A stretch of DNA of 64,000 bases from Burkholderiaceae bacterium. GTDB lineage: Bacteria > Pseudomonadota > Gammaproteobacteria > Burkholderiales > Burkholderiaceae_C. Of this stretch, positions 1-64,000 are shown one piece after another. The translations under genes were made by a program, and so were the position numbers. The first letter of the stretch is position 1; every line of letters begins with the position of its first letter. The DNA is taken from contig JAIESX010000020.1 in assembly GCA_019745555.1 (NCBI GenBank), positions 62,001-126,000 of the forward strand, given 5' to 3'. The notes beneath the pieces were generated by a model. It did no database searches. It saw only the letters and a list, made by a program, of their open reading frames with translations, and had not been told where the DNA came from.

Positions 1-600
<600 letters not shown>

Positions 601-623
601 CATTTGGAAAGAGGAGAGAAGGA

Positions 624-1460
624 ATGAACCGCGTCGAGCGCCACGCCAGCTTTGGCGGCCGCCAGGAAGTCTGGAAGCATCAGTCCCAGGTCTTGGGCTG
701 CGAAATGAAGTTCGGCGTCTACCTGCCGCCGGCCGCCGTGGACGGGCAGAAATGCCCCGTGCTCTATTACCTGGCCGGCCTGACCTGCAACGAGCAGACC
801 TTCATCACCAAGGCCGGTGCGCAGGAACACGCGGCCCGCTACGGTTTCATCCTCGTCGCCCCGGACACCAGCCCGCGCGGCCCCGGCGTGCCAAATGAAG
901 ACACGTACGACCTGGGCGAAGGCGCAGGCTTCTACCTCAACGCCACCCAGGCCCCCTGGTCCCAGCACTACCGCATGGCCGACTACGTGGCCCAGGAACT
1001 GCCCGCGCTCATCGAGCAGAACTTTCCCGCCACCGACGCACGCGGCATCTTCGGCCACAGCATGGGCGGCCACGGCGCCCTCGTCACCGCCCTGCGCAAC
1101 CCCGGCCGCTACCGCAGCGTCTCGGCCTTTGCCCCCGTGGTCGCGCCCACGCAAGTGCCCTGGGGCCAGAAGGCCTTCACGGCCTATCTGGGCGCGGATG
1201 TGTCAGCGTGGAAGGAATGGGACGCGGTGGAACTGGTGGCCACGGCCAGCGAGCGCCTGCCCCTGCTCGTGGACCAGGGCGAAACCGATGAGTTTCTGCG
1301 CAAGCAGCTGCGGCCCGAGCTGCTGGAGGCGGCCTGTGCTGCGGCGGGCCACCCGCTGACGCTGCGCCGCCATGCGGGCTACGACCACAGCTATTACTTC
1401 ATCGCGAGCTTCATGGCGGACCACTTTGCGCATCATGCGCGGGGTCTGCAGACGGTCTAG
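624..1460 (+). CDS. fghA: S-formylglutathione hydrolase
   Basis: This 278-residue alpha/beta hydrolase of the esterase D family cleaves S-formylglutathione to glutathione and formate, the second step of formaldehyde detoxification. The nucleophile elbow GHSMGG lies at residues 144-149 with Ser146. The family's conserved LAGLTCNEQTF block and a late GYDHSYYFI segment carrying the catalytic His are present. The open frame extends further upstream, but ATG 624 is chosen because a purine-rich ribosome binding site (GGAGAGAAGG) lies just before it and the upstream part overlaps frmA in another frame. It probably forms an operon with the upstream dehydrogenase. Confidence 0.95.
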   Translation: MNRVERHASFGGRQEVWKHQSQVLGCEMKFGVYLPPAAVDGQKCPVLYYLAGLTCNEQTFITKAGAQEHAARYGFILVAPDTSPRGPGVPNEDTYDLGEGAGFYLNATQAPWSQHYRMADYVAQELPALIEQNFPATDARGIFGHSMGGHGALVTALRNPGRYRSVSAFAPVVAPTQVPWGQKAFTAYLGADVSAWKEWDAVELVATASERLPLLVDQGETDEFLRKQLRPELLEAACAAAGHPLTLRRHAGYDHSYYFIASFMADHFAHHARGLQTV

Positions 1461-1617
1461 GGGAAACCTAGTGTGCGGACGGCGGCCACAGGTGGTTGTT
1501 GGCCCCGTTTTGCATGAGAGTCCCAAGACGAGTGTGGGACTTCCGTCGTGACAGCCGGGCCTGAGTGACGGGATGCGCTTGAATCATGGTCTGTGCAGTT
1601 CTTGTCCTGAACTTTCC

Positions 1618-2382
1618 ATGCAGAAATACTTCCTGAAGGGGGGCCTTGTTGGCCTTGGCGTGATGCTCACCGCCACCTCTGGTGCTGCGGACCGGGCGGA
1701 GCGTGTGTCGGTCGAGTTGGAGCTGGGTGCCGCCCAGCTTCAAAAAAACGAGCTCCAGTCCCCCAACGATGCAAGCGCGACCCGCTTTGATCTGGCGCGT
1801 GTCCTGGGCACCAGCAGCACCCAGGGCACCGGGCGGGTCACCGTGAAAATTCCCACCGCCGGCGGCGACGAATGGCTCGCCGTCTACGCCCCGCTGACGT
1901 TCAGGGGCTCGGCAGCGCTGGGCCAGACCGTGGTCTACGAGGGCAGCAGTTTTGTGGGTGCGCCTCAGACCAGCGCTACTTACCGCTTCGATACCTATCG
2001 CCTCACCTGGCGCAGGCCGGTCATCCAGAGGGCCGAGACCACTGTGCGCCTGGGTGTGACCGGTCTGGTCCGCGACGCCGCCATCAGCCTGTCGCAACCC
2101 GGTGTTGCGGCCAGCCGTTCCAACACCGGTCTGGTGCCCTTGCTGCACGGTTCGTTCGAGCGGCGCCTGGGGCAGCGGGTCAGCCTGATCGGCGATGTGG
2201 ACGCGTTGGGTTCGGGGCAGGGCCACGCGCTCGACCTGTCGCTGCGCGCGCAGTACGCCATCGATACGAACTGGGCGGTCGGCGCGGGCTACCGTATGCT
2301 GGATGGTGGTGCTGACAACGATACGCTGTACAACTTCGCGCGCATCCAGTGGCTGACGCTCGGGGTGCGCCGCTCGTTCTGA
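1618..2382 (+). CDS. Probable secreted outer-membrane beta-barrel protein, unknown function
   Basis: About 254 residues. I do not recognise a named family. The start at 1618 gives an N-terminus MQKYFLKGG followed by a hydrophobic stretch ending in SGAA, a plausible Sec signal peptide; the frame is open to 1573 but those extra residues do not look like part of it. The mature part has alternating polar/hydrophobic strands (for example RAETTVRLGVTGLVRDAAI and QYAIDTNWAVGAGYRML) and ends in Phe, the usual last residue of outer-membrane barrels. No good ribosome binding site is visible before either start. It is a single gene, convergent with the SDR gene downstream. Confidence 0.6.
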   Translation: MQKYFLKGGLVGLGVMLTATSGAADRAERVSVELELGAAQLQKNELQSPNDASATRFDLARVLGTSSTQGTGRVTVKIPTAGGDEWLAVYAPLTFRGSAALGQTVVYEGSSFVGAPQTSATYRFDTYRLTWRRPVIQRAETTVRLGVTGLVRDAAISLSQPGVAASRSNTGLVPLLHGSFERRLGQRVSLIGDVDALGSGQGHALDLSLRAQYAIDTNWAVGAGYRMLDGGADNDTLYNFARIQWLTLGVRRSF

Positions 2383-2426
2383 TCATCCTGTAGCGGTACC
2401 CGGTCTTTCACGCCTGCGGTCCTGCC

Positions 2427-3224
2427 TCATTTCGGTGTTGCAGCGGAGCCGGCGAGTATGCCGCCGTCGATGTTGAGTTCGGCGCCCGTCATGTAGGCGG
2501 CCTCGTCCGAGGCCAGCAAGACCGCAATGGCGGCGACTTCCTCTGGCAGCCCGAAGCGGCGCAGCGGGGTGTCGCTGACGAACTCGGCCATCCGCGCCTC
2601 GCGGTCCGGGCCGTTGCCCAGCATGGGCTCCCACATCGGGGTCAGGATCGCCGCGGGATGGATGGAGTTGCAGCGCACGTTCAGCCCCTGTTCGGCGCAG
2701 TACAGCGCGACTGTCTTGGTGTGATTGCGCACTGCGGCTTTCGACGAGGCGTAGGCGGCTGCACCGGGTATCCCGACCAGCCCCGAGCGGGAGGAGATGT
2801 TGACGATGGCTCCGGATTTCTTCGGCCGCATCGACCGGATGGCGTACTTGCAGCCCAGAAACACACCGTCCAGATTGGTGCGGTGCACCTCGCGCCAGCT
2901 CTCCAGACTGGCGTGCTCCGGGTCATGGGTGTAGTTGCCCTCTTCGAAGCCCGTGATGCCGGCGTTGTTCACGACGATATCGAGCGGTCCGCTCCTCTGT
3001 GCTATGCGCTCCAGGGCGGCGATCCAGTCGGCTTCCTCCCGCACGTCCAGGTGCAGGTAAGCGGCTGCGGCCCCCAGCCGGCCCGCCATGTCTGTGCCGG
3101 CGGCGTCGTCGATGTCGGTCACGTACACGAATGCGCCCTCGTCGACAAAGGCGCGGGCGATGGCGGCGCCGATGCCGCGCGCCGCGCCGGTCACCAGCGC
3201 ATGCTTTCCTTCCAGTCGTTTCAT
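2427..3224 (-). CDS. SDR-family NAD(P)-dependent oxidoreductase
   Basis: A 265-residue classical short-chain dehydrogenase. The cofactor motif TGAARGIG is at residues 12-19, NNAG at 86-89, and the catalytic set is Ser144/145, Tyr158 and Lys162 (YASSK). Asp37 at the end of the second strand favours NAD over NADP. The C-terminal [12 protein letters not shown] segment is typical of the family. The substrate cannot be told from sequence; similar proteins act on sugars, hydroxysteroids or 3-hydroxyacyl compounds. It is followed on the same strand by nothing close, and queA lies 54 bases upstream in the same direction, so co-transcription with queA is possible. Confidence 0.85.
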
Positions 3225-3278
3225 CGTGGTACTCCTGTCTGCAAGTGGCCCGAATCCACAGCCTTGCGGCGCAGCGTG

Positions 3279-4328
3279 TCAGCCCTTCCGCTCCAGCAGC
3301 ATCGCATCTCCATAGCTGAAAAACCGATACCGCTGCGCGATCGCATGCTGGTACAGCCCCATGATGTGCTCGTAACCCGCGAAGGCGCTCACGAGCATCA
3401 TGAGTGTGGACTTCGGTAAATGGAAATTGGTGATCAGCAGGTCAGCCACCCGGAACTCGAAGCCCGGGGTGATGAAGATCTCGGTGTCGCCACTGGCTTG
3501 CCCGGTCTTGGCCCAGGACTCCAGCGTGCGGATGGTGGTGGTGCCGACGGCGACGATACGGCCACCCCTGACCTTGGTCTCGGCAATGGCCTGCTGCGTG
3601 GCGGCGGGCACCTCGTACCACTCGCGGTGCATGCGGTGTTCGGCCAGGTTCTCGGTCTTCACGGGTGAGAAGGTGCCGGCGCCCACGTGCAGGGTGACAT
3701 TGGCGCGCTGCACCCCACGCGCTTCAAGGGCGGCCAGCACGCCTTCGTCGAAGTGCAGGGCGGCGGTGGGGGCGGCGGCGGCGCCAGGCTTGGCGGCGAA
3801 GACGGTCTGGTAGCGCGCCACGTCCTCGGCGCTGTCGCCGTGTTCGATATAGGGCGGCAGGGGCACGTGGCCGTGCTGCTCCATCAACTGGTGCGGTTCC
3901 GCGCTGAAGCGCAGGCGGAACAGCTGCCCCTCGTCGTCAGGCCAGCGACCCAATAGCTCCGCGGTGTAGCCGCCCGCCATCTGCAGCACCGTGCCCACGG
4001 CCGGCTTCTTGCTGACCTTCATGTGGGCCACGACCTCGTGGCCGGGCAGCACACGTTCCACCAGCAGCTCCAGCTTGCCGCCACTGGGCTTTTCGCCAAA
4101 GAGGCGGGCCTTCACCACCTGGGTGTCGTTGAAGACCAGCAGGTCACCCGGCTGGAGCAAGGCGGGTAGCTCGCGGAAGATGCGGTCGACTGGCTGTGCG
4201 CCCCGCCCGTCGAGCAGGCGCGAGGCGCTGCGTTCGGCAGCGGGGTGCTGGGCGATGAGCTCGGCGGGGAGCTCGAAATCGAAATCGCTGAGGGTGTGGG
4301 CGCGCGTGGCGCCGGAGGCTTGAGGCAT
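3279..4328 (-). CDS. queA: S-adenosylmethionine:tRNA ribosyltransferase-isomerase (queuosine synthesis)
   Basis: QueA transfers and isomerises the ribosyl group of SAM onto 7-aminomethyl-7-deazaguanine in tRNA, giving epoxyqueuosine. About 349 residues, the usual family length. Hallmarks visible are the N-terminal [17 protein letters not shown] block, [29 protein letters not shown] and [21 protein letters not shown]. The frame is open ten codons further upstream, but ATG 4328 fits the family N-terminus better. Other queuosine genes are not in the window. It reads in the same direction as the photolyase-like gene upstream, with 84 bases between. Confidence 0.96.
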
Positions 4329-4412
4329 GGGCTTGAGGGCCGGACGGACCCGTTCCAAGTGAAAGAGGCCGCAATTGTCCCAGATGCCCGGCGCGCAGGC
4401 TGGCGCAGGGCT

Positions 4413-5945
4413 TTACCAGTCCAGGCTCAGCTGCCGGTCTGGCGCGGCGGGTGCCGCGCGTTTCGTCGTGCCCTCGGGCCGGCGCCGCGAGCCGTGTTTC
4501 TGCACGATGCCGGCCTTGGCGGCGCGCACGCTGGACTGGCCGCGCCGCTCGTAGAGTCGCTGCTTGGCTGCGCGGGTGGCGGCTTCCAGCTCCACCAGGG
4601 GCTGGGGCCATTCCTGGCCGATACGCACGCCGCAAGCGTCCTGCACCGAGGCGGGCATGCGCCAGGGTTCGAGCAGCCAGCTGTCGGGCACGCGGCGCAG
4701 TGCCGGCAGCCACTGGCGCACGAAACGGCCCTGGGGGTCGTGGTCCAGCGCCTGCTTGACCGGGTTATAGACGCGGGTGGTGTTGATGCCCGTGGTGCCC
4801 GACTGCATCTGCAGCTGGCTCCAGTGGATGCCGGGCTCGTAATCGAGGAACTGCGTCGCCAGCCACTCGCCCACCGGGCGCCAGTGCAGCCACAGCGGGT
4901 AGGCGGCCACCGAGACCAGCATGGCGCGCATGCGGAAGTTGAGCCAGCCGGTCTCGCGCAGCATGGTCACGCAGGCATCCACCAGCGGCCAGCCGGTGCG
5001 GCCGGTGCTGAGGGCCTCGAAGTGCGCGGCGTCGAAGTCGTCCTCGCGCAGGCCGTCGTAGCCGCGGTGCATGTTCTCGAACTCGATGGCGGGTTCGCTC
5101 TCCAGCTTCTGGATGAAGTGGCAGTGCCAGTAGAGCCGGCTCTGGAAGGCGTGCAGGCCGGCCTTGAGCCGTGGGTCCTCGCTGAAGGCCGTACGCTCGC
5201 GCGTGGCCTGCACCACCTCGCGCAGGCTCAGGCAGCCCCAGGCCAGATAGGCCGAGAGACGCGAGCAGGCCGTGGGCGCGCTCAGCGGCGAGGAGATACC
5301 GCCGCGGTAATGGCGCGCGCGTTCGTCGAGGAAGGAGCGCAGCACGGCCAGGCCGCGCGCGCGGCCCCCGCGCTGGCGCCGCGGCGGATCGTGCGGGTCC
5401 AGGCCCAGCGCGCTGGAAGGTGGCAAGGGTTCGCTGGCGCAGGGCAGGGGGGCGAAGCGCAGCGCCGGCGTGTCCAGCACGGGCGCGCCCATGAGTTCTT
5501 CCCAGGCGCCCTGCCAGTGGTCGCGGTTGCGCAGCGCGCGCACCACGCCGAACTGCGGCAGCTCCTGCCAGGGCACGCCGTGGGCGCGGCACCAGTGCGC
5601 CACGGCCCGGTCGCGCGCATAGGTCCAGCCATTGCCTGTTTCCTCGTGGCTGTACAGGCTGGCAAAGGGCGCGGCCAGCTGCTCGTGCCACAGGCGTGTG
5701 AGCACCTCGGTGGCTTCCCCCTGCAGCACGAGCAGCTGGCCGCCGTGTGCTTGCAACTCCCGCTGCAGGTCGGCCAGGCTTTCGCGCACGAACTCGTAGT
5801 GCTGGCGCGCCGCGTCCGGCTGTTGCCAGAGCCCGGGCTCGACGATGTAGAGCGCCAGCACGGGCCCGCGCCGGCTGGCGGCGTGCAGCGCGGCGTGGTC
5901 GTGCAGGCGCAGGTCGCGCTTGAACCAGACGAGGTGGTAGCTCAT
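4413..5945 (-). CDS. Photolyase/cryptochrome-family flavoprotein, atypical
   Basis: 510 residues with the two-domain photolyase layout: an N-terminal antenna-type Rossmann domain starting MSYHLVWFKRDLRLHDHAAL, and a C-terminal helical FAD domain with SRLSAYLAWGCLSLREV (about 228-244) and GWPLVDACVTMLRETGW (318-334). Instead of the classical CPD-photolyase segment with paired Asn and GGWQW, it has DYEPGIHW at 368-375, followed by a Gln-rich run and then TTGINTTRVYNPVKQ, so the Asn that normally faces the flavin N5 is not obvious. Members of this variant group are usually annotated as photolyase-like FAD proteins; repair activity is not assured. The C-terminus is basic (about 455-510). The ATG at 5945 gives the family N-terminus although the frame remains open far upstream. 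Confidence 0.85.
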   Translation of the reverse strand: MSYHLVWFKRDLRLHDHAALHAASRRGPVLALYIVEPGLWQQPDAARQHYEFVRESLADLQRELQAHGGQLLVLQGEATEVLTRLWHEQLAAPFASLYSHEETGNGWTYARDRAVAHWCRAHGVPWQELPQFGVVRALRNRDHWQGAWEELMGAPVLDTPALRFAPLPCASEPLPPSSALGLDPHDPPRRQRGGRARGLAVLRSFLDERARHYRGGISSPLSAPTACSRLSAYLAWGCLSLREVVQATRERTAFSEDPRLKAGLHAFQSRLYWHCHFIQKLESEPAIEFENMHRGYDGLREDDFDAAHFEALSTGRTGWPLVDACVTMLRETGWLNFRMRAMLVSVAAYPLWLHWRPVGEWLATQFLDYEPGIHWSQLQMQSGTTGINTTRVYNPVKQALDHDPQGRFVRQWLPALRRVPDSWLLEPWRMPASVQDACGVRIGQEWPQPLVELEAATRAAKQRLYERRGQSSVRAAKAGIVQKHGSRRRPEGTTKRAAPAAPDRQLSLDW

Positions 5946-6038
5946 GGCGTGAAATGAAGACCGGCAGCTTAAGCGCGCCCTTGTTTCCGTGCCGGTCGCG
6001 CCGCAATAACCCGGCGCGCTGCCGCACAATAAGCCCCC

Positions 6039-8219
<2,181 letters not shown>

Positions 8220-8305
8220 TTGCAAATTAGTAGCAAGGCCGCAAGAAAGCGCGTGGCATCCACGCGCGGCTGAATTAGACTCGGGCCAACCACAGGGCAA
8301 CCCGC

Positions 8306-9505
8306 ATGGCCACTGCCGCACCCAACCCCCTCGCCTCGGGCGACACCGCCTACCTCTACCGCGCCGCCATCGGCGAGCGCAGCCAGGACTATTACCTGCG
8401 CCATTTCGCACGTTTCGACGGCGAGGGCAGGGCCGGCACGAGCTGGAACTGGGCCGCCTACTGGACCACCTTCAACTGGCTGGTCTACCGCCGCATGTGG
8501 GGCTGGGCCCTGGCCTATGTGGCGGCACTCATCGGCCTGGCCCTGCTGGTTTTCGGCGTGGGCAAGCTGGTGCTCAACTACTCCGACACCAGCGCCATCC
8601 TGCTCTCGCTGCTGCTGCTGACCGCGGCCTTCGTCGTGCCGGGCCTGTATGCCAATGCCTGGTTCTACACCCATTGCAACGAGAAGATCACGGCGGCGCT
8701 GAACAAGGCGCCGGAGATCAAGGAGGCCGCCGCGCTGCTGGCGGCCGATGCGCCGCAGTCGCGCCGGCTCTGGGTGCTGGCGTTGGGCAATGCGGCGGTG
8801 CTGGCCCTGGCCTTGTCGGCTCTGAACTGGTTCCAGACCAGCGAGAGCGCGCTGCCCCAGCTCGCGCGCGAGCAGTCGGGCACGCTGCAGCCGGCGACAA
8901 CCCCCGCGGCAATGCCGGCCCCGACGCCGGCCGCATCTCCCGTCGTTGCAGCCAGCACTCCTCCGGCCGAGCAGGCGCCCCCCGTGGACCAGGCGAGTCC
9001 GGCCCCGGTCGAGCCTGCGGCGCCCGCCACGGCAGCCACGACGCCTCCGGCTGCGCCTGAGCCCACGCCGCCCGTGGTTGCTGCAAACCGGCCTGCCGCG
9101 CCACCGGTGTCCTCGCCGGCCATGATGCCCGCTGCTGATCGCCCGGCCCGGGTTGAAGCGGCGGCTACTGCGCCGGAGCCTGCCGCCGCACCTGCGCCCG
9201 TGACGCAGACGCCTGCCGCAGCCACACCGCCGCGCCCCACCACCGCCGCGCGCAAGCCCGCGCCGCAGCCGCAGCGCTATGTCTGGGTGGTGCAGGTCGG
9301 TGCCTACGCGCAGGAGGAGAACGCGCGCAAGGCCCTGTCCCAGGTGCAGTCGCTGGACCTGGAGGCGGGTGCCGAAACCTTCGGCTCGCAGCCGCTCACG
9401 CGCGTGCGCGTGGGGCCCTTCACCAGCCAGGCCGAGGCCGATCGGGCCGCGCTGCGCATCAAGTCGCTGGATCTGCCGGCCTTGGTGATCCGTCAGCGTC
9501 CCTGA
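8306..9505 (+). CDS. Membrane protein with DUF2628-like N-terminus and C-terminal SPOR domain
   Basis: 399 residues. The N-terminal part (about 15-150) resembles DUF2628 membrane proteins, with hydrophobic segments near 70-90, 95-115 and another near 155-170. A long Pro/Ala/Thr-rich linker follows (about 190-325), then a SPOR domain (about 325-399) beginning RYVWVVQVGAYAQEENARKAL and ending TRVRVGPFTSQAEADRAA, the usual repeat pattern. SPOR domains bind glycan strands lacking stem peptides at division sites, so the protein may sit in the inner membrane and reach peptidoglycan through the linker. The exact role is unknown. Its stop codon is immediately followed by a palindromic repeat. Confidence 0.75.
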   Translation: MATAAPNPLASGDTAYLYRAAIGERSQDYYLRHFARFDGEGRAGTSWNWAAYWTTFNWLVYRRMWGWALAYVAALIGLALLVFGVGKLVLNYSDTSAILLSLLLLTAAFVVPGLYANAWFYTHCNEKITAALNKAPEIKEAAALLAADAPQSRRLWVLALGNAAVLALALSALNWFQTSESALPQLAREQSGTLQPATTPAAMPAPTPAASPVVAASTPPAEQAPPVDQASPAPVEPAAPATAATTPPAAPEPTPPVVAANRPAAPPVSSPAMMPAADRPARVEAAATAPEPAAAPAPVTQTPAAATPPRPTTAARKPAPQPQRYVWVVQVGAYAQEENARKALSQVQSLDLEAGAETFGSQPLTRVRVGPFTSQAEADRAALRIKSLDLPALVIRQRP

Positions 9506-9648
9506 GAACTTGTCAATCAATCTACTGCGCGACCCGATCGCGGCGTTGGGCGGTGCGCGCCATCCTCACGTACTTCAACGTACGCTCCGGTGGCTGTGCT
9601 CCGTCCGCCTTGCGCTCGGGCCGCCCGCTACGATTTCTTCACAAGTTC
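9506..9648. repeat. 143-bp imperfect palindromic element ending in GAACTTGT / ACAAGTTC
   Basis: The element starts directly after the SPOR gene stop codon. Its outer 8 bases are perfect inverted repeats (9506-9513 and 9641-9648). The reverse complement of the second half aligns to the first half over its whole length with roughly two thirds identity and few gaps, meeting in a GTAC-TTCAAC-GTAC centre. The transcript could fold into one long hairpin. I recall similar sequences scattered in Comamonadaceae genomes, but cannot verify that here. It might act as a terminator or mRNA-stabilising structure, or be a non-autonomous mobile palindrome. Confidence 0.6.
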
Positions 9649-9666
9649 TGCTGTGGCCTGTTGTGC

Positions 9667-10788
9667 TCAGCGCATGCCGATGCGCACGTCCCCGAAGATG
9701 CCTTGCGCCTCGCGCGGCAGGCAGCGCCAGTATTGCGCGCTGGCCTGCACCTGGCCACGCAGGGCCACGGCGGCTTCCCAGGGCCAGCGCGGCTTGTAGA
9801 GCAGGGCGCGGGCCAGGGCGATGAGGTCGGCGTCGCCGGCCTGTAGGATGTCTTCGGCCTGCTGCGGCTCGGTGATCAGGCCCACGGCCGTGGTGGGCAG
9901 ACCGCAGGCCTGGCGCACCGCACGCGCATAAGGCACCTGGTAGCCCGGGCCGAGCGCGATCTTCTGCTGCGGCGAGACGCCGGCCGTGGAGACATGCATG
10001 AAGTTGCAGCCCAGGGCCTTGAGGCGCAGGGCGAGTTCGCAGGTCTGGACCGTGTCCCAGCCGCCCTCGACCCAGTCCGTGGCCGAGACGCGCACGCCCA
10101 GCGGACCGTCGAAGACGGCGCGCACATCGGCAAACACTTCGAGCACGAAGCGCATCCGGTTCTCCAGCGAACCGCCGTAGTCGTCCGTGCGCTGGTTGGC
10201 CAGCGGCGAGAGGAACTGATGCAGCAGGTAGCCGTGGGCGGCGTGCAGTTCGATGGCCTCGATGCCGATGCGCTTCGCACGCTGCGCTGCGGCGACGAAG
10301 GCCGCGCGGGTCTGTGCGATCTGTTCCAGGCTCATGGCCGTGGGCGGCGCCTCACCCGGCAGCTGCGGCAGGGCCGAGGGCGCCAGCGGCTGCCAGCCGC
10401 CCTGGTCCGCGGTCAGCAGGCCGCCGCCGTGCCAGGGCGCGGCGCTCGAAGCCTTGCGTCCGGCGTGCGCGAGCTGGATGCAGACCGGCACGGGCGGGGC
10501 GTTGCGGCGCGCGCGCTGCAGGGTATCGGCCAGCGCGGCCTCGGTGCGCTCGTCCCACAGGCCCAGGCAGTGCGGGGTGATGCGGCCGTCCGCGGTGACG
10601 CCGGTGGCCTCGATGGTCAGCAGGCCCGCGCCGCTGTTGAGCAGGCTGGTCCAGTGCGCGAGATGCCAGTCGGTGGCCGCGCCGTCGACGGCTGAGTACT
10701 GGCACATGGGGGCGATGACGATGCGGTTGGCCAGGGCCAGCGGGCCGCGCGGGGCGGGCAGTTCGTAAGGAGTGAAGAGCAGGCTCAC
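9667..10788 (-). CDS. NADH:flavin oxidoreductase, Old Yellow Enzyme family (YqjM-like)
   Basis: About 373 residues, a TIM-barrel FMN enzyme that reduces activated C=C bonds with NAD(P)H. YqjM-type marks are visible: LFTPYELPAPRG at the start, PMCQYSAVDG with the redox-modulating Cys, QLAHAGRK, and ELHAAHGYLLHQFLSPLANQR followed by TDDYGGSLENRMRF. The start is taken as GTG 10788, which gives VSLLFTP aligned to the family N-terminus; there is no nearby ATG and the ribosome binding site is weak. The frame remains open upstream to beyond 11400, but that region overlaps a convincing gene on the other strand. It has no obvious operon partner. Confidence 0.9.
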   Translation of the reverse strand: MSLLFTPYELPAPRGPLALANRIVIAPMCQYSAVDGAATDWHLAHWTSLLNSGAGLLTIEATGVTADGRITPHCLGLWDERTEAALADTLQRARRNAPPVPVCIQLAHAGRKASSAAPWHGGGLLTADQGGWQPLAPSALPQLPGEAPPTAMSLEQIAQTRAAFVAAAQRAKRIGIEAIELHAAHGYLLHQFLSPLANQRTDDYGGSLENRMRFVLEVFADVRAVFDGPLGVRVSATDWVEGGWDTVQTCELALRLKALGCNFMHVSTAGVSPQQKIALGPGYQVPYARAVRQACGLPTTAVGLITEPQQAEDILQAGDADLIALARALLYKPRWPWEAAVALRGQVQASAQYWRCLPREAQGIFGDVRIGMR

Positions 10789-10905
10789 GGGGATTCCAGT
10801 GCGTGGTGAAGAGGGTGCAGTGGACAAATTCTGGCATGCGTTCTTTTCTGCCGCAGCGCACGCCCCTTTGGCACAATCAAGACGCCCACTGCGGAGGTTT
10901 CCCTC

Positions 10906-11472
10906 ATGCGACTGTTCCTCACCCTGCTTTCCCTGCTGCTGGCCTGGCCGGTGGCCGCGCAATTGCCCGAGCGTGATCTGGTGCTCGAGCTGCGCGAGAT
11001 CGACGAAGGCGGCGCGGGCTATGTGGTGGGCACGCGGCCGCAGGTGCCGCTGATGGCGCCACAGCAGCTGCAGGTGCGCAATGGCGGCGCGGCCCGCCTG
11101 AGTTTTTCGCAGGTCACCCCGATCCAGTGGGTGCAGTCCGTGCAGGCCCAGGGTGCGCTCACGGGCGCGGGCGTGAAGCAGGGCCTGATCTGGCTGCAGG
11201 CCGGCCAGAGCCTGCAGTTCAAGCCGCGCTGGCCTGGGGGCCAGAAGCCGGCCACGGTGGAGATCGAGGTGCAGACGCAGAACGTGCGGCAGCAGCCCGG
11301 CAAGGACCTGCCCACCCAGGAGCGCGGTGAACTCAGCACCACGGTGAGCGCACCGCTGGGCCAGTGGGTCACGCTGGCGCGCAGCGGCCATGCGCCGCAG
11401 CCCGGGGTCTACAGCAGCAACGCGGCCACGCAACGCCCGCGTCTTTTGCAGCTGCGCGTGACGGTGCCTTGA
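10906..11472 (+). CDS. Secreted protein of unknown function
   Basis: 188 residues. A clear Sec signal peptide (MRLFLTLLSLLLAWPVAAQ) precedes a mature domain of about 170 residues with mostly beta character and a final VTVP. A ribosome binding site (GGAGG) lies 9 bases before ATG 10906. I do not recognise the family; the LELREIDEGGAGYVVGT opening and SFSQVTPIQWVQS segments resemble the short secreted proteins often annotated as hypothetical in Burkholderiales. It is divergent from the OYE gene and lies 95 bases before oxyR on the same strand. Confidence 0.7.
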   Translation: MRLFLTLLSLLLAWPVAAQLPERDLVLELREIDEGGAGYVVGTRPQVPLMAPQQLQVRNGGAARLSFSQVTPIQWVQSVQAQGALTGAGVKQGLIWLQAGQSLQFKPRWPGGQKPATVEIEVQTQNVRQQPGKDLPTQERGELSTTVSAPLGQWVTLARSGHAPQPGVYSSNAATQRPRLLQLRVTVP

Positions 11473-11567
11473 TACAGCGCAAGACTATGACTATCGCTTT
11501 GCGCGACTCGATGGCACAATCCAGGGGCGGCGCGCACTGATTTTTCCAGTGCGGGCAGGCCCCCATC

Positions 11568-12524
11568 ATGACGCTGACCGAACTCAAATACATCGTTGCC
11601 GTCGCGCGTGAAAAGCACTTCGGTCGCGCGGCCGAGGCCTGCTTCGTCTCGCAGCCCACGCTGTCGGTGGCGGTGAAGAAGATCGAGGAGGAGCTGGACG
11701 TCAAGCTCTTCGAGCGCAGCGCCAACGAGGTCACGGTCACGCCGCTGGGCGAGGAGATCGTGCGCCAGGCGCAGGCCGTGCTGGAACAGGCCGCGGCGAT
11801 CAAGGAGATTGCCAAGCGCGGCAAGGACCCGCTGAGCGGCCCCCTCAAGCTCGGCGTGATCTACACCATCGGCCCCTATCTGCTGCCTGACCTGGTGCGC
11901 CAGATGATCGAGCACACGCCGCAGATGCCGCTCGTGCTGCAGGAGAACTTCACGGTCAAGCTGCTGGAGATGCTGCGCACCGGCGAGATCGATGCGGCCA
12001 TCCTGGCCGAGCCTTTTCCGGACGCCGGCCTGGCCATCGCCCCGCTCTACGACGAGCCTTTCTATGCTGCCGTGCCGCACAACCATGCGCTGGCGGCGCA
12101 GGAGAGCATCAGCAGCGAGGAGCTCAAGGCTGAGACCATGTTGCTCCTGGGCACGGGTCACTGCTTCCGCGACCACGTGCTCGAGGTCTGCCCCGAGTTC
12201 GCACGTTTCTCCAGCAATGCCGAGGGCATACGCAAGAGCTTCGAAGGTTCCTCGCTGGAGACCATCAAGCACATGGTGGCTGCGGGCATGGGCGTGACCC
12301 TGGTGCCGCGCCTGAGCGTGCCCAAGTCGGCCCTGGGCCCCAAGGGCAAGCTCAAACCCAACACCGACGAAGGCTTTGTACGCTACCTGCCCTTCAGCGG
12401 CGAAGCGCCCACGCGCCGCGTGGTGCTGGTCTGGCGCCGCAGCTTCCCGCGGTATGAGGCCATCGCCGCGTTGCGCAACGCGATCTATGCCTGCGAGCTT
12501 CCGGGCGTGAAGCGCCTGTCCTGA
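11568..12524 (+). CDS. oxyR: Hydrogen peroxide-responsive LysR-type regulator OxyR
   Basis: 318 residues with an N-terminal LysR winged helix (residues 1-60, TELKYIVAVAREKHFGRAAEA) and a C-terminal sensor domain. The two redox cysteines occur as GTGHCFRDHVLEVC at residues 199 and 208, exactly the E. coli OxyR numbers, so disulfide sensing is expected. OxyR activates catalase and peroxiredoxin genes, none of which is in this window. It is followed 23 bases later by ubiA on the same strand, a pairing that suggests co-transcription. Confidence 0.96.
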   Translation: MTLTELKYIVAVAREKHFGRAAEACFVSQPTLSVAVKKIEEELDVKLFERSANEVTVTPLGEEIVRQAQAVLEQAAAIKEIAKRGKDPLSGPLKLGVIYTIGPYLLPDLVRQMIEHTPQMPLVLQENFTVKLLEMLRTGEIDAAILAEPFPDAGLAIAPLYDEPFYAAVPHNHALAAQESISSEELKAETMLLLGTGHCFRDHVLEVCPEFARFSSNAEGIRKSFEGSSLETIKHMVAAGMGVTLVPRLSVPKSALGPKGKLKPNTDEGFVRYLPFSGEAPTRRVVLVWRRSFPRYEAIAALRNAIYACELPGVKRLS

Positions 12525-12547
12525 GCTGACTTGCACCAGCTACCGGG

Positions 12548-13408
12548 ATGCTGCGCGAGAAGTTCCACCTCTATCTCGACCTGATCCGCTGGGACCGCCC
12601 GGCGGGCTGGCTGCTGTTGCTCTGGCCTTCGCTGAGTGCCCTGTGGGTGGCGGCCGGGGGCTGGCCGGGCTGGCACCTGCTGATCGTCTTCGTGCTGGGC
12701 ACCATCCTCATGCGTAGTGCGGGCTGCTGCCTCAACGACGTGGCCGACCGTGACTTCGACAAGCATGTGAAGCGCACAGCGCAGCGCCCGGTGACGGCGG
12801 GCAAGGTCTCGGTGCGCGAGGCACTGGTGCTGGGCGCGGTGCTGGCCCTGCTGGCTTTCGGCCTGGTGCTCACGACCAATCGCGTGGCCGTGGCCTGGTC
12901 CTTCGCGGCGCTGGCCGTGGCCATCGTCTATCCCTTTGCCAAGCGTTTCTTCGCCATGCCGCAGGCGGTGCTGGGCGTGGCCTTCAGTTTCGGCATCCCC
13001 ATGGCCTTCGCCGCCGTACAGCAGCAGGTGCCGCCGCTGGCCTGGGGGCTGCTGATCGGCAACCTGTTCTGGGTGCTGGCCTACGACACCGAGTACGCCA
13101 TGGTGGACCGCGACGACGACCTGCGCATCGGCATGAAGACCTCGGCGATCACGCTCGGGTCCTGGGATGTGGCGGCGGTGACGTCCTTCTATGTCATTCA
13201 CCTGATCCTCTGGACCGTGTTGCTGGTGGAGCAGCTCGCGCCCTGGGTCTGGTTCCTCGCGCTGTTGGCGGCCGTGGCCCAGATCGTCTGGCACCACCGG
13301 CTGATCCGCGGGCGCACGCGCGAAGGCTGCTTCCAGGCCTTCCGCGTCAACCACTGGTTCGGCTGCACGGTGTTCGCCGGCGTGGTGGCCGGCTACGCTT
13401 TCAGATAA
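12548..13408 (+). CDS. ubiA: 4-hydroxybenzoate polyprenyltransferase
   Basis: 286 residues, an integral membrane prenyltransferase attaching the polyprenyl chain to 4-hydroxybenzoate in ubiquinone synthesis. Both Asp-rich motifs are visible: NDVADRDFD near residues 63-71 and [12 protein letters not shown] near 180-191, which bind the Mg-diphosphate of the prenyl donor. Roughly eight hydrophobic segments are present. The N-terminal [20 protein letters not shown] is characteristic. It lies 23 bases after oxyR and is convergent with proC. Confidence 0.96.
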
Positions 13409-13417
13409 GCAGCGCGC

Positions 13418-14233
13418 TCAGTCCTTGCCGAACTCGACCCCGAGTTCGCGCGCGCGCCGCTCGGCCGCATGCAGGGCCTGGCCGAACAGCGCCTTGACCT
13501 GGCTCTCCTCCATGCTGGTGATCGCCGCATAGGTGGTGCCGCCCTTGGAGGTGACGCGCTGGCGCAGCACCTCGGGCGGCTCGCTCGAGGCCCGGGCCAG
13601 GGCGCTGGCGCCGCGGAAAGTCTCCACGGCCAGCTTGTAGGCTTGTTCAGCCGGCAAACCCATCTCGGTCCCCGCCTGGGTCATGGCCTCGAGGAAATAG
13701 AACACATAGGCCGGGCCGGAGCCCGAGAGGGCGGTCACGGCGTCGAGCTGTTCCTCGCGCTCGACCCAGAGTGACTCGCCCATGGTGGCCGTCACGCTCT
13801 CGATCAGCGCGCGGTCCTGCGCCGTGACCCCGCTGCGTGCATACAGGCCGGTCATGCCCAGGCCGATGAGGGCCGGCGTGTTGGGCATGCTGCGCACGAT
13901 GCGCTCGCTGCCCAGCCAGCGGGCGATGCTGTCGCTGGGGATGCCGGCGGCCACGCTCAGGTGCAGGGCGCCCACCACATGCGCGCGCACCGGCAGGGTG
14001 GCCTCCTTGAAGGTCTGCGGCTTGGTGGCCCAGACCACCAGGCCGACGCCGGCGAGGAAAGCCCCCGCTTTTTCGTGGGCGACGATGCCGAACTTGTCCT
14101 TGAGCGCCTGGCGCGCCTCGGCAAAAGGCTCGACCACTTCGAAGGCTGATGCCGGCCGGCCCTGCTTGATCAGGCCGCCGATGATGGCGCTGGCCATATT
14201 GCCGCCGCCGATGAATGCAATGCGTACGCTCAT
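13418..14233 (-). CDS. proC: Pyrroline-5-carboxylate reductase
   Basis: 271 residues; performs the last step of proline synthesis, NAD(P)H reduction of pyrroline-5-carboxylate. The N-terminal dinucleotide motif is [17 protein letters not shown]; the central block [17 protein letters not shown] and the C-terminal [11 protein letters not shown] and KGGTTYAAI segments are diagnostic. ATG 14233 is chosen for the exact family N-terminus although the frame is open to 14479. It is divergent from glpK with 71 bases between starts. Confidence 0.97.
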
Positions 14234-14277
14234 GTGTTGTTCCTGGGCCGCCCGAGGTGAAATCCGGGTGTGGATTG

Positions 14278-14290
14278 TCGCAGTTTGCGA
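14278..14290. promoter_or_regulatory. Inverted repeat in the proC-glpK divergent spacer
   Basis: The sequence TCGCA-GTT-TGCGA is a perfect 5-bp inverted repeat 15 bases before the glpK start codon, inside the 71-base spacer shared with proC. Its position is where a repressor of glpK or a divergent operator would act. It does not clearly match the E. coli GlpR consensus. No regulator gene is adjacent, so its identity is unknown. Confidence 0.35.
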
Positions 14291-14304
14291 TAACCTGCGA
14301 GCCC

Positions 14305-15792
14305 ATGGAACACATCCTTGCCCTCGACCAGGGCACCACCAGTTCGCGCGCGCTCGTGTTCGATCGCCAGGGCCGCGTCGTGGCCTTGGCGCAGCAGGAG
14401 TTTGCCCAGCACTTTCCGCAGGCCGGCTGGGTCGAGCACGATGCCAGCGAGATCTGGAGCAGCCAGCTGGCTGTGGCACGCCAGGCCCTGCAGCGTGCCG
14501 GTCTGGAGGCGCGGCAGCTGCGTGCGCTGGCCATCACCAACCAGCGCGAGACCACGGTGCTCTGGGACCGCCGCACGGGCGAGCCGGTGGCGCGCGCCAT
14601 TGTCTGGCAGGACCGGCGCACGGCCGCGCTCTGCGACAGCTTGCGCTCGCGCTGGGCGGGGCGCATCCAGCGCAAGACGGGTCTGATGCTCGACGCCTAT
14701 TTCTCGGCCACCAAATTGCAGTGGCTGCTGGACCATGTGCCGGGCGCGCGTGCGCGCGCCGAGGCCGGCGAACTGGCCTTTGGCACCGTCGACAGCTGGC
14801 TGCTCTGGAACCTGACGGGCGGGCAAGTGCACGCCACCGACGCGAGCAATGCCGCGCGCACCATGCTCTTCAACATCCACACCCTGCAGTGGGACGAGGA
14901 GTTGCTGAACCTCTTCGCCATCCCGCATGCCGTGCTGCCGCATGTGCACCCCTCCAGCGGCGTCTTCGGCGAGACCGAGGCCAGCCTGCTGGGCGCCGCC
15001 GTGCCCGTGGCCGGCATCGCGGGCGATCAGCAGGCGGCCACCTTCGGTCAGGCCTGTTTTGCGCCGGGCATGGCCAAGAACACCTATGGCACGGGCTGCT
15101 TCATGCTGATGAACACGGGGGACGCGGCCGTGCACAGCCAGCACCAGCTGCTGGGCACTGTGGCCTGGCTGGGCCCGCGTACGCCGGCCTGCTATGCGCT
15201 GGAGGGCTCGGTCTTCATGGCCGGGGCTACCGTGCAGTGGTTGCGCGACGGGCTGCAGATCATCCAGTCGGCTAGCGAGGTCGAGGATCTGGCGGCCAGC
15301 GTGCCCGATACCCAGGATGTCTATCTGGTACCCGCTTTCGCGGGCCTGGGCGCGCCGGACTGGGACGGTCATGCGCGCGGCACCCTGGTGGGCATGACGC
15401 GCGGCACGACCCGGGCGCACATCGCGCGCGCTGCGCTGGAGGCGATAGCCTTGCAGACGGCCGACGTCTTCGAGGCCATGGGCCAGGATGCCGGTGTACC
15501 CCTGCACGAACTGCGCGTGGACGGCGGTGCGAGCCGCAACGATCTGCTCATGCAGCTGCAGGCCGACTGCCTGGGCGTGCCCGTGCTGCGTCCGGCCCTG
15601 ACCGAGACCACGGCTTTCGGCGCGGCCGGCCTGGCGGGGCTGGCCAGCGGTCTGTGGTCCGGCGCGGATGAACTCTCGGCGCTCTGGCGGCTGCAGCGCC
15701 GTTTCGAGCCGCAACTGCCCGAGGCCGGGCGCCGAGCCAAGCTCGCGCGCTGGCGCGAGGCCGTGGAGCGGGCGCGCGGCTGGGCCCGTTGA
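14305..15792 (+). CDS. glpK: Glycerol kinase
   Basis: 495 residues of the FGGY carbohydrate kinase family; phosphorylates glycerol to sn-glycerol-3-phosphate. Visible marks are [18 protein letters not shown] at the N-terminus, [28 protein letters not shown], the FGGY signature region [13 protein letters not shown], and [17 protein letters not shown]. The chosen ATG 14305 gives the family start; the frame is open 30 codons upstream but that region is the proC promoter. glpD follows after 18 bases, so the two form a glycerol catabolic operon. No glpF transporter is in the window. Confidence 0.97.
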
Positions 15793-15810
15793 AGACGTCG
15801 CTTCTCATCT

Positions 15811-17409
15811 ATGAATGCACCTTTGCCCACCCGTCGCGCCGAACTGCTGGCGCGCCTGGCCGAACCGCACACCTGGGATCTGGCCGTGGTCGGTGGTGGC
15901 GCCACCGGTCTGGGTGTAGCGCTCGATGCCGCGGCACGCGGCTATTCGGTGGTGCTGCTGGAATCGCATGACTTCGCGGGCGGCACCTCTTCGCGCTCGA
16001 CCAAGCTGCTGCACGGGGGGGTACGCTATCTGGCCCAGGGCAACATCGCGCTGGTGCGCGAGGCCCTGCGCGAGCGCAGCACGGTGCTGGCCAATGCGCC
16101 GCATCTGGCCTCGCGACTGTCCTTCGTCATGCCCTCCTATGCCTGGTGGCAGACGCCCTTCTATGGCATCGGCCTCAAGCTCTACGACCTGCTGGCCGGC
16201 CGCGCGGGCCTGGGTGATACGCGCTTCCTGAACCGTGCCGAGGTAATGGCGGCTCTGCCACGCCTGCAAGCCCAGGGCCTGAGCGGCGGTGTTCAGTATT
16301 GGGACGGCCAGTTCGACGATGCGCGCCTGGCCATCGCGCTGGCGCGTACCGCGGCACGTGAGGGCGCGCTGCTGCTCAATTGCTGCCCGGTCACCGAGTT
16401 GCTGCACGAGAACACGCGCCTGGTCGGCCTGCGCTGTCGCGACGCCATCGATGGCCAGACGTACGAAGTGCGCGCCCGCTGCGTGGTCAACGCCGCTGGA
16501 GTCTGGGTGGATGGCCTGCGCCAGATGGATGGGGCGGGCCAGGGCAAGGCCGTGGAGCCCATGGTGGCGCCGAGCCAGGGCGTGCACCTGGTGGTGGACC
16601 GGTCCTTCCTGCCGGGTGAGCACGCACTGCTGGTGCCCAAGACGGCCGACGGCCGGGTGCTGTTTGCCGTGCCCTGGCTGGGCAAGCTGGTGCTGGGCAC
16701 CACGGACACGCCGCGCAGCGACCTGCCGCGCGAGCCGCGGCCGTTGCGGGCCGAGCTCGATTTCATCCTGGGTGAGGCGGGCCGTTATCTGGAACGCGCG
16801 CCCGGCCCGGCCGATGTGCTGAGCATCTGGGTGGGCCTGCGACCCCTGGTGCGCCCGGGGGGCGACGATGCCGACACCGGCAGCATCAGCCGCGAGCACA
16901 CGGTCTTGCAGGCGGCCAGCGGCCTGGTCACGGTGACGGGGGGCAAATGGACCACCTACCGCGCCATGGCGGAGGATGTGCTGGAGCGCTGCGTGCGTTC
17001 AGGCTTGCTGCCGCAGCGCCCCGCGGGTGTCAGTGCTTCCCTGCGTCTGGTGGGGGCGCCGGTAGACCCAGCCCAGGCCGGCCCCGGCATCGCGGCAGCA
17101 CCTGGTCCCCATTTATATGGCGCTGAGGCATCCGCTCTGGCGGGCTTGCCGGGCGCCGAAGAAGAGTTGGCCCCTGGTCTGACGGCAGCCATGGTGCGCT
17201 TCGCCGCGCTTCATGAGTATGCGCTGACTGTCGAGGATGTGCTCGCCAGGCGGTCCCGTTTGCTGTTTCTCGATGCGGCGCTGGCGGCGGATCTTGCCCC
17301 GGCCGTGGCGCGCATCCTGGCTGAAGAGACGGGCCGGGATCCGGCCCTGGCGGCCTTTCTGGCCCTGGCCCAGGACTATCTGCGCTGGCCGTCCGAACAA
17401 GACGCTTGA
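15811..17409 (+). CDS. glpD: Aerobic glycerol-3-phosphate dehydrogenase
   Basis: 532 residues, an FAD-dependent membrane-associated dehydrogenase that oxidises glycerol-3-phosphate to dihydroxyacetone phosphate and passes electrons to quinone. The FAD motif VVGGGATGLGVALDAAARG is at about 27-45, then ESHDFAGGTSSRSTKLLHGG, TDTPRSD and VTGGKWTTYRAMAED, all family blocks. It is 18 bases after glpK. Its stop codon overlaps the -35 element of the ribosomal protein promoter downstream. Confidence 0.97.
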   Translation: MNAPLPTRRAELLARLAEPHTWDLAVVGGGATGLGVALDAAARGYSVVLLESHDFAGGTSSRSTKLLHGGVRYLAQGNIALVREALRERSTVLANAPHLASRLSFVMPSYAWWQTPFYGIGLKLYDLLAGRAGLGDTRFLNRAEVMAALPRLQAQGLSGGVQYWDGQFDDARLAIALARTAAREGALLLNCCPVTELLHENTRLVGLRCRDAIDGQTYEVRARCVVNAAGVWVDGLRQMDGAGQGKAVEPMVAPSQGVHLVVDRSFLPGEHALLVPKTADGRVLFAVPWLGKLVLGTTDTPRSDLPREPRPLRAELDFILGEAGRYLERAPGPADVLSIWVGLRPLVRPGGDDADTGSISREHTVLQAASGLVTVTGGKWTTYRAMAEDVLERCVRSGLLPQRPAGVSASLRLVGAPVDPAQAGPGIAAAPGPHLYGAEASALAGLPGAEEELAPGLTAAMVRFAALHEYALTVEDVLARRSRLLFLDAALAADLAPAVARILAEETGRDPALAAFLALAQDYLRWPSEQDA

Positions 17410-17434
17410 CGCTCCTTCAAATCTTTGGCACAAT
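17406..17434 (+). promoter_or_regulatory. Predicted sigma-70 promoter of the spc operon
   Basis: TTGACG (17406-17411) and CACAAT (17429-17434) are separated by 17 bases, a good sigma-70 spacing. The -35 element overlaps the glpD stop codon. Transcription would begin near 17441 and leave a leader of about 128 bases before rplN. The alternative is read-through from glpKD only, which is unlikely for ribosomal genes. Confidence 0.6.
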
Positions 17435-17568
17435 TACGGGCTTCGCTTGAAAAGGCGAGGTTTCTGCCCAGCAAAAGCGGCGCGAGTGGTTCGTGCCGTG
17501 GACGACGGGCCCAAGACTGACCGGTTGGTCGCCCCAGGCGTCATCCGGTGCAAGTTGGGAATATTGAA

Positions 17569-17937
17569 ATGATCCAGACTGAATCTCGGTTAGAAGTCGC
17601 CGACAACACCGGCGCGAAGTCCGTTTTGTGCATCAAGGTGCTCGGCGGTTCCAAGCGTCGCTACGCCAGTGTTGGCGACATCATCAAGGTGAGCATCAAG
17701 GAAGCCGCTCCGCGTGGCCGCGTCAAGAAGGGCGAGGTCTACAGCGCTGTGGTGGTTCGCACCGCCAAGGGCATCCGCCGTGGTGATGGCTCCCTGGTCA
17801 AGTTCGACGGCAATGCCGCCGTGCTGCTCAACAACAAGCTGGAGCCCATCGGCACCCGCATCTTCGGCCCGGTCACGCGTGAACTGCGTACCGAGAAGTT
17901 CATGAAGATCGTGTCCCTGGCTCCCGAAGTTCTCTAA
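17569..17937 (+). CDS. rplN: 50S ribosomal protein L14
   Basis: 122 residues, the standard length, starting [18 protein letters not shown], the family signature. L14 binds 23S rRNA at the subunit interface. It is the first gene of the spc operon here. ATG 17569 is used although the frame is open seven codons upstream. The usual upstream neighbours rpsQ and rpmC are absent: glpD lies upstream instead, so the S10 operon is elsewhere in the genome. Confidence 0.98.
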
Positions 17938-17946
17938 GGACACGCC

Positions 17947-18267
17947 ATGAACAAGATTCGCAAAGGCGACGAAGTCATCGTCCTCACCGGGCGTGACAAG
18001 GGTAAGCGCGGCAAGGTCGCGCTGCGCAAGGATGAGACCCATGTGGTGGTCGAGGGCGTGAACCTGGTGAAGAAGCACACCAAGCCCAACCCGATGAAGG
18101 GTACGACCGGTGGCATCGTGGAGAAGTCCATGCCCATCCACCAGTCCAACGTGGCGATCTTCAACGCCGCCACCGGCAAGGCTGACCGCGTCGGCATCAA
18201 GCTCCTGGCGGACGGCAAGCGTGTGCGCGTCTACAAGTCCAGCGGCGAAGAAATCAAGGTGGCATAA
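17947..18267 (+). CDS. rplX: 50S ribosomal protein L24
   Basis: 106 residues with the N-terminal KOW motif ([19 protein letters not shown]) that contacts 23S rRNA; L24 initiates 50S assembly. It lies 9 bases after rplN and 2 bases before rplE, consistent with translational coupling in the spc operon. Confidence 0.98.
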
Positions 18268-18269
18268 CC

Positions 18270-18809
18270 ATGGCACGTCTGCAACAACACTATCGTGAGA
18301 AGGTGGTCCCTGAGTTGACCGCCAAGTTCGGCTACAAGTCGCCCATGCAGGTGCCGCGTATCACCAAGATCACCCTGAACATGGGTGTGAGCGAAGCCGT
18401 GGCCGACAAGAAGGTCATGGACAACGCTGTCGGTGATCTGGCCAAGATCGCCGGCCAGAAGCCTGTGGTGACCAAGGCCAAGAAGGCCATCGCCGGCTTC
18501 AAGATCCGCGAGCAGCAGCCCATCGGCTGCATGGTGACCCTGCGCGGCGTGCAGATGTACGAATTCCTGGACCGTTTCGTCACCGTGGCCCTGCCGCGCG
18601 TGCGTGACTTCCGTGGTATCTCCGGCCGTGCCTTCGATGGCCGTGGCAACTACAACATCGGCGTCAAAGAGCAGATCATCTTCCCCGAGATCGAGTACGA
18701 CAAGGTGGATGCCCTGCGCGGCCTGAACATCAGCATCACGACGACGGCCAAGACGGACGAAGAGTGCAAGGCACTGCTCGCCGGCTTCCGTTTCCCCTTC
18801 AAGAACTGA
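18270..18809 (+). CDS. rplE: 50S ribosomal protein L5
   Basis: 179 residues, the usual length, with [17 protein letters not shown] near the start and the central GYMVTLRG-like block present as [19 protein letters not shown]5 binds 5S rRNA and contacts the P-site tRNA. The start is 2 bases after the rplX stop. Confidence 0.98.
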
Positions 18810-18817
18810 GGTGACCT

Positions 18818-19123
18818 GTGGCTAAAGTAGCTTTGATCGAGCGCGAGCTCAAGCGAGACAAACTGGTCGCCAAGTACGCGAAGAAACACGCGGAACTCAA
18901 GGCCATCGCCAGCGACATGAAGCGTAGCGAGGAAGAGCGCGCAGCCGCCCGTCTGGGCCTGCAGAAGCTCCCGCGCAACGCCAATCCGACCCGTCAGCGC
19001 AACCGTTGCGCCATCACCGGTCGTCCGCGCGGCACGTTCCGACAGTTCGGTCTGGCCCGCGCCAAGATCCGTGAAATGGCTTTCGCCGGTGACATCCCCG
19101 GTGTCACCAAGGCCAGCTGGTAA
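18818..19123 (+). CDS. rpsN: 30S ribosomal protein S14
   Basis: 101 residues, the long zinc-independent form: the CxxC pairs of the short form are absent and only [10 protein letters not shown] is seen. Translation starts at GTG 18818, giving [11 protein letters not shown], with a GAGGTGA purine-rich site just upstream. S14 helps assemble the 30S head. Part of the spc operon. Confidence 0.97.
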
Positions 19124-19137
19124 GCAGGAGATTAGAG

Positions 19138-19533
19138 ATGAGCATGAGTGATCCCATCGCCGACCTGCTGACGCGTATCCGTAACGCGCAGATGGTGGCC
19201 AAGACCTCGGTGTCGGTGCCTTCCTCCAAGGTGAAGGTTGCCATCGCCCAGGTGCTGAAGGACGAGGGCTACATCGACGGCTTCCAGGTGAAGACCGAAG
19301 GTGGCAAGTCCGAGCTGGAAATTGCCCTGAAGTACTACGCCGGCCGTCCGGTGATCGAGCGTATCGAGCGCGTGAGCCGTCCCGGCCTGCGCGTGTACAA
19401 GGGCCGTGATGCCATCCCCCAGGTCCAGAACGGGCTGGGTGTGGCCATCGTGACGACGCCCAAGGGCGTCATGACCGATCGCAGGGCGCGCGCTACCGGT
19501 GTCGGTGGCGAAGTGCTGTGCTACGTGGCCTAA
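19138..19533 (+). CDS. rpsH: 30S ribosomal protein S8
   Basis: 131 residues starting [18 protein letters not shown] and ending with the [12 protein letters not shown] block. S8 binds the central domain of 16S rRNA and in E. coli represses the spc operon by binding the rplX-rplE mRNA; whether that control exists here is not shown by the sequence. Confidence 0.98.
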
Positions 19534-19554
19534 GGCATTGAGGAGAACACTGAA

Positions 19555-20088
19555 ATGTCGCGCGTAGGAAAAATGCCTGTTGCCATCCCGAGCGGGGTGG
19601 ATGTGTCGATCAAGGCCGACCAGATCAGCGTCAAGGGTGCCGGTGGTACGCTGTCGCTGGCCCAGTCCGCCCTGGTCAAGGTCAGCAACGAGGGTGGCAA
19701 GCTGAGCTTCATCCCCGCCAATGACTCCCGCGAAGCCAACGCCATGAGCGGCACCATGCGTCAGCTGGTGAACAACATGGTCGTCGGTGTGAGCAAGGGT
19801 TTCGAGAAGAAGCTGAACCTGGTCGGCGTGGGTTTCAAGGCCCAGGCTACCGGTGCCAAGCTGAACCTGGCCGTGGGTTACTCCCACCCGGTGAACATCG
19901 AGATGCCTGCCGGCATCACGGTCGCCACCCCGGCCCCGACCGAAATCGTGATCAAGGGTGCCGATCGCCAGCGCGTCGGCCAGATCGCCGCGGAAATCCG
20001 CGCCGTCCGTCCTCCCGAGCCTTACAAGGGCAAGGGCATCCGTTATTCGGATGAGACGGTCGTGATCAAAGAGACCAAGAAGAAGTAA
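19555..20088 (+). CDS. rplF: 50S ribosomal protein L6
   Basis: 177 residues with the duplicated L6 fold; [15 protein letters not shown] at the start and the C-terminal signature [12 protein letters not shown]6 binds 23S rRNA near the sarcin-ricin loop. Spc operon member, 21 bases after rpsH. Confidence 0.98.
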
Positions 20089-20099
20089 GGAGCTGCACC

Positions 20100-20465
20100 A
20101 TGATGACCAAGAAAGAGCAGCGTCTTCGCCGTGCACGTCAGACCCGCATCCGTATCGCCCAGCAGGGCGTGGCGCGTCTGACCGTGAACCGCACCAATCT
20201 GCACATCTATGCCAGCGTGATCTCGGGCGATGGCGCCAAGGTCCTGGCCAGTGCTTCCACGGCCGAGGCCGAAGTGCGCAAGTCGCTGGGCGGCTCGGGC
20301 AAGGGCGGCAATGCCGCCGCGGCCCAGCTGATCGGCAAGCGCATCGCCGAGAAGGCCAAGGCTGCCGGCGTCGAGAAGGTTGCCTTCGACCGCGCGGGCT
20401 TCGCATACCACGGCCGTGTCAAGGCGCTGGCCGATGCCGCCCGTGAAGCGGGCTTGCAGTTCTAA
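20100..20465 (+). CDS. rplR: 50S ribosomal protein L18
   Basis: 120-121 residues. Two ATG codons in tandem (20100 and 20103) are both possible starts; [15 protein letters not shown] is the family-like beginning. L18 binds 5S rRNA and delivers it to the 50S subunit. It lies 11 bases after rplF. Confidence 0.97.
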
Positions 20466-20482
20466 GCAGATCGGAATCCAAA

Positions 20483-21010
20483 ATGGCTAAAGTTCAAGCA
20501 AAGATGCAGGGCAAAGGGGCCGAGGGTCCTGAGGACGGCCTGCGCGAGAAGATGATTGCGGTCAACCGCGTGACCAAGGTGGTCAAGGGTGGCCGTATTC
20601 TGGGTTTCGCTGCGCTGACCGTGGTGGGCGATGGCGATGGCCGCGTCGGCATGGGCAAGGGCAAGTCCAAGGAAGTGCCGGCTGCCGTGCAGAAGGCCAT
20701 GGAAGAAGCCCGTCGCAACATGCTCAAGGTTTCGCTCAAGAACGGCACGCTGCATCACAAGGTGATGGGTCGCCACGGCGCCTCCTCCGTGATGATGGCT
20801 CCCGCTCCCAAAGGTACCGGCATCATCGCCGGCGGCCCGATGCGCGCCATCTTCGAAGTGATGGGCATCACCGACATCGTGGCGAAGAGCCATGGTTCGA
20901 CCAATCCCTACAACATGGTTCGTGCCACCCTGGACGCCCTGAACAACTGCAGCACGCCTGCGGAAGTGGCGGCCAAGCGCGGCAAGAGCGTTGAAGAACT
21001 CTTCGCTTAA
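20483..21010 (+). CDS. rpsE: 30S ribosomal protein S5
   Basis: 175 residues with the S5 double-stranded-RNA-binding domain ([19 protein letters not shown]) and the C-terminal domain ([16 protein letters not shown]). S5 contributes to decoding accuracy and is the site of spectinomycin-resistance changes. Spc operon. Confidence 0.98.
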
Positions 21011-21025
21011 ACGGGAGTTACAGAC

Positions 21026-21208
21026 ATGGCTAACCAACAAACTGTCAAGGTCCAGCTGGTTCGCAGCCCCATCGGCTGCAAGGAATCGCACCGTGCCACC
21101 GTGCGCGGCCTGGGCCTGCGCAAGCTGAACAGCGTCAGCGAACTGCAGGACACGCCTGCCGTGCGCGGCATGATCAACAAGATCGCCTATCTGGTGAAGG
21201 TTCTCTGA
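21026..21208 (+). CDS. rpmD: 50S ribosomal protein L30
   Basis: 60 residues, the usual bacterial length, with the [19 protein letters not shown] signature. L30 sits on the solvent side of the 50S subunit. It lies 15 bases after rpsE and 11 bases before rplO. Confidence 0.97.
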
Positions 21209-21219
21209 GAGGCCCGACG

Positions 21220-21651
21220 ATGCAACTGAATACCATCAAGCCCGCAGCGGGCGCCAAGCACGCCAAGCGTCGCGTCGGTCGCGGCATCGGCTCCGGCCTG
21301 GGCAAGACCGCCGGCCGCGGCCACAAGGGCCAGAAATCGCGTTCGGGCGGCTACCACAAGGTTGGCTTCGAAGGCGGCCAGATGCCCATGCATCGCCGTC
21401 TGCCCAAGCGCGGCTTCAAGTCGCACTTGCTGAAGTACAACGCCGAGATCACGCTGAGCACGCTGGAGCTGCTGGGTGCCGACACCGTCGACCTCCTGAC
21501 GCTCAAGCAAGCCGGCTTGGTCGGTGAGCTGGCCAAGGTGGTCAAGGTCATCAAGTCGGGCGAGATCAAGAAGGCCGTCAAGCTGAACGGCATCGGCGCC
21601 ACTGCGGGTGCCAAGGCTGCCATCGAGGCCGCCGGCGGCAGCGTGGCCTGA
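21220..21651 (+). CDS. rplO: 50S ribosomal protein L15
   Basis: 143 residues with the basic, Gly-rich N-terminal extension ([20 protein letters not shown]) that threads into 23S rRNA. It immediately precedes secY, the order seen in E. coli. Confidence 0.98.
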
Positions 21652-21678
21652 ATCCAACGGATCTGAGAGTAGAACGAA

Positions 21679-22998
21679 GTGGCAACGAACGCGGCCCAGA
21701 TTGCTAAGACCGGCAAGTTCGGCGACCTGCGTCGCCGGCTGGTCTTCCTGCTGCTCGCCCTGGTGGTGTACCGTATCGGTGCGCACATCCCGGTGCCGGG
21801 CATCAACCCCGACCAGCTGGCCCAGCTCTTCCAGGGCCAGCAGGGTGGCATCCTGAGCCTGTTCAACATGTTCTCGGGTGGCGCGCTGTCGCGCTTCACG
21901 GTGTTCGCGCTGGGCATCATGCCCTACATCTCCGCGTCGATCATCATGCAGCTGCTGACCTATGTGCTGCCCGCTTTCGAGCAGCTCAAGAAGGAAGGCG
22001 AAGCAGGTCGTCGCAAGATCACGCAGTACACGCGCTACGCGACCCTGGGCCTGGCCCTGTTCCAGTCCCTCGGCATCGCCGTGGCGCTGGAAAGCTCGCC
22101 CGGTCTGGTGATCGATCCGGGTTTCGGCTTCCGTTTCACTGCGGTGGTGACGCTGACGGCCGGCACCATGTTCCTGATGTGGCTGGGTGAACAGATCACC
22201 GAGCGTGGTCTGGGCAACGGCATCTCGATCCTGATCTTCGGCGGTATCGCTGCCGGTCTGCCGAGCGCCATCGGCGGCCTGCTCGAGCTGGTGCGCACCG
22301 GTGCCATGAGCATCATCGCCGCCATGTTCATCGTAGCCCTCGTGTTCCTGGTGACCTGGTTCGTGGTCTTCGTCGAGCGTGGCCAGCGCAAGATCCTGGT
22401 GAACTATGCGCGCCGCCAGGTGGGCAACAAGGTCTACGGCGGCCAGTCCTCGCACCTGCCGCTCAAGCTGAACATGGCCGGTGTGATTCCGCCCATCTTC
22501 GCTTCGTCCATCATCCTGCTGCCGGCCACCGTGGTCAGCTGGTTCAGCAGCGGCGATTCGATGGTGTGGCTCAAGGACATTGCGGCCAGCCTGTCCCCTG
22601 GCCAGCCCGTCTACGTTCTGTTCTACGCCTCCGCGATCGTGTTCTTCTGCTTCTTCTACACGGCGCTGGTGTTCAACAGCCGTGAGACGGCGGACAACCT
22701 CAAGAAGGGCGGCGCTTTCATTCCGGGTATCCGCCCGGGTGATCAGACCGCGAAACATATCGACCGCATCCTGCTGCGCCTGACCCTGGCCGGTGCGATC
22801 TACATCACCTTCGTGTGTCTGCTGCCGGAGTTCCTGATCCTGAAGTACAACGTGCCGTTCTATTTCGGCGGCACCTCCCTGCTGATCATCGTGGTGGTGA
22901 CCATGGACTTCATGGCCCAGGTTCAGAACTACATGATGTCGCAGCAGTACGAATCGCTGTTGAAGAAGGCCAATTTCAAGCCGACGCTGGGGGCCTGA
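21679..22998 (+). CDS. secY: Preprotein translocase subunit SecY
   Basis: 439 residues, the channel subunit of the SecYEG translocon in the inner membrane, with ten hydrophobic helices. The SecY signature [15 protein letters not shown] and the cytoplasmic loop [20 protein letters not shown] are visible. Translation starts at GTG 21679. Its place between rplO and infA matches the spc operon of other Burkholderiales. Confidence 0.98.
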
Positions 22999-23003
22999 GA
23001 GGG

Positions 23004-23222
23004 ATGGCGAAAGATGATGTGATTCAGATGCAGGGCGAGGTGGTGGAAAACCTGCCGAACGCGACCTTCCGCGTGAAGCTGGAAAACGGCCACGTTGTTC
23101 TGGGGCATATCTCGGGCAAGATGCGCATGCACTACATCCGCATCCTTCCCGGTGACAAGGTGACGGTTGAATTGACGCCTTACGACCTGAGCCGCGCGCG
23201 GATCGTGTTCCGCGCCAAGTGA
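23004..23222 (+). CDS. infA: Translation initiation factor IF-1
   Basis: 72 residues, an OB-fold protein that blocks the A site during initiation. It starts [13 protein letters not shown] and contains [20 protein letters not shown], the family core. ATG 23004 follows a GAGAGGG site five bases after the secY stop; the frame is open upstream only as an overlap with secY. Confidence 0.97.
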
Positions 23223-23254
23223 ATCGCAAGGCAAGAGAGTTTTAGGAGAGAACC

Positions 23255-23368
23255 ATGAGAGTTTCGGCTTCGGTCAAGAAAATTTGCCGCAACTGCAAAA
23301 TCATCCGCCGCAAGGGCGTGGTGCGCGTGATCTGCACGGATCCCCGCCACAAGCAGCGCCAGGGCTGA
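23255..23368 (+). CDS. rpmJ: 50S ribosomal protein L36
   Basis: 37 residues starting [16 protein letters not shown], with the zinc ligands Cys11, Cys14, Cys27 and His32, so the zinc-binding form. A good ribosome binding site (TAGGAGAG) precedes ATG 23255. It sits between infA and rpsM as in many betaproteobacteria. Confidence 0.97.
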
Positions 23369-23392
23369 TTGCAAGAGTTATAGAGGACGAAA

Positions 23393-23758
23393 ATGGCACG
23401 TATCGCTGGCATCAACATTCCGCCGCATAAGCATGCTGAGATTGGCTTGACCGCCATCTATGGCATCGGTCGCACGAGCGCTCGCAAGATCTGCGATGCC
23501 TGCGGCATTGCATACTCCAAGAAGATCAAGGATCTGACCGACGCGGATCTGGAGAAGATTCGCGACCAGATCGCGGGCATCACCATCGAAGGTGACCTGC
23601 GTCGCGAGACCACGATGAACATCAAGCGACTGATGGACATCGGCTGCTACCGTGGCTTCCGTCATCGCCGTGGCCTGCCCATGCGCGGTCAGCGTACGCG
23701 TACCAACGCCCGTACCCGCAAGGGGCCGCGCAAGGGTGCCGCCGCTCTGAAGAAATAA
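23393..23758 (+). CDS. rpsM: 30S ribosomal protein S13
   Basis: 121 residues: [20 protein letters not shown] at the start, helix-two-turn-helix motif in the first half and the basic [20 protein letters not shown] tail. S13 contacts the P-site tRNA and L5. First gene of the alpha-type block. Confidence 0.98.
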
Positions 23759-23778
23759 ACTGGCATTGAAAGATCACC

Positions 23779-24183
23779 ATGGCTAAAGCTCCCGCCAATA
23801 GTGCCGCGCAGCGTGTGCGCAAGAAGGTCCGCAAGAACGTGGCTGACGGCGTCGCCCACGTGCACGCCTCCTTCAACAACACGATCATCACGATCACCGA
23901 TCGCCAGGGTAATGCCCTGTCCTGGGCCTCTTCCGGTGGCCAGGGCTTCAAGGGCTCGCGCAAGTCCACGCCGTTCGCCGCCCAGGTGGCGTCCGAGGTG
24001 GCCGGGCGCGCGGCCATGGAGCAGGGCATCAAGAACCTGGACGTTGAGATCAAGGGCCCCGGCCCCGGCCGTGAGTCCTCGGTGCGTGCACTGGCTGCCC
24101 TGGGCATCCGCATCAACACCATCTCCGACGTGACGCCGGTGCCGCACAACGGCTGCCGTCCGCAGAAGCGCCGTCGCATCTGA
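23779..24183 (+). CDS. rpsK: 30S ribosomal protein S11
   Basis: 134 residues with [19 protein letters not shown] and the C-terminal [14 protein letters not shown] signature. S11 lines the mRNA exit platform of the 30S subunit. It is followed by a structured 106-base leader before rpsD. Confidence 0.98.
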
Positions 24184-24222
24184 GCGCGACGCTGTAAAGT
24201 ATTCGTTTTAACCAAGCCCACC

Positions 24223-24265
24223 GCCACCGGCGTCTGCCGGTGGCTCCCGCGGTGTCAGACCGCGG
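24223..24265 (+). promoter_or_regulatory. Two hairpins in the rpsD leader
   Basis: The 106-base spacer before rpsD holds two perfect hairpins: GCCACCGGC / GCCGGTGGC (24223-24231 with 24236-24244, loop GTCT) and CCGCGG / CCGCGG (24247-24252 with 24260-24265). Neither has a following U-run, so they are not intrinsic terminators. S4 represses its own operon through an mRNA structure in other bacteria, so an S4-binding leader is possible but not shown. Confidence 0.4.
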
Positions 24266-24289
24266 TAGTTGACAGAGAAGGAAGATCAA

Positions 24290-24913
24290 GTGGCACGCAA
24301 TCTCGGCCCCAAGGCCAAACTTTCCCGCCGTGAAGGCACCGACCTGTTCCTGAAGAGCGCCCGCCGCTCCATCAGCGACAAGGCCAAATTCGACTCCAAG
24401 CCCGGCCAGCATGGCCGCATCTCCGGCGCCCGCACTTCCGATTTCGGTCTGCAGCTGCGCGAGAAGCAGAAGGTCAAGCGCATGTACGGCGTGCTCGAGC
24501 GCCAGTTCCGCCGCTATTTCGAGGAAGCCAGCCGCCGCAAGGGCAGCAACGGCGCCAACCTGCTGTTCCTGCTGGAGTCCCGTCTGGACAACGTGGTGTA
24601 CCGCATGGGCTTCGGCTCGACGCGTGCCGAGGCACGTCAGCTGGTCTCGCATAAGGCCATCCTGGTCAATGGCAAGGCAGTGAACATCCCGTCCTACTCG
24701 GTCAAGGCCGGTGACGTGATTGCCGTGCGCGAGAAGTCCAAGAAGCAGAACCGCGTGGTCGAAGCCCTGCAGCTGGCGCAGCAGGTCGGCATCCCGGCCT
24801 GGGTGGAAGTGAACATCGACAAGGCCGAGGGCACCTTCAAGAAGGTTCCCGATCGCGACGAATTTGGGTCCGATATCAACGAATCGCTGATCGTCGAGTT
24901 GTACTCGCGCTAA
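24290..24913 (+). CDS. rpsD: 30S ribosomal protein S4
   Basis: 207 residues, the usual length. It begins at GTG 24290 ([20 protein letters not shown]), preceded by GAAGGAAG; the longer frame from 24269 would add a non-family peptide. The S4 RNA-binding domain ([27 protein letters not shown]) is at about 97-125. S4 nucleates 30S assembly and regulates ribosomal operons in other bacteria. Confidence 0.97.
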
Positions 24914-24936
24914 TCAGCTCTCGATTTGATTCCGTT

Positions 24937-24962
24937 CCCGGCTGGCAGGCATGCCCGCCGGG
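24937..24962 (+). other. Hairpin in the rpsD-rpoA spacer
   Basis: CCCGGC (24937-24942) pairs with GCCGGG (24957-24962) around an internal GGCATGCC palindrome, in the 103-base spacer before rpoA. There is no following U-run. It might pause transcription or affect mRNA stability; no function is shown. Confidence 0.3.
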
Positions 24963-25016
24963 TGCTTCACCAGCCTTACCGGTGTAACGAGCCGGGGGTA
25001 TTGACAGGAAGTCTGC

Positions 25017-26006
25017 ATGCAAACCAGTCTGCTGAAACCCAAAGCAATCAACGTCGAACAACTCGGGCCGAACCGCGCCAAGGTGGCGCTGGAGCCGTTT
25101 GAGCGTGGCTATGGCCACACGCTGGGCAACGCGCTGCGTCGCGTCCTGCTGTCGTCGATGCCGGGTTACGCGGCCACCGAAGTGACCATTGCCGGCGTGC
25201 TGCACGAGTACTCGTCGATCGACGGCGTGCAGGAGGATGTGGTCAACATCCTGCTGAACCTCAAGGGTGTGGTCTTCAAGCTGCACAACCGCGACGAAGT
25301 CACGCTGAGCCTGCGCAAGGATGGCGAGGGTGTGGTCACCGCCGGTGACATCCAGACCCCGCACGACGTCGAGATCATCAATCCCGAGCATGCCATCGCC
25401 ACGCTGTCGGCCGGCGGCAAGCTCGATATGCAGATCAAGGTCGAGAAGGGCCGTGGCTATGTGCCGGGCACGCTGCGTCGTCATGGCGACGAGCCGTCCA
25501 AGTCCATCGGCCGCATCGTGCTGGACGCCTCCTATTCGCCGGTCAAACGCGTGAGCTACACCGTCGAGAGCGCCCGCGTCGAGCAGCGCACCGACCTGGA
25601 CAAGCTGATCATCGAGATCGAGACCAACGGCGCCATCACGGCTGAAGACGCCGTGCGCGCTTCGGCCAAGATCCTGGTCGAGCAGCTGGCCGTCTTCGCC
25701 CAGCTGGAAGGCAGCGAGCTTGCCGCCTTCGACGCACCGGCACCGCGCAGCGGCAGCCAGTTCGATCCGATCCTGCTGCGTCCGGTCGACGAACTCGAAC
25801 TGACGGTGCGTTCGGCCAACTGCCTGAAGGCCGAGAATATCTATTACATCGGCGACCTGATCCAGCGCTCCGAGAACGAACTGCTCAAGACCCCGAACCT
25901 GGGTCGCAAGTCGCTCAACGAGATCAAGGAAGTGCTGGCTTCTCGCGGCCTCACCCTGGGCATGAAGCTCGAGAACTGGCCGCCGGCCGCGCTCGAAAAG
26001 CGTTGA
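25017..26006 (+). CDS. rpoA: DNA-directed RNA polymerase subunit alpha
   Basis: 329 residues, as in E. coli. The N-terminal assembly domain contains [25 protein letters not shown]; the C-terminal domain (about 250-329) contains [17 protein letters not shown] and [14 protein letters not shown], the surface for promoter UP elements and activators. It lies between rpsD and rplQ as in the alpha operon. Confidence 0.98.
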
Positions 26007-26019
26007 TTTAAAATCACGG

Positions 26020-26097
26020 CCCGCTTCATGCGGGTCGTCTACCGAAACCAGCCCTTGAGGGCTGGGTGCACCGGGCAGTACCTGATACGGCTGCCCG
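26020..26097 (+). other. Three hairpins in the rpoA-rplQ spacer
   Basis: Three perfect stems occur in the 115-base spacer: CCCGC/GCGGG (26020-26024 with 26030-26034), CCAGCCC/GGGCTGG (26048-26054 with 26059-26065) and CGGGCAG/CTGCCCG (26072-26078 with 26091-26097). None is followed by a strong U-run. They may be processing or pausing signals. Confidence 0.35.
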
Positions 26098-26121
26098 TTT
26101 ATATAAAGAAAGGAAAGCACC

Positions 26122-26508
26122 ATGCGCCACGGACACGGTCTCCGTAAACTCAACCGCACCAGCGAGCACCGCCTCGCCATGCTGCGCAACATGATGAACT
26201 CGCTCATCGAGCACGAGGTCATCAAGACCACGGTCCCCAAGGCCAAGGAACTGCGTCGCGTCGTCGAGCCCATGATCACTCTGGCCAAGGAGCCCACGCT
26301 GGCCAATCGCCGTCTGGCTTTCGACCGCCTGCGCAGCCGCGACAGCGTGACCAAGCTCTTCAACGACTTGGGCCCGCGCTTCAAGACCCGTCCGGGTGGC
26401 TACACCCGCATTCTCAAGATGGGTTTCCGCGTCGGTGACAACGCTCCCATGGCCCTCGTCGAGCTGGTGGACCGCCCCGCTGAAACCGAAGCAGCCAAGG
26501 CTGAGTAA
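26122..26508 (+). CDS. rplQ: 50S ribosomal protein L17
   Basis: 128 residues starting [20 protein letters not shown], the family signature. L17 lies near the peptide exit tunnel. A strong GAAAGGAAAG ribosome binding site precedes it. It ends the alpha operon; the promoter of the following tRNA overlaps the end of its transcript region. Confidence 0.98.
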
Positions 26509-26514
26509 ATAGGC

Positions 26515-26520
26515 TATAAT
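26515..26520 (+). promoter_or_regulatory. -10 element of the initiator tRNA gene
   Basis: A perfect TATAAT lies 10 bases before the mature tRNA 5' end and 6 bases after the rplQ stop codon. No convincing -35 box is seen 17 bases upstream (within rplQ), so the tRNA may also be transcribed by read-through from the alpha operon. Confidence 0.55.
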
Positions 26521-26530
26521 GTTGGATTAC

Positions 26531-26607
<77 letters not shown>

Positions 26608-26613
26608 AATCAG

Positions 26614-26640
26614 AAAAGCCCTCTCAGAGAGGGCTTTTCC
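26614..26640 (+). terminator. Intrinsic terminator after tRNA-fMet
   Basis: AAAAGCCCTCTC and GAGAGGGCTTTT form a 12-bp perfect inverted repeat with a T-rich end (TTTTCCTTTTG). It ends the tRNA and probably the alpha operon transcript. The A-run on the 5' side allows some function in the opposite direction. Confidence 0.85.
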
Positions 26641-26723
26641 TTTTGTGGACACTGTAACAGTCAGTGTCCTGAACCTGTGAGCCGGTCACAAGCCGGGCCT
26701 CACTCAGCTCTCGAGGACTCAAG

Positions 26724-27851
26724 ATGACGACACGTCGCCAATTCAGCCTGGCCGCGGCATCCCTGCTGGCCGCTCCCGCCCTGCTCAAAGCCCAAGGCAG
26801 CAACAAGATCGTTCTGGGGCAGTCGGCCGCTTTCTCCGGCCCGGCTGCAGAGCTCGGCATCCAGTTCCAGCAGGGTGCCAAACTCTGGTTCGAGCAGGTC
26901 AACGCCCAGGGCGGCGTCGGCGGCAAGACGATCGAGATCCGCTCCCTGGATGATGGCTATGAACCCGATCGATGCGTTGCCAATACGCAGAAACTGATTG
27001 CGGAGGACGTGCATGCGCTTTTCGGCTACATCGGCACGCCCACCAGCCTCGCCGCGCTGCCGCTGCTGACCAAGGCGCAGATTCCCTTCATCGCCCCGTT
27101 CACCGGTGCCATGGGCCTGCGTGAGCCTTTCAACAAGCAGGTCTTTCACCTGCGTGCCTCTTACAACGACGAGACCGCGCTGATCGTGCGCCAGCTCACC
27201 AACCTCGGCTTGAAGAAGATCGCGGTCTTCCACCAGAACGATGCCTATGGCAAGGCGGGCCTGGACGGCGTGACCCTGGCGCTGGACAAGCTCGGGCTCA
27301 AGCCTGTGGCCACGGCCACGGTGGAGCGCAACTCGGTGGACGTGGCGGCTGCGGTGCGCACCATCAATGCCGCCATGCCCGATGCTGTGGTGCAGATCAG
27401 TGCCTACAAGTCCTGTGCTGCCTACATCCGTGCTGCGCGCGCCGCCGGCTATGGTGGCACTTTCTACAACGTGTCCTTCGTGGGTACGCAGGCGCTGGCC
27501 GACGAGCTGGGCAAGGATGGCGCCGGCGTCGTGGTCTCCCAGGTCGTGCCCTCGCCCTATTACCCGGCACGACCGATCGCGCGCGAGTTCGCCGATGCCG
27601 TGAAGAAGGCAGGCAATGTGCAGGCCAACTTTTCCAGCATGGAGGGCTATCTCGCCGCTAAGGTGGTGACCGAGGGCCTCAAGCGGGCGGGCAACCGTAT
27701 CGGCAACCGCGATGCCCTGATCCAGGGCATCGAATCCATCGGCAGCCAGAGCCTGGGTGGCTTCCAGGTCAACTTCTCGTCTGCCAACCATGTCGCGTCG
27801 AGCTTCGTCGAGCTGTCCATGCTGACCGGCGACGGACGGGTGCGCACCTGA
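26724..27851 (+). CDS. ABC transporter substrate-binding protein, branched-chain amino acid type
   Basis: 375 residues of the periplasmic binding protein type 1 / LivK-like family. The signal peptide MTTRRQFSLAAASLLAAPALLKAQ has a twin Arg but is Sec-like; cleavage is expected after LKAQ. The mature part starts KIVLGQSAAFSGPAAELG and contains FGYIGTPTSLAALPLL and AVFHQNDAYGKAGLDG, typical of the family. No permease or ATPase is adjacent, so it is an orphan binding protein; the ligand may be an amino acid, amide or aromatic acid. The next gene, an amidohydrolase, is 65 bases downstream on the same strand. Confidence 0.85.
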   Translation: MTTRRQFSLAAASLLAAPALLKAQGSNKIVLGQSAAFSGPAAELGIQFQQGAKLWFEQVNAQGGVGGKTIEIRSLDDGYEPDRCVANTQKLIAEDVHALFGYIGTPTSLAALPLLTKAQIPFIAPFTGAMGLREPFNKQVFHLRASYNDETALIVRQLTNLGLKKIAVFHQNDAYGKAGLDGVTLALDKLGLKPVATATVERNSVDVAAAVRTINAAMPDAVVQISAYKSCAAYIRAARAAGYGGTFYNVSFVGTQALADELGKDGAGVVVSQVVPSPYYPARPIAREFADAVKKAGNVQANFSSMEGYLAAKVVTEGLKRAGNRIGNRDALIQGIESIGSQSLGGFQVNFSSANHVASSFVELSMLTGDGRVRT

Positions 27852-27916
27852 ACCTCAGGGCCGCCGGGGATACCCCCGGCTGACAGAGGGGCGGACGAAG
27901 GGCTAGACTCGCAGCC

Positions 27917-29110
27917 ATGAAGGTCATCGATTCCATCGTCGCCCAGTCGGCCGGCATTGCGGCGATCCGGCGCGACATCCACGCCCATCCCGAACTCTGC
28001 TTCGAGGAATACCGCACCGCCGAACTCGTGGCACAGCAGCTCACAGCCTGGGGCATCCCGGTGCATCGCGGCCTGGGTGGCACAGGGGTGGTCGGTGTGG
28101 TTCAGAACGGCAGCTCCAGTCGTGCCATCGGCCTGCGCGCCGATATGGACGCCCTGCCGCTGCAGGAAAAGAACACTTTCGCCCACACCAGCCAGCATGC
28201 CGGCAAGATGCACGCCTGCGGCCACGACGGCCACACGGCCATGCTGCTGGCCGCGGCCCAGCACCTCGCGACACACCGCAACTTCGACGGCACGGTCTAC
28301 CTGATCTTCCAGCCGGCCGAAGAGGGTGGCGGCGGTGCCGACCGCATGATCAAGGACGGCCTGTTCGAGCAGTTTCCGATGGAGGCGGTGTTCGGCATGC
28401 ACAACTGGCCGGGCATGCCGGCCGGCAGCTTTGCGCTGAGCCCGGGCCCGGTCATGGCCTCCAGCAATGAATTCAAGATCACCATCCGCGGCAAGGGCGG
28501 CCATGCGGCCATGCCGCATAACGCGGTCGATCCCGTGCTCGTGGCCTGCCAGATGGTGCAGGCCTTCCAGACCATCATCAGCCGCAACATCAAGCCCATC
28601 GAGTCCGGCGTGATTTCGGTGACCATGATCCACTCGGGCGAGGCCACCAACGTCATCGCCGACAGCTGCGAGCTGCAGGGCACGGTGCGCACCTTCACGC
28701 TCGAGGTGCTGGACAAGATCGAGGCCCGCATGCGCGAGGTGGCCGAGCACACCTGTGCCGCCTTTGGCGCGCGCTGTGACTTCGAGTTCGAGCGCAACTA
28801 CCCGCCCACGATCAATTCCGAGCGCGAAGTCGAATTCGCGCGCCGCGTGATGGCCGGCATCGTGGGCGAGGACATGGTGCTCAGGCAGGAACCCACCATG
28901 GGCGCGGAAGACTTCGCCTACATGCTGCTGGCCAAGCCCGGGGCCTACGCCTTCATCGGCAACGGCGACGGTGTGCACCGCGAGATGGGGCACGGCGGCG
29001 GGCCCTGCACCCTGCACAACCCGAGCTACGATTTCAATGACGAGCTGATTCCGCTCGGCGCCACCTACTGGGTACAGCTGGCCGAGGCCTGGCTCGCACC
29101 GGAACGCTGA
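27917..29110 (+). CDS. M20-family amidohydrolase (hippurate hydrolase-like)
   Basis: 397 residues. Metal-binding segments of the M20D family are visible: RADMDALPLQEKN, MHACGHDGHTAMLLAAA and QPAEEGGGGADRMIKDG; the dimerisation domain contains GKGGHAAMPHNAVDPV. Such enzymes hydrolyse N-acyl amino acids such as hippurate or indole-acetyl conjugates; the exact substrate is unknown. The upstream binding protein could supply the substrate. It is convergent with coaX, 7 bases apart. Confidence 0.88.
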   Translation: MKVIDSIVAQSAGIAAIRRDIHAHPELCFEEYRTAELVAQQLTAWGIPVHRGLGGTGVVGVVQNGSSSRAIGLRADMDALPLQEKNTFAHTSQHAGKMHACGHDGHTAMLLAAAQHLATHRNFDGTVYLIFQPAEEGGGGADRMIKDGLFEQFPMEAVFGMHNWPGMPAGSFALSPGPVMASSNEFKITIRGKGGHAAMPHNAVDPVLVACQMVQAFQTIISRNIKPIESGVISVTMIHSGEATNVIADSCELQGTVRTFTLEVLDKIEARMREVAEHTCAAFGARCDFEFERNYPPTINSEREVEFARRVMAGIVGEDMVLRQEPTMGAEDFAYMLLAKPGAYAFIGNGDGVHREMGHGGGPCTLHNPSYDFNDELIPLGATYWVQLAEAWLAPER

Positions 29111-29117
29111 GGACGCC

Positions 29118-29894
29118 TCAGGCCCGGTCGCAGAAGCCGCGATGCCGGGCGATCTGAAGCAGGCCGTCGAAAATCAGCGTGTCGATGAGCTCGAAGGGCG
29201 TGGCCAGACTGGGGGCCATCTTCCAGCCGGCGCCGCCAGCCATCACGCACCAGGGTTCGGCCCCGCAGTGGGTGCGCACATGCTGCACCATGCGTTCCAT
29301 GGCGCCGGCGATGGCATAGGTGCCGCCGCTGGTCAGCGCATCGCTGGTGTTGGTGGGGAAGGGGCGCACCTCTCCAGTGGGAACGTGCAGGCCCGCGGTG
29401 CCGGACTCCAGCGCGCGCAGCATGATGCCGTGCCCGGGGAGAATGTAGCCACCGAGAAAACGGCCGCTGGCGTCAATAGCCTCCACCGTCACAGCCGTGC
29501 CCACCATGGCCACCACGATGGGGCGAAGTGGCCCCAGCGCCTGCATGCGATGCCAGGCGCCGATCATGGCGACCCAGCGGTCCGGCCCGAGGCGTGCGGG
29601 GTGGTCGTAGCCGTTGCTCAAGCCTGCTTCCTTGTTGCTGGCGATGACCCACTGGGGCGAGATATCCCAGTGCTCCATCTGTGCCTCGACCCGGTGCTTG
29701 ACGGCGTCACTGGCGACCACGCAACCCAGCATGCAGCGTGGCGCGGGCAGCTGTGCCCAGGCTGTTTCGGCCAGGCGGTCGATGTTGTCAAGAAACTCGG
29801 CGCCCTGGGCGATGACGTGCGCACCAGGTTGGGGGGCGTCGAACAGCGCCCATTTCAGGCGTGTGTTGCCGACGTCGATGGCCAGAAAAGACAT
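29118..29894 (-). CDS. coaX: Type III pantothenate kinase
   Basis: 258 residues of the ASKHA fold; catalyses the first step of coenzyme A synthesis. The N-terminal phosphate motif [17 protein letters not shown], the central [12 protein letters not shown], and [20 protein letters not shown] are diagnostic. ATG 29894 gives the correct start although the frame is open 32 codons upstream. The frequent partner birA is not adjacent here. It is 28 bases downstream of the persulfide dioxygenase gene on the same strand. Confidence 0.94.
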
Positions 29895-29922
29895 AAGGTG
29901 GACAGTATCAGGTCGTGAAGGC

Positions 29923-31047
29923 TCAGCCCTGGCGCCAGGGCAGGCCGTGGAAGCGCCAGCCGCCCTTGCGGCCGCGCTGCGCGTGTTCATCGGGATCGCC
30001 TTCGAAGCCTTCGAGGATGTTGTAGGCCTCCAGGCCGAGCTCGGTGGCGCGTCGGGCGGCTGCGATCGAGCGCACGCCGCTGCGGCACAGCATCAGTGCC
30101 TTCTTGCCCGGCGGTACGGCGGCACGCAAGCCGCTGTCGAAAGCGGGGTTGAGCTGCATGCCTGGCCATTGCTTCCAGGCCAGGCCGATCGCGCCGGGAA
30201 CGAAGCCCACCCACTCACGCTCGGCGTCGGTGCGCACGTCGACGAGTACCCCTTCGCCCGACTGCACCCAGGCCCAGGCGAGCTGGGGCATGACATTGCC
30301 GGCGTAGCCCTCGGCCGGGCGCACTGCAGCCAGCGCGGCGCCATCGGCGTCGTGGCGCAGCCCCGATTGCAGATTGGCTGGCACGGCCTCGTCGATGCGG
30401 CGCGGCTTGGGCAGGTTCAGCTCGCTCATCAGCTGGACGAATTGATCAAGCGAGCGACCTGCCACACGTGCGTTGCTGCGCTTCTCCGTGCCGATGGTGC
30501 TGCTGTGCCGGCCCTGGTAATCGTGGCCAGGCCAGACCACCGTATCCTCCGGCAAGTTGAACAGTTTTTCGGTGATGCTGCGGTAGAGCGCAGCGGCATC
30601 GCCAGACTGGAAATCGGTGCGTCCGCAGCCGTTGATGAGCAGTGTGTCGCCGGTGAACACATGGTGCCGGCCTGCGTGTTCCCAGACATAGCTCATGCTG
30701 CCGGCGGTGTGGCCCGGCGTGTGCAGGGCGCGCAGCCGCTCGCGCCCGAAGGCGAGCTCGGCGCCCTCCGTCAGCTGCAGGGTCGCGGTGCGGATGCCGC
30801 AGGCCTCGGGGGCTGCGGTACGTGCCCCCGTGTGCTCAGCGAGCAGGCCCGCGCTGGTGATGTGGTCGGCGTGGGCGTGGGTCTCGACGGCCAGCACCAG
30901 ACGCAGTCCGTAATCGCGCAGCACGGCGAGATCACGCTCAAGCTGCTCGTCCACCGGGTCGATGATCAGCGCCTCACGGCTGTCTGCGTCGAAGAGCAGA
31001 TAGGTGTAGGTGCTGGAGGCTGGGTCGAAGAGCTGGATCGGATTCAT
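29923..31047 (-). CDS. Persulfide dioxygenase-rhodanese fusion (ETHE1-like)
   Basis: 374 residues. The N-terminal metallo-beta-lactamase domain (1-240) has the ETHE1 pattern: [12 protein letters not shown] (His57, His59, Asp61), TPGHTAGS (His113), [20 protein letters not shown] (Asp134) and WPGHDYQGR (His175). A single rhodanese domain (about 255-374) has the active loop CRSGVRS with Cys321. Such fusions oxidise glutathione persulfide to sulfite and exchange sulfane sulfur with thiosulfate; the Burkholderia PRF protein is a known case. ATG 31047 removes an unlikely 11-residue extension. It runs toward coaX on the same strand. Confidence 0.9.
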
Positions 31048-31361
31048 GACGAGGGCGCGGGACGCGCGCGCAGCCCTCAAGGATACGCAAAAACACGGGC
31101 TGGGCTGTGACAGCTATCTCACTGTTTTTTGCGATGCGCAAACACGCACGCAGAAAACCCTTGGATGTGAAGGCATTCTGCAGATTGGTCCGCATTGGAT
31201 CGAGCTCGCAGCCCGTGTGAAAACACTTTCACGCCCGGAGAATGAAAAACTGGTGAAAACCCCTAGGAATGCGTATGCCCGCTCAGGCGCAGAATGCGTG
31301 CCCGATGGCAGACAAAAAACATGCGTCTGCCACGTCGTCTTGTCCACTACCGGAGACTACC
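31048..31361. other. Intergenic region between the persulfide dioxygenase and TRAP genes
   Basis: A 314-base divergent spacer with AT-richer DNA than its flanks. I see no credible gene in it. It must hold both promoters. The only clear structure is the GTGAAA-ACAC-TTTCAC inverted repeat at 31217-31232 and a further GTGAAAAC at about 31251-31258. Confidence 0.6.
31217..31232. promoter_or_regulatory. Inverted repeat GTGAAA-N4-TTTCAC upstream of the TRAP operon
   Basis: A perfect 6-bp inverted repeat with a 4-base spacer, 130 bases before the TRAP binding protein start; half of it (GTGAAAAC) recurs about 34 bases downstream. The arrangement suggests a dimeric regulator site. No regulator gene is adjacent and I cannot name the protein. 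Confidence 0.35.
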
Positions 31362-32486
31362 GTGATCGATAACAAATCCCCGAACCGCCGCAGCCTGCTC
31401 AAGGGCGTTGCCGTTGCCGCTGGTGCCGTGTCCGCCCCGATGCTGGCCACCGCGCAGACTACCACCACCCTGCGCCTGCAGAGCACCTGGCCCTCCAAGG
31501 ACATCTTCCACGAGTACGCCCAGGACTTCGCCACCAAGGTGAACAAGATGGCCGAGGGCAAGCTCAAGATCGACGTGCTGCCAGCAGGTTCCGTGGTGCC
31601 GGCCTTCCAGCTGCTCGAAGCCGTGAACAAGGGCACGCTCGACGCCGGTCACGGCGTGGTGGCCTACCACTACGGCAAGAACTCGGCCCTGGCCCTCTGG
31701 GGTTCGGGCCCGTCCTTCGGCATGGACCCCAACATGCTGCTGGCCTGGCACTACTACGGCGGCGGCAAGGCCCTGCTGGACGAGATCTACAAGGCCATCA
31801 ACATGGACGTCGTGTCCTACCTGTACGGCCCCATGCCCACCCAGCCCTTCGGCTGGTTCAAGAAGCCGATCACCAAGGCGGCTGACGTCAAAGGCACCAA
31901 GTTCCGTACCGTGGGCCTGGCCGTCGACATGTACACCGACATGGGCGCAGCCGTGAACCCGCTGCCCGGCGGCGAGATCGTGCCGGCCCTGGACCGCGGC
32001 CTGATCGACGGCGCCGAGTTCAACAACGCTTCGTCGGACCGCCTGCTGGGCTTCCCCGACGTGGTGAAGAACTGCATGCTGCAGTCCTTCCACCAGTCTG
32101 GCGAGCAGTTCGAGATCCTGTTCAACAAGAGCAAGGTCAACGCGCTGCCGGCCGAACTCAAGTCTGTGATCGACTACGCCGTGCAGGCTGCGAGCGCCGA
32201 CATGAGCTGGAAGGCCATCGAGCGCAATTCGGCCGACTACATCGAGCTCAAGAAGCAGGGCGTCAAGTTCTACAAGACCCCGAACTCCGTGCTCCAGGGC
32301 CAGCTGGCCGCCTGGGACAAGATCATCGCCAAGCGAGGCGCCGAGAACGCGCTGTTCAAGAAGGTGATCGATTCCCAGCGCGCCTACGCCGAGCGTGCCA
32401 CCCAGTGGTGGAACGACTACACCGTGGACTTCAAGATGGCCGCCAACCACTACTTCGCCAAGAAGCAGCCGGCCAAGAAGGGCTGA
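31362..32486 (+). CDS. TRAP transporter substrate-binding protein (DctP family)
   Basis: 374 residues. The GTG start at 31362 is preceded by GGAG and gives a compact Tat-type signal (NRRSLLKG with a hydrophobic stretch, cleavage after ATAQ); the frame is open to 31269 with other possible starts. The mature protein starts TTTLRLQSTWPSKDIFHEYA and includes GTKFRTVGLAVDMYTDMG and PLPGGEIVPALDRGLIDG, the DctP core with the conserved Arg that binds carboxylates. By similarity to TakP-type proteins the ligand may be a 2-oxo acid. A hairpin separates it from the permease genes. Confidence 0.9.
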   Translation: MIDNKSPNRRSLLKGVAVAAGAVSAPMLATAQTTTTLRLQSTWPSKDIFHEYAQDFATKVNKMAEGKLKIDVLPAGSVVPAFQLLEAVNKGTLDAGHGVVAYHYGKNSALALWGSGPSFGMDPNMLLAWHYYGGGKALLDEIYKAINMDVVSYLYGPMPTQPFGWFKKPITKAADVKGTKFRTVGLAVDMYTDMGAAVNPLPGGEIVPALDRGLIDGAEFNNASSDRLLGFPDVVKNCMLQSFHQSGEQFEILFNKSKVNALPAELKSVIDYAVQAASADMSWKAIERNSADYIELKKQGVKFYKTPNSVLQGQLAAWDKIIAKRGAENALFKKVIDSQRAYAERATQWWNDYTVDFKMAANHYFAKKQPAKKG

Positions 32487-32518
32487 TGGCCTGAACGGAT
32501 AAAATCCGTCCTGCCTGG

Positions 32519-32550
32519 GAGGGCGCTGTGGTGCAAGCCACGGCGCCCTC
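32519..32550 (+). terminator. Hairpin between TRAP binding protein and permease genes
   Basis: GAGGGCGC and GCGCCCTC form an 8-bp stem that continues with GTGG/CCAC around a TGCAAG loop. A short T-containing stretch (TCCTTATT) follows. It probably acts as a partial terminator or mRNA stabiliser, giving more binding protein than permease, as is common in such operons. Confidence 0.55.
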
Positions 32551-32595
32551 TCCTTATTCAGCCCACCTGACCTTTAACTGACTGCTAGGACCCCC

Positions 32596-33216
32596 ATGCA
32601 GAACTTCCTGCTCACGGTCGATCGCCTGTCCACCTGGATAGGCAAGATCTTCGCCTGGACCGCCCTCATCCTCACCCTCACCATCAGCTGGGAAGTGTTC
32701 TCGCGCTACGTGTTGAACAAGCCGCACGCCTGGATGCTCGACTTCCAGATCATGCTCTACGGCACCCTGTTCATGACCGCCGGCGCCTACACCCTGGCCA
32801 AGAACGGCCATGTCCGCGGTGATGTGCTCTACGGCTTCTTCAAGCCGCGCACCCAGGCCTGGATCGACCTCATCCTCTACCTCGTGTTCTTCCTGCCGGG
32901 CATCATCGCACTGACCTGGGCCGGCTGGACCTATTTCAACGAGTCGCTCGCGATCCGCGAGCAGACCTTCTCGGCCGATCCGCTGCCGATGTATCCCTTC
33001 AAGTTCATCATCCCCCTGTCGGGTGCGATCCTCTCCCTGCAGGGCCTCGTCGAGATCATCCGTTGCATCCTGTGCATCCGTGACGGCGAATGGCCCTCTC
33101 GCGAAGAGGACGTCGAAGAGGTGGACGTCGACAAACTCAAGGAAATGGTGCACGTGAAAGACGAAGACATCCAGGCGCTGGACAAGTACGTTGCCAAGGA
33201 AGGCGCCCACAAATGA
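32596..33216 (+). CDS. TRAP transporter small permease subunit (DctQ)
   Basis: 206 residues with four hydrophobic helices near 20-40, 55-75, 95-115 and 140-160, the DctQ layout, and the loop WEVFSRYVLNKPHAW. The C-terminus is acidic (REEDVEEVDVDKLKEM). The stop overlaps the start of the large permease gene by 4 bases (ATGA), so the two are translationally coupled. Confidence 0.92.
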   Translation: MQNFLLTVDRLSTWIGKIFAWTALILTLTISWEVFSRYVLNKPHAWMLDFQIMLYGTLFMTAGAYTLAKNGHVRGDVLYGFFKPRTQAWIDLILYLVFFLPGIIALTWAGWTYFNESLAIREQTFSADPLPMYPFKFIIPLSGAILSLQGLVEIIRCILCIRDGEWPSREEDVEEVDVDKLKEMVHVKDEDIQALDKYVAKEGAHK

Positions 33217-35150
33217 AACTGCGCAAAGAACTCTGGTTCGGCTTCAGCCTCATGGGGCTGATCGTGATCGCCGCCATTGCCATGCTGGTCGGCGCCGAGA
33301 AGATCACCAACGGCCACATCGGCCTGCTCATGCTCTCGCTGGTGGTCGTGGCCATCATGCTGGGCTTCCCCACGGCCTTCACCCTGATGGGCATGGGCAT
33401 GATCTTCACCTGGATCGCCTACGAGGAAAACACACAGAAGACGCTGGACCTCATGGTGGCCTCGGCCTTCAAGGTCATGTCCAACGACGTGCTGATCTCG
33501 ATTCCGCTGTTCGTGTTCATGGGCTACCTCGTGGAACGCGCCAACCTTATCGAGAAGCTCTTCAAGAGCCTGCACCTGGCCCTGGTGCGCCTGCCGGGCG
33601 CGCTGGCCGTGGCCACGCTCGTGACCTGTGCGGTGTTTGCCACCGCCACCGGCATTGTCGGTGCCGTGGTCACGCTGATGGGGCTGCTGGCCCTGCCCCA
33701 GATGCTGCGTGCAGGTTATGACGTCCGGGTCTCGGCCGGTGCCATCACGGCCGGCGGCTGCCTGGGCATTCTGATCCCGCCCTCGGTGCTGCTCATCGTC
33801 TACGGCGCCACCGCCGGTGTGTCCGTGGTGCAGCTCTACGCCGGCGCCTTCTTCCCCGGGCTGATGCTGGCCGGTCTGTACATCCTGTACGTGATCATCC
33901 TGGCAAAGTTCAAGCCCAAGCTGGCCCCCCCGCTGCCCGAAGCCGAGCGCTATGTGCCGCTGCCGCCGCTGCTCGAGAAGGTTGCGCCCTCGCATGGCGC
34001 CCGTGTGCTGCCGGCCCTGCTCAAGGCCCTCAAGGGCCAGCGCAACGCCGAGGTGCCCACCGGCTACCTGCTCAAGCAACTGGGTGTGGTGCTGCTGCCG
34101 CTGCTGCTCTTCGTGTTTGTCGCGCTCTGGAGCTACAGCAGCGTGACCGCGCCTCAGGTGGTCGAGGACTACTCCGAGCTCCAGACCATGGGCTCGAACA
34201 GTTTCGACGAAGAGGAAGAGAGTGCCAGCGGCCTGGCCGAGCCGCCGGGTGCCGATGAGGAAGAACAGGCCAGCGCCGGTGGCGTGCAGGAGCCCCCGGG
34301 CGCCGAGGAGGAAGAGGCGGCCGAGGAGAATGCGTCCAGCATCGCCGAACCCGCTGCTGCGGCCGAAGCCGCCGCACCGGCCGAGCCCGAGGCGCGCACC
34401 GCACCCCTGGGCTTCTGGATCGGTCTGGGCGTCGGTGCCCTGGCCCTGGCCCTCTATTACGCCTTGCTGAGCTTCACGCGCTTCGAGGTGTTCAAGATGC
34501 TGCTGACAAGCTTCTTCCCGCTGCTCATCCTGATCCTGGCCGTGCTGGGCTCGATCGTGATGGGACTGGCCACGCCGACCGAGGCCGCCGCCGTCGGCGC
34601 CCTGGGAGGCTTCCTGCTCGCGCTCGCCTACCGGCAGCTGACCCTGCAGGTCGTGAAGGAAAGCGTGTTCCTGACCGCCAAGACCTCTGCCATGGTGTGC
34701 TGGCTCTTCGTGGGCTCGGCCATCTTCTCGGCGGCCTTCGCGCTGCTGGGCGGTCAGGAACTGGTCGAGAACTGGGTCATGTCCATGAACCTGACCAAGA
34801 CCCAGTTCCTCGTGCTGAGCCAGGTCATCATCTTCATCCTCGGCTGGCCGCTGGAGTGGACCGAGATCATCGTGATCTTCATGCCCATCTTCATCCCGCT
34901 GCTGGACAACTTCGGGGTCGATCCGCTGTTCTTCGGCCTGCTCGTGGCCCTGAACCTGCAGACCGCATTCCTGTCGCCGCCGGTCGCCATGTCGGCCTTC
35001 TACCTCAAGGGCGTGAGCCCGCCGCACGTGACGCTGAACCAGATCTTCGCCGGCATGCTGCCCTTCATGGGCATCCAGGTCCTGGCGATCATCCTGCTGT
35101 ACCAGTTCCCGGCCATTGGCATGTGGCTGCCCGAGGTGCTGTACAGGTAA
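33213..35150 (+). CDS. TRAP transporter large permease subunit (DctM) with acidic repeat insert
   Basis: 645 residues, much longer than the usual DctM length of about 430. Family segments include TAGGCLGILIPPSVLLIVYGA and GLATPTEAAAVGALGGFLLA. The extra length is mainly in the middle: a soluble region (about 245-300) and then an Asp/Glu/Ala/Pro-rich stretch (about 316-400) made of three imperfect 16-17-residue units built around EPPGA with Glu runs. ATG 33213 follows the DctQ overlap. The subunit forms the ion-coupled translocation path. A strong terminator follows. Confidence 0.9.
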   Translation: MKLRKELWFGFSLMGLIVIAAIAMLVGAEKITNGHIGLLMLSLVVVAIMLGFPTAFTLMGMGMIFTWIAYEENTQKTLDLMVASAFKVMSNDVLISIPLFVFMGYLVERANLIEKLFKSLHLALVRLPGALAVATLVTCAVFATATGIVGAVVTLMGLLALPQMLRAGYDVRVSAGAITAGGCLGILIPPSVLLIVYGATAGVSVVQLYAGAFFPGLMLAGLYILYVIILAKFKPKLAPPLPEAERYVPLPPLLEKVAPSHGARVLPALLKALKGQRNAEVPTGYLLKQLGVVLLPLLLFVFVALWSYSSVTAPQVVEDYSELQTMGSNSFDEEEESASGLAEPPGADEEEQASAGGVQEPPGAEEEEAAEENASSIAEPAAAAEAAAPAEPEARTAPLGFWIGLGVGALALALYYALLSFTRFEVFKMLLTSFFPLLILILAVLGSIVMGLATPTEAAAVGALGGFLLALAYRQLTLQVVKESVFLTAKTSAMVCWLFVGSAIFSAAFALLGGQELVENWVMSMNLTKTQFLVLSQVIIFILGWPLEWTEIIVIFMPIFIPLLDNFGVDPLFFGLLVALNLQTAFLSPPVAMSAFYLKGVSPPHVTLNQIFAGMLPFMGIQVLAIILLYQFPAIGMWLPEVLYR

Positions 35151-35176
35151 TCAGCCATCTGCCCGAAGGCAGGGAA

Positions 35177-35204
35177 AAAAAGGGGCGCTTCGGCGCCCCT
35201 TTTT
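35177..35204 (+). terminator. Intrinsic terminator of the TRAP operon
   Basis: AAAAAGGGGCGC - TTCG - GCGCCCCTTTTT is a 12-bp perfect stem with a stable UUCG tetraloop and a U-run. It lies 26 bases after the large permease stop and separates the TRAP operon from icmF. Confidence 0.92.
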
Positions 35205-35231
35205 CTTGGTCGGAAGGGCCGAAAGGGCTAA

Positions 35232-35257
35232 GATTGACGTTTACGTAAACGTCAATC
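35232..35257. promoter_or_regulatory. Perfect 26-bp palindrome upstream of icmF
   Basis: The 26 bases from 35232 to 35257 are a perfect palindrome built from TTGACGT, TTACGTAA and ACGTCAA. It ends 10 bases before the icmF start codon, an operator position. It resembles the binding motif described by comparative genomics for LiuR-type MerR regulators of branched-chain amino acid and acyl-CoA catabolism; that assignment is inference. The short spacer has only a weak ribosome binding site (GAG). Confidence 0.7.
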
Positions 35258-35267
35258 GAGCCCGCGC

Positions 35268-38200
35268 ATGACCCAGCTCTCCGCCGACTACCAGGCCCTG
35301 GCCAACTACCGCCCGAAGCACAAGGTGCGTTTCGTCACGGCTGCCAGTCTTTTCGACGGGCACGACGCGGCCATCAACATCATGCGCCGCATCCTGCAGG
35401 GCATGGGCGCCGAGGTCATCCACCTCGGCCACAACCGCAGCGTCGACGAAGTCGTCACCGCCGCGCTGCAGGAAGACGTGCAGGGCATCGCCGTCAGCTC
35501 CTACCAGGGCGGCCACGTCGAGTACTTCAAGTACATGATCGATCTGCTGCGCCAGCGTGGCGGGCAGCACATCCAGGTCTTCGGCGGCGGCGGCGGTGTC
35601 ATCGTACCGGCCGAGATCCGCGAGCTGCAGGATTACGGCGTCACCCGCATCTACAGCCCCGAGGACGGCCAGCGCATGGGCCTGCAGGGCATGATCGGCG
35701 AGATGGTCATGCGCTGCGACCACGACCTGAGCGCCCATGCGCCCAAGGCCGTGAGCGCCATCCAGGGCCACACCGAAGCGGCGTGGCGCGCGCTGGCCCA
35801 GCTGATCACCGTGCTGGAAAACGGCAGTGCCGCTGCCGCCCTGCGCCAGAGCCTGGTCGAGCAGGCCGCGGGCAGCAAGGTGCCTGTGCTGGGCATCACC
35901 GGCACGGGTGGCGCGGGCAAGTCCAGCCTGACTGATGAACTCATCCGCCGTCTGCGCCTGGACCAGGGTGACACACTGCGTGTGGCCGTCATCAGCATCG
36001 ACCCCTCGCGCCGCAAGAGCGGCGGGGCCCTGCTCGGCGACCGTATCCGCATGAATGCCATCTCGCCCTGGAGCCAGGGCCCGCGCGTCTACATGCGCTC
36101 GCTCGCCACGCGCGAGGCCGGCAGCGAGATCAGCGCCGCCCTGCCCGACGTGGTGGCGGCCTGCAAGTGCGCGGGTTTCGACCTGGTCATCGTCGAGACC
36201 TCGGGCATCGGCCAGGGTGATGCCGCCATCGTGCCGCATGTGGATGTGCCGCTCTACGTGATGACGCCGGAGTTCGGCGCCGCCAGCCAGCTCGAAAAGA
36301 TCGACATGCTGGACTTCGCCGAGTTCGTGGCCATCAACAAGTTCGACCGCAAGGGCGCAGCCGACGCGCTGCGCGATGTGGCCAAGCAGGTGCAGCGCAA
36401 CCGCGCGGCTTTCAACGTGTCACCCGAGGCCATGCCGGTCTATGGCACCATGGCCGCGCGCTTCAACGACGACGGCGTGACCGCGCTCTACCAGACGCTC
36501 AAGGCCCGACTGCAGGCCCTGGGCCTGAACCTCGGCGAAGGCCGGCTGCCCCGGGTCGAGGTGCGCCACAGCAGCAACCAGACGCCCATCGTGCCGGCCC
36601 AGCGCACGCGCTACCTCGCCGAGATCAGCGACACCGTGCGCGGCTACAAGCGCCGCGCGCGCGCCCAGGCCCGGCTGGCACGCGAGATCCAGCAGCTGCG
36701 CGAAGCCGCGCGCATGCTCAGCGTGGACAAACCCGACCGCCCCAAGGCCGCCGAGGCCGCGATCGACCTGGCCCAGTCGCGCGAGCTGCAGATGGACGCC
36801 GACGCGCGCAAGCTGCTGGCCCAGTGGCCGGCCATGCAGCAGGCCTATGCCGGCGACGAGTATGTGGTGAAGATCCGCGACAAGGAGATCCGCACCGCGC
36901 TCACCGTCAAGAGCCTGTCCGGCACCACCATCCGCAAGGTGGCGCTGCCGAAGTACGAAGACCACGGCGAGATCCTCCAGTGGCTGATGCTGGACAACGT
37001 GCCCGGCAGCTACCCCTACACCGCCGGTACCTTTGCCTTCAAGCGCGAGAACGAGGACCCGACGCGCATGTTCGCGGGGGAGGGCGACCCCTTCCGTACC
37101 AACAAGCGCTTCAAGCTGCTGTCCGAGGGCATGCCGGCCAAGCGCCTGTCCACCGCCTTCGATTCCGTCACGCTCTACGGCAACGACCCCGATCCGCGCC
37201 CGGACATCTACGGCAAGGTCGGCAACTCGGGCGTGAGCATCGCCACGCTCGACGACATGAAGGTGCTCTACAGCGGTTTCGACCTCTGCAACCCGGCCAC
37301 CTCGGTGAGCATGACCATCAACGGTCCGGCGCCCACCATCCTCGCCATGTTCATGAACACGGCCATCGCCCAGAACCTGGAGAGGTTCAAGGCCGACAAC
37401 GGCCGCGAGCCCACCGACACCGAGGCTGCCAAGATCCGCGCCTGGGTGCTGGAGAACGTGCGCGGCACGGTGCAGGCCGACATCCTCAAGGAAGACCAGG
37501 GCCAGAACACCTGCATCTTCTCCACCGAGTTCTCGCTCAAGGTCATGGGCGACATCGCCGAGTACTTCGTGCACCACGGCGTGCGCAACTTCTACTCGGT
37601 GTCCATCTCGGGTTACCACATCGCCGAAGCGGGTGCCAACCCCATCAGCCAGCTGGCCTTCACACTCTCGAACGGCTTCACGCTGGTCGAGGCCTATCTG
37701 GCGCGCGGCATGCACATCGACGACTTCGCGCCCAACCTGTCCTTCTTCTTCAGCAACGGCATGGACCCGGAATACACCGTGATGGGCCGCGTGGCGCGCC
37801 GTATCTGGGCCGTGGCGATGAAGGAGAAGTACGGTGCGAACGAACGGTCGCAGAAGTTGAAATACCACATCCAGACCAGTGGCCGCAGCCTGCATGCTCA
37901 GGAGATCCAGTTCAACGACATCCGCACCACGCTGCAGGCGCTCATCGCCATCTACGACAACTGCAACAGCCTGCACACCAATGCCTTCGACGAGGCCATC
38001 ACCACGCCCACCGAAGATTCGGTGCGCCGGGCCATGGCCATCCAGCTCATCATCAACCGGGAATGGGGGCTGGCGAAGAACGAGAACCCCAACCAGGGCG
38101 CTTTCATCATCGAGGAGCTGACCGAGCTGGTGGAGGAGGCCGTGCTGGCCGAGTTCGAGCGCATCGCCGAGCGCGGCGGCGTGCTGGGCGCCATGGAGAC

Positions 38201-38561
38201 CGGCTACCAGCGCGGCAAGATCCAGGACGAGAGCATGCACTACGAGATGCTCAAGCACACCGGCGAGCTGCCCATCATCGGCGTCAACACCTTCCGCAAC
38301 CCGCATGGCGACACGGTGATGGAAAAGCTGGAGCTCGCGCGCTCGACCGAAGAGGAAAAGCAGAGCCAGCTGCAGCGTCTCGCCGACTTCCACACCCGCC
38401 ATGCGGCCGAAGCGCCGGCCATGCTGCAGCGCCTGCAGCAGGCCGTGATCGAGAACCGCAACGTCTTCGAGGTGCTGATGGACGCCGTGCAGGTCTGCTC
38501 CCTGGGGCAGATCACCACCGCGCTGTTCGAAGTCGGCGGGCAGTACCGCCGCAATATGTAA
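35268..38561 (+). CDS. icmF: Fused isobutyryl-CoA mutase IcmF
   Basis: 1097 residues combining three parts: an N-terminal B12-binding domain (about 20-150, [15 protein letters not shown] with His32 as probable cobalt ligand), a MeaB-like G-protein chaperone (about 200-420, P-loop [12 protein letters not shown], then [20 protein letters not shown]) and the acyl-CoA mutase barrel (about 540-1097, including [20 protein letters not shown] and [20 protein letters not shown]). It interconverts isobutyryl-CoA and n-butyryl-CoA with adenosylcobalamin. It stands alone downstream of the palindromic operator; no other acyl-CoA gene is adjacent. Confidence 0.96.
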
Positions 38562-38576
38562 GCCTGCGCTGCCGCC

Positions 38577-39635
38577 TTACTGCGCCTGCTTCAGCGGCAG
38601 GTTGAGCAGCAGGTTCTGGGCCTTGAGGCGCAGCAAACCCTGCGGGTTCATGGCAAGGCCTAGGTACACCGGCTTGCCCACCATGTCCGGCTGCACCAGG
38701 GCCGTGTCTGCAAACGTCAGGCGGAACAGGCTGATGAGCCGCTGCATGCGCGCCGCGTCCACCTCCACACCCTCGTAAAGATCGTTGAGGATGGCCGTGG
38801 CCTCGCTGTCCAGGCCGATGTGCCAGCGCCAGGCCGCGTCGTCCACGCGTGCCAGCGGCTCGATCTTCACGTCCACGGCCAGGAAGTGCCGTACCCAGAG
38901 TTCCAGCACATGGGCCAGTGCCTTGAGGCCGCTGCGCGCACGTGTCATGCGCAGGGTCAGGCCGTGGCTCAGGTCCTGCGTGACTTCATGCGTCAGGTCC
39001 AGCAGGCTGCGGTGGCTCTCGCTGCGTTCCAGGTAGGGCGCCGGGTTGCTGGCGTCGAGCACGGCCAGCTCGGCGGTGCGCAGCGCGGTCTTGTTCTCCA
39101 GCAAGAGGCGACCCAGCGCGCCCAGACCGGCGTCCTCGCTGTGCTGGTCCACCACGGCCTGGTCGCCGGCCAGCACCTGCCCGTCCTGTACGGCGATGCG
39201 TTGCGGGCGGAAGAAGAGCTCGGCCGCGCGCAGCGCCAGTACGTCTTCCGTGTCGCGCAGCAGATGGCGCAGCACCGCCTGGACCACGAGGTCGATGAAG
39301 AGCGGAGGGATGGTGATGCGCCCGCTGCGCATGAGCTGCAGGTACCAGGCCTCCAGCGTGCCAGCCTGTCGCAGCGCGTCGCGCCAGTTCAGGAAGTGGG
39401 TGTAGTTCTCGCGTGCGTCGGCATCGCGGATGCGCGCGAGCGTCGCGGCGTCGACCGGATGCAGCGGGTCGTCGTGCAGGGCCCGGTGCAGGCGGCGCTC
39501 GGCCGGACAGGATTCGGGCACGAGCGCCAGCTCGGGGCGCGCCAGGACCAGGCGCAGATAGTCGGGCGTGAGCGCGAGCCAGCCCTCGGCTGTGGGCTGC
39601 AGGCGTTCATAGCCGCAGGAGGGCCAGAAGTGCAT
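38577..39635 (-). CDS. Conserved hypothetical protein (DUF6352-like)
   Basis: About 352 residues starting MHFWPSCGYERLQPTAEGWL; the frame is open 35 codons upstream but the composition of that part is atypical. It is a soluble, helix-rich protein with no signal peptide or membrane segment. Recognisable blocks are LTPDYLRLVLARPELALVPESC and ENYTHFLNWRDALRQAGTLE. I recall it as a domain of unknown function in Burkholderiales. It is convergent with icmF (15 bases) and has a small conserved ORF upstream on the same strand. Confidence 0.65.
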   Translation of the reverse strand: MHFWPSCGYERLQPTAEGWLALTPDYLRLVLARPELALVPESCPAERRLHRALHDDPLHPVDAATLARIRDADARENYTHFLNWRDALRQAGTLEAWYLQLMRSGRITIPPLFIDLVVQAVLRHLLRDTEDVLALRAAELFFRPQRIAVQDGQVLAGDQAVVDQHSEDAGLGALGRLLLENKTALRTAELAVLDASNPAPYLERSESHRSLLDLTHEVTQDLSHGLTLRMTRARSGLKALAHVLELWVRHFLAVDVKIEPLARVDDAAWRWHIGLDSEATAILNDLYEGVEVDAARMQRLISLFRLTFADTALVQPDMVGKPVYLGLAMNPQGLLRLKAQNLLLNLPLKQAQ

Positions 39636-39669
39636 GCGTCCGATGCTAACAGCGCCGGACCGGGCATGC

Positions 39670-39900
39670 TCAGTGGCTCGACAGTTCGCCCGGCAGGGTC
39701 TCGTCGTCGTCCCCGGCCTCGGCGGCCGGATCGACGGCATAGGGAATCAGGGGCTTGTCCAGCGGACGCAGCTGATGGCGGCGCAGCGAGCGTAGCGAGG
39801 TGGAGCGCTCCATGGCCTGGAGCACGGTCTCGGGCTCCATCATCAGGCTGAAAGGGTTGAGCGAAATGGGGTTGGTTCTCACAGGTTTTCCTTGCATCAC
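39670..39900 (-). CDS. Small conserved hypothetical protein
   Basis: 76 residues (the start may be 39900 or 39897). The core NPISLNPFSLMMEPETVLQAMERS followed by RPLDKPLIPY resembles a short protein I have seen annotated as hypothetical next to cell-envelope or unknown genes in Comamonadaceae. The C-terminus is acidic. No function can be assigned. It lies 34 bases upstream of the DUF6352-like gene and may be co-transcribed. Confidence 0.5.
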   Translation of the reverse strand: MMQGKPVRTNPISLNPFSLMMEPETVLQAMERSTSLRSLRRHQLRPLDKPLIPYAVDPAAEAGDDDETLPGELSSH

Positions 39901-40009
39901 ACCAGCATGCGATGTGGTGAAATCACTGTAGGCCCCGTGTCAGCCAACTTGAATCGGCATCTGCCGGTTTCTCGTGTCAGAAAAAACCTGACACGCCGTC
40001 CCGTCCCCG

Positions 40010-41611
40010 TCAGTTCGCCGCCGCCCGGATCAGGTCGGCCGCCTTCTCGGCGATCATGATCACCGGTGCATTGGTGTTGCCCCCCACCAGAGCCGGCATG
40101 ATGCTCGCGTCCACCACGCGCAGGCCCTGCAGGCCGTGCACACGCAGCTGGGCGTCCACCACATCCATCTCGCCCGGCCCCATGCGGCAGCTGCCCGCGG
40201 GGTGGTAGATGGTGTCGGCGTGATTGCGGATGAACTGCTCGATCTGCACATCGCTCCTGGCCACCGCCGAGGCCGGCAGCTCCTGCGCGCCGAAACGCGC
40301 CAGCGCAGGTTGCGACAGGATGCTGCGCATGAGCTTGAAGCCGCGGACCAGGCGGTCCACGTCGTCGCGCTCGCCCAGGAAATTGGGATCGATCAGCGGC
40401 GCGGCCAGCGGGTCGGCACTGGCCAGGCGCAGGCTGCCGCGGCTCCTGGGGCGCAGCAGGCAGACATGGCAGGAGTAGCCGTGACCCGTGGTCGTGGTGC
40501 GTCCATGGTCCACGAGCTTGCCGACCACGAAGTGCAGCTGCAGATCGGGCACGGGCTCGCCGGCCTGGCTGCGGATGAAGCCGCCGGCCTCGGCGAAATT
40601 GGTCGTCAGCATGCCGCTGCGCGAGCGGCGCCATTCCCAGATGCCGCGCAGCACATTGAGCACCCCCTTGGGCGAGAGGCCGAAGAGGTCGGTGAGCTGC
40701 GGTGCGTCGTAGACGGTGACGACGTCCACGTGGTCCTGCAAGTGGCGGCCCACGCCCGGCAGCTCGTGCAGCACCGGGATGCCGTGCTGGTGCAGCAGGC
40801 CGCCCGGGCCGACGCCGGAGAGCATGAGCAGCTGCGGCGACTGCAGCGCGCCGGCCGAGAGGATGACTTCGCGCGCAGCGCGCAGCGTCTGCTTGTGCCC
40901 GCCCTGCAGAAACTCCACGCCCACGGCGCGCCGCTCCTCGAACAGCACGCGTGTGGTTTGCGCGCCCGTGATGACCCTCAGGTTGGGGCGCCCGAGGTTG
41001 GGCGTGAGGTAGGCCTTGGCGGCGGAATAGCGCTCGCCATTCTTGTGCGTCACCTGGTACAGGCCCACGCCCTCCTGGCTGGCGCCGTTGAAGTCCTCGT
41101 TGTGCACATAGCCGGCCTGCACGCCGGCCTGCACGAAGTGCGGGCTGTAGCGGTTGGGGCTGCGCAGATCCATCACGTTGAGCGGCCCGTCCACGCCATG
41201 GAAGGCATCCGCGCCGCGCTCGTTGTGCTCGGCCTTGCGGAAGTAGGGCAGCACCTCGTCCCAGCGCCAGCCCGGATTGCCGGCCGCAGCCCAGCCGTCG
41301 TAATCCTGCGGCACGCCGCGCGTGTAGATCATGGCGTTGACCGAACTCGAACCGCCCAGCACCTTGCCGCGTGGCTGGTAGCCGCGCCGGCCATTCAGGC
41401 CCTGCTGCGGCGTGGTCTGGAAGCCCCAGTTGGCCTGGCCGCTCTTGGCCAGCAGGGCCAGGCCTGCGGGGCAGTGAATCAGTACACTGCGATCGGCCGG
41501 GCCGGCCTCCAGCAGTGCGACCTGGGCGCGTGGATCTTCTGACAGGCGGGCGGCCAGCACGCAACCGGCCGAGCCGCCGCCGATGATGATGTAGTCGTAC
41601 TGCTGGGTCAT
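40010..41611 (-). CDS. GMC-family FAD oxidoreductase (choline/alcohol dehydrogenase-like)
   Basis: 533 residues. The FAD motif [21 protein letters not shown] is at the N-terminus, followed by [15 protein letters not shown] (GMC signature 1) and [16 protein letters not shown] (signature 2). The active-site pair is HPAGSCRMG and [19 protein letters not shown] near the C-terminus. Such enzymes oxidise choline, aliphatic alcohols or polyethylene glycol; no betaine or alkane gene is adjacent, so the substrate is undecided. It is divergent from the phosphoesterase gene. Confidence 0.92.
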
Positions 41612-41706
41612 GGGTCCTCCGACCGGCCATCGTAGCGCCCGCTCCGGCGGTCAGCCGTGAGGACAAACCCCGTGTCGAGGGGCGGGCGCCAAGGCATACT
41701 GTCTTC

Positions 41707-42459
41707 ATGCGCCTGGCCCTCATGTCCGATCTTCACGCCAATCTGCACGCCTTGCAGGCCTGTCTGGCGCACGCGCGCGAGCAGCAGGTCACGCAGTACG
41801 CCTTCCTCGGCGACCTCGTGGGCTATGGTGCGGATCCGGGGGCCGTGGTCGACCTTGTCATGGGCCTGGCCGAGGAGGGCGCGCTGGTGCTCAAGGGCAA
41901 TCACGACGAGATGGCCGCCCGCCCGCCCGAGGGCCAGCAGACCCTGGGTGAGGCCACCGCCCGATGGACGCACGCGCAGCTCGACGCCGGCCAGCGGGCC
42001 TACCTGGACAGTCTGCCCATGACCCAGCAGCTCGACCGCGCCCTGCTGGTGCACGCCACCGTCGACGAGCCCGAGCTCTGGCGCTATGTCTACGATGCCG
42101 CGGCCGCCGGGCAGAGCCTGGACGCCGCCAGCGTGCAGGAACAGGTGCGCTACGTCTTCGGCGGTCATGTGCACCGCCAGTCGCTCTACTACCGCGCGGC
42201 CGACGGCCAGCTCGTGCCCTTCGTACCCACCCCCGGCGTGCCCATCCCCGTGTCGGCGCGCCGCCACTGGCTGGCCACCATCGGCTCGGTCGGGCAGCCG
42301 CGCGATGGCAGCCCCAAGGCCATGTACACGCTCTACGACAGCGAGGAGTCCGAACTCACTTTCCACCGTGTGGCGTACGACCACCATGCCGCGGCCGACG
42401 CCATCCGCCGCGCAGGCCTGCCCGATTTCTTCGCCGACCGCCTGGAGATCGGGCGATGA
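41707..42459 (+). CDS. Metallophosphoesterase (calcineurin-like)
   Basis: 250 residues with the full set of dimetal motifs: SDLHAN at 7-12, GDLVGYG, GNHDE, HATVDEP and GGHVHRQ. It is similar to cytoplasmic YfcE/MJ0936-type phosphodiesterases or PPP-like protein phosphatases. The stop overlaps the start of the kinase-like gene by 4 bases (ATGA), so the two products are made together, suggesting a joint signalling role. Confidence 0.85.
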   Translation: MRLALMSDLHANLHALQACLAHAREQQVTQYAFLGDLVGYGADPGAVVDLVMGLAEEGALVLKGNHDEMAARPPEGQQTLGEATARWTHAQLDAGQRAYLDSLPMTQQLDRALLVHATVDEPELWRYVYDAAAAGQSLDAASVQEQVRYVFGGHVHRQSLYYRAADGQLVPFVPTPGVPIPVSARRHWLATIGSVGQPRDGSPKAMYTLYDSEESELTFHRVAYDHHAAADAIRRAGLPDFFADRLEIGR

Positions 42460-43847
42460 CCTCACCGGAGCTGCAGACGCCCGGCAGCAGGCTGGGCGGC
42501 TTTCTCATCGGCGAGTGCATCCACCAGGGCGCGCATGCGGGGCTCTATCGGGTGCAATGCGTCGAAGGCCAGATCGATCCCGGTTGCGCGCTCGTGCTCA
42601 AGCAGCCGCGTACGGACCACGGTGATGCCGCAGACCTGCGCCGCTTCGAGGTCGAACACCAGGCGCTGCGCGTCCTGAGCGGCCCGCAGGTGCCGCGTCT
42701 CGTGGACGCAGAAGACGCGGCACAGCCGCCCTGGCTGGTGATGGAGTCCATCGACGGCGCCAGCCTGCAGCAGCGGCTGGATCAGCCGGCCCTGCCGGCC
42801 ATCGAGGAGGTGGTGGGCCTGGGCGTGGCCCTGGCACAGGCCGTGTACCAGTTGCATCTGCAGCAGGTCGTGCATCTGGGCCTGCGGCCCGACCGCGTAC
42901 GCATCACGCCGGAAGGTCGCGTGGTGCTGCTTGGCTATGGACTGTCCTGGCATGCCCACCACCCCGACCTGCATGCAGGCCTGGCCGGTGCCGCCGCCGG
43001 CGAAGCGGGCTGGATGGCCCCCGAGCAACTGCTGGGCGTGCGCGGCGATCCGCGCAGCGACATCTTTGCGCTCGGCGCCATCCTCTACCAGTTGCTCACG
43101 CACGAGTTGCCCTACGGCCTGCCCGACACCGAGGCCGCGCTGCGCCAGCGCCTGTGGCGCGAGCCGCCGCCACCGCGGCGCTGGCGGCCCGAGATTCCGC
43201 CCTGGCTGCAGGAGGTGCTGCTGCGCTGCCTGGCGCCCGAGCCTGCGCAGCGCTATCCCTCGGCCGCGCATCTCGCCTTCGACTTGCGCCACCCGCAGCA
43301 GGTGCGCGTGACGGCGCGCGGCGAGTCCCTGCAGCTCGCCCCGGCCTGGACACAGTGGCGGCGCTGGTGGCGTGCGCAGCGGCTGCTGCGCGGCCTGCCC
43401 GCCCTGCGGCCCGCGCGGGCGCTGAGCGAGGTGCCCATCGTCCTGCTCGCCGTGCCGCAGGAGGACACGCCCGCCGACACCCTGCAGGCCTTGCGCCGCG
43501 CCGCGCTGCGCGCGCTGGGCACGCGGCCTGGCGCCCGGCTGGCCTGCGTCACGGTGCTGGTGCCGCCGTCGCGCAGCGACAGTCTGGCGCAGCGTCGCCA
43601 GCTTGCGCAGCTGCAACGCTGGGCCCAGGGGCTGGAAGGGCCAGGGCACCAGACCTCCTGCCATGTGCTCATGGCGCCCGACATCGCGTCAGCCCTGCTG
43701 GACTGGGCGCAGCGCAATGCGGTGAGCGATCTGGTGCTGGGGGCGGGTTCAGCTGCAGATGACGGTGTCGCCGTGCGCGTGGCCCGGCAGGCCGTGTGCA
43801 ACGTGCAGCTGGTGCGTGCCGCGCCCGGCGATCGCCTTACAGGCTGA
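42456..43847 (+). CDS. Serine/threonine pseudokinase fused to a universal stress protein domain
   Basis: 463 residues. A protein-kinase fold (about 13-280) keeps Lys49 (ALVLK), Glu67, the APE motif (GWMAPEQL) and SDIFALGAILYQLL. The catalytic HRDLKPxN loop reads HLGLRPDRV at 140-148, so the catalytic Asp is Gly142 and the metal-binding Asn is Arg147; the DFG Asp is Gly160. It is therefore predicted inactive or highly unusual. The C-terminal half (about 324-463) resembles a universal stress protein, with VPIVLLAVPQE and VSDLVLGAGSAADDGVAVRV. Translationally coupled to the phosphoesterase. Kinase-USP fusions of this type occur in Comamonadaceae. Confidence 0.8.
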   Translation: MTSPELQTPGSRLGGFLIGECIHQGAHAGLYRVQCVEGQIDPGCALVLKQPRTDHGDAADLRRFEVEHQALRVLSGPQVPRLVDAEDAAQPPWLVMESIDGASLQQRLDQPALPAIEEVVGLGVALAQAVYQLHLQQVVHLGLRPDRVRITPEGRVVLLGYGLSWHAHHPDLHAGLAGAAAGEAGWMAPEQLLGVRGDPRSDIFALGAILYQLLTHELPYGLPDTEAALRQRLWREPPPPRRWRPEIPPWLQEVLLRCLAPEPAQRYPSAAHLAFDLRHPQQVRVTARGESLQLAPAWTQWRRWWRAQRLLRGLPALRPARALSEVPIVLLAVPQEDTPADTLQALRRAALRALGTRPGARLACVTVLVPPSRSDSLAQRRQLAQLQRWAQGLEGPGHQTSCHVLMAPDIASALLDWAQRNAVSDLVLGAGSAADDGVAVRVARQAVCNVQLVRAAPGDRLTG

Positions 43848-45111
43848 AGTGCTTGCGCACCATCCGCGTGAGCAGGGCCTGCAGCTGGTCCTCGTCGGCC
43901 TCGGTCAGCGTGCGGTAGACCTCGGGGGCGATGCGGTCGAAGACCTCCACCAGATGCGGGTCGAAGTGCTTGCCCGATTCCGCGCGCAGCGCCGCCAGCG
44001 CCTGCTCCAGCGCCACCGGTTCCTTGTAGGGCCGGCGCGAACACAGCGCATCGAATACATCAGCGATCGCGAAGATGCGCGCCACCTGCGGAATATCGGT
44101 GCCGGCCAGGCCGCGCGGGTAGCCGGTGCCGTCCCACTTCTCGTGGTGGCCGGCCACCACGGCCTGGCCACCGGCCAGCCAGCCCGCGCCAGCCACGATG
44201 TCCTCGCCCATGCCCACGTGCGTGTGCATGATCAGCATCTCCTCGTTGCTCAGCGGGCCGGGCTTGAGCAGGATGTGCTCGGGAATGCCGATCTTGCCCA
44301 CGTCGTGCAGGAAGCTGCCAACGATGAGCTCCTGCATGCGGGTGCCGTGCAGGCCCACGGCCTCGGCCAGCGTGGCCGAGATCCAGGCCACGCGGTAGTT
44401 GTGGATGCCGTTGTCGCTGTCGCGCCGCGCGATCGCCCGGCCCAGCGCCTCCATCATCGCGATGTGCGATTCGAGCAGCTCGCGCTGGCGGCGCTGGCTG
44501 TCGCGGTTCAGGCGCAGCACCAGCGGGTACAGCGCCAGGCCGCACAGCAGCACGGCCAGCGCCGTGAGGTAGCCCGTGCGGCGTGCATCCGTCAGCATGC
44601 GCTGGCGCTGCCAGTCGGGGACCAGGCGCGCGCCCTCGAAATAGCCGGCCAGGCTCTGGCCTTCGTTGCGCAAGGGGATGAACACGCGCAGCACCGGTCG
44701 CCGCCCGGGCAGCCAACGCCGCTCGTACCAGGCTGCTGTGTAGCTGCGCGCGGCATGCGGGGGCAACTCCGCCTCCAGCGCGCGGCCATCGGCGCTGAAC
44801 TGCTCGGCCATCAGCAGGCCGCCGGCGGTGTATATCTGGGCGATGTCGAAGTGCGAGGCCGCCAGCGCCTGCACCGCAGCCTGGGCGTTGCGCGTGGCCT
44901 GCACGCCTTCGGGACGGAAGCCTTCCTGGCGCAGCAGGCGCCGTGCATCCTCGGTGGTCTGGGCCACCAGCGTGTCCTCGAGCCGGTCGTGCGCGACCAG
45001 GCCGGCGCCGATGCCCGTCAGCGCCGCCACGGCCAGCGCCACGCCGGCCGTGCCGAGTGCGAGCTTGCGGTGGAAGGGCAGCAGAGGGACCATGCGATCC
45101 AGTTTATCCAT
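43837..45111 (-). CDS. HD-GYP domain cyclic-di-GMP phosphodiesterase, membrane sensor
   Basis: 424 residues. A hydrophobic helix near 18-38, a periplasmic sensor of about 130 residues, a second helix near 175-195, then the HD-GYP domain: LHDVGKIGIPEHILLKPGPL, HTHVGMGEDIV, HHEKWDGTGYPRGL and IADVFDALCSRRPYK. All metal ligands and the GYP loop are present, so hydrolysis of cyclic di-GMP is expected. The frame is open far upstream; starts at 45111 and 45120 are both possible. The 3' end overlaps the kinase-USP gene by 11 bases, convergent. It is divergent from srkA. Confidence 0.88.
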   Translation of the reverse strand: MDKLDRMVPLLPFHRKLALGTAGVALAVAALTGIGAGLVAHDRLEDTLVAQTTEDARRLLRQEGFRPEGVQATRNAQAAVQALAASHFDIAQIYTAGGLLMAEQFSADGRALEAELPPHAARSYTAAWYERRWLPGRRPVLRVFIPLRNEGQSLAGYFEGARLVPDWQRQRMLTDARRTGYLTALAVLLCGLALYPLVLRLNRDSQRRQRELLESHIAMMEALGRAIARRDSDNGIHNYRVAWISATLAEAVGLHGTRMQELIVGSFLHDVGKIGIPEHILLKPGPLSNEEMLIMHTHVGMGEDIVAGAGWLAGGQAVVAGHHEKWDGTGYPRGLAGTDIPQVARIFAIADVFDALCSRRPYKEPVALEQALAALRAESGKHFDPHLVEVFDRIAPEVYRTLTEADEDQLQALLTRMVRKHFSL

Positions 45112-45183
45112 GCACCCCATGCCGCTGCCTAGGGGAAAACGCCAGCGGTACCGGTCTGCTGTCGAGGCGGCGACAATCAGCGC

Positions 45184-46203
45184 ATGAACCACGCGTCGCG
45201 CCATCCTTACGAACACCTGACCCCCGCCGTTGTGCTGGACGCGCTCGAGGGCCAGGGGCTGGCCTGCGATGGCCGCCTGCAGGCCCTGAGCTCCTACGAG
45301 AACCGCGTCTATCAGGTGCATCTCGAAGACGGCACCGTGGTGGTGGCCAAGTTCTACCGGCCGGGCCGCTGGAGCACGGCGCAGATCCTCGAAGAGCACG
45401 CCTTTGCCGCCGAGCTGCAGGCCGCCGAGGTGCCCGTGGTCGCGCCCCTGCAGCTGCAGGGGCAGACCCTGCATCAGCATGCAGATTTCCATTTCTCCGT
45501 CAGTCCGCGCCGCGGCGGGCGTGCGCCCGAGCTCGACGACGAGGAAGTGCTCGAGTGGATCGGCCGTTTTCTCGCGCGACTGCACACCGTAGGCGCAGCG
45601 CAGCCCTTTGTGCAGCGCCCGGCGCTGGACCTGCAGGGCTTCGGTCGCGAGCCCATGGACTGGCTGCTCGCGCACGACATGATTCCGCTGGACGTGCAGT
45701 CCCTCTGGCAGCGTCGCTGCGAGGAGGCGCTGGCGCTGATCGCCCAGCATCCGGTGCTGGCAGGCGAGGCCACCGACATCCGCCGTCTGCGCCTGCACGG
45801 TGACTGTCACCCGGGCAACGTCCTCTGGACGCCGACCGATGTGCCCGCCGCGGCCGGCCCCGGACCGCATTTCGTGGACCTGGACGACGCGCGCATGGGC
45901 CCGGCCGTGCAGGACCTGTGGATGCTGGTCTCGGGCGAGCGCGCCCAGCGCACGTATCAGCTGTCTTGTTTGCTCGATGGTTATGAACAGATGCGTGACT
46001 TCGACCGCCGCGAGCTCGCGCTCATCGAACCCCTGCGCACCCTGCGTCTCATCCACTACAGCGCCTGGCTCGCGCGCCGCTGGGACGACCCCACCTTCCC
46101 GCTCAACTTCCCCTGGTTCGGCAGCAGCGATTACTGGAAAGGCCAGATCCAGATGCTCGAAGACCAGCTCGAAGCCATGCAGGAAGAACCCCTGATGGTC
46201 TGA
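45184..46203 (+). CDS. srkA: Stress response kinase A (YihE/SrkA family)
   Basis: 339 residues of the aminoglycoside phosphotransferase-like Ser/Thr kinase family. The start region HPYEHLTPAVVLDAL, the SYENRVYQVHLEDG block, the catalytic HGDCHPGNVLW and the metal site FVDLDDARMGPA are as in E. coli SrkA. E. coli SrkA counters MazEF-linked death during envelope stress. It is a monocistronic gene, divergent from the HD-GYP gene. Confidence 0.92.
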   Translation: MNHASRHPYEHLTPAVVLDALEGQGLACDGRLQALSSYENRVYQVHLEDGTVVVAKFYRPGRWSTAQILEEHAFAAELQAAEVPVVAPLQLQGQTLHQHADFHFSVSPRRGGRAPELDDEEVLEWIGRFLARLHTVGAAQPFVQRPALDLQGFGREPMDWLLAHDMIPLDVQSLWQRRCEEALALIAQHPVLAGEATDIRRLRLHGDCHPGNVLWTPTDVPAAAGPGPHFVDLDDARMGPAVQDLWMLVSGERAQRTYQLSCLLDGYEQMRDFDRRELALIEPLRTLRLIHYSAWLARRWDDPTFPLNFPWFGSSDYWKGQIQMLEDQLEAMQEEPLMV

Positions 46204-46341
46204 GGTCATCCAGCGGCGCAGAAACCTGTCGCGAATTGCAACGCCGGTGGTGTGCCGCCCACGCTCTTTAGGGATAGTCCGGGGGTGAGGCCGCGCGTGT
46301 CGGGCTAGCATGGTTCAGAACGACACCGGAGGAGACCGACC

Positions 46342-46413
46342 ATGCGCCACAACCGAATGCACATCCTGCAGGCTGTTTGCGCCGGCGACCTCCCGCAGGA
46401 GCGAAAACCATGA
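46342..46413 (+). CDS. 23-codon upstream ORF (possible leader peptide)
   Basis: MRHNRMHILQAVCAGDLPQERKP, starting at ATG 46342 with a strong GGAGGAG site 8 bases before it. Its stop codon overlaps the start of the next gene by 4 bases (ATGA at 46410-46413), so translation could be coupled. The next gene has its own weaker site (CAGGAGCG) inside the uORF. It may be a regulatory leader peptide or simply a chance ORF. Confidence 0.4.
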   Translation: MRHNRMHILQAVCAGDLPQERKP

Positions 46414-47105
46414 GCTCCGTGCACATCCTCAGCGGCGGCGCCGCGCAGGGCCTCGTGCAGCAGCTGCGCGGTACCTTCTACAACGAGACCGGGCGTGCCA
46501 TCGAGGGGCACTTTGGCGCGGTCAGCCAGATGCGCGACAAGCTGCTGGCCGGCGAGCCCTGCGACGTCCTCATCCTCACCGAGCCGCTGATCGACGAACT
46601 CACCGTTGCAGGCCGGGTGCAGCCCGGTTCGGTGCGGGCCCTGGGCCGGGTGCGTACCGGCCTGGCCGTCCGGGCCGGCGACACCCCGCCTCGGGTGGAC
46701 ACGCCCGAGGCGCTCAAGGCCACGCTGCTGGCGGCCCAGGGCATCTACTGCCCGGACCTGCACAAGTCCACGGCGGGCTTGCACCTGATGGGCGTGCTCC
46801 AGCGCCTGGGCCTGGCCCAGACCCTGCAGTCCAGGCTGCGTCCCTGTGCCAGTGGCACGGCGGCCATGCACGAGCTCGCCGCGGCCAGCGGCAGCCGCCT
46901 GATCGGCTGTGCCCAGGTCACCGAGATCCGTTCCACGCCCGGTGTGCAGTTCGCCGGCGTGCTGCCCCGGGAATTCGAGTCAGCCACCTTCTATGCTGCT
47001 GCCATTGCCAGCCGGGCCGAGCAGCCGCAGGCCGCGCGCCTGCTGATCGACATGCTGGCCGCCCCTGACACGGCACCGCTGCGGCGTGCCGGCGGTTTCG
47101 AATAG
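46410..47105 (+). CDS. Substrate-binding protein, molybdate-type fold, without signal peptide
   Basis: 231 residues starting MSSVHILSGGAAQGLVQQLRG. The sequence follows the ModA-like (type 2) binding-protein pattern, with AVSQMRDKLLAGEPCDVLILTEPLIDEL and PCASGTAAMHELAAASG. Unlike ModA it has no signal peptide, so it is probably cytoplasmic. No ABC permease or ATPase is adjacent. Similar orphan proteins are often called substrate-binding domain-containing proteins; ligand unknown. A sensor or regulatory role is possible. Confidence 0.75.
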   Translation: MSSVHILSGGAAQGLVQQLRGTFYNETGRAIEGHFGAVSQMRDKLLAGEPCDVLILTEPLIDELTVAGRVQPGSVRALGRVRTGLAVRAGDTPPRVDTPEALKATLLAAQGIYCPDLHKSTAGLHLMGVLQRLGLAQTLQSRLRPCASGTAAMHELAAASGSRLIGCAQVTEIRSTPGVQFAGVLPREFESATFYAAAIASRAEQPQAARLLIDMLAAPDTAPLRRAGGFE

Positions 47106-47231
47106 GGCCGGCCGGGCTGTCACCTTGACGACGCCCTGCAAAGAACTTCCGCTATAAGGTTTTTCGGCCCGGGCGCGCGGCGCTTGCTGGCGCGGCCCGT
47201 CTTCCTCGTCACCTGAAAGAGAGCCCTGATC

Positions 47232-48608
47232 ATGCTGACCCGTCGCCATCTCTGGGCCGCCTTTGCGGCGCTGGCCCTGCTGGCCGGCTGCGCCTCGGCG
47301 CCGTCCACCTCCCAGCATCCGCCCATCGTCTTCGTGCACGGCAACGGCGACAGCGCCGCGCTGTGGCAGACCACGCTCTGGCGCTTCGAATCCAACGGCT
47401 GGCCGCGCGAGCGCCTGCACGCCATCGAGCTGCCCTATCCGCTCGCGCGTGACGACGACAGCAAGCCCCAGCCCGGGCGCACGTCCACCGCCGAACACAT
47501 GGCCTACCTCAAGGCCGAGGTGGAAAAGGTCCTGCGTGCCACCGGCGCGCCGCAGGTGGTGCTGATCGGCAATTCGCGCGGCGGCAACGCCATCCGCAAC
47601 TACATCCAGAACGGTGGCGGGGCGGCCACCGTCTCGCATGCCATCCTGGGCGGCACCCCCAACCACGGCGTCTGGGCCATCCCGGGTTTCCGCGAAGGCA
47701 ACGAGTTCTCGGGCACTGGCCCCTTTCTCAAAGGACTGAACGCACCCAAGAACCCCAGCGGCGATGAAGTGACAGGCCCCGTGCGCTGGATGACCATCCG
47801 CAGCGACAGCAACGACAAGTTCGCCCAGCCCGACGGCCTGTGGATCGGCGCCGCGGGCAAGCCCACCAACGTGACGTATGCCGGCCCCGAGCTCAGGGGC
47901 GCGACCAATGTCGTGATCCCGCGCATCGACCACCGCGAAACGTCCTACTCCTACGCCGCCTTCGCCGCGTCCTACCGCTTCATCACCGGCCGCGCGCCTG
48001 CCGTGGACATCGTGCCCGAGGCCAGCGTCCAGCTCGGCGGCACCGTCACCGGCCTGGGCCTGGACCCGCTCAACCCCGCCAGCGGCAACTACGCCAACAA
48101 CCTGCCGCTGCCCGGTGCACAGCTCGCCATCTATGAAATCGATGCCGCCACCGGCGCGCGCCGCGGTGCGGCCGTGTACACGCACAAGACCGGCGCCGAC
48201 GGCCGCTGGGGCCCCTTCAGCGCCAGGCCTGGCGCCGTGTATGAGTTCGAGCTGCAGGCTTCGGGCTATGCCACCACGCATGTCTATCGCAGTGCCTTCC
48301 CGCGCAGCAGCGGCATCATCCACCTGCGCCCCGAACGCATCGCCACAGCTGACCAGAATGCCCAGGCCTTGGTGATCTTCACGCGCCCGCGCGGCTACTT
48401 CGATGCCCAGCGCGACCGCCTGCGCCTCGACGGCCAGGCCACGCTGCCCGGCGTGCCGCCGGTGGGCGCCGGCGTGTCCAGTTCCAAGCTCAAGCTCGCC
48501 AGCGCCGAAGACCGCGCCGTCGCGGCCGAGTTCAATGGCGAAAAGCTCGTGGGCCGCGTCTGGCCGGCGGTGCAGCAGCGGGTGACGGTGCTGGAACTCA
48601 CGTACTGA
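47232..48608 (+). CDS. Lipoprotein alpha/beta hydrolase (lipase/esterase-like)
   Basis: 458 residues. The N-terminus MLTRRHLWAAFAALALLAGC is a lipoprotein signal with lipobox LAGC, so it is anchored to a membrane via the Cys. The hydrolase core contains PIVFVHGNGDSAALWQ and the nucleophile elbow LIGNSRGGNAIRN (Ser in GNSRGG), with HRETSYSYAAF as probable His region. The C-terminal part (about 260-458) is a beta-rich domain with INEGRIDAATG-like segments (IYEIDAATGARRG), perhaps for polymer binding. The substrate could be a lipid or polyhydroxyalkanoate; not determined. Confidence 0.8.
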   Translation: MLTRRHLWAAFAALALLAGCASAPSTSQHPPIVFVHGNGDSAALWQTTLWRFESNGWPRERLHAIELPYPLARDDDSKPQPGRTSTAEHMAYLKAEVEKVLRATGAPQVVLIGNSRGGNAIRNYIQNGGGAATVSHAILGGTPNHGVWAIPGFREGNEFSGTGPFLKGLNAPKNPSGDEVTGPVRWMTIRSDSNDKFAQPDGLWIGAAGKPTNVTYAGPELRGATNVVIPRIDHRETSYSYAAFAASYRFITGRAPAVDIVPEASVQLGGTVTGLGLDPLNPASGNYANNLPLPGAQLAIYEIDAATGARRGAAVYTHKTGADGRWGPFSARPGAVYEFELQASGYATTHVYRSAFPRSSGIIHLRPERIATADQNAQALVIFTRPRGYFDAQRDRLRLDGQATLPGVPPVGAGVSSSKLKLASAEDRAVAAEFNGEKLVGRVWPAVQQRVTVLELTY

Positions 48609-48636
48609 AGTCCCCGCGCGTGAGCCGCAACTGACC

Positions 48637-49017
48637 ATGCCCGATCGGATCGAGAGTTTCGTCGCCGCCATGGGCATCCGGCCGACCGACCGGGTGCTGG
48701 AAATCGGCTGCGGCCACGGTGTCGCGGCTACCCTGGTCTGCCAGCAGCTGGGGACCGGCCGCTATGTGGCGGTGGATCGCTCGCCGAAGATGATCGCCGC
48801 GGCCGAGAAGCGGAACAGGCCGTTCGTGGAGGCCGGCGTCGCCAGGTTTGTGCATGCCAGCCTGGAACAGCTCGATCTTGGTGGCGAGCGTTTCGACAAG
48901 GTCTTTGCGATGCGGGTGCGCCTCTTCCACGATCAGCCCGAGCAGGCGTGCAAGCTGGTGCAGCGCTGGCTGGCCGCGAACGGCGCGTTGTTTGTCGAGT
49001 ACGACGAACCCGCCTGA
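48637..49017 (+). CDS. Short class I SAM-dependent methyltransferase
   Basis: 126 residues, clearly shorter than the usual 180-250. SAM motif I is VLEIGCGHG (about 20-28), then YVAVDRSPKMIAAAEKR with the Asp of motif II. The fold stops after the strand FVEYDEP, so the last part of the Rossmann fold seems missing or reduced. No frameshift is visible near the stop. It may be a natural compact methyltransferase or a truncated gene. It lies 28 bases after the hydrolase gene. Confidence 0.7.
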   Translation: MPDRIESFVAAMGIRPTDRVLEIGCGHGVAATLVCQQLGTGRYVAVDRSPKMIAAAEKRNRPFVEAGVARFVHASLEQLDLGGERFDKVFAMRVRLFHDQPEQACKLVQRWLAANGALFVEYDEPA

Positions 49018-49050
49018 GCCCCGGGCCTGATGCGCTCTGCCGGCGCTCCC

Positions 49051-49536
49051 TCAGGGCAGCGGCCTGCCCGTCCCGATCTTCCCCTCCGCCCGCCCCGACA
49101 GCCAGGCGTACAGATCCAGCACGTGCGCGTTCACGCGCGGTTCGTCCCGCCAGGCCGGCATGGCCAGGGGCTGGTCGCGGCGTTCCATCAGGGCCTCCAC
49201 CTGCGCCTCGCGGCTGCCGCGTGTGGCCGCGGGTTCGCCTTGCAGGCTGCTGTCGTAGCGGTAGAGCACCAGGCTGACGAATTCGCGCGGGCCCAGGGTC
49301 TGCAGACGTCTGAGCAGGTTGGGGGCGTTGGCCGTGCCTTGCGCGTCCAGACCGTGGCAGGCGGCGCAGCGGTCCTGGTAGACGCGCCAGCCCAGGTAGG
49401 CCGAGCCCGGGGGCTGCTGCGCCTGGGCCAGCTGGCGTGCGGGCTTGGGGTTCTCCCATTCCACGGCGCAGCCCGCGATCAGCAGCGTGGCCAGGGTGGT
49501 GACGATGAGGCGGGCGGGGGCGGTGAGGGGGCGCAT
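49051..49536 (-). CDS. Cytochrome c lipoprotein
   Basis: 161 residues. The signal ends in the lipobox LLIAGC, so the protein is membrane-anchored on the periplasmic side. One class I heme site CAACH is near residue 60, and a Met ligand is likely in LAMPAW. About 100 residues form a single cytochrome c domain. No oxidase or dehydrogenase is adjacent; it is upstream of no other electron-transfer gene, so its partner is unknown. Confidence 0.85.
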   Translation of the reverse strand: MRPLTAPARLIVTTLATLLIAGCAVEWENPKPARQLAQAQQPPGSAYLGWRVYQDRCAACHGLDAQGTANAPNLLRRLQTLGPREFVSLVLYRYDSSLQGEPAATRGSREAQVEALMERRDQPLAMPAWRDEPRVNAHVLDLYAWLSGRAEGKIGTGRPLP

Positions 49537-49624
49537 GGCATTCCTTTCCGGCAGGCGCGGGGCGCTGTCCGTGCGTGATGATTGTGCGCGCCGCGACCGG
49601 CCCTGTCTTGACCTGCCTCAAAAA

Positions 49625-49650
49625 CAAAAGCCGCCTGCGGGCGGCTTTTG
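49625..49650 (-). terminator. Intrinsic terminator of the liv operon
   Basis: CAAAAGCCGCC and GGCGGCTTTTG form an 11-bp stem with a 4-base loop; read on the minus strand it is followed by TTTTG. It lies 17 bases downstream of the livM stop. It can also serve transcription in the plus direction. Confidence 0.8.
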
Positions 49651-49667
49651 ACAGGGCGGGCTGGCGC

Positions 49668-50645
49668 TCAGCCCCTCTTGCGGCGCTCCAGCCAGGCGAT
49701 CAGCTCGCCCATCACGCCGCGGCGGAAGGCCAGCACGCAGACCACGAAGATGAAGCCGGTGACGATGGTGACCGACTCACCCAGCGAGGCAAACCACTCC
49801 ACGCCAGTGAACTTGGCAAACCAGCCGCCGATCTCGCCGATCTTGTTCTCCAGCAGGATCACCAGCGCCGAGCCCAGGATGGGGCCGGAAAGCGTGCCCA
49901 TGCCGCCCACCAGCGTCATCAGCACCACCTGGCCCGAGGCCGTCCAGTGCACGTCGCTCAGCGTGGCAAAGCCCAGCACCAGGGTCTTGAGCGAACCGGC
50001 CAGGCCGGCCAGCGCGGCCGAGAGCACGAAGGCCAGCAGCTTGAAGCGCTGCGTGTCGTAGCCCAGGGAGATCGAGCGCGGCTCGTTCTCCTTGATGGCC
50101 TTGAGCACCTGGCCGAAGGGCGAATGGATGATGCGCACGATCAGCAGGAAGGCCGCGATGACGATGGCCAGCGCCACGTAGTACATCACCACGTCGTCGC
50201 TCAGGTCGAGCAGGCCGAAGAGCTTGCCGCGCGGCACGCCCTGCAGGCCGTCTTCGCCACCCGTCTGCGGCGCCTGCAGGCAGATGAAGAAGACCATCTG
50301 CGCCAGCGCCAGCGTGATCATGGCGAAGTAGATGCCCTGGCGGCGGATGGCCAGCGCGCCGAAGACCCAGCCCATGGCCGCTGCGCCCAGCGTGCCCGCA
50401 AGCAGGCCCATCTCGGGGGTCAAGCCCCATACCTTGATGGCGTGGCCGGCCACATAGGCCGCGCCGCCGAGAAAGGCTGCGTGACCGAAGGACAGCAGGC
50501 CGGTGTAGCCCAGCAGCAGGTTGAAGGCCGAAGCAAACAGTGCAAAGCACATCAGCTTCATGACAAACACGGGGTAGGCGCCGGCAAAAGGCGCCACCAG
50601 CAGACCCAGCAACAGAAGGCCGTACCCGATTTTCTTGATGTTCAT
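49668..50645 (-). CDS. livM: Branched-chain amino acid ABC transporter permease LivM
   Basis: 325 residues, with about ten hydrophobic helices. Family marks include LLGYTGLLSFGHAAFLGGAAYV and GGMGTLSGPILGSALVILLENK. It is the last gene of the liv operon, ending with a terminator. Substrate specificity (branched-chain or other amino acids, or urea) is not decided by the permease sequence. Confidence 0.92.
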   Translation of the reverse strand: MNIKKIGYGLLLLGLLVAPFAGAYPVFVMKLMCFALFASAFNLLLGYTGLLSFGHAAFLGGAAYVAGHAIKVWGLTPEMGLLAGTLGAAAMGWVFGALAIRRQGIYFAMITLALAQMVFFICLQAPQTGGEDGLQGVPRGKLFGLLDLSDDVVMYYVALAIVIAAFLLIVRIIHSPFGQVLKAIKENEPRSISLGYDTQRFKLLAFVLSAALAGLAGSLKTLVLGFATLSDVHWTASGQVVLMTLVGGMGTLSGPILGSALVILLENKIGEIGGWFAKFTGVEWFASLGESVTIVTGFIFVVCVLAFRRGVMGELIAWLERRKRG

Positions 50646-50660
50646 GGTGGGGCGAGCCTC

Positions 50661-51545
50661 TTATTTCTCTTTGCCGAACAGGCCGGCCGGGCGCGTCAGC
50701 AGCACGATGACCATGATCACGAAGACCACGGTCGAGGAGGCTTCGGGGTAAAACACTTTGGTGAAACCTTCGACGATGCCCAGGCCCAGACCGGTGAGGA
50801 TGGAGCCCAGGATGGAACCCATGCCGCCGATCACGACCACGGCAAACACCACGATGATGAGGTTCTGCCCCATCAGCGGCGAGACCTGGATCACCGGCGC
50901 TGCCAGCACGCCGGCAAAGGCCGCGAGCGCCACGCCGAAGCCATAGGTCAGCGTGACCATCAGCGGCACGTTGATGCCGAAGGCCTCCACCAGACGCGGG
51001 TTCTCGGTGCCGGCGCGCAGATAGGCGCCCAGGCGGGTCTTCTCGATCACGTACCAGGTCGCCAGGCAGACGGTGATGGACGCCACCACCACCCAGACGC
51101 GGTAGTTGGGCAGCATCATGAAGCCCAGGTTGGTCGCGCCTTCGAGCAGCTCGGGCGTGTCGTAGTTCAGACCCGAGGCGCCGTAGATCGAGCGCAGCAG
51201 GCCCTCGATCAGCAGCGTCAGGCCCAGCGTGAGCAGCAGGCCGTAGAGGTGGTCCAGCTTGTAGATCCAGCGCAGCATGGTGCGCTCGATCACGATGCCG
51301 ATCAGACCCACCGCCAGCGGTGCCAGCAGCAGCATCCACCAGTAGCCGATGCCCAGGTAGTTCATGGCCATCCAGGTGAACAGCGCCCCCAGCATGAACA
51401 GCGCCCCGTGCGCGAAGTTGATCACGTTGAGCAGGCCGAAGATCACGGCCAAGCCCAGGCTCAGGATCGCGTAGAAAGAGCCGTTGACCAGCCCCAGCAG
51501 GAGCTGGCTCAGCAGGGCCGGAAGCGATTTACCAAAGATTTCCAT
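50661..51545 (-). CDS. livH: Branched-chain amino acid ABC transporter permease LivH
   Basis: 294 residues, the LivH length, with the N-terminal LLLGLVNGSFYAILSLGLAVIFG and the EAA-type loop AFAGVLAAPVIQVSPLMGQN and VIGGMGSILGSILTGLGLGI. Forms the channel with LivM. It is 15 bases from livM and 62 bases from the binding protein gene. Confidence 0.93.
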   Translation of the reverse strand: MEIFGKSLPALLSQLLLGLVNGSFYAILSLGLAVIFGLLNVINFAHGALFMLGALFTWMAMNYLGIGYWWMLLLAPLAVGLIGIVIERTMLRWIYKLDHLYGLLLTLGLTLLIEGLLRSIYGASGLNYDTPELLEGATNLGFMMLPNYRVWVVVASITVCLATWYVIEKTRLGAYLRAGTENPRLVEAFGINVPLMVTLTYGFGVALAAFAGVLAAPVIQVSPLMGQNLIIVVFAVVVIGGMGSILGSILTGLGLGIVEGFTKVFYPEASSTVVFVIMVIVLLTRPAGLFGKEK

Positions 51546-51607
51546 GTGTACAGCACGTTGCAGGGCCGGCCCACACCGTCGGCGTGGGCCGGCCCGAGTT
51601 CAGACGA

Positions 51608-52801
51608 TCACTTCCAGAGGGCGCACTTGCTCTCGGCCTTGGTGGTGAACACCTCGTCGCCGGGCAGCTTCTTCACGACCTTGTAGTAGTCCCAGGGCTG
51701 CTTGGACTCGGCGGGCGACTTGACCTGCATCAGGTACATGTCGTGCACGTAGCGGCCGTCCGGACGGATCACGCCCTCGGCGTAGAAGTCCTTGAGCTTG
51801 GTGCTCTTCAGATACGCCATCACCTTGTCGGCGTCTTCCGTCTTGGTGGCCTGCAGGGCCTTGAGGTAGTTCATCGTGGCCGAGTAGTTGGCGGCCTGGA
51901 TGTCGGTCGGCATGCGCTTGGTCTTCTCAAAGAACTTCTTGCCGAAGGCGCGCGACTCGTCGTTCAGGTTCCAGTCCCAGCTCGTCGTGAGCAGCAGGCC
52001 TTCGGTGTTGCGCAGGCCCATGCTGTGCACGTCGGAGTTGAACACCAGCAGACCGGCCATCTTCATGCTCTTGTTGATACCGAACTCACGCGCGGCCTTG
52101 ATGGCGTTGATCGTGTCGCCGCCGGCGTTGGCCAGACCCAGGATCTGGGCCTTGGAGTTCTGGGCCTGCAGCAGGAAGGACGAGAAGTCGGACGCGTTCA
52201 GCGGGTGGCGCACGGCGCCAGCCACGGTGCCGCCCTTGGCCTTGACCACGTTGGACGCATCGGTCTCCAGCAGCTGGCCGAAGGCGTAGTCGGCCGTCAG
52301 GAAGTACCAGCTCTTGCCGCCCTGCTCCACGATGGCGCCAGCCGTACCCTTGGCCAGGGCCACGGTGTCGTAGGCGTAGTGGATGGTGTAGGGCGTGCAC
52401 TGGGCGTTGGTCAGCGCGGAGCCGCCGGCGCCGTTGACGAAGAAGACGCGCTTCTTCTCGTTGGCCACCTGGGCCATGGCCAGGGCGGTGCCGGAGTTGG
52501 TGCCGCCGAAGAGCATGGTCAGACCCTGGGTGTCGATCCACTCGCGCGCCTTGGAGGCGGCGATGTCGGCCTTGTTCTGGTGGTCGGCAGACAGCAGCTC
52601 GATGGTCTTGCCGTTGACCTTGCCACCGAAGTCGTCAATGGCCATCTGGATGGCCAGCGCGCCGTTCTTGCCGTCCACGTCGGAGTAGAGGCTGGACATG
52701 TCGGTGATGAAGCCGATGCGGACCTTGTCCTGGGCTTGCGCGGTGGCGGCCAGGCCGGCGATGCCCAGCGCAAGGGCGATGGCGGTCAGTTGTCTTTTCA
52801 T
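51608..52801 (-). CDS. livK: Branched-chain amino acid ABC transporter substrate-binding protein
   Basis: 397 residues. Signal peptide MKRQLTAIALALGIAGLAATAQAQ, cleaved after AQAQ. The mature part starts DKVRIGFITDMSSLYSDVDGKNG and contains SADHQNKADIAASKAREWID, the family pattern. ATG 52801 follows a GGAGA site; the frame is open 19 codons more but that part lacks a signal. It is unusual that the gene lies in the middle of the operon, between livF and livH. Confidence 0.9.
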   Translation of the reverse strand: MKRQLTAIALALGIAGLAATAQAQDKVRIGFITDMSSLYSDVDGKNGALAIQMAIDDFGGKVNGKTIELLSADHQNKADIAASKAREWIDTQGLTMLFGGTNSGTALAMAQVANEKKRVFFVNGAGGSALTNAQCTPYTIHYAYDTVALAKGTAGAIVEQGGKSWYFLTADYAFGQLLETDASNVVKAKGGTVAGAVRHPLNASDFSSFLLQAQNSKAQILGLANAGGDTINAIKAAREFGINKSMKMAGLLVFNSDVHSMGLRNTEGLLLTTSWDWNLNDESRAFGKKFFEKTKRMPTDIQAANYSATMNYLKALQATKTEDADKVMAYLKSTKLKDFYAEGVIRPDGRYVHDMYLMQVKSPAESKQPWDYYKVVKKLPGDEVFTTKAESKCALWK

Positions 52802-52854
52802 GGTGTCTCCTGGTGAGGTGGTGGGGGAAAAGAACCGGATGAGGGGGCCGGGCG

Positions 52855-53568
52855 TCACACGCCCAGCAATTCGTTGAGGACGGCCGTCTTGGCCTGCAGC
52901 TGCGCGGCAGGGAACTGCTCCACGATGCGGCCGTGCTCCATGACGTAGAAACGGTCGGCCAGCGGCGCGGCGAAGCGGAAGTTCTGCTCCACCATCACGA
53001 TGGTGTAGCCCTTCTCGCGCAGCGTCACGATCATGCGTGCCAGTGCCTGCACGATCACCGGCGCCAGGCCCTCGGAGATTTCATCGAGCAGCAGCAGCTT
53101 GGCGCCCGTGCGCAGGATGCGCGCCACGGCCAGCATCTGCTGCTCGCCGCCGGACAGGCGCGTGCCCTGGCTCTGGCGGCGCTCGGCCAGGTTGGGGAAC
53201 ATGGCATAGATCTCGTCGATGGACATGCCGCCGTCCGTGCCCTTGAGCTGCGGGGGCAGCATCAGGTTTTCTTCGCACGAGAGGCTGGAGAAGATGCCGC
53301 GTTCCTCGGGGCAGTAGCCCACGCCCAGGTGGGCGATGCGGTGGGTCGGGGAGGCGATGGTCTCCACCCCGTTGATCTGGATCGAACCCTGGCGCGTGCC
53401 CGTCAGGCCCATGATGGCGCGCAGCGTGGTGGTGCGGCCGGCGCCGTTGCGGCCCAGCAGCGTCACCACCTCGCCCGGGTGCACCACCATGTCCACGCCG
53501 TGCAGCACATGCGATTCGCCGTACCAGGCCTGCAGGTTCTTGATTTCGAGTGCGGGAGTCGTTGTCAT
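52855..53568 (-). CDS. livF: Branched-chain amino acid ABC transporter ATP-binding protein LivF, atypical Walker A
   Basis: 237 residues. The P-loop reads GRNGAGRTT at residues 39-47: the invariant Walker A Lys is Arg45 (codon CGC), confirmed by the neighbouring bases. Other motifs are intact: LSGGEQQMLAVARIL (signature), LLLLDEISEGLAPVIV (Walker B) and the switch His is Gln in MVEQNF, as is usual for LivF. Lys-to-Arg at this place normally cripples ATP hydrolysis, but I recall similar sequences in some Burkholderiales LivF proteins. It starts 2 bases after the livG stop. Confidence 0.93.
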   Translation of the reverse strand: MTTTPALEIKNLQAWYGESHVLHGVDMVVHPGEVVTLLGRNGAGRTTTLRAIMGLTGTRQGSIQINGVETIASPTHRIAHLGVGYCPEERGIFSSLSCEENLMLPPQLKGTDGGMSIDEIYAMFPNLAERRQSQGTRLSGGEQQMLAVARILRTGAKLLLLDEISEGLAPVIVQALARMIVTLREKGYTIVMVEQNFRFAAPLADRFYVMEHGRIVEQFPAAQLQAKTAVLNELLGV

Positions 53569-53570
53569 GC

Positions 53571-54341
53571 TCAATGCGCGCCTTGCAGTTCGCCAGAAGT
53601 GGTGCCCATATAGGCCTCCATCACCTGCGGGTTGCGCGAGACCTCGGCATAGGGGCCTTCGGCCAGCACCGCGCCGCGCTGCAGCACCGTGATGGTGTCG
53701 GCGATGGTCGAGACCACGCCCATGTTGTGTTCCACCATCAGGATGGTGCGGCCCGCCGAGACCTTCTTGATCAGCTGCGTCACGCGGTCCACGTCCTCGT
53801 GGCCCATGCCCTGGGTGGGTTCGTCGAGCAGCATGAGCTCGGGCTCCATGGCCAGGGTGGTGGCGATCTCCAGGGCGCGCTTGCGGCCATAGGAGAGGTT
53901 GACGGTGAGCTCGTGCGCCCAGCTCTCCAGACCCACCTCGGCCAGCAGGGCCAGGGCGCGCTCGTTGAGCTGGTCCAGCGTGCGTTCGCTCTTCCAGAAG
54001 TGGTAGGCCGTGCCCAGCTGGCGCTGCAGCGCGATGCGCACGTTCTCCAGCAGCGTCAGGTGCGGGAAGACCGCCGAGATCTGGAAGGAACGGATGATGC
54101 CGCGCCGCGCGATCTGCGCCGGGCGTTCGCGCGTGATGTCGATGCCGTTGAAAAGAATCGAGCCCGAGGTGGGCTCCAGAAACTTGGTCAACAGGTTGAA
54201 GCACGTGGTCTTGCCCGCGCCGTTGGGCCCGATCAGCGCGTGGATGGAGCCGCTCACCACGGACAGGTCCACCTGGCTCACGGCCGTGAACCCCTTGAAC
54301 TCCTTGGTGAGCTTGTGGGTTTGCAGAATGATGTTGCTCAT
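53571..54341 (-). CDS. livG: Branched-chain amino acid ABC transporter ATP-binding protein LivG
   Basis: 256 residues with normal ATPase motifs: GPNGAGKTTCFNLLTKF (Walker A), LSYGRKRALEIATTLA (signature), ELMLLDEPTQGM (Walker B) and MVEHNM (switch). It is the first gene of the operon. ATG 54341 fits the family start; the frame is open 5 codons more. No strong ribosome binding site is visible for either start. Confidence 0.93.
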   Translation of the reverse strand: MSNIILQTHKLTKEFKGFTAVSQVDLSVVSGSIHALIGPNGAGKTTCFNLLTKFLEPTSGSILFNGIDITRERPAQIARRGIIRSFQISAVFPHLTLLENVRIALQRQLGTAYHFWKSERTLDQLNERALALLAEVGLESWAHELTVNLSYGRKRALEIATTLAMEPELMLLDEPTQGMGHEDVDRVTQLIKKVSAGRTILMVEHNMGVVSTIADTITVLQRGAVLAEGPYAEVSRNPQVMEAYMGTTSGELQGAH

Positions 54342-54378
54342 TAGGAGGCCGAGCATAGGCCGGTCCCCAGGCCGCCCC

Positions 54379-54395
54379 TAGGGTGTTAGTCCCTA
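54379..54395. promoter_or_regulatory. Inverted repeat TAGGG-N7-CCCTA upstream of livG
   Basis: A perfect 5-bp inverted repeat centred about 46 bases before the livG start. AT-rich sequence follows on its distal side (CATAAATACC), where a promoter would lie for minus-strand transcription. A partly similar string, TTTAGGGATAGTCC, is found upstream of the uORF at 46267. The regulator is unknown. Confidence 0.35.
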
Positions 54396-54473
54396 TGCAT
54401 AAATACCTACCGGTAAACCCGCCGGCCCCAGGGGATTTGCCGCCCGGGCGAAGGGCCGGCCCACGCCGCGCGC

Positions 54474-55469
54474 TCAGTCCACCATGTCGGCCACGGTGAC
54501 CCGGTCGCTGAAATGCTCGCCACGCAGCGCCTGCAGCAGGTTGTCTGCTGCGCGGTGCTCGATGGCCAGGCGCACCTGCCGCACGGCGGAGCCGATGTGC
54601 GGCGTGAGCACCGTGCGGCTGCTCCCGATCAGCGCGGGGTGCACCTCGGCCGGCCGGTCCGGCAGCAGCCAGTCTTCCATTTCATAGACGTCCGCCGCAT
54701 AGGCGCCCAGCCGGCCGCCCTCCAGCGCCCGGGCCACCGCCGCCTCGTCCACCACCGAGCCGCGCCCGATGTTGACCAGGATCTGTCCCGGTTTCACCAG
54801 CGACAGTGCCCGATCACTGATGAGGTGGCGCGTCTGCGCCAGCAACGGCAGGGCCATGATCAGGTAGTCCGCCCGGCGCAGGGCCGTGTCCAGGTCCACC
54901 GCCTGCACCCGCGGGTCTCGCGCCTGCGGGTCCACGCCCAGCAGCTCGGCGCAGCCGAAGCCGCTGAGCCGTTCCACGATGGCCCGCCCCACCGGACCCA
55001 GGCCCACCACCGCTACGACGGAGCGGTGCAGCCCCGTGCCATAGAAGGTCGGCCGCCAGCCCGCGTAGCCGCGGCGCACCGCCTGGTCACCGGCCAGCAC
55101 ATGACGCGCTGCAGCAATCGCCAGCCCGATGGCGAGCTCGGCCGTGGGCTCGGTCAGCAGATCGCGCACAAAGCTCACGCTCACACCGGCTTCGGCACAG
55201 GCGCGCAGGTCGAAATTGTCGTGGCCCTTGAGCGCGCAGGCCACGGTGCGCAGCATGGGCGCGTGCTCCAGCGTGCGGCGATCCACCCGGTCCGGCATGA
55301 AGGCCAGCAGGCCCTCGGCCTCCTGCAGGTGCGCCATCAGCTCTGCGTCGCTCCAGGGCTCGGGCCCCGGGTTCATCACCACGTGGCCGTGGGCCTGCAG
55401 CTTGGCCAGCACCTCCGCATGTACGGGTTGGGTCACGACGATCTTGGGCAGGGAAGAGGTATTTGTCAT
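54474..55469 (-). CDS. ptxD: NAD-dependent phosphite dehydrogenase
   Basis: 331 residues of the D-2-hydroxyacid dehydrogenase family with close similarity over its length to Pseudomonas stutzeri PtxD: LLAFMPDRVD, CALKGHDNFD, DLLTEPTAELAIGL, GWRPTFYGTGL, RGSVVDEAAVARALEGG, YAADVYEMEDW and TPHIGSAVRQVRLAIE. Active-site residues of PtxD correspond: Met58, Lys81, Trp138, Tyr143, Arg236, Glu263, His291 and Arg300. The NAD motif is GLGPVG and Asp180 ends the second strand, favouring NAD. The enzyme oxidises phosphite to phosphate. It overlaps ptxC by 4 bases and ends the operon. Confidence 0.93.
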   Translation of the reverse strand: MTNTSSLPKIVVTQPVHAEVLAKLQAHGHVVMNPGPEPWSDAELMAHLQEAEGLLAFMPDRVDRRTLEHAPMLRTVACALKGHDNFDLRACAEAGVSVSFVRDLLTEPTAELAIGLAIAAARHVLAGDQAVRRGYAGWRPTFYGTGLHRSVVAVVGLGPVGRAIVERLSGFGCAELLGVDPQARDPRVQAVDLDTALRRADYLIMALPLLAQTRHLISDRALSLVKPGQILVNIGRGSVVDEAAVARALEGGRLGAYAADVYEMEDWLLPDRPAEVHPALIGSSRTVLTPHIGSAVRQVRLAIEHRAADNLLQALRGEHFSDRVTVADMVD

Positions 55470-56266
55470 TTCAGTCGTTTTCTCAGGGCCGCGCCGATGG
55501 TGTCGACCACCAGCACGCAGGCCAGCACCGATAGAAGAATTGCCGAGACTTCGTCGTAGCGCACCAGTCGCAGCGCGGCCATCAGCTCGAAACCGATGCC
55601 GCCGGCACCGACGATGCCCAGCACCGCCGAGGCGCGGAAGTGGTATTCCCAGCGGTAGATGGTGATGTCGGCCAGCTGGGGCAGCACCTGCGGCAGCACG
55701 GCATGCGTGATCACCTGAAAGCGGCTCGCACCTGCGGCCAGGGCCGCCTCCAGCGGCTTGGGGTCCACATGCTCGATAGCCTCGGCGTAGAACTTGCCGA
55801 CCATCCCGCTGGAATGCAGCGCCAGGGCCAGCACGCCGGGCAGCGCGCCGAAGCCCACCGCCGCCACGAAGATGATGCCCAGGATGATCTCCGGTACCGA
55901 GCGGAAGGCCGCAAGCACAGCGCGCATCACGCGGCCCAGCAGCGGGTGGGGCGTGGTGTTGGGGGCGGCCAGCAGGGCCAGCGGCAGAGAAAGCACCACC
56001 GTGAGCGCCGTGCCCGCGACCGACATGGCCAGCGTGTCCCGCAAAGGGATGAGCCAGTGCTGCCAGCGGTTGAAGTTGGGCGGCACCATCTCCGAGCCCA
56101 GCTGGCCGATGGCGGGCGCGCCCTCCACAAAGCGCTGCAGATCGAAGAAGCCGGTGATGTGCAGCGCCAGCGCACAGACGGCCAGCACCGCTGCGGCAAA
56201 GGCCAGCCCCCGCAAGAGGCGCCGCCGGTCCGCGACGACGATGGATTCAAGTGCCAGGCCGCTCAC
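55466..56266 (-). CDS. ptxC: Phosphite ABC transporter permease
   Basis: 266 residues of the PhnE permease family with about six hydrophobic helices and the EAA-like loop AALAAGASRFQVITHAVLPQVLPQLAD. Its start overlaps the ptxB stop and its stop overlaps the ptxD start by 4 bases each, so the three are translationally coupled. On its own it would be called a phosphonate permease; the phosphite assignment comes from ptxD. Confidence 0.88.
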   Translation of the reverse strand: MSGLALESIVVADRRRLLRGLAFAAAVLAVCALALHITGFFDLQRFVEGAPAIGQLGSEMVPPNFNRWQHWLIPLRDTLAMSVAGTALTVVLSLPLALLAAPNTTPHPLLGRVMRAVLAAFRSVPEIILGIIFVAAVGFGALPGVLALALHSSGMVGKFYAEAIEHVDPKPLEAALAAGASRFQVITHAVLPQVLPQLADITIYRWEYHFRASAVLGIVGAGGIGFELMAALRLVRYDEVSAILLSVLACVLVVDTIGAALRKRLK

Positions 56267-57135
56267 TTCATGCTTCCCAGGTCGAGCTTGAGGATGGTCG
56301 CGGTCTCACGTAGCACGTCGTAAGCCTGGTCGTCCGTCGGCGCGAAAGCCTCGACGCGGAAAGACTTCAGGATCTCCTTGTCCTTGATCTCCAGAAAGGC
56401 TGTGCGGATGGCCTGCTTGAGCGCCGGTGTCAGACTGGTCTGCATCACCATCGGGTAGTTCGGGATCGGGGGCGACAGATCCAGCTGCACGATCTTGCTG
56501 CCATCCACGATGCCCCGTGTGATCAGACTGTCGAGGATGGGTTTGGACAGCGCACCGGCCGGCACCTGGCCGGCCTGCACCGCGCGCGCCACGGCGTCGT
56601 GGGTGCCCAGGTGGACCGGGCGGTAGTCCTTCTCGCCATCAAGCTGGTACTTCTTGAGCAGGTGCGCGCGCGGCGCCAGGTGGCTGGAGGTCGAGGCCTG
56701 GTCGCCGAAGCCGAAGGGCTTGCCGCGTACGTCGGCCAGCGTCTTCACCGGGCCGCCGGCCGTGGCAATCAGCACCGACTGGTAGGTCGGTGAGCCGCGC
56801 TCCACGCCCACCGCAAAGGGCTCGATGGCCGGCGCCTTGGACTTAGCCAGCACATAAGAGAACGGGCCGAAGTAGGCCACCTCGATGCGGCCGAAGCGCA
56901 TGGCCTCGATCATGGACGAGTAATCGGTGGTGACCGTGATCTCGATCTCCTTGCCCAGTGCCTGCGCCAGGTAGCGCTTGAGGGGCTGCGCGTTCTGGAT
57001 GATGCTGGCCGCGTTCTCATCGGGCAGCAGGGCCACGCGCAGCTTGTCGGGGTTCTTGCCCTGGGCGTACGCGGGCAGGGTGCAGGACAGCAGCGCGGCG
57101 GCGGCGAGTTGGGTGGCGAGACGGCGGTTCAGCAT
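56263..57135 (-). CDS. ptxB: Phosphite-binding periplasmic protein
   Basis: 290 residues of the PhnD/PtxB family. Signal peptide MLNRRLATQLAAAALLSCTLPAYAQ. The mature protein has LRVALLPDENAASIIQNAQPLKRYL, VTTDYSSMIEAMRFGRIEVAYFGP and GDQASTSSHLAPRA, the regions that form the phosphonate or phosphite pocket. A GGAG ribosome binding site precedes ATG 57135, inside the end of ptxA. Confidence 0.9.
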   Translation of the reverse strand: MLNRRLATQLAAAALLSCTLPAYAQGKNPDKLRVALLPDENAASIIQNAQPLKRYLAQALGKEIEITVTTDYSSMIEAMRFGRIEVAYFGPFSYVLAKSKAPAIEPFAVGVERGSPTYQSVLIATAGGPVKTLADVRGKPFGFGDQASTSSHLAPRAHLLKKYQLDGEKDYRPVHLGTHDAVARAVQAGQVPAGALSKPILDSLITRGIVDGSKIVQLDLSPPIPNYPMVMQTSLTPALKQAIRTAFLEIKDKEILKSFRVEAFAPTDDQAYDVLRETATILKLDLGSMK

Positions 57136-57971
57136 GGTTGCAGCTCCTTGGGCTGGGTAGGGGTGATGGGGGGATGGGGCAGGCGGGCCTCTGGAATGCC
57201 GTTGACCGGCACTGCAGCGGGGCGATGGGCATACAGCTCGGAGACGGCGCCGGCGTTCAGATCGGCAGGGCTGCCTTCAAACACCACCCGGCCCTGCTGC
57301 AGGCCGACAATGCGGTCGGCATAGCGGCGCGCCAGCTCCACCTGGTGCAGGCTGACGATGGCCGTCAGGCCGTCCTTCTTGCAGATGCCGTGCAGCAGGT
57401 TGAGCACGTCCTCGGCCGTGGCCGGGTCCAGGCTGGCCACGGGCTCATCGGCCAGCAGCAGGCGCGGGCGCTGCACCAGGGCGCGGGCAATGCCCACGCG
57501 TTGCTGCTGCCCGCCCGACAGCGTGTCTGCACGTGCCAGCGCCTTGGGCAGCAGGCCCACGCGGTCGATCACGGCCAGCGCGGCAAGCTTCTCCTCACGG
57601 CGCCAGGGCAGCAGCGTGCCCAGCAAGCTGCGGCTGGCGAGCCGACCGATGAGCACGTTGTCCAGCACCGACAGCCGGCCGATCAGATGGTGCTGCTGGA
57701 ACACCATACCGCAGCGGCGGCGGTGCTCGCGCAGATGGCGCCCGAAGAGGCCCGTGGCCGGCAGGTCCGGCACCACTACCTCCCCGCCCGTGGGCCGGAC
57801 CAGGCCGTTGATGCTGCGCAGCAGCGTGGACTTGCCGGCTCCCGAGGCGCCGAGCAGCACAAGAAACTCCCCCGGCCGCACCTGCAGGCTCGTGCTGTGC
57901 AGGGCCACATGGCCGTCAGGGTAGGTGACGGAAACATTGCGCAAGGCAAGCAGGGCTTCGGTTGGTGGCAT
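57129..57971 (-). CDS. ptxA: Phosphite ABC transporter ATP-binding protein
   Basis: 280 residues of the PhnC family. Walker A GASGAGKSTLLRSINGL, signature LSGGQQQRVGIARAL, Walker B LLLADEPVASLDP and switch LHQVEL are intact. The C-terminal 30 residues are Pro-rich and specific to this protein. First gene of ptxABCD; the 3' end overlaps ptxB by 7 bases. The 165-base divergent region with the LysR gene holds the control sites. Confidence 0.88.
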   Translation of the reverse strand: MPPTEALLALRNVSVTYPDGHVALHSTSLQVRPGEFLVLLGASGAGKSTLLRSINGLVRPTGGEVVVPDLPATGLFGRHLREHRRRCGMVFQQHHLIGRLSVLDNVLIGRLASRSLLGTLLPWRREEKLAALAVIDRVGLLPKALARADTLSGGQQQRVGIARALVQRPRLLLADEPVASLDPATAEDVLNLLHGICKKDGLTAIVSLHQVELARRYADRIVGLQQGRVVFEGSPADLNAGAVSELYAHRPAAVPVNGIPEARLPHPPITPTQPKELQPC

Positions 57972-58122
57972 GGCGGTTTCTCGTGGGTGGTGTTCCGAGG
58001 CTCCGCGCCGTCCCCGGTCAGGGCCGGCGCGGAGTGCGCTTGCTTCCCGTGGGAGGCAGCGCCAGTTTGCGCAGGCAAGGTGTCATCCAAATGAAACTTG
58101 CCTGTCTCAGAATGAAGTCATC

Positions 58123-58139
58123 CATAGGTCGCATCTATG
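58123..58139. promoter_or_regulatory. LysR-type inverted repeat CATAG-N7-CTATG at the ptxE start
   Basis: A perfect 5-bp inverted repeat that contains a T-N11-A core and overlaps the start codon of the LysR gene. It fits an autoregulatory operator in the 165-base spacer between ptxA and ptxE. No strong ribosome binding site is visible for the LysR gene. Confidence 0.45.
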
Positions 58140-59039
58140 TCAGGACTCAGTCTTCTTGCCGCGCTCAAGGCCTTCGACGCCACCGCCCGCTGGGGCAGCA
58201 TGACGGCCGCCGCCCGCGCGCTGGAACTGCAGCAGCCCACCGTCTCGGCGCACATCCAGCGGCTGGAGCAGGAATACGGCGTCGAGCTGCTGTACCGGCG
58301 CGGGCGCCGGCTGGAGCTCACGGCCTTCGGTCGCGCGCTGCTCGATCACACCCGCCGCGCCTTCAGCGCCGAGGAAGATGCCCATGCCCTGCTGGCCGCG
58401 GCGCGCAGCCGCTATGCCGGGCGCCTGGTCGTGCATGCCATCGGGCCGTACAACGTCGTGCCCATCCTCAAGGCCTATGCCCAGGCCTATCCCCAGGTCA
58501 GCGTGGCCGTGGGCGTGGGAGATTCACGCACCATCACCGCCAAGATCTGTGATTACCAGGGCGATGTGGGCCTGGTGCTCAACCATGTAGACGCCGAGGG
58601 ACTGCACAGCATGCCCTACCGCGTGCAGAACCTCGTGGTCTTCGCGCCTGTGGCGCACCCGCTGGCCCAGCGCGGTGCCATCTCCATCCATGACCTGCAG
58701 GGTCAGCGCTTCGTCATCCGTGAGGAAGGCTCCACCACCCGCCGCGTCTTCGAACAGGAACTGGCCGGCCGCGGCATCCAGATTTACAACGCACTGGAGA
58801 TGGGCAGCCGCGAAGCCGTGCGCGAGGCCGTGGCCCAGGGCCTGGGGCTGGGCGTGGTGGCAGAGACTGCCTACGTGCCCGACCCGCGGCTGGTCAAGCT
58901 GCGGCTGACCGACAGCGCCATGTGCACCCGCGTGCACATCATCTGCCGCGCAGAGCGCAGGCAGTCGCCCCTGATCGCCGCCTTCTACGAAGAAGCCGCC
59001 CGGCTTGCATCCCAGCTGTCCACGGGCGAGCCGCCATGA
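58137..59039 (+). CDS. ptxE: LysR-family regulator, probable PtxE
   Basis: 300 residues. Winged-helix domain at 4-62 (LAALKAFDATARWGSMTAAARALELQQPTVSAHIQRLEQ in separate blocks) and a substrate-binding sensor domain thereafter. It is divergent from ptxABCD, 165 bases apart, the position of a local regulator; in P. stutzeri ptxE lies next to ptxD instead. It resembles regulators linked to phosphonate or phosphite genes. Expected role is control of ptxABCD in response to the substrate or phosphate state; that is inference. Confidence 0.75.
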   Translation: MSGLSLLAALKAFDATARWGSMTAAARALELQQPTVSAHIQRLEQEYGVELLYRRGRRLELTAFGRALLDHTRRAFSAEEDAHALLAAARSRYAGRLVVHAIGPYNVVPILKAYAQAYPQVSVAVGVGDSRTITAKICDYQGDVGLVLNHVDAEGLHSMPYRVQNLVVFAPVAHPLAQRGAISIHDLQGQRFVIREEGSTTRRVFEQELAGRGIQIYNALEMGSREAVREAVAQGLGLGVVAETAYVPDPRLVKLRLTDSAMCTRVHIICRAERRQSPLIAAFYEEAARLASQLSTGEPP

Positions 59040-59167
59040 ACACCACCACGCGCAGCCCGGCTTGCGGCGCGTGAGACTGCACAGGTCTTGCATTGGCTGG
59101 GGGGGGCTGGCCACGGTATCCGTTAAATTCGGGCCATAGCCCCTCCATGGCGCCACCACATTCCCCC

Positions 59168-60103
59168 ATGTCCGACCCCAGTGATTTCAGCGCCGACAGC
59201 GCGGTCTACAAGACCCTGCTGGAGTCCACCCGCGCCATCCCCTGGAAGATCGACTGGGCCACCATGCGCTTCGCCTACATCGGCCCGCAGATCGAGGCCC
59301 TGCTGGGCTGGTCGCAGGACAGCTGGGTCAGCGTGGAAGACTGGGCCGCGCGCATGCACCCGGAAGACCGCGAGCGCGTGGTGAATTTCTGCGTGGCGCA
59401 ATCGAAATGCGGCGTGGACCACGAGGCCGACTACCGCGCGCTCACCAAGGACAAGGGCTACGTCTGGATCCGCGACGTGGTGCACGTGGTGCGCAATGCC
59501 GCGGGCGAGGTGGAGGCCCTCGTGGGCTTCATGTTCGACATCAGCGAACGCAAGAAGACCGAAGAGAAACTCGTCGCCCTGCAGCACGAGCTGGAGGCCC
59601 TGTCCTTCAAGGACGGCCTGACCGGCATCGCCAACCGCCGCCAGTTCGACGCCAGCCTGGAGCGCGAATGGGCGCAGGCCAGCCGCGACCACACGCCCCT
59701 GTCCCTGCTCATGCTGGATGTGGATCTCTTCAAGCAGTACAACGACCTCTATGGCCACCTGCAGGGCGACAGCTGCCTGATCACCATCGCCCAGGTCCTG
59801 GGCCAGGCGGCGGTGCGGCCGCGTGACGTGGTGGCGCGCTTCGGCGGCGAAGAGTTCGTCATCCTGCTGCCCGAGACCGACGCCCAGGGCGCACGCGAGG
59901 TGGCCGAACGCTGTCAGCGCCTCATCGCCGAACAGGCCCTGGAGCACAAGCTCTCGCCCCACGGCCAGCGCGTGACGCTGAGCGTCGGCATGGGCACCGC
60001 GATGCCGGGCGAGTCGCCGTCCCACGGCGAGCTGCTGCAGGCCGTGGACCGGCAGCTCTACGCCGCCAAGCAGAAGGGGCGCAACCGGATCGAGGGCGGT
60101 TGA
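59168..60103 (+). CDS. PAS-GGDEF diguanylate cyclase
   Basis: About 311 residues from ATG 59168 (other in-frame ATG codons at 59147 and 59093). A PAS/PAC domain (about 15-135, YVWIRDVVHVVRNAAGEVEALVGFMFDISERK), a linking helix, then a GGDEF domain (about 150-310) with FGGEEF and the RPRD inhibitory site five residues before it. The active-site loop is intact, so cyclic-di-GMP synthesis with product inhibition is expected. No signal peptide or membrane helix: cytoplasmic. It stands apart from the ptx genes. Confidence 0.9.
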   Translation: MSDPSDFSADSAVYKTLLESTRAIPWKIDWATMRFAYIGPQIEALLGWSQDSWVSVEDWAARMHPEDRERVVNFCVAQSKCGVDHEADYRALTKDKGYVWIRDVVHVVRNAAGEVEALVGFMFDISERKKTEEKLVALQHELEALSFKDGLTGIANRRQFDASLEREWAQASRDHTPLSLLMLDVDLFKQYNDLYGHLQGDSCLITIAQVLGQAAVRPRDVVARFGGEEFVILLPETDAQGAREVAERCQRLIAEQALEHKLSPHGQRVTLSVGMGTAMPGESPSHGELLQAVDRQLYAAKQKGRNRIEGG

Positions 60104-60144
60104 GCACCGGGCAGCTCCACACAGCCCTGTGCAAAATGGGCCCC

Positions 60145-60435
60145 ATGACCCACACCGTCCAGCACCAGGAAGCCGGCTCGAAAGGCGCCTTCTTCATCGC
60201 CCGCCCCGAGGGCGGCCACCTCGCCGAGATGACCTACAGCCGGGCCAACCCCACGCTGATCATCATCGACCACACCGACGTCGACCCCTCCCTCACCGGC
60301 CAGGGCATAGGCCGCAAGCTGCTGGATGCGCTGGTGGCCTGGGCGCGCGAGACGAAGACCAAGGTCATGCCGCTGTGTCCCTATGCCAAGGCGCAGTTTG
60401 GCAAGGATGCGTCGATACGGGATGTGTTGATGTGA
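60145..60435 (+). CDS. Small GNAT-like N-acetyltransferase (YjdJ family)
   Basis: 96 residues from ATG 60145, possible start also at 60136. It resembles the short GCN5-like proteins such as E. coli YjdJ, with FFIARPEGGHLAEMTYS, LIIIDHTDVDPSLTGQGIGRKLLDALV containing the acetyl-CoA loop Q-G-I-G-R, and PLCPYAKAQF at the end. The acetyl acceptor is unknown. It lies 41 bases after the GGDEF gene on the same strand. Confidence 0.8.
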   Translation: MTHTVQHQEAGSKGAFFIARPEGGHLAEMTYSRANPTLIIIDHTDVDPSLTGQGIGRKLLDALVAWARETKTKVMPLCPYAKAQFGKDASIRDVLM

Positions 60436-60828
60436 TCCCGCTTGCTGCGATGACGAGCGGCTGAATGGCTGGTTGAGTGAAGCCGCCATTTGCACTTGCT
60501 AGGCGTAGGACTGCATAAGGCTGATTGCCGCCGTTCGATTTTCTGGGCACTAATGGCCGTTCGTTCCGAAAGCGCTCATCCAAGAGGAGGCCAGAAATGT
60601 TGTCCTATGCCCCTTTCGGGGGATATTTCTCTCGGGCCAGGCTCCCTAGAATCTGACCAGAATCCTGCGTGGTTTATCGGTTTCATTTATACCTGTACAA
60701 ACGGCCACGAGACTTGAGATTTCTTCAATGCTGACAGGTATTTAGGGTGGATCCAATGGACGGTTTATCACGCAGGCGCCGTTTTATTTCGCAGGTTTTG
60801 CGATGTACATCACGTTAGACCTCACGGA
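60436..60828. other. AT-richer intergenic region upstream of an integron cassette
   Basis: A stretch of about 390 bases of visibly lower GC than the flanks. No convincing gene: a 75-codon ORF at 60490-60717 has no ribosome binding site and no family features. It ends in a 10-bp palindrome (GATGTACATC) and the core site GTTAGAC at 60814-60820, the 5' boundary of the cassette. Confidence 0.6.
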
Positions 60829-61180
60829 ATGCACGCTCTTCGGAACTGGTCGAGAACCAAGCTAGCCATGCTCCTAGTGGCAACGCTTCTGCTTTGTCTC
60901 TTCTTTCTGTCGTGGTTCATGCAAACGGTGTGGCTCTCGTCGCTCGCAAGAGACAACAGCCTCGGAACCGCAGTGTGGGCGTACTCCCAGCTTGGCTGCG
61001 CATTCCTCCTCGCGGCGTTTGGGGTTTACGTCGGGGTTCGGCTGTGGAAGGCCGGCGGGAGCGCGTCGTGAGGTCTAACAGGTCGTTCGACTCGGACACG
61101 CACCGGCAGGGCGCCGCGAGGCGTGCTGGTGAGCTTACGCCTCGCGGCGCCCTGCCGGTGCGTGCCGGTCAACTCCAACG
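60815..61180 (+). mobile_element. Integron gene cassette with attC site
   Basis: A 366-base unit bounded by TTAGAC at the left (completing the core GTTAGAC at 60814-60820) and G at the right end (61180, in AACGTT). The R'' box GTCTAAC (61073-61079) is the exact reverse complement of the left core, the diagnostic feature of a cassette excised as a circle. It contains one ORF starting 9 bases after the core and ending 1 base before the attC. Lower GC than the chromosome. No integrase is in the window. Confidence 0.88.
60829..61071 (+). CDS. Integron cassette ORF: small membrane protein
   Basis: 80 residues, starting 9 bases after the cassette core and ending 1 base before the R'' box. Two hydrophobic segments, about 12-35 (LAMLLVATLLLCLFFLSWFM) and 48-72, with a basic N-terminus (RNWSRTK) point to a two-pass inner-membrane protein with both ends in the cytoplasm. 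No family recognised. No strong ribosome binding site; cassette genes often depend on an upstream integron promoter. Confidence 0.65.
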   Translation: MHALRNWSRTKLAMLLVATLLLCLFFLSWFMQTVWLSSLARDNSLGTAVWAYSQLGCAFLLAAFGVYVGVRLWKAGGSAS

Positions 61181-61186
61181 TTCAGG
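61073..61186 (+). mobile_element. attC recombination site
   Basis: R'' GTCTAAC (61073-61079), L'' GTTCGAC (61085-61091), L' GTCAAC (61168-61173) and R' starting with GTT at 61180. L'' pairs with L' leaving one extrahelical C at 61088; further single bulges at T61092 and A61096 flank a CGG/CCG stretch. A perfect 27-bp stem (61098-61124 with 61137-61163) and a 12-base loop follow. This matches the folded bottom-strand architecture of attC sites in every part. R' at the insertion reads GTTCAGG, one base off the GTTRRRY consensus. Confidence 0.9.
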
Positions 61187-61384
61187 GCCTGTTCCCCGTC
61201 GGACCAGGTGACCGCTATGTGACCGAATCAGGACGGTCAGGATTCCGTAGCAACCGACCGTAATCGCTGCATACCAGCTGTCGTTTAGACAAGTCTGAAC
61301 TTCCGCTTTGGGGGAGAAAGCTGAAACCGACTGAGCAACAAAAAGCCGCCCTAAGGCGGCTTTTTGTTGCAGCGCGGAAGTTGC
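61187..61384. other. Spacer between attC and htpG
   Basis: No gene seen. It contains the short imperfect inverted repeat GTTTAGAC-AA-GTCTGAAC at 61283-61300, which resembles a degenerate cassette core pair, and the terminator of htpG. Confidence 0.5.
61336..61369 (-). terminator. Bidirectional intrinsic terminator after htpG
   Basis: CAACAAAAAGCCGCC and GGCGGCTTTTTGTTG form a 15-bp perfect stem with loop CTAA. The stem ends in A/T runs on both sides, so it works for htpG (minus) and for transcripts from the cassette side (plus). Confidence 0.88.
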
Positions 61385-63334
<1,950 letters not shown>

Positions 63335-63444
63335 AGCTTTTCGGATCGTGACAAACAGCGGCCAGGCGCCGGCGGCGCCGCAGAAAACCGGGAATTATGG
63401 GCGGGGGCCGGGGTTTCAAGGCCCGGCCGCCGAGGAGGGGCGGC

Positions 63445-64000
63445 TCAGAACTTCTCGTGCGGCGCCAGGTAGCGCCACTGGCCCACGGGCAGCCGGCCCA
63501 GCATGACGCGGCCGATGCGCACGCGCTTCAGGCCCACGACCTTGAGGCCGACGAGTTCGCACATGCGGCGGATCTGGCGCTTCTTGCCTTCGGTCAGCAC
63601 AAAGCGCAGCTGCTCGGGGTTCTCCCAGTCCACCCTGGCGGGCTTGAGGGCTTGGCCGTCCAGGCTCAGGCCGTGGCGCAGCTTGGCCAGCATGGCGGGC
63701 GGGAAGACGGCCTGCACATTGGTGGAGACGGGGTCTTTTTCATCGATGGTCTGCAGCTCGCTGGGCGCGCTGGCGGCGGCGGGCGTACCCAGGTAGACCA
63801 CGCGCACCAGGTATTCCTTTTCCATCGTCGAGTCTTCGCCGATGAGCTGGCGCGCGATGCGGCCGTCCTGCGTGAGGACCAGCAGGCCGGTGGAGTCGAT
63901 GTCCAGCCGCCCGCAAGGCGCCAGGCCCTTGAGCTGGCTGCCGTTGAAGCGGATGGGCGCGCGGTCGTCGCGCCAGCGGTTCTGCGCCTGCACCAGCACC
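63445..64000 (-). CDS. RsuA/RluF-family pseudouridine synthase, 3' part
   Basis: The gene is open through the window end; about 185 C-terminal residues are visible. The catalytic block [17 protein letters not shown] contains the active Asp, followed by KEYLVRV and [26 protein letters not shown]. Homologous enzymes modify 23S rRNA (RluE, RluF) or 16S rRNA (RsuA); the ending resembles RluF most. The N-terminal S4 domain, if present, lies beyond the window. Confidence 0.85.

Follow-up and report, generated by a model that had tools for sequence, protein, structure and literature searches.

A predicted phosphite operon, ptxABCD, with a divergent LysR gene of a separate clade and a candidate two-input promoter

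The ptxABCDE operon of Pseudomonas stutzeri WM88, according to PMC5698055, has the same gene set and A-B-C-D order as the locus analysed here, and its PtxD and PtxB belong to the same families. The window (the whole 64,000-nucleotide stretch of DNA analysed, from a Burkholderiaceae bacterium) differs from WM88 in its regulator gene, which is divergent, lies upstream of ptxA and falls in a different LysR clade from downstream-type regulators. In Desulfotignum phosphitoxidans, PMC4046663 describes a dissimilatory cluster, ptxEDptdFCGHI, which likewise has PtxD and a regulator gene but imports through the MFS protein PtdC, whereas the window importer is of the ABC type. Use of another reduced phosphorus compound, 2-aminoethylphosphonate, is controlled in Pseudomonas putida BIRD-1 by a LysR protein, AepR, together with PhoBR (PMC9311074); substrate and genes differ from those of the window, for which we propose a similar pairing. 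Among Comamonadaceae and other Betaproteobacteria, ptx loci such as that of Curvibacter delicatus (L009) have the same genes, the divergent LysR gene and the palindrome described below.

What is new at this locus is confined to regulation, the enzyme and transporter being of known kind. In the literature covered, which included few subscription journals, we found no description of ptx loci with this type of divergent LysR, and the layout may already be among the five ptx arrangements drawn in a figure of PMC4046663, which include that of Burkholderia vietnamiensis G4.

The phosphite gene set

The four minus-strand genes overlap by 7, 4 and 4 bases, at exactly the coordinates first claimed, and the coordinates likewise confirm a LysR gene divergent from ptxA across a 165-base gap (Table 1).

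Table 1 Features of the ptx locus in window coordinates
Feature	Position	Strand	Remark
ptxD, predicted NAD-dependent phosphite dehydrogenase	54474..55469	-	331 aa; PDB scores, tree, residues, Pfam
ptxC, PhnE-type permease	55466..56266	-	266 aa; NCBIfam
ptxB, putative phosphite-type periplasmic binding protein	56263..57135	-	290 aa; tyrosine cap Y227
ptxA, PhnC-type ATPase	57129..57971	-	280 aa; NCBIfam
lysR-ptxA spacer	57972-58136		165 bases
Candidate ptxA -10 hexamer, CAAACT	58064..58069	-	inferred; 10 nt past Pho-like site
Pho-box-like site, GTTTCATTTGGATGACAC	58080..58097	-	11.6 bits
Palindrome, ATAGGTCGCATCTAT, proposed LysR operator	58124..58138	.	overlaps lysR start codon
Divergent LysR regulator, phn_lysR-like, not PtxE	58137..59039	+	300 aa
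Segment missing at this site from G013, a genome of the same genus	54412..59099	.	53 bp there

The Pfam type of the dehydrogenase is D-2-hydroxyacid dehydrogenase, and it scores below the cut-off of all 21 listed NCBIfam models. Its top PDB matches are phosphite dehydrogenases (313 bits, versus 164.6 for the next enzyme). In the alignment and tree that the original prediction had named as its check, calculated with duplicates and rows shorter than 280 aa left out, the protein falls within the PtxD clade (support 100/99), apart from other D-2-hydroxyacid dehydrogenases, two outgroup rows being long-branched. Residues found only in PtxD, M53, K76 and D79 in WM88 numbers, are present as M58, K81 and D84; these are conserved in 54/54, 53/54 and 54/54 PtxD-like rows respectively, and the corresponding residues in 27 other dehydrogenases are mostly G, V and N. 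R237, E266 and H292 (WM88 numbers), shared with other dehydrogenases, are all present as well; we take these and the other listed WM88 PtxD residues to have catalytic or functional roles. The active-site positions originally predicted were right for Lys81, Arg236, His291 and Met58 and wrong for Glu263, as WM88 E266 aligns with window E265. Scores, tree and PtxD-only residues together bear out the identity first proposed: judged by its sequence, the dehydrogenase is a PtxD.

PtxA and PtxC pass the NCBIfam PhnC and PhnE models (299.2 bits against a cut-off of 266.1, and 285.8 against 216.7). PtxB passes the phosphate/phosphite/phosphonate binding-protein model (232.2 bits, cut-off 112.05), and with 200.2 bits stays under the PhnD cut-off of 261.1. 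It scores 271.8 bits against P. stutzeri PtxB, 81.1 against the best non-PtxB chain and 71.2 against HtxB. All eight pocket residues compared (D39, Y72, Y118, S148, T149, S150, H179, Y227) are kept, so that in the alignment the protein matches Te_PtxB in its oxygen ligands and its tyrosine cap. This supports assignment of PtxB to the phosphite type. The prediction of a complete uptake-plus-oxidation operon is upheld as well; the predicted gene set for phosphite uptake and oxidation to phosphate is ordinary in enzyme and transporter, and the host organism would be expected to use phosphite.

The divergent LysR protein

The window locus lacks a PtxE-type LysR gene downstream of ptxD. The best NCBIfam model for its divergent LysR protein, by far, is phn_lysR (TIGR03339), at 272.7 bits, short of the 341.1 cut-off. 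LysR proteins encoded downstream of ptxD are 24-33% identical to it. Divergent and downstream proteins occupy separate, fully supported branches of a tree from which the LysR rows of L077, L079 and L114, rows shorter than 250 aa and two wrong-strand frames were left out, and in which the near-identical plasmid type L083 represented WM88 PtxE. This separation indicates a different regulator, and the identities and the tree together rule out a relocated PtxE. The original contrast with P. stutzeri thus stands as regards the upstream, divergent placement; the implied move of the P. stutzeri LysR gene does not, since the tree places the window protein, by sequence, in a separate LysR clade. The closest relatives of that clade are aminoethylphosphonate regulators. 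AepR would, from the family name, belong to TIGR03339.

The lysR-ptxA spacer and control of the operon

Comparison of 19 distinct spacers showed that the LysR gene, the palindrome and a fixed distance to a -10-like hexamer are kept in all 19, while the linker has drifted. The palindrome, ATAG-N7-CTAT or one mismatch from it, is located at the lysR start codon or close to it in 33/33 lysR-ptxA spacers (19/19 distinct) and is absent upstream of ptx in all six members of this PtxD clade that were compared and that lack the LysR. The loose pattern also arises by chance, occurring 131 times in 1.47 Mb with spacers and duplicate loci counted, and it is found once each upstream of ptxA at L048 and L082, both without the divergent LysR type. 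Operator patterns searched for at five loci of phn_lysR (TIGR03339)-type regulators (L135, L136, L140, L035, L036) gave no match. We propose the palindrome as a candidate LysR operator.

For the Pho matrix, 14 pstS promoters from the same genus as the window were used (29 loci, a start found in 19, five from other families omitted by choice). When left out, these 14 sites score 15.1-23.9 bits, stronger than the Pho-like site of the window, which is nevertheless second best among 127,966 window positions; the top score, 12.16 bits, falls in a coding region. Sites above 11 bits occur in 9/19 distinct spacers, the window included, in the same register 10 nt before the -10-like hexamer; seven of the remaining spacers score below 4 bits and three 8.6-8.7 bits. 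The -10-like hexamers are poor. A conserved TGACA was considered as a sigma-70 -35 element and set aside because it lies only ~11 nt from the conserved hexamer. The genome encodes PhoB and PstS. The palindrome and Pho-like site comparisons support the earlier view that local control through the spacer is likely.

We propose that this is probably an assimilatory phosphite operon under two inputs, phosphate starvation through PhoB and a substrate-sensing LysR. PtxABC would import phosphite, as similarity and the conserved pocket residues suggest, and PtxD would oxidise it to phosphate with NAD, as predicted from its clade and active-site residues. The first input to ptxA transcription would be PhoB, bound at the Pho-like site that immediately precedes the -10, and the divergent LysR, bound at the palindrome farther upstream, the second. 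Overlap of this palindrome with the start codon of lysR means that LysR probably also represses its own gene. Its predicted ligand is phosphite or a related small oxyanion. Such logic would resemble that of AepR with PhoBR in P. putida BIRD-1 (PMC9311074). A more tentative extension, which we hold as possible but doubtful, is that a LysR from the aminophosphonate-regulator side was recruited as a dedicated phosphite sensor in one betaproteobacterial line of ptx operons, replacing PtxE and forming with PhoB a two-input switch at one fixed-geometry promoter, with some descendants having lost one input.

PhoB might instead drive the operon alone, with LysR hardly mattering to ptx. The P. stutzeri ptx operon is reportedly a Pho regulon member, to go by the title of a 2004 paper by White and Metcalf. 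Within the clade, moreover, ptx sometimes occurs without such a LysR, and in three of these cases (L040, L041, L065) the Pho-like site reaches at least 14.9 bits. We consider this unlikely given that LysR gene, operator and -10 distance have all been kept despite linker drift. The converse, LysR alone with the Pho-like match a chance or relic feature, would suit four Alcaligenaceae loci (L020, L031, L032, L034) with palindrome and LysR and Pho-like scores of -5.4 to -1.0 bits; the shared register in nine spacers and the rank of the window site make it slightly less probable still. PhnCDE-type transporters count phosphonates among their cargo and the window LysR has aminoethylphosphonate regulators as its nearest relatives, so that transporter and dehydrogenase could act on something other than phosphite, for instance a small phosphonate. 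That is very improbable: the PtxD-only residues and clade placement speak against it, as do the PtxB tyrosine cap, which shuts out bulky groups, the missed PhnD cut-off and the failure to find PhnJ in the genome (88.6% complete).

Under the preferred two-input reading, the regulator swap and conserved palindrome give a concrete, directly testable candidate for a phosphite-responsive transcription factor, possibly usable as a phosphite biosensor if true. Two-input control, if true, would show how bacteria integrate phosphate starvation with phosphite availability, and a switch gene of another kind than the model strain's makes control of phosphite use testable.

Occurrence and genomic site

The divergent-LysR layout occurs in 32/72 ptx loci compared and is therefore not peculiar to the window genome. 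In the tree, window PtxD is sister to that of C. delicatus (78% identity); the flanking genes of the two loci differ on one side. A second phosphonate route was rejected, as the 88.6% complete genome yielded no PhnJ and no binding protein other than PtxB above the TIGR01098 cut-off, with two weaker matches below it. A mobile island of foreign composition was likewise discarded: GC is 0.66-0.70 across ptx, within the flank range, and no transposase is among the eight neighbours. Typed by Pfam, these are branched-chain-type ABC genes, a GGDEF protein, an acetyltransferase and Hsp90, with none of ptdCFGHI among them. Genomes G000 and G002 have ptx at the same site and G013, G004 and G014 do not, which fits either descent with loss in those three or recombination through the flanks.

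A phosphite uptake and oxidation operon

The locus comprises four minus-strand genes, ptxA to ptxD, and a divergent plus-strand LysR gene. All five lie where the original prediction had placed them, and the ptx overlaps (7, 4 and 4 bases) and the 165-base lysR-ptxA spacer are also as it described. Against NCBIfam models, PtxA exceeds the PhnC cut-off and PtxC that of PhnE; PtxB exceeds the cut-off of a general binding-protein model but falls below that of PhnD.

The top PDB matches of PtxD are phosphite dehydrogenases (9pr0, 313 bits; 4e5n, 311.5 bits), and the best non-phosphite enzyme in the list is a glyoxylate reductase (164.6 bits). In an 83-row tree, where the tool flagged very long branches in two outgroup rows, 56 PtxD-like rows separate from 27 other D-2-hydroxyacid dehydrogenases (100/99). 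The protein lies on the PtxD-like side, in agreement with its original assignment; its sister is that of Curvibacter delicatus (100/98), and both fall within a 36-row, mostly betaproteobacterial clade (100/99). Residues M53, K76, D79, T104, W134 and Y139 of PtxD from Pseudomonas stutzeri WM88 align with M58, K81, D84, T109, W138 and Y143, and R237, E266, H292, S295 and R301 with R236, E265, H291, S294 and R300. Met58, Lys81, Arg236 and His291 of the predicted active site thus hold; its Glu263 does not, as E266 of WM88 aligns with E265. M58, K81 and D84 are kept in 54/54, 53/54 and 54/54 other PtxD-like rows, and G, V and N occupy these positions in 21/27, 25/27 and 25/27 of the other dehydrogenases. 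These three residues distinguish PtxD.

PtxB scores 271.8 bits with P. stutzeri PtxB (5o2j), compared with 81.1 for the best non-PtxB chain (9lf9) and 71.2 for HtxB. In Te_PtxB, phosphite is held by a set of pocket residues together with Y208, which acts as a tyrosine cap, and the partner of this cap, D22 (PMC5700983). All these residues are present here (D39, Y72, Y118, S148, T149, S150, H179 and Y227). By sequence, the locus is a true operon for taking up and oxidising phosphite, of a known kind.

A divergent LysR regulator and its predicted operator

What is new in the locus would be its regulation, by a LysR protein other than PtxE with a conserved, predicted operator. P. stutzeri ptxABCDE carries PtxE, whereas the LysR gene here is divergent. 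A LysR gene is divergent to ptxA in 32 of 72 ptx loci, encoding proteins 52-84% identical to ours; where a LysR gene instead lies 3' of ptxD, the arrangement of numerous alphaproteobacterial loci and of the three plasmid loci read, its products are 24-33% identical. A 39-row tree, with a root chosen by us and long branches flagged, sets off the divergent type by one branch (100/98, 23 rows) and the downstream type by another (100/100, 11 rows), with five phn_lysR-like rows in between, on the divergent side. The low identity and separate branches rule out PtxE as the identity of this LysR. Comparing the two trees, divergent-type rows all belong to the 36-row PtxD clade and downstream-type rows all fall outside it. 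With TIGR03339 (phn_lysR, tied to aminoethylphosphonate regulators), six divergent proteins of relatives score 268-282 bits; these and the window LysR miss the 341.1-bit cut-off, and three downstream proteins give no match at 1e-40.

The palindrome AT-N-G-purine-N5-pyrimidine-C-N-AT occurs in every one of the 33 spacers (those of 32 loci plus the window's own; 19 are distinct). Thirteen of the distinct spacers have the exact form, ATAG-N7-CTAT, and the remaining six have one mismatch. It sits at the lysR start codon, or some tens of bases away in two loci (L033, L044). Across 1.46 Mb of loci the exact form has 27 matches, of which 18 fall at these spacers (near-identical loci included). The loose form, with 131 matches in 1.47 Mb, is therefore not rare as a pattern alone; the case for an operator comes instead from its fixed place and drifted surroundings, mean identity to the window being 96% in the half-sites, 46% in the linker and 31% beyond the hexamer described below. 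Within the same PtxD clade, the six upstream regions that lack LysR (L038, L040, L041, L061, L065, L074) have no loose form, and neither does L011, where the contig ends. Two loci outside the clade (L048, L082) have one loose match each upstream.

A Pho-like site and proposed dual control

A matrix built from 14 pstS promoters of the genus finds a Pho-like site, GTTTCATTTGGATGACAC (11.6 bits), second among 127,966 window positions; the first (12.16 bits) is within a coding region. In the same register, 9 of 19 distinct spacers exceed 11 bits, 3 score 8.6-8.7 and 7 fall below 4. These sites are weaker than those of pstS, whose scores are 15.1-23.9 with the sites themselves excluded from the matrix. 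A hexamer, NANACT, follows 10 nt past the register in 17/19 distinct spacers; at all 14 pstS sites the corresponding hexamer is TAAAGT or TAAATT. Three loci without LysR (L040, L041, L065) have Pho-like sites of at least 14.9 bits. Four Alcaligenaceae spacers (L020, L031, L032, L034) keep the palindrome with no Pho-like score, and their hexamers are nearer the -10 consensus (CATACT, TATACT). The genome encodes both PhoB (over its cut-off) and PstS.

We propose that PhoB would supply the phosphate-starvation input and LysR the substrate input, two inputs being the simplest account of ptx control. In P. putida BIRD-1, AepR and PhoBR have been shown to follow the same two-input logic (PMC9311074). 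The LysR protein probably acts together with PhoB on ptx.

The nearest solved LysR chains by sequence include CbbR and YeiE. A 2026 paper (PMC12880088) reportedly links YeiE with sulfite; since sulfite is similar to phosphite in shape, oxyanion sensing by this LysR is plausible.

Distribution and neighbourhood

Of 149 genomes, 6 have PtxD (at least 290 bits; next match 181), this one included: 3/26 in the genus, 1/64 in the rest of the family and 2/59 in the rest of the order. The contig is 146 kb, in a genome of 2.99 Mb (88.6% complete). A same-genus genome without ptx (G013) has neighbouring genes for a branched-chain-type ATPase (99% identical) and a GGDEF protein (91%). Genome G002 carries ptx at the same place (ptx DNA 80% identical, flanks 83-88%); in G004 and G014 the flanks are present and ptx is absent. 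Composition of the ptx region gives no sign of recent transfer.

Features of the locus and its surroundings (window coordinates unless a locus is named)
Feature	Position	Strand	Remark
ptxA-ptxB-ptxC-ptxD and LysR gene	54474-59039	ptx minus; LysR plus	
Pho-like site	58080-58097	minus	
Branched-chain-type ABC transporter set	49668-54356		ends next to ptxD
Interval from ABC transporter genes to htpG	54357-61384		genus-variable
Break in DNA homology with G013	ends 54411, restarts 59100		53 bp in between in G013
htpG 3'-end copies, C. delicatus (L128)	6258-6361 and 11018-11121		84% identical (copy vs gene's own end)

Within the genus, the ABC-to-htpG interval may hold ptx or the GGDEF protein, the two together, or neither of them, and its length ranges upward from 1.3 kb. 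The adjacent branched-chain-type transporter set is probably unrelated to phosphite, because its ATPase gene adjoins htpG or the GGDEF gene in ptx-less relatives. In C. delicatus, the stretch separating the ABC gene from ptxD contains a 104-bp copy of the htpG 3' end, which leaves ptx flanked by two direct copies, perhaps a recombination scar; no such copy was found in the window. Elsewhere, same or near-same identity values among six ptx loci (L012-L016 and L030; Xenophilus, Variovorax, Bordetella, Delftia, Pigmentiphaga and a Myxococcales bin) suggest recent transfer.
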